DNA of 42,183 nt from Bacteroidota bacterium (GTDB taxonomy: Bacteria; Bacteroidota; Bacteroidia; Bacteroidales; FEN-979): positions 1 through 42,183 of the forward strand of contig JAUZOW010000003.1 of NCBI GenBank assembly GCA_030706225.1, written 5' to 3'. The number at the start of each line of letters is the position of its first letter. Position 1 is the first letter of the stretch. Shown here piece after piece: positions 1 to 42,183 of the stretch. The notes under the pieces were generated by a model, which was given only the letters and a program-made list of their open reading frames with translations, was not told the origin of the DNA and searched no databases. Made by a program: the position numbers and the translations under genes.

Positions 1-284
1 TCACTAAGGAAATTGGTATGCTGGGAGATCAGTGCGATAGGGTGTTTGGAAGGATCGAAGCTGAAATCTTCAGGGATGACTTCTCCATTGATCCTGATCT
101 GGCGGCCGGATGGAGTATTCCGGTTTGCAAACAGTTCAATGTCATTGATCAATGTCGTCTTACCGCAACCGGTTGGGCCTACTATACTAATAATATCTCC
201 GGGTTTAAGTTCCAGATGCGTAACAAGTTCCGGGGTACCGTCTTTCCCTTTCCCACCGAAAATAGTCAGAGTCTGTATATCCAT
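1..284 (-). CDS. ABC-type ATPase, N-terminal part (cut by window edge)
   Basis: This is the first 94 residues of an ATP-binding cassette protein whose C-terminus lies beyond base 1. A Walker A motif GPTGCGKTT sits at residues 40-48 and a Q-loop-like LISQH at about 85-89. The Walker B and signature motifs are outside the window. The start is the ATG at 284-282; a TAnnTTTG box (TATTTTTG) lies about 15 bases upstream, so the leader would be very short. It diverges from the Crp/Fnr gene across a 99-base gap, so that regulator may control it. No substrate or partner can be deduced from the visible part; transporter ATPase or a cytosolic ABC protein are both possible. The nucleotide-binding fold is clear, the specific role unknown. 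Confidence 0.8.
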   Translation of the reverse strand, partial: MDIQTLTIFGGKGKDGTPELVTHLELKPGDIISIVGPTGCGKTTLINDIELFANRNTPSGRQIRINGEVIPEDFSFDPSKHPIALISQHTNFLS

Positions 285-298
285 TTTTTATGTTTTTG

Positions 299-306
299 CA
301 AAAATA
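299..306 (-). promoter_or_regulatory. -7 box for the ABC ATPase gene
   Basis: TATTTTTG on the minus strand matches the Bacteroidota -7 consensus TAnnTTTG and lies 14 bases before the ATG. No TTG is seen at the expected -33 spacing, so support is partial. Confidence 0.35.
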
Positions 307-330
307 TACATAAAGTCTACCGGGAAAGTG

Positions 331-338
331 TACATTTG
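331..338 (+). promoter_or_regulatory. -7 box for the Crp/Fnr gene
   Basis: TACATTTG matches TAnnTTTG and lies 45 bases before the chosen ATG. No TTG lies 19-21 bases upstream, which would fit an activator-dependent promoter or chance. Confidence 0.35.
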
Positions 339-383
339 CATAAAACAATATATTCCGGATACTATAATATTTCATATTCCAAT

Positions 384-1097
384 ATGACAGAATTAATAAC
401 GAATGAGCCAAGCCGGAATCTTTTTGATTGCCGGCAATGTGTTTTCAGATTGTTTTCCTTACGATTTATGACGCCTGAAGATTTCGAGTTGATCCGAAGA
501 ACTTCAATTCAATTGTTTTTTGAAAAGGGGGAAACTATCCTGAAACAAGGTGCCACATCTCATCAATTGGTATTTTTGCAGAAAGGTATCGTAAAGTTCA
601 ATTACCAGTATGATTCAATGAAGAATCATCTCATGACTGTTGTTTCCGGACCGAAATTATTGGGAGGTGCAAACCTTTTTTTTAAAAATACGAACATTTT
701 TTCTCTGGTAGCTATGGAACGTTGTGAAGTTTGCCTGATCGACAGCAAAGCGATAAGATCGGTTGCCCGCCGCCATGGTGATTATGTTCTGGCATTATGT
801 GAACAAACGTCCGATATGTTCCAGGCTGCCATATTCAATTTCATCAGTATGGCGCATAAGCAGGTAAATGGAAGGATCGCAGATATCCTGATTTATTTAT
901 GGGAGAATGTTTACAAATGGAAGCCGGATGATTTTGTGATCTCGAGGAAAGAAATCGCTGAGTTTGCTGCCTGTTCTCATGAAAATGTAATCAACACTCT
1001 TTCAAAATTTAATAAAGAAGGAATCATTACCCTGGAAGGGAAAAAGATACGGATCAATGAGTTTAATAAGTTACTTGAAATAAGCAAAAGAGGATGA
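384..1097 (+). CDS. Crp/Fnr-family transcriptional regulator
   Basis: This 237-residue protein has a cyclic-nucleotide-binding-type beta-barrel (about residues 25-125, with GETILKQG and QLVFLQKGIV), a long dimerisation helix (about 130-170) and a winged HTH (about 185-228, around SRKEIAEFAACSHENVINTL). Cysteines occur as two CxxC pairs, C16/C19 and C114/C117, plus C139 and C197. E. coli FNR also uses N-terminal cysteines plus one near residue 122 to hold a 4Fe-4S cluster, so oxygen or NO sensing through a cluster is plausible but is inference. The start at 384 was chosen because the reading frame upstream overlaps the divergent ATPase gene and does not look like protein. The stop overlaps the next start by four bases (ATGA), so it is translationally coupled to the Rrf2 gene. 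Confidence 0.9.
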   Translation: MTELITNEPSRNLFDCRQCVFRLFSLRFMTPEDFELIRRTSIQLFFEKGETILKQGATSHQLVFLQKGIVKFNYQYDSMKNHLMTVVSGPKLLGGANLFFKNTNIFSLVAMERCEVCLIDSKAIRSVARRHGDYVLALCEQTSDMFQAAIFNFISMAHKQVNGRIADILIYLWENVYKWKPDDFVISRKEIAEFAACSHENVINTLSKFNKEGIITLEGKKIRINEFNKLLEISKRG

Positions 1098-1507
1098 TGA
1101 TATTATCAAAAAAGACCCAGTATGCCATGCTGGCTCTTACCAAGCTGACAAAGGAATACGGAAAGGGAGCCGTATTATCGGGAGATATTGCCAGAAGTGA
1201 AAATATACCCCAGCGGTTTCTGGAAAATATCCTTCAGGAAATGAAAAAACTGGGAATTGTCGGAAGTCGTCAGGGAAAGTCAGGCGGTTATTTCCTGATG
1301 CATGACCCCAAAGATATTAAGCTGGTAACCATAATCCGGCATTTCGAAGGTACGATTGCCATGATGCACTGTATTTCCGAAAAAGCTTACCAACCCTGTG
1401 AATTCTGTAAGGATGAAGAGTCCTGCAAAATTCGGAAAGTATTCAAGAAAATAAGGGACAATACTTACGAAATCCTGGAAGATACCAACCTTATGTCATT
1501 GGTATGA
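1094..1507 (+). CDS. Rrf2-family transcriptional regulator (IscR/NsrR type)
   Basis: This 137-residue protein has the Rrf2 winged HTH at the N-terminus (KTQYAMLALTKL, then IPQRFLENILQEM as recognition helix and SRQGKSGGYFL as wing). The cluster-binding region holds C93, C102, C105 and C111; family members such as IscR and NsrR use three cysteines here for a 2Fe-2S or 4Fe-4S cluster. Its start overlaps the end of the Crp/Fnr gene, so the two regulators are made together. The targets are not visible, but the upstream ATPase and the downstream DUF486 protein are candidates. Rrf2 membership is firm; the cluster and its signal are inferred. Confidence 0.92.
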   Translation: MMILSKKTQYAMLALTKLTKEYGKGAVLSGDIARSENIPQRFLENILQEMKKLGIVGSRQGKSGGYFLMHDPKDIKLVTIIRHFEGTIAMMHCISEKAYQPCEFCKDEESCKIRKVFKKIRDNTYEILEDTNLMSLV

Positions 1508-1569
1508 TATCATTTATAATCTGCAACCTGCAATTTTCTGACTGACTATTCTATTTTTAACTCATCAAA

Positions 1570-1938
1570 ATGAAAGGACTTTATACTATCGGATTATTGT
1601 TTATTTCCAACTCATTCATGACTATTGCCTGGTACGGACATCTTAAGTTCAAAGAGTTGGGTTGGTTTCAGAACTGGGGATTGCCGGCGATTATTCTTTT
1701 AAGCTGGGGCATCGCACTTTTCGAATACATGTTTCAGGTGCCTGCCAACCGGATCGGCTTTCACGAAAACGGAGGTCCGTTCAATCTCTGGCAGCTGAAA
1801 GTCATTCAGGAAGTGATTACGCTGATTGTTTTTTCTGCCTTTACTTTGCTGGTCTTCAAAAATGAGACTTTCCGTTGGAACCATTTCGTCGGCTTTTGCT
1901 TCCTGGTTCTGGCTGTCTATTTTATTTTTAAAGATTAA
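1570..1938 (+). CDS. DUF486 / DMT-type small membrane protein
   Basis: This 122-residue protein has four predicted hydrophobic helices (about 5-22, 34-52, 75-95 and 103-120) and matches the DUF486 family of the drug/metabolite transporter superfamily. Family-typical stretches include the start MKGLYTIGLLFISN, the WYGHLKF segment after helix 1, and FEYMFQVPANRIG. Full length for the family. It starts 62 bases after the Rrf2 stop on the same strand and may be co-transcribed. The family's substrate is not known; the DMT fold suggests a transporter or an assembly partner. No specific function is claimed. Confidence 0.88.
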   Translation: MKGLYTIGLLFISNSFMTIAWYGHLKFKELGWFQNWGLPAIILLSWGIALFEYMFQVPANRIGFHENGGPFNLWQLKVIQEVITLIVFSAFTLLVFKNETFRWNHFVGFCFLVLAVYFIFKD

Positions 1939-1992
1939 GAAAAGAAAAATGCTTTGCCGGAAAGGCAGGGGAATTCATTGTGGTCAGGTGAA

Positions 1993-3636
1993 TCATTGAT
2001 AAAGATACCTTTTGATTTTCATAGTAGCTGTCTTTTCAAAAGGATCAGACTGAACCAATACGAGCTGGAGTTGTGAGAATTTGTTTACACGGCGATTGAC
2101 ATAACGCTGAAGCTCAATCCTTAACTGTTCAATGGTCATTTCTACAAAATTCATGAAGTCATTCTGTAAATGGCTGTAATTTTCTTCAATTTCTGCCCGG
2201 TTAAACTGAACCAGGGCAACCAGTTTTCCTTCTTGTTCAATTACCAGAGAATCACTAACATGCTGGAAATTATTAATTACGGATTCAATTTCTTCAGGGT
2301 AAATATTTTCTCCACCTGAAAGTACAATCATATTTTTAAGCCGTCCTTTGATGTAGAGGTACCCATCTTCATCAAGTACTCCTAAATCTCCGGTTTTCAG
2401 CCAGCCTTCGGGAGTGATAATTTCAGAAGTAAGTTCAGGGTCTTTATAATACCCCCGCATCACATTCGAACCTCTCGCCCAGATTTCACCTTCACCGCTG
2501 ATTTTATCCGGGTTATTTATTTTCAGTTCAGTATCTTCTAAGGCCGGTCCGGTAGATTGTAACCGGAAATGTTGCGGATTGTAACCGGCAAGTAATGGAG
2601 AAGCTTCGGTCATTCCATAACCGATAGCATAGGGAAAACGGGCCTCGATCAGGAATTGTTCAACATTCTGGTTCAGTTTGGCGCCTCCTATCCCAAAAAA
2701 ATGAAGCTCACCTCCAAATGTTTTCATAAGCTTTTTCCCAGCCAAAAGGTTCAATTTCTTCCGGAAAAAAGGAACACGAATCAAGTAACGCAAGAAAAAA
2801 TTACGTTCAAATTTGGGTTGGATACTTTTCCGGTAAATCTTTTCAATAATTAAAGGTACAGACAATAAAACAGTCGGTCTGACCTCCTGAAGAACAGGCA
2901 TGAGAATAGAGGATGAAGGAGCTTTTCCGAGATAATAAATACAAGCCCCTTTGATCATAGGTAAGATCATACCGAGTGTATTCTCATAAGTGTGTGATAA
3001 AGGAAGAATGGAAAGAAAACGATCCCGCTCGGTAACTAACTGGATATGATCCCCTTTTATTGCCGTAAAACAAATATTCTTATGCGTGAGCATAACCCCT
3101 TTAGATTTACCCATAGTCCCGGATGTATAAATGATTGCGGCAAGGTCTTCTTCTTTAACCGGGTACTCTTTAGCAGGACGGCCCTCGGGAGAATATTTGA
3201 TACCCGGATCTGCACCATGATAAATCGAAAAATCTTCAATCCGGATTATAATCATCGAATCTGCAACGGGTAGATTCTTAATCTTTTCAAGCAGAGAACG
3301 GGAAGCAAAGAGAATTTTCGGATCTGCGTGAAGAAGGATTGTTTCTATTTCCCTGGAGTTAAAATCCGGTAATACCGGAACTACAATGCTTCCTGAAAAG
3401 GCAATGGCATAATAAGTAATAGCCCAGTTGGGCATATTGCTGCTCAGGATGGCTACCCGGTCACCCGGCTTAAGTCCGAGTTTTTCAAGAAAACCCATGA
3501 CCGCCCTGATTTTTAGGTCAAGGTCGTTGTAGGTAAAGGGTGTTTCCCCTACCATGGCCATGGCATTGCGTGTACTATGTTTACTGACTGTTTGTGCAAA
3601 AAGTGCAGGAAGTGTCAGCAGGGAGGAATTCTTCAT
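1993..3636 (-). CDS. Long-chain acyl-CoA synthetase / AMP-binding enzyme
   Basis: This 547-residue member of the adenylate-forming superfamily would activate a carboxylate, most likely a fatty acid, with ATP and pass it to CoA. The P-loop YTSGTMGKSKG is at residues 170-180, the A5-type motif YGMTEASP is mid-protein, the TGDLG and KGRLKN motifs follow, and the GGENIYPEEIE hinge leads into the C-terminal lid. The C-terminal catalytic lysine region reads KTATMKIKR, close to the common KT.SGKI.R pattern. Length fits the FadD/AMP-dependent ligase family, though slightly short of typical bacterial long-chain enzymes. A -7 box lies 18 bases upstream of the ATG, and the gene stands alone. Substrate chain length cannot be read from the sequence. 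Confidence 0.92.
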   Translation of the reverse strand: MKNSSLLTLPALFAQTVSKHSTRNAMAMVGETPFTYNDLDLKIRAVMGFLEKLGLKPGDRVAILSSNMPNWAITYYAIAFSGSIVVPVLPDFNSREIETILLHADPKILFASRSLLEKIKNLPVADSMIIIRIEDFSIYHGADPGIKYSPEGRPAKEYPVKEEDLAAIIYTSGTMGKSKGVMLTHKNICFTAIKGDHIQLVTERDRFLSILPLSHTYENTLGMILPMIKGACIYYLGKAPSSSILMPVLQEVRPTVLLSVPLIIEKIYRKSIQPKFERNFFLRYLIRVPFFRKKLNLLAGKKLMKTFGGELHFFGIGGAKLNQNVEQFLIEARFPYAIGYGMTEASPLLAGYNPQHFRLQSTGPALEDTELKINNPDKISGEGEIWARGSNVMRGYYKDPELTSEIITPEGWLKTGDLGVLDEDGYLYIKGRLKNMIVLSGGENIYPEEIESVINNFQHVSDSLVIEQEGKLVALVQFNRAEIEENYSHLQNDFMNFVEMTIEQLRIELQRYVNRRVNKFSQLQLVLVQSDPFEKTATMKIKRYLYQ

Positions 3637-3653
3637 TCAAAGGAATAAGATTA

Positions 3654-3661
3654 CAAAGATA
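3654..3661 (-). promoter_or_regulatory. -7 box for the acyl-CoA synthetase gene
   Basis: TATCTTTG on the minus strand matches TAnnTTTG, 17 bases before the ATG. A TTG occurs 16 bases further upstream, shorter than the usual 19-21. Confidence 0.45.
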
Positions 3662-3737
3662 CGATAATTAATTATATCAATTTTTCATTGATCATAAGGC
3701 CTTTTCCGTTGAAAGAGTTATGGATTATATACGAATG

Positions 3738-5495
3738 TCAATTTCTGAGTAATACGAATGATCCTGAATAAACCCGGAACCGCTTCTCTACTTCATCGTA
3801 AAATGAGATCCTATATGCATAAGTACCTTCAGGACAGGAAGTTCCTTTAAAATTTCCATCCCATCCATCAGATGAGTCATGAGTTATAAAAATTTGTTCG
3901 CCAAAACGGTTAAATATCAGCATAGTATATTGATAAACGCCGTACAAAACCGGTCTGAATACATCATTCAGCCCATCTCCATCAGGAGTAAAAGCTGTGG
4001 GAACAAAAAAACGGAATTCAGCCCGGATTATCACAGTCGAAGAGGCTGTATCAGAGCAACCTGCACTGTTTCCAACGATTTCCCTAACCGTATATGTGCC
4101 TGCTGAAGAATAATCATGCTGTGTAACCAAACAATCATTTATAGTTCCGTCTCCCCAGTCGATGGAGCAGGTTGCTCCTCCTGTGCTTTTATCACTAAAG
4201 GTTACGGTCGGATGAAAAATGGAAGTATCTGTCGGGCTGATCGTAAAATCAGCATGAGGGACAGGTACCAGGGTGACATTAATGGGAAGGGAAGCTGTAT
4301 CCTTGCACCCCATGGGTGTAGATACGATCAACCGGGTATTATATGTACCTGATTGACTGTAGATATGAGAAGGGTTTTGAAGGGTTGAAGTACCGCCGTC
4401 ACCGAAATTCCATTCATAATTCAACATGCTGATTGACACTGTACTGTCGATGAATTCAATCGGTTCATTGGCACAAACGGTTGGGGTAACTACTCCATAT
4501 TTTGCATCCGGTACATTAACAATAATAATAGAGATGACATTAGATTCAACGCGACATTTTTGATAAGGGAAATTTGCCATTTCTCCTGCTGCCAGCCGAA
4601 ATGAATAAGTTCCCGACGGCAAATTATCCAACAGCACAGAAATACTGAGTAGTGTATCTCCCGGCATATTTTGCCAGGTTCCGTTTATAACTTCCTGCCA
4701 TTGGAAATGAGGATAATTGTAACCCGCAGAGACAGAAGCTTCAAAATGAAGAGTATCTTCTGTCCCTTTGCATATGGTATCGGTTTGATCCGATGATTCT
4801 GTGACTTTTGCAAATATATCTGGTCCGCAAGGTCGGAATGTGATATCATCCAGGGCAATATCGTTGGCCGGAGCGCCTCCGGCACTGTTGTTTCGCATGA
4901 CAACGACCACTGTACTGACATTTTCAGGAGTGGAAAAGTAAAACCCGTACTGTTTCCAGACTGCACTGGACTGAAGAGGGATAGAGCCAGTCGTATAGCT
5001 GTTTAGCAGAGTACCATCCGTTTTTTCTATCATAAAAGTAATGTTGGGAGGGCTGTTATCCTGTGATTTTAACAAATTCAGAACCCATGCGGCAAACTCA
5101 TAGACGGTTCCAGGGCATAGACCCGTAATCGTGTTTTTGTAAAAATAATCCGTCAGGGAAATACTTGCATTCACAACCATCATATACCCGCCGGAATTTC
5201 CTGTATGATCTGTAGTCGACCACCAAATGGAACCTGAACCGGCTGTAGAATTTTCAATGGTATAACTGCCATCCATAGGGAAATCATCTGTTGAATAGGT
5301 ATAGCTGGTTTGACCGGAAGGCAAAGCCCCGCCATGGACACTGGTTCCGGATCCAAAATCGATATCGACAATAGGATCTCCCAGACTTCCCTGACAAAGC
5401 TGTGAATAAGAATCCCGCGGAGTCAGCAGAATACAAAAAAGAACCGGCAGAAGGAATCTGCCGGTGATGCAACATAACCCATTATCCTTCAACAC
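3738..5495 (-). CDS. PKD-repeat secreted protein with type B T9SS C-terminal domain
   Basis: This 585-residue protein has an N-terminal signal peptide (hydrophobic FLLPVLFCILL, predicted cleavage after about residue 31) and an N-terminal beta-rich adhesin-like domain (about 35-220). Two PKD domains follow at about 330-410 (YEWNFGDGG, HIYSQSGTYN) and 412-492 (SIDWGDGT, HDYSSAGTYT). The last 90 residues begin with FVPTAFTPDGDGLNDVF, the hallmark of the gliding-motility/CHU_C type B sorting domain that directs export by the type IX secretion system. It is probably surface-attached or released and may bind carbohydrate or other cells. The start codon is not ATG: GTG at 5495 or TTG at 5492 are the only options before an in-frame stop. 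The ligand is unknown. Confidence 0.88.
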   Translation of the reverse strand: MLKDNGLCCITGRFLLPVLFCILLTPRDSYSQLCQGSLGDPIVDIDFGSGTSVHGGALPSGQTSYTYSTDDFPMDGSYTIENSTAGSGSIWWSTTDHTGNSGGYMMVVNASISLTDYFYKNTITGLCPGTVYEFAAWVLNLLKSQDNSPPNITFMIEKTDGTLLNSYTTGSIPLQSSAVWKQYGFYFSTPENVSTVVVVMRNNSAGGAPANDIALDDITFRPCGPDIFAKVTESSDQTDTICKGTEDTLHFEASVSAGYNYPHFQWQEVINGTWQNMPGDTLLSISVLLDNLPSGTYSFRLAAGEMANFPYQKCRVESNVISIIIVNVPDAKYGVVTPTVCANEPIEFIDSTVSISMLNYEWNFGDGGTSTLQNPSHIYSQSGTYNTRLIVSTPMGCKDTASLPINVTLVPVPHADFTISPTDTSIFHPTVTFSDKSTGGATCSIDWGDGTINDCLVTQHDYSSAGTYTVREIVGNSAGCSDTASSTVIIRAEFRFFVPTAFTPDGDGLNDVFRPVLYGVYQYTMLIFNRFGEQIFITHDSSDGWDGNFKGTSCPEGTYAYRISFYDEVEKRFRVYSGSFVLLRN

Positions 5496-5614
5496 GGATA
5501 TGCATTAAATCTTTAAATAAAAGTAGTGCATAACAATGGGGACCAGGATTAAAATAGATGAATGAACAGATTCCGTCGGTAAATAGCAAAATATCAGTCC
5601 TGCATCCAGGAGTT

Positions 5615-6548
5615 TCACGAACTGCGAATGACATTTCTTCTGATATTCGGCAATTTCCTTGAGAAAGCCAATGCCCCAAGGATACATGAAAAGCCACCAA
5701 TCATTATAGTATAGGGAGCACCGATCAGTTCTGCCAGCTCGCCGGCAAGGATGCTTCCGAAAGGGGCAGTACCCATAAATGCCATGGTATAGAAGCTCAT
5801 AACACGACCTCGCTTATCATTATCCGACAGCGTTTGAAGCATCGTATTGCTGGATGCCATCTGAAGCATCATTCCAAGTCCTGTGATCACTAGTATGCCA
5901 AGAGAGAGATAGAATGACCTGGAAAAGGAAAAGCAAAGGAGCCCTATCCCAAAAACACCTGCTGCAAGCGGAATGATTTTCATCAATCCCAGTACACTTT
6001 TCCGGGATGCAAGATACAGAGCGCCTGCCAATGCACCAAGTCCGGTCGCGCCAATAAGGAAACCGAAGGTATGTGAGCCGCCGTGAAGAACTTCTTTTGC
6101 GAAGACCGGCATTAGTACGGTATAAGGCATTCCCATCAAACTGACCAGGGCAAGGAGAAGGATAATATATTTGAGCGGTACATATCCCAATACATAGGAA
6201 AATCCTTCTTTCATGTCTTTCAATACACTGGTCTCTTTCCGTATTTTGTTCTGTGGAGGGATTCTCATCATCAGAAGAGAAATGATCACGAAAATATAAC
6301 TGATGCCATTAATCAGAAAACAGATTCCTTCCCCGGTGAGGAGCGATCAGAAAAGTAGGGATCTGTCCGGCAAATCCAACGATACCAAGCATCAGCGCAG
6401 ATCCGGTCAAATGATACACCAGCCAGGGAGTTGCAATCCGCTGGATCCAGGTTCCGATCAGAGAAATACCCTGTCCGCCGAAGAAAAGCCTATAGTTTCG
6501 GTACTTTAACGATCGGAAAGTGACCTTAAGGCCAAAATCGGATTTCAT
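5615..6548 (-). pseudogene. Decayed MFS transporter (EntS/MFS_3-like) with internal deletion
   Basis: The first 73 or so residues from ATG 6548 match the start of a major facilitator of the enterobactin-exporter type (NYRLFFGGQGISLIGTWIQ, then GFAGQIPTFLIAP). At about 6330-6345 the frame breaks. The other frame resumes directly with GEGICFLINGISYIF, which in intact relatives lies about 100 residues downstream, just before the central loop. Helices 7-12 then continue to a stop at 5615. The total coding content is about 310 codons against about 410-420 for the family. So a deletion of roughly 100 codons plus a frame change is inferred. The extreme C-terminus also looks degraded. The two pieces could not make a working transporter. 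Confidence 0.82.
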
Positions 6549-6714
6549 CTTTATTAATCCACGGGTTTGAATAATGAGTCTGCAAAAATACCAAGAAAGG
6601 ATATTGAAAATCGAAAAGTAAAAGAAGGATGAGGAAATCATATAAAATTTTAATTTTACATAAACAAACAACCCGGTCCATACGAAAACCTATCAAATAG
6701 CGATAATTCTTTTT

Positions 6715-8472
6715 TTGTGTTTATTTCCTTTTTCTCACCAGACAAGGGCTGCAGAATCTTTTTCATTTTTAGAAAAAGCCCGGGTTTACTATAAAAAAGA
6801 GATATCTTCTCTCCCTCTTGAGATCCGGGGAAATGCGGCTATTGACTCTCTTTTGACCGGAACGGATCATAATAAAGATTTTACCCATGCATTCAATACA
6901 TCCTGGAAGATTGGCCTTTATCTCCTGGAAAAAGGGGAACATGGGGATGCACTCGATATCTTTTCGGATATCCGTCAGTATATGAATGCTAAAGGGCTGC
7001 ATTCGAAAGAAGACAAGCATAAAATGTCATCATTGCTGAATGTTATCGGAGCCATTTATGAAGAAAGCGGACTTTGGAATGAAGCCCTTGATCTTTATAT
7101 GAATTCTCTCCGGATTTGTGAGGAGATAGGTTTCGATGAAGGGAAAGCCAGGGTATATAACAACATCGGAAAGCTTTATTTTGGACGGAACGAACTGGAT
7201 AAAGCAGAACTTCTCTTTAATAAAGCGATATCCATTAATACAAAGCTGAAAATAAAACCGGAACTGTTTACCAATTATAATAATCTGGCAGGGATTTATA
7301 AGCTCCGCCATAATCCGAAAAAAGCGCTGGAATATGCATTGATTGCCATGAACCAGCTGGATATATCGAAAGATCTTTACAATCTGTCTATTGTTTATCT
7401 GAATCTTGGTAATATTTACCAGGATTTGGGAACCTATTCCCTTGCGTTGACTTATTATCAGCAAGCTGCTGAAATTCAGCAGAAAAAATCTTACATGATC
7501 AACCTTCTCAGGGCATATCTGAACATGGGTTCTTTGTACGAGAATATGAATAACATGGATTCTGCCAATTCCTGTTTTGCAAGAACCCTGCAGCTGGCAG
7601 AAGTCATCGGAAACCCAACCCAGGAGCTGGAAGCGCTTCTTGCTGCAGCTAAGTATTATAAAAGACATGGAGATACGAAAAAATCAAATGAATGTTTTTC
7701 AAGGTATGTCACATTGAACGATTCCCTGGTGTCACTGAACAGCCTGACCAAAATGGAGCAGATCCAGGCGGTATATGAGGTAATCAACAAGGAAAAGGAT
7801 AATAAAATCCTGCAACAGAAAATAAATCTTCAACAGCTTGCTATTGAAAGAGTCAGGATATTTCTTGGCGGAGTGACAATCATTGCTGTATTACTGTTGT
7901 TGTATCTTTTTAATTTAAGGAGAAACCGGCAAAGGGAAAGATCAAAGAACGAGTTGATTGCAAAACAAACCGAGCTTCTCCATCAGAAAGAGAAGGAGAT
8001 GTTGCTTAGCAAGGAACAAAGACTTACTCAGGAAATCGATTATAAGAATCGCCAGCTTACTTCTTATGTTTTGCATTTATCGAGGAATAATGAATTTATC
8101 TCTAAATTATCCCAGGAACTGAAGCAGATGCTGCTTACGATAAACCCCCGGGAAAAAGAAAAATCCGAAAAGATCCGGAATATATTATCGGAGATGCAGC
8201 AGTACTCAACAGGGCCAAATTGGGAACAATTCCGGCTTTATTTTGAGGAGGTACATCAATCTTTTGAAAAAAATCTGACGACTGCTTTCCCTGATCTTTC
8301 TCCCAACGATAAAAAGATCTGTGCATTACTCAAACTGGGCTTATCTACCAAGGATATCGCTTCCATAACTTTCCGGGAACTCAGGAGTGTCGAATCAGCC
8401 AGAAACCGGTTACGAAAAAAAATGGGACTTGCTCCGGATGTAAATCTTTACACTTATCTTTCGCAATTTTAA
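6715..8472 (+). CDS. TPR-repeat membrane protein with C-terminal LuxR-like HTH
   Basis: The 585-residue frame holds tandem TPR repeats (about residues 70-340), one transmembrane helix (about 381-399, FLGGVTIIAVLLLLYLF), a basic, charged coiled-coil linker (400-450) and a C-terminal HTH of the LuxR type (about 529-572, with LSPNDKKICALLKLGLSTKDIA). This layout, periplasmic TPRs coupled to a cytoplasmic HTH, is common in Bacteroidota and thought to be regulatory; the signal and targets are unknown. The start is uncertain: TTG at 6715 is the only standard alternative start, but the frame is open back to 6664 and encodes a signal-peptide core (IAIILFLCLFPF) that begins upstream of the TTG. No ATG or GTG exists there. 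The gene may use an unusual start or carry a start lesion. Confidence 0.8.
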   Translation: MCLFPFSHQTRAAESFSFLEKARVYYKKEISSLPLEIRGNAAIDSLLTGTDHNKDFTHAFNTSWKIGLYLLEKGEHGDALDIFSDIRQYMNAKGLHSKEDKHKMSSLLNVIGAIYEESGLWNEALDLYMNSLRICEEIGFDEGKARVYNNIGKLYFGRNELDKAELLFNKAISINTKLKIKPELFTNYNNLAGIYKLRHNPKKALEYALIAMNQLDISKDLYNLSIVYLNLGNIYQDLGTYSLALTYYQQAAEIQQKKSYMINLLRAYLNMGSLYENMNNMDSANSCFARTLQLAEVIGNPTQELEALLAAAKYYKRHGDTKKSNECFSRYVTLNDSLVSLNSLTKMEQIQAVYEVINKEKDNKILQQKINLQQLAIERVRIFLGGVTIIAVLLLLYLFNLRRNRQRERSKNELIAKQTELLHQKEKEMLLSKEQRLTQEIDYKNRQLTSYVLHLSRNNEFISKLSQELKQMLLTINPREKEKSEKIRNILSEMQQYSTGPNWEQFRLYFEEVHQSFEKNLTTAFPDLSPNDKKICALLKLGLSTKDIASITFRELRSVESARNRLRKKMGLAPDVNLYTYLSQF

Positions 8473-8499
8473 ACACTGGATATCAATCAGATACTAATT

Positions 8500-8543
8500 T
8501 TGCAGTAGTAAAATATACGGGATTATTCTGCTTGCAGTAGTAA
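8500..8543. repeat. Pair of 12-bp direct repeats upstream of secreted protein
   Basis: TTGCAGTAGTAA occurs at 8500-8511 and again at 8532-8543, with a 32-base period (about three helical turns). The first copy overlaps a TAATTTTG -7-like box at 8495-8502. It lies 100-145 bases before the secreted protein gene and could be a regulator site; function is not shown. Confidence 0.5.
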
Positions 8544-8645
8544 GGATAAGGGACGATATTAGGGGTTCTTGTTTCCATAACGTAATTTTATATAAAATAA
8601 TCTCACATAGGTATATTGTTTTATCATTTAAACAACGGAAATACA

Positions 8646-11600
8646 ATGAAAATAAGAAATTTTTTATGTATGCTGGCACTGGTTGTGCCGGGATTGTTTT
8701 ATGCTGAATTCGTTCATGCACAATGGAATACAAATACTTACGTCAACCTGATGATTTCTTCCTTATCCGATGATGATCAGCAATCCATAGCTACCACAGA
8801 TGGCAAAACATGGATCGCTTTTTACAGTCAGAATGGTAGTGACTATAATATGAGGGCACAATTGATCGATGCAAACGGAAATAAAATGCTGGGAACGGAT
8901 GGGATGCTTGTAAGCAGCCAGCCTACGGGATCAGCGACCTTTGTTTTTAATGTATGCATTGATGCCTCCAATAACCTGATCATTGCATGCCAGGATGAAC
9001 GTTCGGGAGGAGATCAGGCAGTGTTGTACAAAATTTCCCAATCCGGTACCCATTTATGGAGTTCTTCGGGTGTAATTCTGGGATCCGGTCTTGCTCCTTA
9101 TCCTGCTGTTTTATCGACAGGTGAAGTGGTTGTGGCCTGGAATGAGAGCAACAGCAATACGTTAAATATTCAGAAAATAACTACTTCCGGAACGCTTGCC
9201 TGGTCTACTCCGGTTCAGGTCATGGTCGGAACATCGACAACAACCCGCGGGCAAATTTTTCCCTGTACAGGCGGGAAGTTCAGTATGGTATTCCAGAAAA
9301 GAAGTTATGGGATCTCCACGACACTTTATGCCCAGATGTTTGATAACAACGGAACTTCCCAGTATACTGCAGTTCAGATATGTAATGAAACTACCAGCGG
9401 CGCCCGGTATTATTCAATTACAGGAGAAGGGGATGTTACCTATTTCGGATATTACAGTTCATCAAGCAATCGATTTAACTCCTACATTCAGCGCATTAAT
9501 GCCGACGGGAGTCTTCCCTGGGGAATAAACGGATCTCATTTCAATACAAGTACCAGCTCCGGCGACAATTACCAGGTAGAGACCAATATCGCGCAAACCA
9601 ATGGCTCTTCCTATATATGGGCAGTTGCCACTTTTTGTGATCCGAATCAGACCATTTATGGCGTTTATGTGCAGAAATTTATCAAAACAACCGGAGCACG
9701 GCAATTTACCGATCAGGGGAAAGTGGTTTATGCCGTCAGTGCCAATTGTGACAGGCAGGAAGGAGATATTGCCCTGGTTTCGGATACTCCAATGTTCATG
9801 AGTTATGATGTCTCGGAAAAGATCTATGCAACCCGTTTGGATGCTTCAGGAAATTTCGTCTGGAATCCATTCAGGGTTGAAATCAGTTCGACCACAGCCA
9901 CTGCTTCGGTCCCGAAAATGAGATACGGATTTACTCCCGACGGGCCTAACCGCTGTGCCGGCGTCTGGACGGAAAACAGAGGTTCCGGCTATAGAGGTTA
10001 TGCACAGGGAATTACCATAGGAGGACTTATCGGCCTTCACGTAGCTACCCAGAATAATGTTCCGCCTGTTATTTCTACATCCGGGGGAACGCTACAAATG
10101 GTCGATACAATAATCCCGGCAACCGCCAGCCAGAGCGTTACATGGAGCATTGTTCCCGGAACAGGACAGGCATCTATCAACACGACCGGTTTGGTTACTG
10201 CCATTTCCAACGGCACAGTATGGGCTAAAGCTGTGGCTGTACAGGATGTTACATTGAAAGATTCCCTGATGATCACAATCTCAAATCAGAGTTCCCCTCT
10301 CGTCACAACTACTGCAGCTACCAATATCGGACTTTACACTGCTACAGTCAACGGGACTGTCAACGCCAATAATTTCACCTGTACGGTGACGTTTGACTGG
10401 GGACTTACCACATCATATGGAAATACAGCAACTGCAACCCCACCGACAGTCACCGGAAATACCGTTGTACCGGTGCTTGCAAACCTTTCAGGACTAACAA
10501 CGAATACGGTGTATCATTTCCGGTGTAAGGCCACAAACTCCTACGGGACTACTTACGGACAGGACCTGACTTTTACGACTGCCTGCATTCCGGTGGGCGC
10601 TGCAGGACCGATAACCGGGCCGGCCAGTGTCTGTGCCAACTCGACAGGTAAAGTATATTCTGTCGATTCAGTATCCAACGCGACTTCCTATCTCTGGACA
10701 CTCCCATCCGGAGCATATATTACCAACGGACAAAATACACGGACCATTACCGTTACTTTCGGCGCTGTTTCCGGCAACATTTCTGTCTCCGGATCCAACG
10801 GATGCAATAGTGGCACATCCTCTTCCCTTGCTGTCACAGTGATTCCATCACCTGTACCGACGATAACCGGACCGAATTCCGCTTGCGTAAGCACGAATGC
10901 TGTCACCTATTCTACGGAAGCAGGAATGAACAGCTATGCATGGACAATCTCTTCCGGAGGAACGATCATTTCAGGCACCGGTACCAATCAGATTTCTGTT
11001 CAATGGACGGCGGCAGGATCTCAGTCGCTCACAGTGACCTATGCTTCTCCGGAAGGATGTACACCGTTTGCTCCCGCTTTTCTGGGAGTTACGGTAAATG
11101 CGGTTCCGGATCCGGCCGGAGCTGTTACAGGCCTTTCAACCGTATGTGCGGGACAGCAAGGAGTGGTATATTCCATTGATTCAGTTGCCAATGCGATAAG
11201 CTATGTCTGGAATGTTCCTACCGGAGGAACCATCGCTACCGGACAGGGCACCAGCTCAATTACCGTGAATTATGCTAATACTGCAACATCCGGTAATGTC
11301 ACCGTTTATGCTTCCAATTCCTGCGGCGACGGCCAGTCATCTTCCATGCCGGTTTCAGTTAACCCGATACCTCCTGCACCGGTAATCACTCTGAATTACA
11401 TGACGATACTGTCCAGCAATACTGCCACAGGAAATCAATGGTACAAAGACGGCTCTGCTATAACCGGAGCGACAGGACAGACCTGGAATTGTCAGCTAAC
11501 CGGTAACGGCTGGTACTGGGATGTTGTTTCACTGGAAGGTTGTTCGTCAGATACTTCGAATAATATTTATGTGATTGTCGAAGGAATCGGAAATTACCCG

Positions 11601-11855
11601 GAAAATACTTTCAGTATTTATCCGAATCCAAGTAACGGAAGGTTCTTCATTCTTGGAAACGGAAGTATTTCAGGGAATTTCGATATGTATGTGATAAATT
11701 CAATCGGAGCAAAAGTTTATTCCGCGAAGGATATAAATATCAACCGCCGGACACCGGCCACTATAGATCTGAGTTCTCTCACAACAGGACTCTATTCGGT
11801 CATTCTGCAGAACAACAATATCTGGATTATTAAGAAGGTTCTAATAGAAAAATAG
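8646..11855 (+). CDS. Large multidomain secreted protein with type A T9SS C-terminal domain
   Basis: This 1069-residue protein has a clear signal peptide (residues 1-26, ending FVHAQ). The first 460 residues form a beta-rich region with repeated LDASGNFVWNP-like strands, typical of beta-propeller folds. There follow a BIG2-type Ig-like domain (about 472-548), a fibronectin-III-like domain (about 550-648) and three PKD-like domains (about 648-908), each with a W-x-x-P/S-x-G core. The final about 80 residues start with FSIYPNPSNGRF, the type A Por/T9SS sorting signal that leads to export, cleavage and usually surface anchoring. The ATG at 8646 was chosen over an upstream in-frame codon because the signal peptide begins there. 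No catalytic domain is recognised; adhesion or matrix function is a guess. Confidence 0.88.
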   Translation: MKIRNFLCMLALVVPGLFYAEFVHAQWNTNTYVNLMISSLSDDDQQSIATTDGKTWIAFYSQNGSDYNMRAQLIDANGNKMLGTDGMLVSSQPTGSATFVFNVCIDASNNLIIACQDERSGGDQAVLYKISQSGTHLWSSSGVILGSGLAPYPAVLSTGEVVVAWNESNSNTLNIQKITTSGTLAWSTPVQVMVGTSTTTRGQIFPCTGGKFSMVFQKRSYGISTTLYAQMFDNNGTSQYTAVQICNETTSGARYYSITGEGDVTYFGYYSSSSNRFNSYIQRINADGSLPWGINGSHFNTSTSSGDNYQVETNIAQTNGSSYIWAVATFCDPNQTIYGVYVQKFIKTTGARQFTDQGKVVYAVSANCDRQEGDIALVSDTPMFMSYDVSEKIYATRLDASGNFVWNPFRVEISSTTATASVPKMRYGFTPDGPNRCAGVWTENRGSGYRGYAQGITIGGLIGLHVATQNNVPPVISTSGGTLQMVDTIIPATASQSVTWSIVPGTGQASINTTGLVTAISNGTVWAKAVAVQDVTLKDSLMITISNQSSPLVTTTAATNIGLYTATVNGTVNANNFTCTVTFDWGLTTSYGNTATATPPTVTGNTVVPVLANLSGLTTNTVYHFRCKATNSYGTTYGQDLTFTTACIPVGAAGPITGPASVCANSTGKVYSVDSVSNATSYLWTLPSGAYITNGQNTRTITVTFGAVSGNISVSGSNGCNSGTSSSLAVTVIPSPVPTITGPNSACVSTNAVTYSTEAGMNSYAWTISSGGTIISGTGTNQISVQWTAAGSQSLTVTYASPEGCTPFAPAFLGVTVNAVPDPAGAVTGLSTVCAGQQGVVYSIDSVANAISYVWNVPTGGTIATGQGTSSITVNYANTATSGNVTVYASNSCGDGQSSSMPVSVNPIPPAPVITLNYMTILSSNTATGNQWYKDGSAITGATGQTWNCQLTGNGWYWDVVSLEGCSSDTSNNIYVIVEGIGNYPENTFSIYPNPSNGRFFILGNGSISGNFDMYVINSIGAKVYSAKDININRRTPATIDLSSLTTGLYSVILQNNNIWIIKKVLIEK

Positions 11856-11900
11856 CTGCAGAGATTTCCGGAACAGGAAAATATTGCGATAATCCGGATT

Positions 11901-11932
11901 TTTCCGGCGTTCGTTGCCAGATTTCCGGCGTT
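11901..11932 (+). promoter_or_regulatory. 11-bp direct repeat with 21-base period (LytTR-like site)
   Basis: TTTCCGGCGTT occurs at 11901-11911 and 11922-11932. LytTR regulators such as AgrA and AlgR bind pairs of about 9-bp direct repeats with a period of 21-22 bases, with GTT in the core, as here (CGTT). The pair lies 36-67 bases upstream of a -7 box at 11968, an activator position. Spacing and sequence are seen; LytTR binding is inferred. Confidence 0.5.
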
Positions 11933-11967
11933 TAATAAGTCGCTGATTTTTTTTCAAAACCGGGTTA

Positions 11968-11975
11968 TATTTTTG
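11968..11975 (+). promoter_or_regulatory. -7 box in the intergenic region before LytTR gene 1
   Basis: TATTTTTG matches TAnnTTTG. There is no TTG 19-20 bases upstream, only a T-run, which fits a promoter that needs an activator bound at the direct repeat 36 bases upstream. Transcription would start near 11982. Confidence 0.5.
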
Positions 11976-11997
11976 TTCCTGTTTCACAGATTAATAA

Positions 11998-12111
11998 ATT
12001 ATCTCTGCCCTAGTTGCTGCATTATCATCTCTTCCACTGTCCCGGAAAATTAGGGGGGTTCATTAGCTCTATTAAAAGAGGGGAGGAACACCGGGGCAGG
12101 GCAGAGATAAT
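11998..12111 (+). repeat. Structured intergenic repeat, copy A
   Basis: A 114-base element bounded by a perfect 13-bp inverted repeat, ATTATCTCTGCCC at 11998-12010 and its complement at 12099-12111. Inside, CTGTCCCGG (12036-12044) can pair with CCGGGGCAG (12091-12099) with one G-U pair, and CTCTATTAAAAGAG forms a small inner hairpin. The reverse complement of a second element at 17030-17130 shares the same ordered blocks: ATCTCTGCC, CTCTTCCA, GTCCCGG, GGGGAGG and CAGAGAT. It resembles a MITE-like or palindromic intergenic repeat. No clear target duplication is visible. Confidence 0.75.
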
Positions 12112-12150
12112 CGATTTAAATTCCTCATTTTCCTTGTTTGTTATTTTGTC

Positions 12151-12179
12151 CCGTCACCAGAAAGGTGACGGAGCTTTTT
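12151..12179 (+). terminator. Intrinsic terminator in the LytTR upstream region
   Basis: CCGTCACC at 12151-12158 and GGTGACGG at 12164-12171 form a perfect 8-bp stem with a 5-base AGAAA loop, followed after AGC by TTTTTATTT. It is 140 bases upstream of the LytTR start, so it ends a transcript that begins before it. Confidence 0.75.
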
Positions 12180-12228
12180 ATTTAAACAGAAGAAAATCTG
12201 ATAAATGGGCATTTCTTCTTCCGGAATT

Positions 12229-12244
12229 TTACACAAAAGTGTAA
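12229..12244. promoter_or_regulatory. Short palindrome upstream of LytTR gene 1
   Basis: TTACAC-AAAA-GTGTAA is a perfect 6-bp inverted repeat with a 4-base spacer, 75 bases before the ATG. A weak -7-like TAACTTTA follows near 12291. It could be an operator for the regulator's own promoter; this is inference. Confidence 0.35.
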
Positions 12245-12318
12245 TGTTTCTGTAGACAAATGATACGCTGGCAGGCATTTTCAGGCTGATTAACTTTATC
12301 GCTCCTAAACCTTCTTGA

Positions 12319-13176
12319 ATGGATACCGAAAGTTTAATAGCCCAAATATATTCCCGGAAGCCTGAAAAAAAAACATCCTGCATCATGATTGATGATGAGG
12401 AATCAGCAAAGGAATCCTTTAAGGAAATCATAAGAGAATATTTTACAGATCGGCTTGTACTTCTTGGAACTGCCGGGTCCGTTAAGGATGGAGTAAACCT
12501 GGTCCGACATTACAACCCGGACATTATTTTCCTTAATATTGAACTACCGATAGAATGTGGATTTAAGCTGTTTAATTATTTCCCTGATTGTTCTTTTGAA
12601 GTCATCTTTACCACTTCTTTCAAACATTATACCATTGAAGCCATTAAATACTCTCCGATAGACTACCTTCTGAAACCCATCGATTATTTGGATCTGAAAA
12701 ATGTAATGGACCGGTATGAAAAAAAAATGCGGGATTATTCGGTTCGTCTGAAATTAGAAAAGCTCCTTTCAAACCTTTCTGCCGGAGCTGATATTAATCA
12801 GAAAGTAGCTCTTCCAATAACAGATGGATTTCAGATGGAAAAGATCAATGATATCATGTATTGCGAGGGAGATCTTAACTATTCCAGGATCCACACATCC
12901 GATGAACGAGTGTTCGTCGTTTCCCGGACGCTGAAAGAGATTGAAGGAATGCTGGATACTCCGTATTTCTTCCGTATCCATAAATCGTATCTTATCAACA
13001 TGAATTATGTTAAAATGTATTCCCGAAACGATAGCTATGGCATTTTCCTTGAAAATAATGAATGGCTGCCTGTTTCTACCCGTAGAAAAGATGAGTTTGT
13101 AACGGTTCTGACAAACTGGAGAAATAATATGGTGGGGAGAACGGGTAATGTCATGCATTCCTTGAATCATCATTGA
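12319..13176 (+). CDS. LytTR response-regulator-like protein lacking the phosphoacceptor Asp
   Basis: This 285-residue protein has a receiver domain (about 20-140) and a LytTR DNA-binding domain (about 165-270, with FFRIHKSYLINMNYV and LPVSTRRKDEF). The acidic pair D25/D26 and the conserved K119 (DYLLKP) are kept, but the phosphorylation site reads IIFLNIELP: Asn73 replaces the expected Asp, and the usual following MPG is altered to LPI. The codon is AAT, one base from GAT. Such receivers are thought to act without phosphorylation or to bind another ligand. It has a 20-residue N-terminal extension and no histidine kinase beside it. It follows a 463-base non-coding region rich in signals. Confidence 0.9.
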   Translation: MDTESLIAQIYSRKPEKKTSCIMIDDEESAKESFKEIIREYFTDRLVLLGTAGSVKDGVNLVRHYNPDIIFLNIELPIECGFKLFNYFPDCSFEVIFTTSFKHYTIEAIKYSPIDYLLKPIDYLDLKNVMDRYEKKMRDYSVRLKLEKLLSNLSAGADINQKVALPITDGFQMEKINDIMYCEGDLNYSRIHTSDERVFVVSRTLKEIEGMLDTPYFFRIHKSYLINMNYVKMYSRNDSYGIFLENNEWLPVSTRRKDEFVTVLTNWRNNMVGRTGNVMHSLNHH

Positions 13177-13388
13177 TCCCTGTTCCGGAAAAATTTCTTT
13201 GCCATACGGTTTCCCTGTTTCATGATAAATACCTGAATTTTTCTGTAACGAATCCATACTGAATTGAGGGTATTGAATTATATTTACATCACATTGCCTG
13301 AAATGAAGAAATACGGGTTCCGGTACATATAGGTAAAAAAATCACCCCGGCAGGGGAAACAGTATATTAATCATCAAAAACAAACATC

Positions 13389-14090
13389 ATGAAAAAGTAT
13401 GCTGCAGAGTTTATCGGAACCTTTTGCCTGGTATTTTTTGGCTGTGGTTCTGCAGTGATTGCCGGAATAACCGGTACCGGACCGAGTGGGATCGGATTAT
13501 TGGGCATCGCCATTGCTTTTGGTTTTGCTGTAGTTGCTATGGCATATGCTATCGGCAACATTTCGGGTTGTCATATCAATCCTGCTGTTACAATCGGAGT
13601 CCTTGCAGCCGGGAAAATGAGCTGGAAGGATGCAATCTTCTATATCATCGGCCAATGCCTTGGAGCAATCCTTGGTTCGGCTGTACTTTATCTCATTGTA
13701 TCTGGACGGCCAGGCTTTACAATGACTGAATGGGGACTTGGCTCCAATGGATGGGGACCCGGATATAACGGAGAATTCACGACAGTGAGCGCTTTTGTTA
13801 TTGAAACGGTCATGACCTTTATCTTCATTTTTGTAATTCTTGCCACTACTTCAAAAACCGGGAACACTACAATGGCCGGATTAGCCATTGGGGTCACACT
13901 GATGCTTATTCATCTTGTCACTATCCCGGTAACCGGTACATCCGTAAACCCTGCCCGTAGTCTTGGACCTGCTATCTTTGCCGGTGGAAATGCACTCGCT
14001 CAGCTCTGGCTGTTCATTCTTGCTCCCATCCTTGGCGCCTTAATAGCTGCCCTGGTTTGGAAAACAGGGTTTGAAAACGAAAAGAAATAA
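13389..14090 (+). CDS. aqpZ: Aquaporin Z-type water channel
   Basis: This 233-residue major intrinsic protein has the two NPA boxes, GCHINPAVTIGV in the first half and GTSVNPARSLGPA in the second, and six hydrophobic helices. The residue after the second box is Arg (NPAR), forming the selectivity filter. The start MKKYAAEFIGTFCLVFFGCGSA is typical of AqpZ, and length matches the water-selective group; the longer loops of glycerol facilitators are absent. It passes water across the inner membrane in response to osmotic change. The AsmA-family gene begins 21 bases downstream, so the two are probably co-transcribed. Confidence 0.94.
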   Translation: MKKYAAEFIGTFCLVFFGCGSAVIAGITGTGPSGIGLLGIAIAFGFAVVAMAYAIGNISGCHINPAVTIGVLAAGKMSWKDAIFYIIGQCLGAILGSAVLYLIVSGRPGFTMTEWGLGSNGWGPGYNGEFTTVSAFVIETVMTFIFIFVILATTSKTGNTTMAGLAIGVTLMLIHLVTIPVTGTSVNPARSLGPAIFAGGNALAQLWLFILAPILGALIAALVWKTGFENEKK

Positions 14091-14111
14091 CCATTAAATG
14101 GGGAAGGACCT

Positions 14112-17030
14112 ATGAAAAAAACTTTTAAAATCATCGGAATTTTCTTTGCTGTTGTTCTCGTATTGTTCCTTTTTTTAGTTCTTTCCCCTTTTATTTTCAG
14201 GGAGAAATTTTCTGAAATAGTTAAAAATACCGCCAATAAATCCCTAAAGACGGAAATGAACTATTCGAAACTGGATATTTCATTTTTACGCCATTTCCCC
14301 AATCTTACCATTTCACTGGAAGATTTCTCCCTGAAATCTTCGGCTCCCTTTTCAAGAGACACCCTCATCAGTGCCCGGGAGATTTCCTTCGGCATTAACC
14401 TGGCCAGCATTTTCCATGGGCCTGTCCGGATCGATAAAGTTTATTTAAACCGTGGACGTATTGTTCTGAAATACAATGAAAAAGGTGCATCGAATTTTGA
14501 TGTGGTCAGATCTTCTTCAGATACTGTAAAAACTGCTCAAACAACTCCTGCCGGGATTGCTAATATAAAAATTGAGCATATTATTGTATCCAAAACCAAC
14601 CTGATCTACAGCGACCCTTACATTCCAATGGAGATTAAAGTGCAGGGCCTCAATTACAGTGGGAAATGCGATATCACGCAGGACATCCTTCACCTGAAAT
14701 CAAGAGTGAGGATTGATTCCATTTCCGTCAGGTATGACCAGTATCAAATTGTCAGGTCAAAGCCGGTCAAGGCTAACCTGACTACCAGTATCAACCTGAA
14801 TTCTTTCGATATGAAATTTGAAAAGAATGATCTTCATATCAAGGATATTCCTTTTGAATTCCGGGGGGAATTTAATTTCCGGAAAGGCGGATACGCGTTT
14901 TCGTTATCCCTTTATTCGACAATGGGGGATGAATATCTGGGAGGGTATCTCTGGCTGATCAGCGAAAAAAACCTTTGGATCTATGTCAAAGCCGGAGCTA
15001 AGGCTAACCTTGAAAACTGGGCGAAGGGATTTGGAATTCGTGATGTTGATCTGAAAGGACTCTTTACCCTGAAAGTAGATGCTGAAGGAGAATATATTAC
15101 CGGACAAAATCCCGAAAGCAGAAAACCAGATACCATCCCTCTGAGCATTCCTAAATTCAGTGTGTCTTCTGATCTGAAGAACGGATATCTTCATTTCAGA
15201 AAAGTTCCGCAGGCAATTTCTAACATTTCCTTCAACCTGACTGCATCCTGTTCCAATAACGATTACCGTACCGTAAACCTGCAATTGGAAAATCTTAAAG
15301 CCCGGTTCCTGAAAAACCAGATAGATGGCTATATCCGGGTTAATGGAATGGATCAGTTGCCTGTGGATGCCAGGGTGACTACTCATCTCGACCTCTCCGA
15401 ATTAAAGCAGGTCGTCCCGCTTGACAGCATGGATGTCAAGGGAATTCTGGATCTGGATCTTTCGGTAAAAGGCAATTATGCTCCGGAGAAGAAGTTGTTT
15501 CCACTTGCCAAGGTGAATATTGGACTTCAGAACGGATCGGTTCTCACAAAATATTACCCCCATCCGGTGGAGGATATCCAGGCTTCGGCAATACTTATCA
15601 ATCAGACAGGGAAGCTGGCAGATACCAAAATCAATCTTGATCCCCTTTCCTTCCGTTTTGAAGGGAATCCATTTGAAATCCATGCAAATCTTTCAAATCC
15701 TGAGAATCTGGATTATGCCGTAACGGCAAATGGATCCATAGATGTCGCAAGTATTTATAAAGTTTTTTCCCGGGAAGGAATGGATTTGAAAGGCTTTATA
15801 GCTGCCGACCTGAACCTGAAAGGACGCCAGAGTGATGCAATGGCCGGCCGGTATGAAAAATTGCACAACACAGGCAAACTGGTACTTCGTGATATTGCTT
15901 TTACTTCTGAATTTCTTCCCAAACCCTTTGTTGTAAAATCGGGGATATTCCGTTTTGAGAACGATAAGATTTGGTTTGACAAGTTTGTAAGCCGGTATGG
16001 AAATTCCGATCTGACCATGAACGGCCATCTGTTCAATGTACTGAATTACCTGCTGGTTCCCAAACAAAAGCTAAAAGGGAGCTTCGACCTGCATTCCGGA
16101 TATCTGGTAGTGGATGAATTTTTAGCTCCGGAAACGACAACATCGACGGCTCCGAAATCTGCCTCGTCATCTGAAGCAAAGAATGCATCTCAGGCTCCGG
16201 AGGGAGTTATTGTAATCCCGGATGATCTGGAGATCGGATTGAAAGCGGATGTTGGGAGGATAAGTTTTCAGAAACTGAATATTAAAGATCTGGATGCAGC
16301 GGTGGAAGTCAGAGATGGGATATTACATCTCAAATCCATGAGTTTCGATGTGATCGGTTGCAAGGTTAATATGGATGCTACTTACGGAAGTATCACTCCG
16401 GTGAGTGCCTATTTTGATTTTCATGTCAAAGCGGAAGATTTTGATATTAAAAAAGCATACGATGAAATTGAACTTTTCCGGAACCTGACCACTGCGGCCG
16501 GGAAATGTGAAGGGACCGTTTCTCTGGATTATTCACTTAAGGGGAAACTGAAAAGTGGGATGGAACCCATTTATCCGTCTCTTGACGGCGGAGGAACCCT
16601 TTCCCTGAAAAAAGTAAAAGTAATGGGCTTAAAGCTTTTTACTCAAATGAGCAAAAACCTGGATCGGGAAAAGATCAATAATCCGGATCTTTCCAAAGTG
16701 GAAATAAAAACCACGATCAAAAATAATGTCATTTCCGTTGAAAAAACAAAATTGAAATTCGCCGGTTTTCGTTTTAAAGTGTCAGGGGAGACTAATTTTA
16801 ACGGAAGCCTGAACCTTAAAGCCCGGTTGGGGTTACCGCCTCTCGGTATTTTCGGGATTCCTATCCGGATCCTTGGGACACAGGATAAGCCAAAATTTAA
16901 ATACGGTCGGGGAAATAATGATGAATCGGTAGAAGAAACGCAATATTCTGATACCATTCCTGCAGATGTACTTCAAAAGATTAAAAATGTTAAAGAAGAA
17001 GATCTGAAAGATGAAACGCCTGAAAAATAA
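14112..17030 (+). CDS. AsmA-family outer-membrane-biogenesis-type protein
   Basis: This 972-residue protein has an N-terminal membrane anchor (about residues 5-29, IIGIFFAVVLVLFLFLVLSPF) followed by an AsmA N-terminal region (LKTEMNYSKLDISFLRHFPNLTISLEDF) and long beta-rich repeats facing the periplasm. The C-terminal part holds the AsmA-like segment FFRNLTTAAGKCEGTVSLDYSLKG-type pattern near 790-820. Members of this family belong to the bridge-like lipid transfer group and influence outer membrane lipid balance. Residues 690-715 are a low-complexity Ser/Ala/Thr linker. The gene follows aqpZ by 21 bases, and copy B of the structured repeat starts at its stop codon. A specific cargo cannot be assigned. 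Confidence 0.88.
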   Translation: MKKTFKIIGIFFAVVLVLFLFLVLSPFIFREKFSEIVKNTANKSLKTEMNYSKLDISFLRHFPNLTISLEDFSLKSSAPFSRDTLISAREISFGINLASIFHGPVRIDKVYLNRGRIVLKYNEKGASNFDVVRSSSDTVKTAQTTPAGIANIKIEHIIVSKTNLIYSDPYIPMEIKVQGLNYSGKCDITQDILHLKSRVRIDSISVRYDQYQIVRSKPVKANLTTSINLNSFDMKFEKNDLHIKDIPFEFRGEFNFRKGGYAFSLSLYSTMGDEYLGGYLWLISEKNLWIYVKAGAKANLENWAKGFGIRDVDLKGLFTLKVDAEGEYITGQNPESRKPDTIPLSIPKFSVSSDLKNGYLHFRKVPQAISNISFNLTASCSNNDYRTVNLQLENLKARFLKNQIDGYIRVNGMDQLPVDARVTTHLDLSELKQVVPLDSMDVKGILDLDLSVKGNYAPEKKLFPLAKVNIGLQNGSVLTKYYPHPVEDIQASAILINQTGKLADTKINLDPLSFRFEGNPFEIHANLSNPENLDYAVTANGSIDVASIYKVFSREGMDLKGFIAADLNLKGRQSDAMAGRYEKLHNTGKLVLRDIAFTSEFLPKPFVVKSGIFRFENDKIWFDKFVSRYGNSDLTMNGHLFNVLNYLLVPKQKLKGSFDLHSGYLVVDEFLAPETTTSTAPKSASSSEAKNASQAPEGVIVIPDDLEIGLKADVGRISFQKLNIKDLDAAVEVRDGILHLKSMSFDVIGCKVNMDATYGSITPVSAYFDFHVKAEDFDIKKAYDEIELFRNLTTAAGKCEGTVSLDYSLKGKLKSGMEPIYPSLDGGGTLSLKKVKVMGLKLFTQMSKNLDREKINNPDLSKVEIKTTIKNNVISVEKTKLKFAGFRFKVSGETNFNGSLNLKARLGLPPLGIFGIPIRILGTQDKPKFKYGRGNNDESVEETQYSDTIPADVLQKIKNVKEEDLKDETPEK

Positions 17031-17130
17031 ATCTCTGCCTGTCCCGGCTCCCCTCCCCATTTGCAGAACCTGATTGTCTTGTGAAGCCGGGACTTATGGA
17101 AGAGTTGTCAAATTGTTTGAGGCAGAGATT
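17030..17130 (-). repeat. Structured intergenic repeat, copy B (inverted relative to copy A)
   Basis: An outer 11-bp perfect stem, AATCTCTGCCT (17030-17040) with AGGCAGAGATT (17120-17130), encloses a 9-bp perfect stem, GTCCCGGCT (17041-17049) with AGCCGGGAC (17085-17093). Its reverse complement aligns with copy A at 11998-12111. It begins at the last base of the AsmA stop codon and is followed by CTTTTTT, so it may also act as the terminator of the aqpZ-asmA unit. The rest of the 307-base gap is AT-rich, with a perfect tandem 13-mer at 17142-17167 and no gene. Confidence 0.75.
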
Positions 17131-17141
17131 CTTTTTTGAAA

Positions 17142-17167
17142 TTTTTAAAAATTATTTTTAAAAATTA
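17142..17167. repeat. Tandem AT-rich 13-mer, two copies
   Basis: TTTTTAAAAATTA occurs twice head to tail (17142-17154, 17155-17167). It lies 170 bases upstream of the second LytTR gene. It may simply be AT-rich spacer or a curved-DNA segment. Confidence 0.6.
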
Positions 17168-17337
17168 AAAGTCGGAAAATATTTTACAAGGATTCTCAAA
17201 TATTCATTATTTCGATGGAAACCATTAAAATTGTTCAATATAGATTCAATTTTCTTTAGGAATTTTGTATTATTGCTTAAAAAGAATTAAAATGTTGGTC
17301 AATTATTATTTTTTTTTAGGAAGAAAATTGATTTGCC

Positions 17338-18120
17338 ATGGGGGAGAAAATATTGAAAGTGATCCTGATCGATGATGAACCTCAGGCGATTTCAGTCCTT
17401 GAACAAATACTACTCAATTATCCTCGTTTAAAAATATGCGGAAAAATTACAGATCCCGGAATAGCGATGTCGGTGATCCGGGATATCAAGCCTGACTTGG
17501 TTTTTCTTGATATTGAAATGCCTGGGAAAGATGGATTTGAGATTCTTAAGGAAATCAATGACCTGGGGTTGAATCCGTGGATTATTTTTGTGACAGCCTT
17601 TGATCAGTTTGCAATTCGTGCTCTCCGTTCGGCAGCCTTTGATTATCTTTTAAAGCCTGTTGACCTCGAGGAACTGGATAATGCTATAGTCAGGCTTTTC
17701 CGGATGCTTAGCGGAAATTCCCCGGAAAATGATGATAATCCCCTTTCTGAAAAAACAAAAAAATTGATCGTTGAAACAACGGGGCACGGGAAAATAAAAA
17801 TTTCAACCGGTAACGGATTTATATTCCTGAGGCCTGAGGATATTTTCTATATTCTTGCAGATTGGAATTATTCCGAAATCTATTATAGCCAGTATCATCA
17901 CGATATTGTGACGACCAATCTGGGATCCATTTGGAAAATGCTCCCCTCCGGGTCATTTTTCCGGATAACCCGGTCTCTCATCGTCAACCTGAAATATCTT
18001 TCCAAAGTCAACCGGAAAAAGAGGCAGATAATAATTAACAAAGACGGAGATGAATGCTCATTTACAATTCCTCTTTTGAATCTTCGCAAGATGGAGCGTT
18101 TTCTGGATTCTAACCATTAA
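17338..18120 (+). CDS. LytTR-family response regulator
   Basis: This 260-residue protein has a complete receiver domain: acidic pair D12/D13, phosphoacceptor D58 in FLDIEMPGKDGF, and K106 in DYLLKPVD. A LytTR DNA-binding domain fills about 140-258 (FFRITRSLIVNLKYL). Unlike the regulator at 12319 it should be phosphorylated by a histidine kinase, but none is encoded nearby. Its last 11 bases overlap the end of the convergent HlyD gene, so the two transcripts run into each other. It might regulate the efflux operon it faces; that is inference from position only. Confidence 0.92.
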   Translation: MGEKILKVILIDDEPQAISVLEQILLNYPRLKICGKITDPGIAMSVIRDIKPDLVFLDIEMPGKDGFEILKEINDLGLNPWIIFVTAFDQFAIRALRSAAFDYLLKPVDLEELDNAIVRLFRMLSGNSPENDDNPLSEKTKKLIVETTGHGKIKISTGNGFIFLRPEDIFYILADWNYSEIYYSQYHHDIVTTNLGSIWKMLPSGSFFRITRSLIVNLKYLSKVNRKKRQIIINKDGDECSFTIPLLNLRKMERFLDSNH

Positions 18121-19219
18121 TATACCCGGGAACCTTGATTTTTTCTTTTCCTTTCAATCCCGAAATTACCTGAATATTGATTCCGTCAGATAGACCTGTC
18201 CGGATGTATCGTTTCTCAAATTTCTGAGGTGCTGTTTCCACTTCTACATAAGAAGAATCTCCTTCGAATTGCAATAAGCTTTCCTTGATAGCCATTACCT
18301 TTTCAACCCGCTGCAGAACGATATCTGCATTAGCGCTGTATCCTGCCCGAATAAACTGGTCGGGCTTCAGATTTACATCGGCTTTGATTTCAAACTGAAC
18401 AGCTCCGTTTTCAAGGACTCCTTTGGGGGCAATATAATTTAATGTCGCCTTAAAAGTATCATTTTCAATTGCGCCTACCGTAAGCATCAGGTTCATGCCG
18501 GGTTTAAGTTTACCGACCTCTGTTTCATCCAGTTTACCGTCGAAGATCATATCTCCGACATCTGCCACGGAAGCAATGGTAGTTCCTGCATTAAAATTAT
18601 TGGTTTCGATCACATTACTACCAACTTTAACCGGAACGTCGAGGATCATACCTGCAATTGTTGACCGGATCAGAGTATTCGTGGTTTTTCCCGATTTTTT
18701 ATTTACTCCTTCCCGGATCAGTTCCAGGTTAGCTTCAGCTGCATCCACTTCCTGGCTTGCATTGCGGTAAGCAATCTGTGACTGTTGGTATTCAGATTCC
18801 GGAACAACACCCTGTTTGAAAAGCTTTTCTTCCCGGGAATAATTCATTTTAGCATCGTCATATGCTATCTTTGCCTTATCAAGCCTTGCTTCTGCATTGT
18901 TAAGGTTTACCAGGTCAGGAATGATTCGGATTCTGGCAATGACATCACCGGTTTTTACTCTCTTTCCGGCTTCCACATATACTTCTTCCACGATCCCGGA
19001 TACCTGCGGCTTGATTTCGATTTCTTTCCGGGGAATGATCGATCCGGTAGCCACTGTTTTCTTGACAATATCTGTAACAAATGGGGTTTCAGTTCTGAAA
19101 ACGACCGGTTTTTCTTTCGATTTATTATAAAGATAGAAGATGGTCACAATAAAAATCAACAGGATCAGTACCAGGATGACTATCCTGATGATCTTTTTTA
19201 ATTTACTTTTCTGACTCAT
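18110..19219 (-). CDS. HlyD/MacA-type periplasmic adaptor of an efflux system
   Basis: This 369-residue membrane fusion protein has an N-terminal anchor (about 10-31), a split biotinyl-lipoyl hairpin (IKPQVSGIVEEVYVEAGKRVKTGDVI, and STIAGMILDVPVKVGSNV), a coiled-coil hairpin between them (about 105-165) and beta-barrel domains at the C-terminus. Such adaptors link an inner-membrane pump to an outer-membrane TolC-type channel. It is the last gene of the unit that starts at 22482, beginning 25 bases after the second permease. No TolC-like gene lies in the window. Its 3' end overlaps the convergent LytTR gene by 11 bases. Confidence 0.92.
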   Translation of the reverse strand: MSQKSKLKKIIRIVILVLILLIFIVTIFYLYNKSKEKPVVFRTETPFVTDIVKKTVATGSIIPRKEIEIKPQVSGIVEEVYVEAGKRVKTGDVIARIRIIPDLVNLNNAEARLDKAKIAYDDAKMNYSREEKLFKQGVVPESEYQQSQIAYRNASQEVDAAEANLELIREGVNKKSGKTTNTLIRSTIAGMILDVPVKVGSNVIETNNFNAGTTIASVADVGDMIFDGKLDETEVGKLKPGMNLMLTVGAIENDTFKATLNYIAPKGVLENGAVQFEIKADVNLKPDQFIRAGYSANADIVLQRVEKVMAIKESLLQFEGDSSYVEVETAPQKFEKRYIRTGLSDGINIQVISGLKGKEKIKVPGYING

Positions 19220-19244
19220 GAAGTGATCTCCTTTTCATTAGATT

Positions 19245-20507
19245 TTATTCATATCGTAGTGCATCAATAGGTTTAATGGCAACAGCCCGGCGTGCAGGTA
19301 TGAAACCGGCCAAAGCTCCGGAAAAGATCAGGATGATTAAAGCGGTCACAGCCACCCGGAAATTAATGCCCGGGTGAAGGAACATCTCGGTTGAAGCTCC
19401 TGATTTCTCAAGCAGGTAATTAATCAATTCCAGAACAGATACTCCCAGAGATAGTCCGATATAGCCGGCAAATGTGGTCAGGACGATCGATTCGGTAATG
19501 ATCTGGGAGATAATGGTATACGGAGAAGCGCCAATAGCTCGCTGGATCCCGATTTCCTTTGTCCGCTCCTTGACGACTACCAGCATGATATTGGAAACGC
19601 CGATCACACCGGCCAGAAGGGTCCCGATACCCACGATCCAGACCAGAACGGCAATGCCCAGAAAAAGACCTACCATTTTCTTGTACTCCACTTCCAGATT
19701 GAAATGGCCGATGGCACGGTCATCCTGTGGAGCGATCGAATGGTTCTTCTTGAGAATCCGGATGGCTTTGTCCTCCACAACAGCTACCGGGATGCCTTCT
19801 TTGGAGGTAATATTAAAAAAGCCGATGGCATCTCCGTAATTAAATGTCTTTTGCATCGTGGTGAAAGGCATGAATATATTGCTGTTGTCACGGATTGCCG
19901 ATTCCCCGGTTCGTTTGGATTTAAAAAGCCCTACAACTTCAAAATAAACTCCCTGTATCTGGATATATTTACCGATCGGGTTTTCTCCTTTCACAAAAAG
20001 AACTTCAAGAACACGGTTACCAATGACCACGACCTTTCGTTTCTCCTTGATATCCATTTCGTTAATGAAACGGCCTTTAAGAATATTAACAGGATCGATG
20101 AGGTTGTACACCGGGTAATCGCCAAAGATGTTAAATGCTCCGGATTTCAGTCCACGGATCACATTGCTGCTTCCGTTATATCCCCCGACATTCGTACGGG
20201 GAGCCAGGTATTTTATTTCAGGGATTGCAGCATGCAATGCATCTATATCATTGTTCTGGAAATTAAATTGCCTGCCTCGTGTAAAACCTTTATACGGTAA
20301 GGAAGTCTGTTGAGCCCACATAAAAACGCTGTTGGTCGCCATATCCCCGAAATTCTGAGATATTCCGTTTTCAAGACCTTTTCCCGACCCCATCATGATC
20401 ACCAGCATGAAGATACCCCAGAACACGCCAAAAGCGGTAAGAAATGTCCGGAGCTTATTCTTGCTCAGTACATGATAAATCTCCTGCCAGCGATCAAGGT
20501 CAAACAT
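19245..20507 (-). CDS. MacB/FtsX-type ABC transporter permease (second copy)
   Basis: This 420-residue permease has an N-terminal helix (TAFGVFWGIFMLVIMMGSG), a large periplasmic MacB-type domain (about 45-270) and three C-terminal helices forming the FtsX domain, with the conserved VVVKERTKEIGIQRAIGA coupling segment and FAGYIGLSLGV. It ends with RRAVAIKPIDALRYE, typical of the family. It would pair with the ATPase at 21808-22482 and the neighbouring permease to drive mechanotransmission-type export. It lies 45 bases after the first permease. It is intact, unlike that neighbour. Substrate not predictable: peptides, lipoproteins or drugs are possible. Confidence 0.93.
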   Translation of the reverse strand: MFDLDRWQEIYHVLSKNKLRTFLTAFGVFWGIFMLVIMMGSGKGLENGISQNFGDMATNSVFMWAQQTSLPYKGFTRGRQFNFQNNDIDALHAAIPEIKYLAPRTNVGGYNGSSNVIRGLKSGAFNIFGDYPVYNLIDPVNILKGRFINEMDIKEKRKVVVIGNRVLEVLFVKGENPIGKYIQIQGVYFEVVGLFKSKRTGESAIRDNSNIFMPFTTMQKTFNYGDAIGFFNITSKEGIPVAVVEDKAIRILKKNHSIAPQDDRAIGHFNLEVEYKKMVGLFLGIAVLVWIVGIGTLLAGVIGVSNIMLVVVKERTKEIGIQRAIGASPYTIISQIITESIVLTTFAGYIGLSLGVSVLELINYLLEKSGASTEMFLHPGINFRVAVTALIILIFSGALAGFIPARRAVAIKPIDALRYE

Positions 20508-20552
20508 TTTCTTTGATTCTAGGAATTATTAAATCGTAAATCGTAATTCAAA

Positions 20553-21791
20553 TCATTCATCTCTCAATGCTTCTACCGGTTTAACTCTGGCTGCGCTCAT
20601 AGCCGGGAACAGTCCTGCAAGAACTCCTGCTACAATCAGTAAAATGGTTGCTCCGAGTGCAATTCCCAGGTCGGCCTGCGGATTTTTAAAGAAATCGAAA
20701 GGTGGCATTTTGATGCTGATCAGTTCGAGCAGCCCGACTCCCAGCACAAGCCCGACATAACCGGAAAACCCGGTGATCAGGATCGCTTCGCGGAGGACCA
20801 ATGATACAATTGAGTATGGAGTAGCCCCGAGCGCTTTTCTAACGCCGATTTCCTTGGTTCTTTCCTTAACCGATATCATCATGATATTGCTTACCCCGAC
20901 CACACCGGCTATGATCGTTCCGATGCCAATAATCCAGATAAAAAGCCGGATTCCGGCAAACAAAGAATTGAAACGTCTTACATCTTCACTTTTATTCATT
21001 ACATCAATGGCCCGTTTATCGCCCGGATCAAAAGTATGTTCACGCGCCAGCGTGAAAGTCGCCTTCTTCAGCATCGCATCGGCTTGTTCCGGCGTTGCAG
21101 TTCCTGTAGTAAATGAAATCTGGTTGATTACATTCTGGCTGAAGAAAATCCGTTGAGCAGTGCTGATCGGGAGATAAATCCTTCGCTGTTCGTAATCATC
21201 CCGGCCGAAATCACGAAAAACTCCGACAACTTTGAACAAAACACCCTTGATGTTGATATATTTCCCCAGAGCGACCGTATCGGAGCCTTTGAACAGAGCT
21301 GATTTAACCTTTTCGCCTATGGCCGCTACCTTCCTGTTTTCCCGGATATCTATTTCATTCAGAAACCTTCCCTGAATCATCTTCACTTCTTTGATAAAAC
21401 CATAATCAGGATGACAGGGGGAAATAAAAAAGGAACCATACTCTTGTTTATAGGAAACCAGCTCGTTTCCCAGGAAAAGACGGGCGGAAATATGGTCATA
21501 GCCTTTGACCGCATGCCGGATCAGGTTATAATCCTGATTGGTAAACTTAATCTCCCGTCCGGCCTGCAATCCCTTGTATTGAAGGCTGGTCATACCGTTG
21601 CTGATCCAGATTCCGTTGAGAGCGCCTCCCCTGAATTGTTCCCTGACTCCGTTTTCCAATCCGTTCCCTGATCCCAGCAATATGATCAGCATAAAGATTC
21701 ACCATGCTACGCTGAATCCCGTCAGGAAAGTACGCAACTTGTTCTTCTGAACGGTACTCAGGATCTCCTGCCAGATATCGAAGTTGTACAT
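20553..21791 (-). pseudogene. MacB/FtsX-type permease (first copy) with an in-frame TGA in helix 1
   Basis: From ATG 21791 the frame reads a normal MacB-type start ([20 protein letters not shown], then [10 protein letters not shown]). Codon 31 is TGA (minus strand, 21701-21699), where the paralogue next door and the family have Gly (WGIFML); GGA to TGA is a single change. The frame then continues for 379 residues to 20553 with the periplasmic domain and FtsX helices, including SVKERTKEIGVRKALGA, without other damage. Restart at ATG 21692 would lose the cytoplasmic N-terminus and half of helix 1. Everything else is preserved, so the lesion is recent, or is a sequencing error. Stop-codon readthrough is less likely. 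Confidence 0.85.
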
Positions 21792-21807
21792 TGATTGGAT
21801 GATCCTT

Positions 21808-22482
21808 TTAATTTTTAATGATGTCAGTAATCATACCATCGGTGATGTGAATGATGCGATGAGTTCTTGCAGAAATATCATGTTCATGAGTGACGATCAC
21901 CACTGTGATTCCGGAATTATTGATTTCTTCAAAAAGATCCATCATTTCCATAGAAGTCACCGAATCGAGAGCACCGGTTGGCTCGTCGGCAAGAATCACT
22001 TTAGGCTTTGTGATCAGTGCCCGGGCAATAGCAATTCTCTGTTTCTGTCCTCCTGAAAGTTCTGAAGGAAGATGGAAAGCCCAATCCTTAAGCCCCAGCC
22101 GATCGAGATATTCCATTGCGATCAGATTCCTTTTTTTTCTGCCGATTTTCTGATAATATAATGGCAAGGCGACGTTTTCCATTGCATTTTTAAAAGATAT
22201 CAGGTTAAATGACTGAAAAACGAAACCCAGCATCTGATTCCTTAACCGCGCAGCTTTTTTTTCATTAAGGTTGAATATCTTTGAGCCGTTAAGAGAATAT
22301 TCGCCTTTGTCATAATTATCAAGGATTCCCAGTATGTTTAGGAGAGTGGATTTTCCTGACCCGGATGCACCCATAATCGATATCATTTCCCCTTCTGCAA
22401 TATCAAGGTCGATACCTTTCAATACGTGTAACCGATTTTCACCGGTAATATAGGATTTATGAATGTCCCGGATATGTATCAT
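21808..22482 (-). CDS. ABC transporter ATP-binding protein (MacB/LolD type)
   Basis: This 224-residue ATPase has Walker [10 protein letters not shown] (residues 38-46), the Q-loop (FVFQSFNLI), the signature LSGGQKQR, Walker [13 protein letters not shown] and the H-loop VIVTHEHD. The DEPTGALD form is typical of the LolD/MacB/FtsE group that works with FtsX-fold permeases. It is the first gene of the unit ATPase, permease, permease, HlyD adaptor, starting 16 bases before the first permease. Upstream sequence (22483-22686) shows no clear TAnnTTTG box; the promoter is not identified. Confidence 0.95.
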
Positions 22483-22620
22483 AGAAATTTTCCCTAAAAT
22501 TGAACATTAGACTATTTAAAATTGAATTTGTTACAGAATCACATACAAATTTCATCATGATTTCATGTGAAAGATAATAAAATCTGTTAAACTTCCGTAA
22601 AAATCGATAAAAGAAAAAGA

Positions 22621-22640
22621 TACCGGGTTGAAATCCGGTA
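22621..22640 (-). terminator. Possible terminator after the epimerase gene
   Basis: On the minus strand TACCGG and CCGGTA (6-bp stem, 8-base loop) are followed by TCTTTTTCTTTT. It lies 47 bases downstream of the epimerase stop. A second weak hairpin lies between them. Confidence 0.5.
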
Positions 22641-22686
22641 ATGTGGTAGTTTGAAAATCCCCGTTTCAGGGAATGACTTTTGAAAA

Positions 22687-23781
22687 TTAAGCTTTTTTCA
22701 GGATTTCTCTTTTATTTCTGTAATAATCAATAGTTCTCCGGATGGCTTCTTCCTGTGGATATTTTACACGAAAACCGAAATCCTCAGCTGCCTTTTCTGA
22801 AGAAAAGGTAAAATCATTACAAAGATAGATCATTGAAAACCTGTTCAATTTCAGGTTGATTTCCCGTCCGGGCTTTAATGAATGGGTAAACCTATCGAAA
22901 ATATTTCTCAACACCCGGGTCATACGGAATGGAACCCATAGGTTTATGGACCATATACGGTATCCTGCTTCTCGGATTATGTGGTCGAAAAATTGAAAAT
23001 AATTCATTCCGGGACCATCGGTTATGAAATAGATATTTCCTGCCGGTCTGGTATTACCTTTCCACAATTCGGAAGCAGCCTGAATATGAGCAAAAGCGAC
23101 ATTTTCAACATAGACTTGCTGGCATTTCACCGTTGCTTTTCCCATCCGGGTATAAAATCCTGAACGGGCGGTTTCCAACAGTGATGCCATATGATAAGGA
23201 TCTGCTTCTCCATAAATGAAAGAAGGGCGAAGAATCATAGTATAAAGTGCAGGTTTGTTTTCGTTATCGATGCAACCATTCGCATCTGTAACCATTTTCT
23301 CTGCTTTTTCCTTGCTTTTACCGTACATACCGGGATGCTTTTCCGGATATGGGCAGGATTCGTCGATATCTTTCAACGGGATGCCTCCGTAAACAGCTTC
23401 CTGTGAGCTGGTATATATAAGATACTTTACTCCTGCCGCTTTGCAGGCTCTGATAACGTTTTCCGTGCCTTTTACATTGGTTTGCCAGATCTCCTCATCC
23501 GTGTATTGCCCGCAATCTCTTTTGGAAGCCAGATGAATGACAATATCAATACTACGGCATGCATCCTCCACTGCCTCATAATCCCTGACATCTCCCCGGA
23601 TTGTCGTCAGTCCGTTTATTTCCGGATTGGTCTCTTCCCGTTTGTCAAATAATTTCAACGAAGCAACTTTCAACGGCGAATCCTCTGCCGTAAGCTGCTT
23701 TACTATCACTCTGCCTAAAAATCCCGAACTACCGGTGATAAGTACAGAAGGAAATTGATTATGCAAGGTTTGATCCTTCAT
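22687..23781 (-). CDS. NAD-dependent epimerase/dehydratase (extended SDR, 3-beta-HSD-like)
   Basis: This 364-residue protein has the NAD(P)-binding motif TGSSGFLG (residues 16-23), the DVRD acidic loop for adenine, S125/S126 in YTSSQEAVYG and the catalytic pair Y153/K157 (YGKSK). The YGEADPYHM segment and C-terminal region resemble 3-beta-hydroxysteroid dehydrogenase/isomerase and sterol/hopanoid-related enzymes more than sugar epimerases. The full Rossmann plus substrate-binding layout is present. The gene stands alone between a candidate terminator downstream and a -7 box upstream. The substrate is not certain: a nucleotide sugar, sterol-like or terpenoid compound are options. Confidence 0.9.
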   Translation of the reverse strand: MKDQTLHNQFPSVLITGSSGFLGRVIVKQLTAEDSPLKVASLKLFDKREETNPEINGLTTIRGDVRDYEAVEDACRSIDIVIHLASKRDCGQYTDEEIWQTNVKGTENVIRACKAAGVKYLIYTSSQEAVYGGIPLKDIDESCPYPEKHPGMYGKSKEKAEKMVTDANGCIDNENKPALYTMILRPSFIYGEADPYHMASLLETARSGFYTRMGKATVKCQQVYVENVAFAHIQAASELWKGNTRPAGNIYFITDGPGMNYFQFFDHIIREAGYRIWSINLWVPFRMTRVLRNIFDRFTHSLKPGREINLKLNRFSMIYLCNDFTFSSEKAAEDFGFRVKYPQEEAIRRTIDYYRNKREILKKA

Positions 23782-23802
23782 TACCCATTCATTTTACCGG
23801 CG

Positions 23803-23810
23803 CAAAAATA
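23803..23810 (-). promoter_or_regulatory. -7 box for the epimerase gene
   Basis: TATTTTTG on the minus strand, 21 bases before the ATG, matches TAnnTTTG. No TTG at the usual -33 distance; a hairpin occupies that place instead. Confidence 0.4.
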
Positions 23811-23821
23811 CTATAAAAAAA

Positions 23822-23849
23822 GCCCTCCTGAAAATTAATTGAGGAGGGC
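23822..23849 (-). terminator. Hairpin with T-run just upstream of the epimerase promoter
   Basis: GCCCTCCT and AGGAGGGC form an 8-bp stem with a 12-base AT-rich loop, followed on the minus strand by TTTTTT. It would stop minus-strand transcripts that come from the direction of the secreted protein gene, insulating the epimerase promoter. Confidence 0.55.
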
Positions 23850-23890
23850 GGAAGATCAATGGGTCAAATGTCGGGCAACCTGTCAAAAAG

Positions 23891-23963
23891 TTACGGTTTT
23901 ACCGATATTTTTTACTGGTTCGCGATGAGTTTATTGAATTTTTTTAGAATTGTTTTACTTTTG
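23891..23963 (+). promoter_or_regulatory. Promoter of the Ig-repeat secreted protein, with upstream direct repeats
   Basis: TTG at 23934-23936 and TACTTTTG at 23956-23963 are 19 bases apart, a full match to the Bacteroidota promoter. Transcription would start about 45 bases before the ATG. Just upstream, TTACGGTTTT (23891) and TTACTGGTTC (23912) form an imperfect direct repeat with 21-base period that resembles a LytTR site. Confidence 0.7.
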
Positions 23964-24014
23964 CGAATAGAGAAGTCACACATTTCATTCTTCCTTTATT
24001 ACAAAAAATAGCAA

Positions 24015-27000
24015 ATGAATAAAGCATTATTTCTCGTATGCATGATGCTTTTATGCACCGGCATTACCTATAGCCAGAACTCTGATTTAAAACCTAAGGT
24101 TGTAAAACCTGTCTATTTTGATGTATCGCCTCCGTTAAGCGAAATAGCCAGATCTCTCCGTGCAACACCATCAACTTCCTGGAAAGATGGGGTTGTTAAA
24201 AATCATTTCGATCAGCGACAGAATAATAATGCCGTTGTCGTCGATAAGGTTGAACAACAGTCTTATCCTGAATCACCTCTGGTATCAACCGACCAGAATT
24301 TTGACGGAAATACCAATACAGAAGGGTATGTCCCTCCCGATACAGATGGTGATGTCAGCACGAATTATTACTTCCAGGTCGTAAACTGCCATTATTCCAT
24401 TTACAGTAAAACCGGTTCATTACTTCTGGGTCCTGTGGAAAACAGTGCCGTATGGAATGGGATGCCCAATAATTCCAACGATGGCGATGCAGTGGTCATT
24501 TACGACAGCCAGGCTGATCGATGGGTTTTTACCCAGTTTTCATTGCCGAATTATCCTGACGGACCATTTTATCAAATGATAGCCATTTCCCAGACCAATA
24601 ATCCGCTGGGTTCCTGGTACCGTTATGAATATTCGTTCTCAGATATGAACGATTACCCCAAATTTGGAATTTGGCCTGACGGATATTACATGTCGGCCAA
24701 CCGCTTTTCTGCAGGATCGTTTAATTATGCGGGTACAGCAGTTTATGCCTATAACCGGTCCCTGATGCTTATCGGGGATTCAACCGCACAACAGGTTTCC
24801 TTTACTTTATCCTCCTCCGATCCGGCTTTTGGATTTCTTCCGGCAGATTGTGACGGTTCATTTCCTGCTTCCGGTACCCCTGAATATTTTGCTTACATAA
24901 ATAAAAATACATACAATCTAAGGGTTTATCAATTCCATGTCGACTGGACTACAACTTCGAATTCCACTTTCGGGAGCTACCAGGATATTTCTGTTTCTTC
25001 TTTTAATACTACTACTTCACAAAACTATATTCCCCAGCAGGGAACCAGTGTTAAGCTGGATCCGATTGAAGATCGTTTGATGTACCGGATGCAGTACAGA
25101 TCCTTCTCGGATCATAAATCCATGGTCGTTTGTCATAATGTAAATAATACATCCGGCGTTACCGGGGTTCGTTGGTACGAACTCAGAAATACCGGATCGA
25201 CATGGACTAAATACCAGGAAGGAACATATAACCCGGGCGACGGTGCATATCGTTGGATGGGAAGTATTGCCATGGATGCCAACGGTGATATTGCTCTGGG
25301 ATATTCAAAATCAAGTTCCGGTATGTACCCTTCCGTCTATTTTACGGGAAGATTAAGCACGGATGCTCTCAATACAATGACTGTAACCGAAAGTGTGATC
25401 CAGAACGGATCAGGATATCAGAGTTCCAGTTCTCACCGCTGGGGTGATTACAGCGCAATGACCATTGATCCCTCTTCGTCTAATACTTTCTGGTATACTC
25501 AGGAATATATTCAAACTACAGGTCAGGCTAACTGGAAAACCCGTATTGCTTCATTTCATCTGGGAACTGCCGGCGTTCCGCTGTCGGTTACTGCAACGGC
25601 GAATCCTGCAGTCTGTAATCCCGGAGCTGCAGTTCAGCTAAGCACTACGGCTTCCGGAGGAACGGGTTCCTATACCTATTCCTGGTCCTCAAATCCTGCC
25701 GGATTTACTTCCACTTCTCAAAATCCTGTGGCTTATCCGTTAATCAATACAACCTATTCCGTTCTGGTCACCGACGGTGCTTCCTCAGGCACAGGAAGCT
25801 GTTCCGTCACCGTAAACATGAGTGCGACAGCGACAGCTACACCTTCCGTGATCAACCCGGGCAGCAATTCACAACTGAGTGTGTCCGTCCAGGGAGGAAG
25901 CGGTGTTTATACCTATTCCTGGACGTCAATTCCTGCAGGATTTACGTCAACTTCTGCCAATCCGGTGGTTTCACCAGCAATGAATACAAGCTATTATGTG
26001 ACAGTAAGTGATGGCTCTCAAACAGTGAATGCTTCATGTATCGTAACGGTCAACATGACAGTTAACCCTACTGCAACACCTTCTGCGATTAACGTGGGAA
26101 GCAGCTCTCAGCTGAGCGCCAATGTTCTGGGAGGTTCCGGTAACTACACATACTCCTGGACTTCCGTTCCGGCCGGATTCACTTCGACCGGTGCAAGTCC
26201 TGTCGTAACACCTTCCGTAACAACAGTCTATACCGTTGCCGTTAACGATGGTACCCATCTCATGTCGGGTTCCTGCACCGTTTCCGTAAATTTGGCCGTG
26301 AATGCTTCCGCAAACCCATCCTCAATTAATTTGGGAGGAACATCCCAGTTAAGTTCGGTTGCACAGGGAGGGAGCGGAACATTTACTTACTCGTGGGTGT
26401 CCACTCCTGCAGGATTTACATCGAACCAACAGAATCCCGTAGTATCTCCGACAGTAAGCACAATGTACACAGTAACAGCCAACGATGGCTCGCAAAACCA
26501 GAGCGCATCTGCAAATGTCCTGGTCAACATGACGGTAAACGTAACGGCAACGCCTTCCACGATCAATGCCGGACAAAGTTCACAATTAAATACAACGGTC
26601 ACCGGAGGAAGCGGAACCTATACCTATTCCTGGGTATCCAACCCGGCAGGGTTTGCATCCTCCAGCCCCAATCCGGTAGTAACCCCGACGGTCAACACTA
26701 TTTATACGGTTACGGTTAATGACGGTACTTTGAATGCAAACGGCAGCGCAACGGTTAATGTCAATCTTTCATCTTCAGCCAGTGCATCACCTTCTTCCAT
26801 CTGTGCAGGAGATTCGACACAACTTAGCGCAAATGCAATGGGAGGATCTGGTAATTATACCTATAGCTGGACTTCAACACCTTCGGGATTTACTTCAACG
26901 CAGGCAAATCCGGTCGTTACCCCGTCAGCTACGACAACTTATACCGTTCAGGTCATCGACGGTTCCAATACTACCAATAGCATGACGACAGTGTATGTAA

Positions 27001-27554
27001 CGGCTCTTCCGGTGGTGAATGCCGGTTCCGATACCATCGTTTGCAAGGATGTCGTCAAAATGCCTGTATATGGTACCGCTTCGAACCAGTCTTCAGTAAC
27101 CTGGACTACTTCAGGCGACGGAACATTCCAGAATCCGACCTTGCTGAGTACGTATTATTATCCCGGCGCAAATGACCGGAATAGCTCTTCGGTTACTTTA
27201 ACACTGACGGCTCATCCGAATACACCCTGCTCGTCGAACATCTCAGATAACAAAGTAGTAACCATTGATGCATGTACCGGAATCTCTCATGTTTCCGGTA
27301 ATGATTTCGGAGTTTCCGTTCTGCCGAATCCATCCCGGGGGCTCTTTATGGTTTCTATTACCGGCGTGGCATCAGGAACCCTTCACCTGACGGTTTATAA
27401 TGCCAATGGGCAAATGGTTTATTCAGAAGATGTGAATTCAACCGGGAATATTACCGAAAAAAATATGGACCTTGTCTCATTTTCCAAAGGGGTCTACCTG
27501 CTTAAAGTGGAAGCAGGAGATAAAGAAAGGACAGTAAGGGTTGTAATCGATTAA
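24015..27554 (+). CDS. Large secreted protein with six Ig-like repeats and type A T9SS signal
   Basis: This 1179-residue protein has a signal peptide (1-20, ending TYSQ), an N-terminal region of about 500 residues with beta-propeller character (for example PPDTDGDVSTNYYFQVVN and GAYRWMGSIAMDANGDIALGY), and six tandem Ig-like repeats of about 78-84 residues at about 521-997. Each repeat has the core YTYSW and an ending like TYTVTVNDG. A further cysteine-containing domain (about 998-1085) precedes a type A T9SS sorting domain (VLPNPSRGLF to the end). The N-terminal part resembles proteins of large Bacteroidota exoprotein families; no catalytic residues were identified. It likely sits on the cell surface or is released. 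It has its own promoter and a terminator shared with the convergent hydrolase gene. Confidence 0.88.
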   Translation: MNKALFLVCMMLLCTGITYSQNSDLKPKVVKPVYFDVSPPLSEIARSLRATPSTSWKDGVVKNHFDQRQNNNAVVVDKVEQQSYPESPLVSTDQNFDGNTNTEGYVPPDTDGDVSTNYYFQVVNCHYSIYSKTGSLLLGPVENSAVWNGMPNNSNDGDAVVIYDSQADRWVFTQFSLPNYPDGPFYQMIAISQTNNPLGSWYRYEYSFSDMNDYPKFGIWPDGYYMSANRFSAGSFNYAGTAVYAYNRSLMLIGDSTAQQVSFTLSSSDPAFGFLPADCDGSFPASGTPEYFAYINKNTYNLRVYQFHVDWTTTSNSTFGSYQDISVSSFNTTTSQNYIPQQGTSVKLDPIEDRLMYRMQYRSFSDHKSMVVCHNVNNTSGVTGVRWYELRNTGSTWTKYQEGTYNPGDGAYRWMGSIAMDANGDIALGYSKSSSGMYPSVYFTGRLSTDALNTMTVTESVIQNGSGYQSSSSHRWGDYSAMTIDPSSSNTFWYTQEYIQTTGQANWKTRIASFHLGTAGVPLSVTATANPAVCNPGAAVQLSTTASGGTGSYTYSWSSNPAGFTSTSQNPVAYPLINTTYSVLVTDGASSGTGSCSVTVNMSATATATPSVINPGSNSQLSVSVQGGSGVYTYSWTSIPAGFTSTSANPVVSPAMNTSYYVTVSDGSQTVNASCIVTVNMTVNPTATPSAINVGSSSQLSANVLGGSGNYTYSWTSVPAGFTSTGASPVVTPSVTTVYTVAVNDGTHLMSGSCTVSVNLAVNASANPSSINLGGTSQLSSVAQGGSGTFTYSWVSTPAGFTSNQQNPVVSPTVSTMYTVTANDGSQNQSASANVLVNMTVNVTATPSTINAGQSSQLNTTVTGGSGTYTYSWVSNPAGFASSSPNPVVTPTVNTIYTVTVNDGTLNANGSATVNVNLSSSASASPSSICAGDSTQLSANAMGGSGNYTYSWTSTPSGFTSTQANPVVTPSATTTYTVQVIDGSNTTNSMTTVYVTALPVVNAGSDTIVCKDVVKMPVYGTASNQSSVTWTTSGDGTFQNPTLLSTYYYPGANDRNSSSVTLTLTAHPNTPCSSNISDNKVVTIDACTGISHVSGNDFGVSVLPNPSRGLFMVSITGVASGTLHLTVYNANGQMVYSEDVNSTGNITEKNMDLVSFSKGVYLLKVEAGDKERTVRVVID
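25575..27005 (+). repeat. Six in-gene tandem repeats (about 237 bp each) encoding Ig-like domains
   Basis: The six units share a pattern of ATPS.I..G.SSQLS, GGSG.YTYSW.S.PAGF.S, NPVV.P and YTV.V.DG. The first and sixth are the most different (each has an extra Cys near its start); units 2-5 are closest. This suggests growth by internal duplication. Confidence 0.85.
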
Positions 27555-27575
27555 AGTAATCCAGGATATAAAAAA

Positions 27576-27601
27576 GCTGCTTGTGATTTTTTACAGGCAG
27601 C
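27576..27601. terminator. Bidirectional terminator between convergent genes
   Basis: GCTGCTTGT (27576-27584) pairs with ACAGGCAGC (27593-27601) over 9 bp with one G-T. It has an A-run before and eight Ts after, so it works on both strands, between the secreted protein gene and the alpha/beta hydrolase. Confidence 0.9.
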
Positions 27602-27615
27602 TTTTTTTTGATCTT

Positions 27616-28578
27616 TTAGCGGTTGTTCTTTTCCAGAAAATTCAAAAGGATTAAATTGAATTTTTCGGGATGAGTTTCCATCGGGGAATGCCTGCATTCC
27701 GGAATAATTTTCAGTGTGGAACCCGGGACAGTTTTATTCAGCAGTTTTCCTGTTCTTAAATAGATAGTCCGGTCTTTTTTCCCCCAGATAATGAGAACAT
27801 CCGATCCCTTCAGGTTTTGGGCATCAAGCGTGACAATTTCCTTTGAATAAGCGAACATATTTATGATGGATTCTGCTGTTCCGGGAATTTGTAAAGGTTT
27901 CAGATAATTTTCGACAATATTTGAATCGGGAGGATACCCGTATACCTGGCGATATGCCCTCCGGATGTTTTTATAGGTGATCATATTTTTCTTCATATAT
28001 GAAACCAGAGTTTTATTGATCCCTTTCATTTTAGTTGCTGTAATGAAGGCTCCCTTGATATTATGGTTATGAATGAATACCATTCCATCCACAATGGTCA
28101 GGCTTTTTGTCCGTGAGGGCTCCATCAGCGCCATAGCTTCCGCAACTCCGCCTCCCATGGAATGACCAACAATATTCCATCTCAGTGTGTCATGTTCATC
28201 AATTTGCCGTAACATATCCCAGAGGATTCGGGCCCGGTTACTGTGTGACTGGTTAATCAGGTTCCGGCTGCTGTAACCGAATCCCGGTAGATCTACAATG
28301 ACTACCTTATAGCCTGAAGCCACAAGAGTATCGATATTGTTTCGCCAGTTAAAAGTTGAACCGCAAAAACCGTGAATGAAAAGGACTTTTCCTTTATATA
28401 CTGACATATCGGGCTTCACTACCCGGTAATGAAGAATAACCGAATCGATTTTCATAAAACGGCTGTCCGGATAGATGCTTCCGTTTTCAGGGATTTTATC
28501 TTCCTGATGAAAGGAAAATGGAAATGCAGAAATGGATAACAACCATAATCCCGAAAGAACAAGAACTAATTTTTTCAT
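27616..28578 (-). CDS. Secreted or periplasmic alpha/beta hydrolase
   Basis: This 320-residue protein has an N-terminal signal peptide (LVLVLSGLWLLSISAFPF). The fold shows the oxyanion loop FIHGFCGSTFNW (HGxxG type), the nucleophile elbow GHSMGG with S140, a likely Asp in IIWGKKDRTIY and the catalytic His in ECRHSPMETHPE near the C-terminus. The cap region (about 170-230) is helical. It starts 16 bases after the GH31 gene and probably shares its transcript, so it may cleave an ester on a polysaccharide or a small molecule linked with that pathway. The natural substrate is not known; esterase or lipase-like activity is the safest description. Confidence 0.9.
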   Translation of the reverse strand: MKKLVLVLSGLWLLSISAFPFSFHQEDKIPENGSIYPDSRFMKIDSVILHYRVVKPDMSVYKGKVLFIHGFCGSTFNWRNNIDTLVASGYKVVIVDLPGFGYSSRNLINQSHSNRARILWDMLRQIDEHDTLRWNIVGHSMGGGVAEAMALMEPSRTKSLTIVDGMVFIHNHNIKGAFITATKMKGINKTLVSYMKKNMITYKNIRRAYRQVYGYPPDSNIVENYLKPLQIPGTAESIINMFAYSKEIVTLDAQNLKGSDVLIIWGKKDRTIYLRTGKLLNKTVPGSTLKIIPECRHSPMETHPEKFNLILLNFLEKNNR

Positions 28579-28594
28579 AAATAACGAGTTATTC

Positions 28595-31213
28595 TTACTG
28601 GCTGATTTTCAATAGCTCGTAAGCAGGTTTTAACTCCGGGTTGCTGAAGACTGCTTTCCCGATCATATCAAGTAATTCCGGCCAGGAAGTGGTAAATTGC
28701 TTCAGGGTTTCTGCGGCAGCAGAAGGGTCATAAGTCATTTTCAGACCCGTTTGCGCCATCTTTACTACGTTATCGTTGGAAAACTTCGATTTATCCCAGT
28801 TATGAACTGCAAGTATCTTTGCAAAAGTCATCAACCGTTCAAACTTTCCTTTGGCTTCCGACAACATCCGGTAATCATTTCCCTGGAATGTAATCGCGAT
28901 CTCATTCTTTGTATCTGTGCTCAGCGGTCCGGTCAGAAGAATAGTGGCTACTTCATTGCCATTATAATTCCAGGTTCCGGGTTGCATTTCCGAAGAGAAG
29001 GGAAGTATCTTTCCATTGACCATTACGGACTGAGGCGGGAAAGTGCAGGGAAACCGCATTTCATAGGAACGTTTTGTGATCATTCCCTGAAAATGGCCGT
29101 TAACCGGTTCAATAACAAGTGTTATGGTATTATTATCATTTGTATTAAAATGGACAGGCGTTACGGCATAAGCACCCGACTTGAAATTATTGTTATCCCC
29201 TTCGTCTTCATAAATCTTGCAATTTCCTGAAGGGCCCGGGAAAACGGAAAGGATCAGCGGATCCGGCTGGGCTTCCGTCAGCCGGGAAACCTGCCGTTGC
29301 ATAGGGATAATGGATCCGGCTTTCACATAAACCGGTATATCGTTGAGGGTGAACGGTCTTTCAACCACTCGGCCTCCCTTGATAGGGGTACCGGTGAACC
29401 ATTCAAACCAGTTTCCTTCAGGGAGCCAGATCTTTTGCATCAGGAACAGGCTGTCGGTTCCGATTGGTCTGACGACAGGCGCAACCAGCATATCGTTCCC
29501 AAACATATATTCATCGTGGAATGTATAAGCATTTTCTTCTTCCGGGTACTCGTAATAAAGAGGATGGATGAGAGATATGCCGGTTTCATAAGCATTATGT
29601 GCATTTGTGTAAATATATGGAACCAGGGCATAGCGCCACAGGTAGGCATTACGCATTGGCTCATAATATTCAGGGGCATAAGCCCAGATCCTGCGTTCGA
29701 TGGTAGAATTTTTTGTGCAGTGCGTGCGCAGGATAGGACTGAAAGCTCCCCATTGCAGCCAACGTGTATATAGCTCAGGACTGCGGATTCCCTGCTGGTG
29801 TCCACCGATATCATGGCTCCAGTAGCCATATCCGACATTGGCTGCCGTCAGTGTGAAATAAGGTTGATATTCCAGTGATTTCCAGGTAATGTATGTGTCG
29901 CCTGAAAAGCCGATCTGATACCGGTGGTTTCCCAATCCTCCGTAACGGTGGAAAAGCAGGGGACGGCTTTTCCCCATCCGGTCCATATCGCTGAAGAAGA
30001 CATAATTCAGGTAAAATGTAGGATTGACTCCCTTGATTTTGGTTTGACCCCATTGCTGCCAGTCGAGCCACCAAAAATCAATGCCCTCCTTTTGCATCGG
30101 ATGCATGATGATATCCATGTAATTCCGGGCGAAGGTTTTATCGGTAATATCGAAGGGAACATATTTTTTAGAAGCCGGGTCGATTCCCATGGCTTTTGCC
30201 ATGGCTTCATAGCAGGCTTCATGAGGCTGGATACCGGAAGCAGGATGAAGGTTCAGGGCTGTTTTCAGATGTTGTTTCCCGGTCCAGTCAAGGAATTGCT
30301 TCGGGTCGGGGAAATAGTTTTTATTCCAGGTCAGGCCGGTCCAACCGGAGGATTCGCCAGCCTGATCGGTCTGGAGCTTGCCATCCTTGTAAAATTCAGG
30401 CAGAGAGGTAATATGCCAGTCCATATCGACGATCAGTACATCTAATGGAATTTGATGCGAAGCAAAATCTGCAACCAGATCCCGGAGTTCCTGGTCAGTA
30501 TATTCCCAGTATCTTGACCACCAGGCGCCAAAGGCAAATCTTGGGGGAAAAGCAATATTTCCGGAGATTTCCGTAAAATCGGCTAATGCGGTTTTGTAAT
30601 CAAACCCATAACCAAAGAAGTACCAGTCCTGGCATTCTTTTTTAGATCTTTCCATAACCCATGGCCAATCGCTGTTATCGAACAGGGGTCGTTCGGAATC
30701 GTCAACCAACGCCCAACCGTCGCGCGAGATGATTCCTTTGTCGAGTTGTAAGGATCCTTTATCTCCATATTGCCGGGTATCTCCGTCGCATCCATCCAGT
30801 GTTCGCGTTGTTCCCCTAAGGTTTCCGTTATCGGGCATTCCGGGTGACCATTTTACTTCTTTCCCGTTCATCCGGAAGGAAATGGAGAGGTTATCCGGTG
30901 TGAATTTTCCGGAACCGCTTTTATAACGGATCATCAGTTTTCCGGTTTGGATTTCGAGCCAGCCGTTCTTCAGCGATTTCGTGTAAGGAGGAACCGGTAG
31001 CTTACGGTTGATGAAGGTCAGTGAGGCATGGTCTTCGAATTTCCTGTCGGACGACCATTCCATTCGTATTGTCTGAGGGGTCAGGATGGTAAATCTTACT
31101 TTTCCGTCGATGACGATTGCTGCCGGATCAGCCACCGGATCGGACGGCAGGGCATGAAACGGGGAAAAAGCGGCCGGAATAAATGCCAGCAACGCAAGGA
31201 TATGCTTTTTCAT
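28595..31213 (-). CDS. Glycoside hydrolase family 31 (alpha-glycosidase)
   Basis: This 872-residue protein has a signal peptide (1-21) and the GH31 layout: N-terminal beta-sandwich (about 30-220), TIM barrel (about 225-560, with FAFGAWWSRYWEYTD and DVLIVDMDWH), then C-terminal beta domains (KAGSIIPMQ, IYEDEGD). The catalytic nucleophile is D384 in WWLDWQQ and the acid/base is D439 in FSGDTYITW. The usual W.D..E motif is changed to DWQQ here, marking a subgroup distinct from classic alpha-glucosidases and alpha-xylosidases. A C-terminal helical extension (about 790-872) is unusual. It likely acts in the periplasm on alpha-linked sugar; linkage not certain. The hydrolase gene follows in the same unit. 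Confidence 0.92.
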   Translation of the reverse strand: MKKHILALLAFIPAAFSPFHALPSDPVADPAAIVIDGKVRFTILTPQTIRMEWSSDRKFEDHASLTFINRKLPVPPYTKSLKNGWLEIQTGKLMIRYKSGSGKFTPDNLSISFRMNGKEVKWSPGMPDNGNLRGTTRTLDGCDGDTRQYGDKGSLQLDKGIISRDGWALVDDSERPLFDNSDWPWVMERSKKECQDWYFFGYGFDYKTALADFTEISGNIAFPPRFAFGAWWSRYWEYTDQELRDLVADFASHQIPLDVLIVDMDWHITSLPEFYKDGKLQTDQAGESSGWTGLTWNKNYFPDPKQFLDWTGKQHLKTALNLHPASGIQPHEACYEAMAKAMGIDPASKKYVPFDITDKTFARNYMDIIMHPMQKEGIDFWWLDWQQWGQTKIKGVNPTFYLNYVFFSDMDRMGKSRPLLFHRYGGLGNHRYQIGFSGDTYITWKSLEYQPYFTLTAANVGYGYWSHDIGGHQQGIRSPELYTRWLQWGAFSPILRTHCTKNSTIERRIWAYAPEYYEPMRNAYLWRYALVPYIYTNAHNAYETGISLIHPLYYEYPEEENAYTFHDEYMFGNDMLVAPVVRPIGTDSLFLMQKIWLPEGNWFEWFTGTPIKGGRVVERPFTLNDIPVYVKAGSIIPMQRQVSRLTEAQPDPLILSVFPGPSGNCKIYEDEGDNNNFKSGAYAVTPVHFNTNDNNTITLVIEPVNGHFQGMITKRSYEMRFPCTFPPQSVMVNGKILPFSSEMQPGTWNYNGNEVATILLTGPLSTDTKNEIAITFQGNDYRMLSEAKGKFERLMTFAKILAVHNWDKSKFSNDNVVKMAQTGLKMTYDPSAAAETLKQFTTSWPELLDMIGKAVFSNPELKPAYELLKISQ

Positions 31214-31237
31214 GGCTGGATTATTAAATCATTCACT

Positions 31238-31257
31238 CAAATTTATTATTAAATTTG
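31238..31257. promoter_or_regulatory. Divergent -7 boxes between GH31 and zinc-ribbon genes
   Basis: TAAATTTG occurs on the minus strand at 31245-31238 (for GH31) and on the plus strand at 31250-31257 (for the zinc-ribbon gene). Both match TAnnTTTG and lie 19-24 bases from the two ATGs in a 63-base gap. Neither has a clear TTG upstream. Confidence 0.45.
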
Positions 31258-31276
31258 GTTTTTAAAAAGATTCCTT

Positions 31277-31927
31277 ATGGCTAATAATATGAAATTCGGG
31301 GATAATTATTCCGATATAAGTACCGATACTGCTTTTCAGTTTGAATTCCGCTGTGAATGCTGCGGTACGGCATACCGGTCAACTGCAAAAGCATATATTA
31401 CAGGACGAGCATCCCAGCTACTGGGTGCTGCCGGTTCACTTTTCGGGGGTTTTTTGGGAAGTGTCTCATCTGTTGGGAATACTGTAAAAGATGCTGCCTG
31501 GAAAAAGGCGCATGATAAGGCTTTTCAGGAAGCAATTGAAGAGATGACACCGATGTTTATCCAGTGTCCTCATTGCCATGCATGGGTTTGCAGAGAACAA
31601 TGCCTGAATACCCGGAAAGGGCTTTGCAAGAATTGCGCTCCCGATCTGGGTGTGGAAATGTCGTATGCCCAATCCATGAAATCGGTTGAAGAAATTCACG
31701 AACATGCTGCCATGGCTGAGGAAGATAAGAAGCTGGGTGTCGAAAACTGGAGGTCAAATATACGGGCTACATGTCCGAAGTGCAATGCTCCCCTGGCAAG
31801 CAATGCTAAATTTTGCCCGGAATGCGGGGCCCCGCTGAAGCAGGAAGATAAATGTCCTCATTGCGGGACAAAAGTGACACCGGGAGCTAAATTTTGCCCG
31901 GAATGTGGAGGAAAGATCAATGGATAG
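31277..31927 (+). CDS. Zinc-ribbon protein with multiple Cys4 motifs
   Basis: This 216-residue protein has a first ribbon-like motif near 27-31 (CECCG), a middle set (CPHCHAWVC, CLNTRKGLCKNC), and two C-terminal zinc ribbons of about 20 residues each (CPKC..CPEC and CPHC..CPECG). Between the first and middle sets is a Gly/Ala-rich hydrophobic stretch (about 45-70) that may contact a membrane. No catalytic domain is present; the ribbons suggest protein or nucleic acid binding. The start of the S41 peptidase gene overlaps its end by 8 bases, so the two are translationally coupled and may work together. The name is descriptive only. Confidence 0.82.
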   Translation: MANNMKFGDNYSDISTDTAFQFEFRCECCGTAYRSTAKAYITGRASQLLGAAGSLFGGFLGSVSSVGNTVKDAAWKKAHDKAFQEAIEEMTPMFIQCPHCHAWVCREQCLNTRKGLCKNCAPDLGVEMSYAQSMKSVEEIHEHAAMAEEDKKLGVENWRSNIRATCPKCNAPLASNAKFCPECGAPLKQEDKCPHCGTKVTPGAKFCPECGGKING

Positions 31928-33518
31928 AAAGCACATAAACAAAGTATATCAGCCGCTGGTATTTGCTCTTGTTTTGCTGGCGGGAATTTTTCTTGGATTT
32001 TTTCTGGCCAGGGAAGGAAAGCTTGGAAACCTTAAAAAGCAGGACAAGCTGAAGGAAGTTATTAATTATGTCAAAAAGAATTATGTGGATTCGGTTTCCA
32101 CGGAGGAGCTGACCGAAAAAGCAATTACCGGTATGCTTCAGGGACTGGATCCGCATTCGGTTTATATTTCAGCAGCCGAGTTTCATGATTACAACGATCC
32201 CTTACTGGGAAGCTTTGAAGGGATTGGTGTTGAGTTCCGCATCGAGAGAGATACCGTTACAGTGATCACCCCGGTTCCCGGCGGTCCTTCCGAAAAGATC
32301 GGAATTCGGGCGGGTGACCGGATCGTGAAAGTAAACGGGAAAACTATTGCCGGTGTCAAGATTACCAACCGGGATGTCATGAAACAATTGAAAGGCCCGA
32401 AAGACACGAAAGTTACGCTGACAATCTTCCGAAGAGGAGCCGGCGGATTGCTGACTTTTACCGTTACCCGTGATGTGATTCCGACATATAGCCTGGATAT
32501 CGCTTATATGGTCGATAAGAATATCGGCTATATCCGGCTGAATAATTTTGCTGAAACTACATCCAAGGAAATCAATAAAGCTCTGAATGACCTGAAATCA
32601 AAAGGGATGAAAAAGCTGATCCTTGATTTGCGAGGTAATGGCGGAGGTTTCCTGAAAGCAGCTATTGATGTCGCCGATCAATTTATTCCAAATGATGCGA
32701 AGATCGTTTATACACAGGGAAAACATCATTCGAAGGAAGAGTTTTTTGCCACCTCTACCGGTTTGTTTATGCACGGCGACCTGGTTATCCTGATTGACGA
32801 GTATTCCGCCTCAGCCAGTGAAATCGTTGCCGGTGCAATTCAGGATAACGACCGGGGACTGATCATTGGAAGACGTTCATTCGGGAAAGGATTGGTACAG
32901 GAACAGCTGGACCTGAAAGATGGCAGTGCAATCCGACTTACAGTCGCACGGTATTATACCCCGACCGGACGATGCATTCAGCGGCCCTATGCTAATGGCA
33001 CCGATGACTATTACAATGAAGCTTACCGGCGGCTATTGTCGGGCGAACTGGACAGCCGTGACAGCATAAAACTGCCGGATTCCCTGAAATACAAGACCCC
33101 GAAAGGAAAGATCGTTTATGGTGGCGGTGGCATCATGCCGGATATTTTTGTTCCGATTGAAAAGGATTCCATGGATAAATATTATATCGCCCTTGTCAAT
33201 AAAGGTCTTATTTTCCAGTTTGCCTTCGATTACACCGATAAGTATCGCGACATGCTTAACCATTATAGGAATTTTGCATCTTTCGACCGGAATTTTCAGA
33301 TCACGGATAATATCTTCAGGGAACTCATTGCCTATTGTGAGAAGAACGGAGTTAAGAGGAACATAAAGGAAACTCCGGAAGGTGACAGAAAAATCAAAGT
33401 TCTGCTGAAAGCATATATTGGCCGGAATGTTCTTGACAATGACGGGTTTTATCCTTACCTGAACACAATCGACCCGGTATTCCTGAAAGCAGTTGAAACA
33501 TTGAGCCATCATAAGTAG
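31920..33518 (+). CDS. S41-family C-terminal processing peptidase
   Basis: This 532-residue protease has an N-terminal membrane anchor (about 13-30), the CTP N-terminal helical region (about 40-95), a PDZ domain (about 97-185, GIGVEFRIERDTVTVITPVPGG) and the S41 catalytic domain. The nucleophile is S298 in SASASE and the general base is K323 in FGKG, 25 residues later as in E. coli Prc (S430/K455). It acts in the periplasm on C-terminal tails of proteins. The start at 31920 was chosen because the hydrophobic anchor begins there. It overlaps the upstream zinc-ribbon gene and precedes the superoxide dismutase by 43 bases. Confidence 0.94.
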   Translation: MDRKHINKVYQPLVFALVLLAGIFLGFFLAREGKLGNLKKQDKLKEVINYVKKNYVDSVSTEELTEKAITGMLQGLDPHSVYISAAEFHDYNDPLLGSFEGIGVEFRIERDTVTVITPVPGGPSEKIGIRAGDRIVKVNGKTIAGVKITNRDVMKQLKGPKDTKVTLTIFRRGAGGLLTFTVTRDVIPTYSLDIAYMVDKNIGYIRLNNFAETTSKEINKALNDLKSKGMKKLILDLRGNGGGFLKAAIDVADQFIPNDAKIVYTQGKHHSKEEFFATSTGLFMHGDLVILIDEYSASASEIVAGAIQDNDRGLIIGRRSFGKGLVQEQLDLKDGSAIRLTVARYYTPTGRCIQRPYANGTDDYYNEAYRRLLSGELDSRDSIKLPDSLKYKTPKGKIVYGGGGIMPDIFVPIEKDSMDKYYIALVNKGLIFQFAFDYTDKYRDMLNHYRNFASFDRNFQITDNIFRELIAYCEKNGVKRNIKETPEGDRKIKVLLKAYIGRNVLDNDGFYPYLNTIDPVFLKAVETLSHHK

Positions 33519-33561
33519 AACAGAAAGAAATTTAGTTATTAACCAATAAAAGACAACGGTT

Positions 33562-34137
33562 ATGATACACGAACTTCCTTCATTGCCCTATGCATTGAAT
33601 GCATTGGAGCCTTATATCTCTATGCGTACGCTGGAGTTTCATTATGGAAAGCATCATCAGGCTTATGTGACGAACCTGAACAAGCTGATCGTGGGTACGG
33701 AGTTTGAAAACGCTTCACTGGAAGACATTATCCGGAAAGCTATCGGCGGTATTTTCAATAACGGGGCTCAGGTATGGAATCATACTTTTTATTGGAATTG
33801 TATGAACCCGACAGGGGGAGGAGAACCTACAGGAAAACTGGCAGATGCCATTAAAAAGCAATTCGGGTCCTTCGCTGAATTCAAAGACAAATTTTCCAAT
33901 GCGGGTGCAACGCTTTTCGGTTCAGGCTGGGTCTGGCTGGTGAAAAACCCTGACAATTCCCTGGAGATTATCCAGGAAAGTAATGCCGGAAATCCTTTAA
34001 GGAACGGGAAAACTCCGCTTTTGACCTGCGATGTGTGGGAACATGCTTATTACCTGGATAAACAAAATGCTCGGCCTGCTTACATTGCCGACTTCTGGAA
34101 TCTCGTTAATTGGGATGCTGTAGGGGGAAGATTATAA
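33562..34137 (+). CDS. sodB: Iron superoxide dismutase
   Basis: This 191-residue enzyme matches the Fe/Mn superoxide dismutase family along its full length. The metal ligands are H27, H74, and the Asp and His of [10 protein letters not shown]. The Gln in [11 protein letters not shown] (residue 70) and GGEPTGKL favour the iron form over manganese. It converts superoxide to hydrogen peroxide and oxygen in the cytoplasm, as expected for an anaerobe or microaerophile exposed to oxygen. It follows the S41 peptidase by 43 bases. The 197-base gap after it holds an AT-rich 11-bp inverted repeat at 34176-34205 that may end the transcript. Confidence 0.97.
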
Positions 34138-34334
34138 AACCTACTCTTCTGCTTGTACATTGCCCTAACGGAAAATTTCAAATTTTCTTTGCCCAAAATT
34201 TGAAAGTAATATAATTATGTTTATTTTGCGATGAATTTGATACTGGCATTGTATTGCTATCCATAGGTGTTGTTTGGAAATCTTATGGGTAACTATCTGT
34301 AATAGCTGTATATTATTGTTTTTAAAATAAATCA

Positions 34335-35096
34335 ATGTTATCTTGTGTTCTGATTGATGATGAACAGGATTCATTAATCGCACTGAAAAAGCTTCTCGTA
34401 AATTTTACATATGTTCCGGTCAGAATAGTTGGGGAAGCCACTAACCTTGATAATGGAATCCAACTGATAAAAGACACTCTCCCTGATATTGTCTTTTTAG
34501 ATATTAATATGCCGGGTAAAAACGGTATGGATATCTATAAATACTTTGACAACCCACAATTCAAGGTTGTTTTCATTACAGAATACAGTCAGTTTGCCAT
34601 TGAAGCAATAAAGAAATCAGCTTCAGATTATTTACTGAAACCGGTGAATTTTATCGAGCTTAATGAATCCATAAAAAGAATTTCTGCTCAGTTTAAGTGG
34701 GAACAACACCAGCGGGAAGTGGAAAATAAAGAGAATTTGATTAATGTGCCTGAAATGGAAGGGAAAAACGTGGTTCTTAATGTGGAGCATGGATTTTTAA
34801 TCGAAAATACTAAAAATATTGAGTACTGCTATGCTGACCAGTCCTATTCTGTTATTGTAACCTGTACTGGCAAGAAAATCCTGGTTACAAAACCGCTTAA
34901 ATACCTTGAAAAACTGTTTCCTGCCAATCAATTTTACAGAACACATAAATCCTATCTTGTTAATATCTATTATATTAGAAGGTATGTCAAATCGGATGAG
35001 AATTACCTTCTTCTCAGAAGCGGAATAAAAATTCCTGTTTCGGTAAGAAAGAGTTCAGGAATTGACGGAGAAATCAAAAAGCTTTTTGAAGGTTGA
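34335..35096 (+). CDS. LytTR-family response regulator (third in window)
   Basis: This 253-residue protein has a receiver domain with acidic pair D8/D9, phosphoacceptor D56 in FLDINMPGKNGM and K102 in DYLLKPVN, and a LytTR DNA-binding domain (about 135-248, FYRTHKSYLVNIYYI). It should be controlled by phosphorylation, but no kinase is near. Its sequence is closer to the 17338 regulator in its receiver than to the 12319 one. Its own targets are not visible. It converges on a lipoprotein gene at 35175. Confidence 0.93.
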   Translation: MLSCVLIDDEQDSLIALKKLLVNFTYVPVRIVGEATNLDNGIQLIKDTLPDIVFLDINMPGKNGMDIYKYFDNPQFKVVFITEYSQFAIEAIKKSASDYLLKPVNFIELNESIKRISAQFKWEQHQREVENKENLINVPEMEGKNVVLNVEHGFLIENTKNIEYCYADQSYSVIVTCTGKKILVTKPLKYLEKLFPANQFYRTHKSYLVNIYYIRRYVKSDENYLLLRSGIKIPVSVRKSSGIDGEIKKLFEG

Positions 35097-35174
35097 ACCT
35101 ACTCAACACGATCAATCACACAGATATTCACTTCCTGGCATTCATTGGTCTGTTTTCCAAAGAACCCCTTCCTG

Positions 35175-35957
35175 TCAACCCGGAATCTGTGGCATTTCTA
35201 CGGTAATCCAGGGAGTATCGTAGTCAAACTTCCAGACCTCTGTACCGCTGTCATCGTAAAAAATAACCAGGCAATGCAACCATCCTTCGGGAGTAGTCTC
35301 CGTAACCGACATGTGTTCAAAACGATGGTATGGAACAGTATTCCCTCCACTGTTCTCATAAAGTGCCCAGTACCAATCATAAGTCCCCGCTCCGGTCGAC
35401 GGATTCCAGTCTGTAAAATAGATCCGCCACTCCCATTTTGATATATCATTATATCCTGAATTATGGATCTCCCAGATGCTGCTGCCATCGTACAACGTTT
35501 TATTGTTCTTTGTTTTTTTAATGTACGTCGTCGTGATCTTGTTCTCAAAACTTCCGTCACCACCAGAATAGGACATATCCATAATGTATTGAACCGTGTC
35601 CCCTAAGTATAATTTTTCGTAATAGGTATAACCTCCGCTGGTATAATACCGGTAATACCATCCGGTAGCATCCGGTCCGGACCAGTTTGGATTGTCAAGC
35701 GCTGATTTTGGGCCCAGCAATAAACCCCCTTCATTGTTCGGGAAAAAGAAATTATGGCCCGAATCGGCAGCAACAATAATAGAGTTCATCAAAAAGCTCT
35801 GCATCTGGGAGGAAATAACGGTTCCACCATTTGCAGCAGCATTCAGGGTCTCTTTTGACACAGTTTGGGATTCCTTTTGCTCTTCCTTTTTTTTACAGGA
35901 GAAAAGAATCAAAATACAAAAAGGTATGAGCAGGATGTAAAAACATTTTGTTCTCAT
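35175..35957 (-). CDS. Lipoprotein of unknown function
   Basis: This 260-residue protein begins MRTKCFYILLIPFCILILFSC with a lipobox (LFSC) at Cys21, followed by a charged KKKEEQKE tether, so it should be a lipid-anchored envelope protein. The body is rich in Trp, Tyr and Gly (for example NPNWSGPDATGWYYRYY and KWEWRIYFTDWN), a beta-rich pattern. I recognise no family. The ATG at 35957 was chosen over a TTG at 35990 because the signal peptide begins there. A promoter lies just upstream. Confidence 0.75.
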   Translation of the reverse strand: MRTKCFYILLIPFCILILFSCKKKEEQKESQTVSKETLNAAANGGTVISSQMQSFLMNSIIVAADSGHNFFFPNNEGGLLLGPKSALDNPNWSGPDATGWYYRYYTSGGYTYYEKLYLGDTVQYIMDMSYSGGDGSFENKITTTYIKKTKNNKTLYDGSSIWEIHNSGYNDISKWEWRIYFTDWNPSTGAGTYDWYWALYENSGGNTVPYHRFEHMSVTETTPEGWLHCLVIFYDDSGTEVWKFDYDTPWITVEMPQIPG

Positions 35958-35987
35958 AATGCAGTGATTAAGAAACATGTGGAAGAA

Positions 35988-36018
35988 CAAATATAAGTTA
36001 ATAAATCCCTTAAATCAA
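35988..36018 (-). promoter_or_regulatory. Promoter of the lipoprotein gene
   Basis: On the minus strand TTG (36018-36016) and TATATTTG (35995-35988) are 20 bases apart, matching both parts of the Bacteroidota promoter. The start of the lipoprotein is 31 bases downstream. Confidence 0.65.
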
Positions 36019-36085
36019 GAATTTATCATAAGATTTTCAATAAGATAGCACGGCTCCTGAAAAATTTTTACAGCGTCTTTAAATA

Positions 36086-36103
36086 TATCGTATATTTGCG
36101 ATA
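36086..36103 (+). promoter_or_regulatory. ArsR-type operator overlapping the arsenic-cassette promoter
   Basis: TATCG (36086-36090) and CGATA (36099-36103) form a perfect inverted repeat whose 8-base spacer is exactly the -7 box TATATTTG (36091-36098). The ArsR ATG at 36114 is 15 bases from the box, so the leader is only about 10 bases. A repressor bound here would block the promoter. Autoregulation by the adjacent ArsR-type protein is inferred. Confidence 0.7.
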
Positions 36104-36113
36104 AACAATTAAT

Positions 36114-36455
36114 ATGGCCTACAGAAGTACAAACTATAAAGAAGACGAGGTTCAACTCGCCCAATTTGCTAAGGCTTTGAGCCATCCTGCCCGAATTGCC
36201 ATCCTTAAACTGCTAGCCTCAATGGATACCTGCTTTTGCGGTGAAATTGTAGAAGAACTTCCCATTGCACAGGCTACTGTATCGCAACATTTGAAAGAGC
36301 TCAAAGACGCTGGCCTTATTCAGGGATGCATTGAGCCTCCCAAGATCAGATACTGCATTGAACGGGAAAACTGGAAAAAAGCCCAGGAACTGTTCCTGGA
36401 TTTCTGGCAACAATCTTATTTATCAGAATCAAAAAATAAAAGTCATGATCATTAA
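36114..36455 (+). CDS. arsR: ArsR/SmtB-family metalloregulator
   Basis: This 113-residue protein has the ArsR winged HTH (ALSHPARIAILKLL, then IAQATVSQHLKELKDAGLI). The metal-sensing cysteines C40 and C42 lie in DTCFCGEI, at the place of the ELCVCDL motif of E. coli-type ArsR; further cysteines are C72 and C81. It would repress the downstream genes until arsenite (or a related thiophilic metal) binds. An operator overlaps its own promoter. The next gene starts inside it, sharing 11 bases, so translation is coupled. Confidence 0.93.
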   Translation: MAYRSTNYKEDEVQLAQFAKALSHPARIAILKLLASMDTCFCGEIVEELPIAQATVSQHLKELKDAGLIQGCIEPPKIRYCIERENWKKAQELFLDFWQQSYLSESKNKSHDH

Positions 36456-36696
36456 AATTCTTGGTACAGGTTGCTCTAATTGCAGAACATTGGAAAGTCA
36501 CACGAAACAGGCAGTCGCTGAACTCGGAAATGCTATTGAAGTCGTTAAAGAAGAAAACATTACGAAAATTCTTGAATATAAGGTGATGCGAACACCCGCT
36601 CTTGTATTTGACGAAAAAGTTGTGATGAGCGGAAAAGTTCTTTCTGTCCCGGAAATCAAAAATCTTATTCATCAATACTTTGAACCATCCATTTAA
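36445..36696 (+). CDS. Small thioredoxin-like CxxC protein
   Basis: This 83-residue protein has the redox-active pair C10/C13 (GTGCSNC) and the cis-Pro region MRTPALVFD of the thioredoxin fold; it matches the redox-active disulfide protein 2 (thioredoxin_3) family. It is cytoplasmic, without a signal peptide. It starts 11 bases before the end of arsR in another frame. The role may be to supply electrons to ArsF or ArsM; this is inferred from context. Confidence 0.9.
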   Translation: MIIKILGTGCSNCRTLESHTKQAVAELGNAIEVVKEENITKILEYKVMRTPALVFDEKVVMSGKVLSVPEIKNLIHQYFEPSI

Positions 36697-36707
36697 AAGC
36701 ATATTTC

Positions 36708-37115
36708 ATGAAAAGAAAATTTTTAATATCAGTGATCCTGACCTGCCTTTTTACTTCAGGACTGATGGCTCAGCATCCATCTAAAACATTGGAAATATTA
36801 TACTTTCATGCGACAAGAAGATGTCCCACCTGCCTGGCTATTGAGCAAAATACCCGGAAAACTCTGGATACCTATTTCTCAGATCAATTAAAGACAGGAA
36901 CCATCAAGCTGAAAGTCATAAATGTTGATGAAGGGAAGAATAAAGCCCTTGCTGAGAGATATGAGGCAACAGGATCCGCCCTGATCCTTGCCAGGTTCAC
37001 CAATGGGAAAGAAAGCAAGAATGATCTGACTGATTTTGCATTTTCTTATGCACGGAATAATCCGGAGAAATTTATCAAAGAGCTGAAGGATAAAATCAAC
37101 AAACTTTTAAAATAG
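36708..37115 (+). CDS. arsF: ArsF-like periplasmic thioredoxin-fold protein
   Basis: This 135-residue protein has a signal peptide (1-21, ending LMAQ) and a CPTC motif (C39/C42) in a thioredoxin-like fold. It resembles proteins annotated as ArsF family (nitroaromatic-arsenical reductase subunit), where ArsE and ArsF act with the ArsG permease. No ArsE is visible here. It lies between the CxxC protein and the permease, 11 and 5 bases from them. The exact reaction is inferred from the family name and position. Confidence 0.78.
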   Translation: MKRKFLISVILTCLFTSGLMAQHPSKTLEILYFHATRRCPTCLAIEQNTRKTLDTYFSDQLKTGTIKLKVINVDEGKNKALAERYEATGSALILARFTNGKESKNDLTDFAFSYARNNPEKFIKELKDKINKLLK

Positions 37116-37120
37116 GTGTC

Positions 37121-37834
37121 ATGGATATTCTGCAGAACATGCTGGATTCTACGCAAGTTCCAATACTCTCTGCGTTTATTCTTGGGATTATGACTGCAAT
37201 CAGCCCATGTCCTCTGGCCACTAACATTACGGCTACTGCTTACATCAGTAAGGAAATTGAGAACAAAAGAGTAGTGTTCCTCAACGGATTAATTTATACA
37301 GTTGGCAGGGCTTTCAGCTACACTGCACTGGGATTTATCTTATTCCTTGGAGCAAGCAAGTTCCATATCGCCAGGTTCCTCCAATCAAATGGAGAGAAAT
37401 ACATAGGAATTCTCTTATTTATCATTGGAATTCTGATGCTGGATTTTATCAATTTTGGAAAATTTTCTTTGGATAATCTGACGGATAATCTTATCCGGAA
37501 ACTGAAACTGAGCAGTTTTTGGGGTTCGTTTTTCCTGGGATGTATCTTCGCTTTGGCATTTTGCCCGTACAGCGGAGTACTTTATTTTGGGATGTTGATC
37601 CCCCTGACGCTGACCAGTAAATTCGGCATTCTGTTACCTGCGGTTTTCGCTGTCGCTACAGGATTACCCGTTGTCATTATCGCTTATATCATTGCATTCA
37701 GCGTTTCTTCTGTAGGGAACTTTTACAACCGGATAAAGGTTTTTGAATTATGGTTCAGGAGAATTGTCGCCGGAATATTCATTCTTGGCGGAATTTATTT
37801 CATTCTTATCTATTTTGTAAAGCTGCCTGTTTAA
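37121..37834 (+). CDS. arsG: ArsG-like / DsbD-type membrane protein, probable arsenical permease
   Basis: This 237-residue protein has six predicted transmembrane helices and two cysteine-containing helix ends, SPCPLATNI in helix 1 and FCPYSGVLYFG in helix 4, typical of the CcdA/DsbD fold. Members of the ArsG group are described as aromatic arsenical efflux permeases. Alternatively it may move electrons across the membrane to the periplasmic ArsF-like protein, since paired cysteines fit that. The gene begins 5 bases after arsF. Family assignment is good; transport versus electron transfer is not settled. Confidence 0.82.
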   Translation: MDILQNMLDSTQVPILSAFILGIMTAISPCPLATNITATAYISKEIENKRVVFLNGLIYTVGRAFSYTALGFILFLGASKFHIARFLQSNGEKYIGILLFIIGILMLDFINFGKFSLDNLTDNLIRKLKLSSFWGSFFLGCIFALAFCPYSGVLYFGMLIPLTLTSKFGILLPAVFAVATGLPVVIIAYIIAFSVSSVGNFYNRIKVFELWFRRIVAGIFILGGIYFILIYFVKLPV

Positions 37835-37844
37835 AATTTAAAAT

Positions 37845-38009
37845 ATGTCTGAATTCTTCAATAATTGTCGTCTGAAAATCGAAGGTATCCCATATCCTCT
37901 TCCCGGGGAAGTGCCTGAATTGTTGAAAAAAGGGGCTATTATTGTGGATCTCCGTGAAGAAGTCGAAACAGAGATACGGGCATTTGGCATCGAAAAAATA
38001 AAATATTAA
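37845..38009 (+). pseudogene. Truncated rhodanese-like gene (54 codons)
   Basis: The reading frame MSEFFNNCRLKIEGIPYPLP...GAIIVDLREEVETEIRAFGIEKIKY ends at 38009. The VDLREE.E.E pattern is the first strand and CH2A-type motif of a rhodanese domain. Intact relatives are about 120-135 residues and go on with a central loop bearing the catalytic Cys. Here the protein stops before that loop, and no remnant follows before the arsM start 21 bases on. It is a remnant, or a small protein with altered function. It is too short to be in most gene tables. Confidence 0.75.
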
Positions 38010-38030
38010 TCTGATAAAAAATAATGAGTC

Positions 38031-38837
38031 ATGAAAATTCGAAAGAAAGACATCAAAGAAATTGTCAAAGAAAAATATAGCCGGATAGCACAACAAACCA
38101 AAAAAGAGAATGAGACCTCCTGTTGTGGTTCGGGTGGTTGCTGTGAGGTTGACTATACAATTTTCAGTGAAAATTATGAAAAGATTAAGGGATATAATCC
38201 CGACGCTGACCTTGGGCTAGGATGTGGAATACCTACCCAGTTTGCCGGGATTAAAAAAGGAGATACCGTACTGGATCTGGGTTCCGGAGCCGGAAATGAT
38301 TGCTTTATAGCTCGTGCCATTGTTGGTGAAACCGGGAAAGTTATGGGGCTGGATTTCAGTGAGACCATGCTGGAAAAGGCAAGAGAAAACGTAAAAAAAC
38401 TTGGTTTTACCAATGTTGAATTCGTAAAAGGAGACATTGAAGAAATGCCGGTACCTTCTGATGCTATAGATGTAGTGGTAAGCAATTGTGTTCTCAATCT
38501 TGTTCCGGACAAGAAAAAAGCTTTTTCGGAAATTTACCGTGTATTGAAAAAGAATGGCCGGTTCAGCATTTCCGATGTGGTAATAAAGGGAATATTGCCC
38601 AGAGGTTTGAAGGATGATGCGGTCATGTATGCCGGTTGTGTATCCGGTGCCATTCCAAAGGAAGAATATATTGAAATCATTCGCCAATCGGGATTTAAAA
38701 GTGCAATCGTAAATAAAGAAAAAGAAATTGATCTGCCTGAAGAGCTATTACGGAAGTACCTTAATGAAAGTGAGATGAGCGAGTTTAAGAACAAGAGTAC
38801 CGGGATTTTCAGCATAACAGTAACTGCAAGTAAATAA
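38031..38837 (+). CDS. arsM: ArsM arsenite S-adenosylmethionine methyltransferase
   Basis: This 268-residue class I methyltransferase has motif I VLDLGSGAGND (residues 80-90) and an acidic loop GLDFS. The three cysteines that bind arsenic in known ArsM enzymes correspond to C65 (GLGCG), C153 (SNCVLNL) and C203 (YAGCVSG); an additional CC..CC pair is at 31-38. It would methylate arsenite with SAM, giving methylarsenicals. It is shorter than the algal model but fits bacterial ArsM. It lies 21 bases after the truncated rhodanese and 41 bases before DUF5714. Confidence 0.94.
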   Translation: MKIRKKDIKEIVKEKYSRIAQQTKKENETSCCGSGGCCEVDYTIFSENYEKIKGYNPDADLGLGCGIPTQFAGIKKGDTVLDLGSGAGNDCFIARAIVGETGKVMGLDFSETMLEKARENVKKLGFTNVEFVKGDIEEMPVPSDAIDVVVSNCVLNLVPDKKKAFSEIYRVLKKNGRFSISDVVIKGILPRGLKDDAVMYAGCVSGAIPKEEYIEIIRQSGFKSAIVNKEKEIDLPEELLRKYLNESEMSEFKNKSTGIFSITVTASK

Positions 38838-38878
38838 GGTTTAAAAAGAAATATTTTTCTAATGAAATGATCTGAACA

Positions 38879-39577
38879 ATGAAAAGCAAAACAGGTTGTC
38901 TGATTTGTGGGGAAGAACTGGTTTACCAGACGGATTACAAAACAATGGAGTGCTATTATTGTAAAAAGACTTTTCAGTCAAATGTCAGCTGTATTAACAA
39001 CCATTTCGTATGCGACCATTGTCATGCTCAGTCAGGGATGGATTTAATAGAAACGTATTGTCTGAATTCAAAATCAGTAAATCCGGCTGATATGGCGACA
39101 GAAATCATGCATAGTGATAAAATAAGTATGCATGGTCCCGAACATCATTTCCTGGTTCCGGCAGTTCTGATATCTGCTTATTGTAATGCGACCGGTGATG
39201 ATACCAGGCTGGAAAAACTCAGGATCGCAAGAAAACGGGCGGAAAAGATACCGGGTGGATTTTGCGGTACTCATGGAAACTGTGGAGCCGGAGTTGGAAC
39301 AGGGATTTTTATCAGCATTATCACGAAATCTACTCCTCTTTCCAAAGAAGAATGGAGACTGAGTAACCTTATCACGGGAAGAAGCCTGATTTCCATTGCC
39401 AATCATGGAGGTCCCCGGTGCTGTAAAAGGGATGTATATCTTGCATTGGAAGAAGCTGTCAGATTCGTAAAAGAGAAATTCAATGTCGGATTAGAGTCTT
39501 CAAAGATCCATTGCCGGTTTTCAAAATTTAACAAGGAATGTTTGAAGGAAGAGTGTTTATTCTTTGCCGGATGCTAG
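38879..39577 (+). CDS. DUF5714 cysteine-rich protein
   Basis: This 232-residue protein has N-terminal Cys pairs (CLIC, CYYC, CINNHFVCDHC), a middle region with FCGTHGNCGAG and HGGPRCCKRDVY, and C-terminal ECLKEECLFFAGC. It matches the DUF5714 family, which is found in archaea and anaerobic bacteria. Cysteine spacing suggests zinc and perhaps Fe-S or arsenic binding, but no function is known. It follows arsM by 41 bases on the same strand, so it is probably part of the arsenic cassette. Confidence 0.85.
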   Translation: MKSKTGCLICGEELVYQTDYKTMECYYCKKTFQSNVSCINNHFVCDHCHAQSGMDLIETYCLNSKSVNPADMATEIMHSDKISMHGPEHHFLVPAVLISAYCNATGDDTRLEKLRIARKRAEKIPGGFCGTHGNCGAGVGTGIFISIITKSTPLSKEEWRLSNLITGRSLISIANHGGPRCCKRDVYLALEEAVRFVKEKFNVGLESSKIHCRFSKFNKECLKEECLFFAGC

Positions 39578-39645
39578 AGTCTTAATAAAAATCGTAAATC
39601 GATGATTATATTTACATCTTCAAACGATATAGAAATATTTTAACT

Positions 39646-41010
39646 ATGACAACAATTACTGAAGCCCAACGAGCCTTTTTTAACACCAACCAGACCAAGA
39701 GTATTGAATTCAGAATAAATCAATTAAAAAAACTGAAATCGGTTTTACAGGAGAATGAACAAAAGCTTAACAAGGCCATTGAGGAGGATTTCAGTAAATC
39801 GGCATTTGATAATTATTCCTGCGAGTTGGGCCTTTTGTATATGGAAATAGATGAAGCCATAAAAAAGATAAGGAAGTGGGCTGAATTTAAAAGAGTAAGG
39901 ACCAACCTGGTCAATTTCCCTGCAAAGAGTTATATCATCCCTGAACCCCTGGGCGTTTCATTGATCATAGGGGCCTGGAATTATCCGTATCAATTATCGG
40001 TTGGCCCGGCCATTGCCGCGATTGCAGCCGGAAACACCGTGGTTTTAAAGCCCAGTGAATTGCCAGTACATACGAGCAAAATCCTGGCGGAAATTATCAA
40101 CCGGAACTTCGATCCATCCTTTTTTAAGGTAGTTGAAGGCGGCGTATCTGAAACCGAAGGATTGCTTAAGCAACGGTTTGACAAGATTTTCTTTACTGGC
40201 AGTGTTAACGTTGGTCGTATCGTGTATGAAGCGGCTGCAAAGCATTTGACCCCGGTAACCCTGGAAATGGGAGGGAAGAGCCCTGCTTTTATTCTGGATG
40301 ACAGGAACATGGAGATGTATGTGAAACGTCTGATGTGGGCTAAGTTTCTGAATGCCGGGCAAACCTGTATTGCTCCCGACTATGTCCTGGTTCATCAGTC
40401 CTTAAAACAAAAATTTCTTGACCTGGCTGTTGCAGAGATCAAAAGAGAAAAATACTCCATTGAAAATCAGAATTATGTTCAGATCATCAATGAGAAAAAC
40501 ATGAACCGGATCCGGAAGATGATCGATGGAGCTCAGGTTGTTTGCGGCGGCTCTTTCGATTTGCAGAAAAGGATCATCGAACCTACACTTCTCGAGAATA
40601 TTGGTTTCGACGATCCCATAATGAAGGAAGAGATCTTCGGACCTGTGTTACCGGTCATTTCTTTTAATTTGCTGGATGATGTCATTACAGAAGTGAAAAA
40701 GCGGGAAAAACCCCTTTCCTGTTATGTATTCACACAAAACAAACGGATAAAAGATAAAATCCTCCATGAGATCTCTTTCGGCGGAGGTGCAGTGAATGAT
40801 GCCGTGATGCACATTTCCAATAACAAACTGCCTTTTGGAGGGGTTGGCGAAAGCGGGATCGGCTCTTATCACGGAGAGTACGGTTTCAAAGCTTTTTCGC
40901 ACTATAAAAGCATTTTAGAAAAACCAACCTGGTTTGAATCCGGTTTGAAGTACTTTCCTCACAATGCCCAAAAACTGAAAATTATGAAGTGGATGTTAGG
41001 GCTAAGGTAA
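39646..41010 (+). CDS. Aldehyde dehydrogenase (class 3 / fatty-aldehyde type)
   Basis: This 454-residue enzyme has the NAD-binding strand GAWNYPYQ, K135 in VVLKPSE, the general base E207 in LEMGGKSPAFIL and the nucleophile C241 in GQTCIAPDY. The compact length and C-terminal SHYKSILEKPTW, often membrane-near, fit the class 3 ALDH and fatty-aldehyde group. It oxidises aldehydes to acids with NAD(P)+. It follows DUF5714 by 68 bases, a gap with no clear consensus promoter; whether it belongs to the arsenic unit is unclear, and nothing else links it to arsenic. Confidence 0.94.
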   Translation: MTTITEAQRAFFNTNQTKSIEFRINQLKKLKSVLQENEQKLNKAIEEDFSKSAFDNYSCELGLLYMEIDEAIKKIRKWAEFKRVRTNLVNFPAKSYIIPEPLGVSLIIGAWNYPYQLSVGPAIAAIAAGNTVVLKPSELPVHTSKILAEIINRNFDPSFFKVVEGGVSETEGLLKQRFDKIFFTGSVNVGRIVYEAAAKHLTPVTLEMGGKSPAFILDDRNMEMYVKRLMWAKFLNAGQTCIAPDYVLVHQSLKQKFLDLAVAEIKREKYSIENQNYVQIINEKNMNRIRKMIDGAQVVCGGSFDLQKRIIEPTLLENIGFDDPIMKEEIFGPVLPVISFNLLDDVITEVKKREKPLSCYVFTQNKRIKDKILHEISFGGGAVNDAVMHISNNKLPFGGVGESGIGSYHGEYGFKAFSHYKSILEKPTWFESGLKYFPHNAQKLKIMKWMLGLR

Positions 41011-41031
41011 ACGATTTCTGTAACCCCATCC

Positions 41032-41055
41032 CGTCATTTCGAGCGAAGGGAGAAA
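41032..41055 (+). repeat. Fragment of a dispersed Bacteroidota intergenic repeat
   Basis: The stretch from CGTCATTTCGAGCGAAGG to GAGAAA resembles a short repeat I recall as common between genes in many Bacteroidota genomes. Only one copy occurs in the window. It lies in the gap before the RhuM gene. Confidence 0.4.
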
Positions 41056-41106
41056 ACTCAAACAAAAAAAGTAACTTTGATATAACATAATAAGATATGG
41101 AACATT

Positions 41107-42120
41107 ATGAAAGAAGAACAAAAAGGGGAGATCCTGATATACCAGTCGGAAGAAGGCAGCACTAAAATTGAGGTGCGCCTCCAAAATGAAAATATTTGGC
41201 TGTCACAACAGCAAATGTCGGAGCTTTATCAATCATCCAGAACCAATGTGGTTGAGCACATCAAACACATTTACGAAGAGGGTGAATTAGAAGAAAGCCC
41301 AACCTGTCGGAATTTCCGACAGGTTCAGATGGAGGGTAGCCGTAGTGTGGAAAGAGAAATTCCCTTCTATAACCTCGATATGATAATATCCCTTGGGTAT
41401 CGAATCAAATCGAATATTGCCACAAAATTTCGAATCTGGGCCACCGAACGCATAAAAGAATACATTGTAAAAGGTTTTACAATGGACGATGAACGCCTTA
41501 AACAAATAGGTGGTGGCGGCTACTGGTACGAGTTGCTTAACCGTATCCGCGATATACGTTCGTCAGAAAAGGTCTTATACCGACAAGTACTCGATTTATA
41601 TGCTACCAGCGTGGATTATGATCCTAACACACCCGAATCGCTTGAATTCTTTAAAATAGTACAAAATAAGCTGCATTATGCTGCACACAGTCATACCGCA
41701 GCCGAAGTCATATACCAGCGGGCCGATAGCGACAAACCATTTATGGGGCTAACTGTTTTTCCGGGCGAACAACCCACTTCAAAAGATGTTACGGTTGCTA
41801 AAAATTATTTAAACGCCAATGAGTTGAAAATCCTGAATAATTTGGTGTCCGGATATTTCGACTTCGCTGAAATTCAGGCCATGAAACGCAAGCCAATGTA
41901 TATGAGCGATTACATTAAACAATTGGATAATATTCTGTCGTCCACAGGCGAAAAGCTATTACCCAATGCCGGAAGCGTAAGCCATGAACAGGCTCTGGCT
42001 AAAGCTAAGGCTGAATTTAAAAAATACCAGGCTAAAACGCTATCGCCGGTCGAAAAGGACTACTTGAAAAGCATAAAATTATTACAGAAAAAGATCGGCA
42101 AGAAAGGAAGCAAGAAATGA
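41107..42120 (+). CDS. rhuM: RhuM-family protein
   Basis: This 337-residue protein matches the RhuM family (named for a Salmonella pathogenicity-island gene): N-terminal HTH-like region (IWLSQQQMSELYQSSRTNVVEHIKHIYEEGE), FYNLDMIISLGYRIKS, FRIWATERIKEYIVKGF, and a C-terminal Fic/DOC-like domain (YAAHSHTAAEVIYQRADS, MSDYIKQLDNILS). Members often lie in genomic islands and near restriction or mobile loci. The molecular function is not established. A 25-bp palindrome lies inside the gene. It starts 96 bases after the aldehyde dehydrogenase; 63 bases follow it to the window end, with nothing recognisable. Confidence 0.9.
   Translation: MKEEQKGEILIYQSEEGSTKIEVRLQNENIWLSQQQMSELYQSSRTNVVEHIKHIYEEGELEESPTCRNFRQVQMEGSRSVEREIPFYNLDMIISLGYRIKSNIATKFRIWATERIKEYIVKGFTMDDERLKQIGGGGYWYELLNRIRDIRSSEKVLYRQVLDLYATSVDYDPNTPESLEFFKIVQNKLHYAAHSHTAAEVIYQRADSDKPFMGLTVFPGEQPTSKDVTVAKNYLNANELKILNNLVSGYFDFAEIQAMKRKPMYMSDYIKQLDNILSSTGEKLLPNAGSVSHEQALAKAKAEFKKYQAKTLSPVEKDYLKSIKLLQKKIGKKGSKK
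41301..41325. repeat. 25-bp palindrome inside the RhuM gene
   Basis: AACCTGTCGGAA (41301-41312) and TTCCGACAGGTT (41314-41325) form a perfect 12-bp inverted repeat around one T. It encodes TCRNFRQV in the part of RhuM that varies between relatives. It may be an embedded mobile repeat or a regulator site. Confidence 0.85.
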
Positions 42121-42183
42121 TCAAAATAGAAATTCATCGAAACTGGACGATTATTAAGATGGTCTTTTGAACTACTCATTCCA

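Follow-up and report, generated by a model that had tools for sequence, protein, structure and literature searches.

The window, which is the whole stretch of 42,183 nucleotides that was analyzed, includes a gap of 463 bases (11856-12318) in which a check of open reading frames found no credible gene. The gap separates a T9SS-cargo-like gene from the gene of a LytTR-domain response regulator, and it holds an ordered set of small features, of which the central one, E1, has a diverged twin, E2, elsewhere in the window.

8616-11855, plus strand: T9SS-cargo-like gene with PKD-like domains and a Por secretion tail, the 5' neighbor of the gap
11901-11911 and 11922-11932, plus strand: perfect 11-bp direct repeat of TTTCCGGCGTT with a period of 21, a possible but unsupported activator site
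11968-11975, plus strand: -7-like box TATTTTTG, which matches the Bacteroidetes TAnnTTTG consensus
11993-12011 and 12098-12116, plus strand: the two sides of a long stem of 19 nt, 89% complementary
12001-12108, plus strand: E1, about 108 bases, closed by stem P1 (ATCTCTGCC/GGCAGAGAT) and with an inner stem P2 (GTCCCGG/CCGGGGC)
12028-12035, plus strand: CU-rich bulge segment TCTCTTCC; the overlapping CTCTTCCA at 12029-12036 is the same in E1 and E2
12151-12171, plus strand: terminator-like hairpin CCGTCACC-AGAAA-GGTGACGG, with a perfect 8-bp stem, a 5-nt loop and a T-rich tail to 12178
12319-13176, plus strand: response regulator with a LytTR domain (P0001), linked to E1 by position only
14112-17030, plus strand: AsmA-like gene, which adjoins E2
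17129-17031, minus strand: E2, the diverged twin of E1, 5 kb away in the intergenic stretch upstream of another LytTR gene
17338-18120, plus strand: response regulator with a LytTR domain (P0003), linked to E2 by position only

Small open reading frames do run across the elements, and these include a 76-residue frame that has no Pfam match and others that are unconvincing. The repeat, the box, the stem and the terminator hairpin that the initial annotation had listed were all found in the geneless gap, and each was compared with chance. The -7 consensus of the Bacteroidetes is TAnnTTTG (PMC7366714). The gap contains one match, at 11968, and at least one is expected in 24% of shuffled gaps, such that the box is present where it had been reported but is not significant when taken alone. 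Judged by the position of TATTTTTG, transcription would start near 11980-11984. A scan for terminators from 11600 to 12500 gave three candidates against a shuffle mean of 0.7, and the one with the perfect 8-bp stem lies inside the gap; the hairpin and its tail at 12151-12178 are probably the 3' end of an E1 transcript. The fold of 11982-12185 has a z of -2.8, and both the long stem and the terminator hairpin exceed chance. A perfect repeat of at least 11 bases at a period of 20-22 appears in one of 1000 gap shuffles and, at a period of 20-23, in 0.075% of gaps from a fifth-order Markov model. The latter figure rises to 1.3% for any period from 10 to 59, and the rarity of the direct repeat is therefore borderline once every period is counted. 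A perfect palindrome, TTACAC-AAAA-GTGTAA, lies at 12229-12244, past the terminator but ahead of the LytTR gene, and is a possible operator.

The outward extension of P1 in E1 reaches 11993-12116, a 5' bulge of 29 nt contains CTCTTCCA, and the loop of P2 contains GGGGAGG. Folding of E1 gives a z of -2.7 to -2.8, and several folds compete with energies within about 1 kcal/mol. P2 is absent from the minimum-energy fold, costs 1.1 kcal/mol and has a mean pair probability of 0.04.

The stem element was confirmed, but the initial annotation had missed the twin: ATCTCTGCC...GGCAGAGAT recur at 17031-17129, ahead of the next LytTR gene. When E2 is read as the reverse complement, the two elements share six blocks in the same order: ATCTCTGCC, CTCTTCCA, GTCCCGG, GGGGAGG, CCGGGRC and GGCAGAGAT. 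The global similarity of E1 on the plus strand to E2 on the minus strand is 52.8, against a maximum of 34 among 1000 shuffles and 23.9 for the other orientation. The agreement is unevenly placed, with 46 of 47 letters identical in the six blocks and 13 of 56, about the chance level, in the remaining stretches. Such a bimodal pattern, as read from the two sequences, is unlike the uniform decay of a dead repeat. All 12 pairs of P1 are kept in both elements, and toward its ends three of them are changed on both sides (U-A/G-U, U-A/A-U and C-G/U-A). These counts come from two sequences only, and 64 of 500 shuffles match the same value, so the covariation of P1 is suggestive and no proof. The conserved blocks, the linkers at chance level and the two-sided changes in P1 fit an element selected for its structure, most likely an RNA.

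The direction of the element was assessed with R3, a two-copy model trained on E1 and E2. Its scores of 116 bits for E1 and 100 bits for E2 are its own and not independent evidence, and its alignment omits one unpaired base per element, which keeps the blocks in register for the aligner. Given that the opposite strands score only about 14 bits with R3, the element appears to be directional, plus for E1 and minus for E2. The fold of E2 has a z of -3.8 on the minus strand and -4.6 on the plus strand, and the CUCUUCCA bulge in E2 is predicted to be unpaired (0.96 or more). Upstream of E1 and E2 there is no common promoter sequence beyond chance (284 of 1000 shuffles score as well), and no perfect TAnnTTTG lies within 150 nt upstream of E2.

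The strong plus-strand fold of E2 bears on the possibility that the two elements belong to the plus-strand genes just before them, as 3'-UTR or terminator elements: the T9SS cargo gene at 8616-11855 and the AsmA-like gene at 14112-17030. E2 begins where the AsmA-like reading frame ends, immediately past its stop codon; both outer sides of E2 are T-rich, and CTTTTTT comes after P1 on the plus strand. The plus strand of E2 resembles a terminator of the AsmA-like gene, which keeps this explanation alive, and no other terminator was found on the plus strand from 11856 to 12151. However, E1 and E2 have opposite orientations relative to those genes, and P1 of E1 is not followed by a T-run but has a separate terminator 43 nt downstream. 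The unpaired CTCTTCCA and GGGGAGG are also conserved, although a symmetric terminator would have no need of them. On balance, we regard the 3'-UTR explanation as rather unlikely.

The same palindromic arms could instead act as DNA, either as remnants of a small palindromic mobile element or as inverted binding or recombination sites that flank the 5-kb segment with the LytTR, aquaporin and AsmA genes. The arms themselves, the exact inversion of one copy relative to the other and the block of genes in between speak for it. The whole genome (2.66 Mb in 241 contigs) contains exactly two copies, E1 and E2, both by R3 and by an independent pattern of the arms, whereas a MITE or REP type would have many. 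No target-site duplication was seen, bimodal conservation is unexpected for a decaying repeat, and searches of plasmids, phages and viral contigs gave no relevant match in the first two and, in the last, matches to the arms with nothing beyond. A role as DNA is therefore unlikely. Elsewhere in the order, one genome (L132; G044:C3, C11 and C23) carries at least three copies of a different palindromic element, which is closed by CTCTGCC(T)...GGCAGAG.

A search of related genomes had been proposed as a check on the element, and its outcome was mixed: the relatives searched lack the stem element, but it is conserved inside the genome as E2. Among 39 genomes of the family, which include none of the same genus, R3 found nothing above noise, and the best of the other matches have an E of about 0.1, lie mostly inside open reading frames and lack the arms. 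No homologue was found with R3 in 392 further genomes from the order, in which one match with an E of 0.002 lacks the letters of P1. The single-sequence model R2 recovers only itself in the family genomes, and a DNA search of 100 relatives gave short chance matches only. Among GTDB contigs there is no relative of P0001, and a pattern of the blocks matches 23 stretches, mostly of GC-rich actinobacteria, with the sole Bacteroidales one lacking P1. The missing homologues are compatible with fast turnover and are no sign of lost function. The best reading is that E1 and E2 are a two-copy, lineage-specific pair of structured RNAs, although the pair is a modest candidate.

The elements lie next to LytTR genes, and the initial annotation had proposed that E1 is switched on by a LytTR protein bound to the repeat with a period of 21, with E1 being either a regulated RNA or the attenuated leader of the gene at 12319. 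In LytTR systems the direct repeats are mostly 12 bp apart and lie not far upstream of the promoter; some of the bound ones diverge from the consensus (PMC6193735). With its period of 21 and its position about 13 nt upstream of the expected -33 element, the repeat in the gap has the geometry of a LytTR promoter (PMC6193735). It agrees with the target arrangement of two repeats of about 9 bp at a period of 20-22 upstream of a promoter. The repeat is rare at a period of 21, and of the window's three LytTR genes, two come after an element. The geometry fits, but the sequence does not support the proposal. When scored with what we take to be the letters of the LytTR consensus, the repeat reaches 13 of 18, below the best score of every one of 200 shuffled gaps (14-17). 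Its core, TTTCCGG, is over-represented about tenfold in the window, with 44 occurrences on the two strands versus 4.1 expected from base composition. Within three mismatches, the repeat is found at one other place only in the genome, and that place sits in an apparent kinase gene. E2 has no such repeat upstream and points away from its own LytTR gene, and any transcript that joins E1 to the ATG at 12319 past the terminator hairpin ending at 12171 is hypothetical. Taken together, activation by a LytTR protein is very unlikely.

The leader version of the proposal fares no better. E1 is sense with the gene at 12319 and E2 is antisense to the gene at 17338; since E2 faces away from the regulator gene and lacks an upstream repeat, the element common to both would not be a LytTR leader, and the attenuated leader is disfavored. 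None of the family genomes that were searched has the element, not even the ones that encode the closest LytTR homologues, and the gaps of LytTR homologues in relatives differ in context. Separately, the window contains 121 copies of TTCCGG on its two strands, versus 14 expected from base composition. A 10-bp direct repeat of TAAAATTGAA with a period of 22 lies at 22495-22526, directly upstream of a minus-strand gene (21808-22482), and a 237-base unit is repeated six times in tandem at 25656-26943, inside a gene with SprB repeats and a T9SS tail.

With its closing stem, its large bulge on the 5' side and a length close to 190 nt, the rod of E1 recalls 6S RNA. Yet the genome's single 6S-type RNA is on another contig and E1 has none of its blocks, which refutes E1 as the housekeeping 6S and indicates that E1 is something else; that E1 is a 6S RNA is scarcely credible. 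Neither RF00013 nor RF01685 has a genome match at E <= 10, and both are absent among the matches to E1 up to an E of 10. Sub-threshold matches to RF01685 were found in 20 of 100 relatives, and 19 of these 20 share the blocks ACUCAACA, ACAGGCC and CAGUGGA. When these 19 weak matches from the order were made into a model, R1, it found a single copy in the genome, at C201:4487-4626 (E 4e-15; L089, G000), and likewise one strong copy in almost all relatives.

This 6S-Flavo-type RNA (L089, L061-L106) occurs once per genome across the order and falls below the 85-bit cut-off of RF01685; with R1 it is found at E <= 1 in 39 of 40 genomes, mostly at 1e-9 or better. A boxA-like GTTCTTTGA lies about 52 nt upstream of 35 of 44 copies (L061-L106), compared with 2.3% of random stretches. 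An upstream CCCGC matches a downstream GCGGG-T(n) in 38 of the 44, such that the ends seem to pair as a terminator. An order-wide 6S-type RNA that is missed by the Rfam cut-off is useful for the annotation of these genomes. Together with the T9SS tails and the SprB-type gene, the 6S-Flavo-type RNA suggests that the genome belongs to the Bacteroidota.

For the pair itself, we give roughly even chances to the reading in which a small intergenic RNA has E1 as its structured body and E2 is the paralogue of E1, probably acting in trans. The earlier proposal, an RNA of about 200 nt that carries its own terminator, still is the best reading, given the blocks of E2 and the three two-sided changes in P1, but its regulation by LytTR is not supported. 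What the analysis demonstrates is the sequence, the twin, the conservation of the blocks and the pairing; from these we infer transcription and its ends as well as a pseudoknot, a mode of action and the presence of targets. The E1 transcript would start near 11982 and end at the hairpin at 12151-12178, for a length of about 195 nt. In E2, as the paralogue, the closing stem followed by UUUAUUUUU would serve as the element's own terminator on the minus strand. Both elements are predicted to fold as a rod, with P2 stacked on the 3' side of P1, such that a 5' bulge of about 29 nt presents CUCUUCCA and the loop of P2 holds GGGGAGG. The UCUUCC of the bulge could pair with the GGGAGG of the loop, as a pseudoknot that crosses P2 or as a replacement of P2, and such pairing would account for the conservation of the two unpaired blocks. 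The likeliest action would be that of a trans-acting regulator, through pairing of the bulge to target mRNAs or through a bound protein. A bolder reading, in which E1 and E2 are an undescribed class of RNA that uses the fully conserved CU-rich bulge and G-rich loop as a pseudoknot or a two-state switch across P2 for control in trans, is unlikely. Should both be transcribed, this little-studied lineage would possess two sibling small RNAs and, given that two copies outline the core, their targets or protein partners would be directly searchable.

Among known systems, LytTR-family promoters (PMC6193735) resemble the gap in their direct repeat with a period of 21 shortly upstream of a promoter-like box, but the gap repeat matches the consensus no better than shuffled DNA. 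Both 6S RNA and 6S-Flavo (RF01685) are like E1 in rod, closing stem, large 5' bulge and length, whereas E1 has no sequence blocks in common with 6S-Flavo. Sibling, or paralogous, small RNAs likewise come as two copies per genome whose core blocks are kept while the linkers diverge; in contrast to them, E1 and E2 have no shared promoter. The canonical intergenic small RNAs of B. thetaiotaomicron have an upstream -7 box and a downstream intrinsic terminator (PMC7366714). No sequence relation is shown to the Bacteroides RNAs GibS and BTnc201, and E1 and E2 differ from these in being predicted transcripts, paralogues in opposite orientation with a rod of P1 and P2. Like GibS and BTnc201 (PMC7366714), however, E1 is intergenic, with a candidate TAnnTTTG box upstream, an intrinsic terminator at the 3' end and a narrow range.
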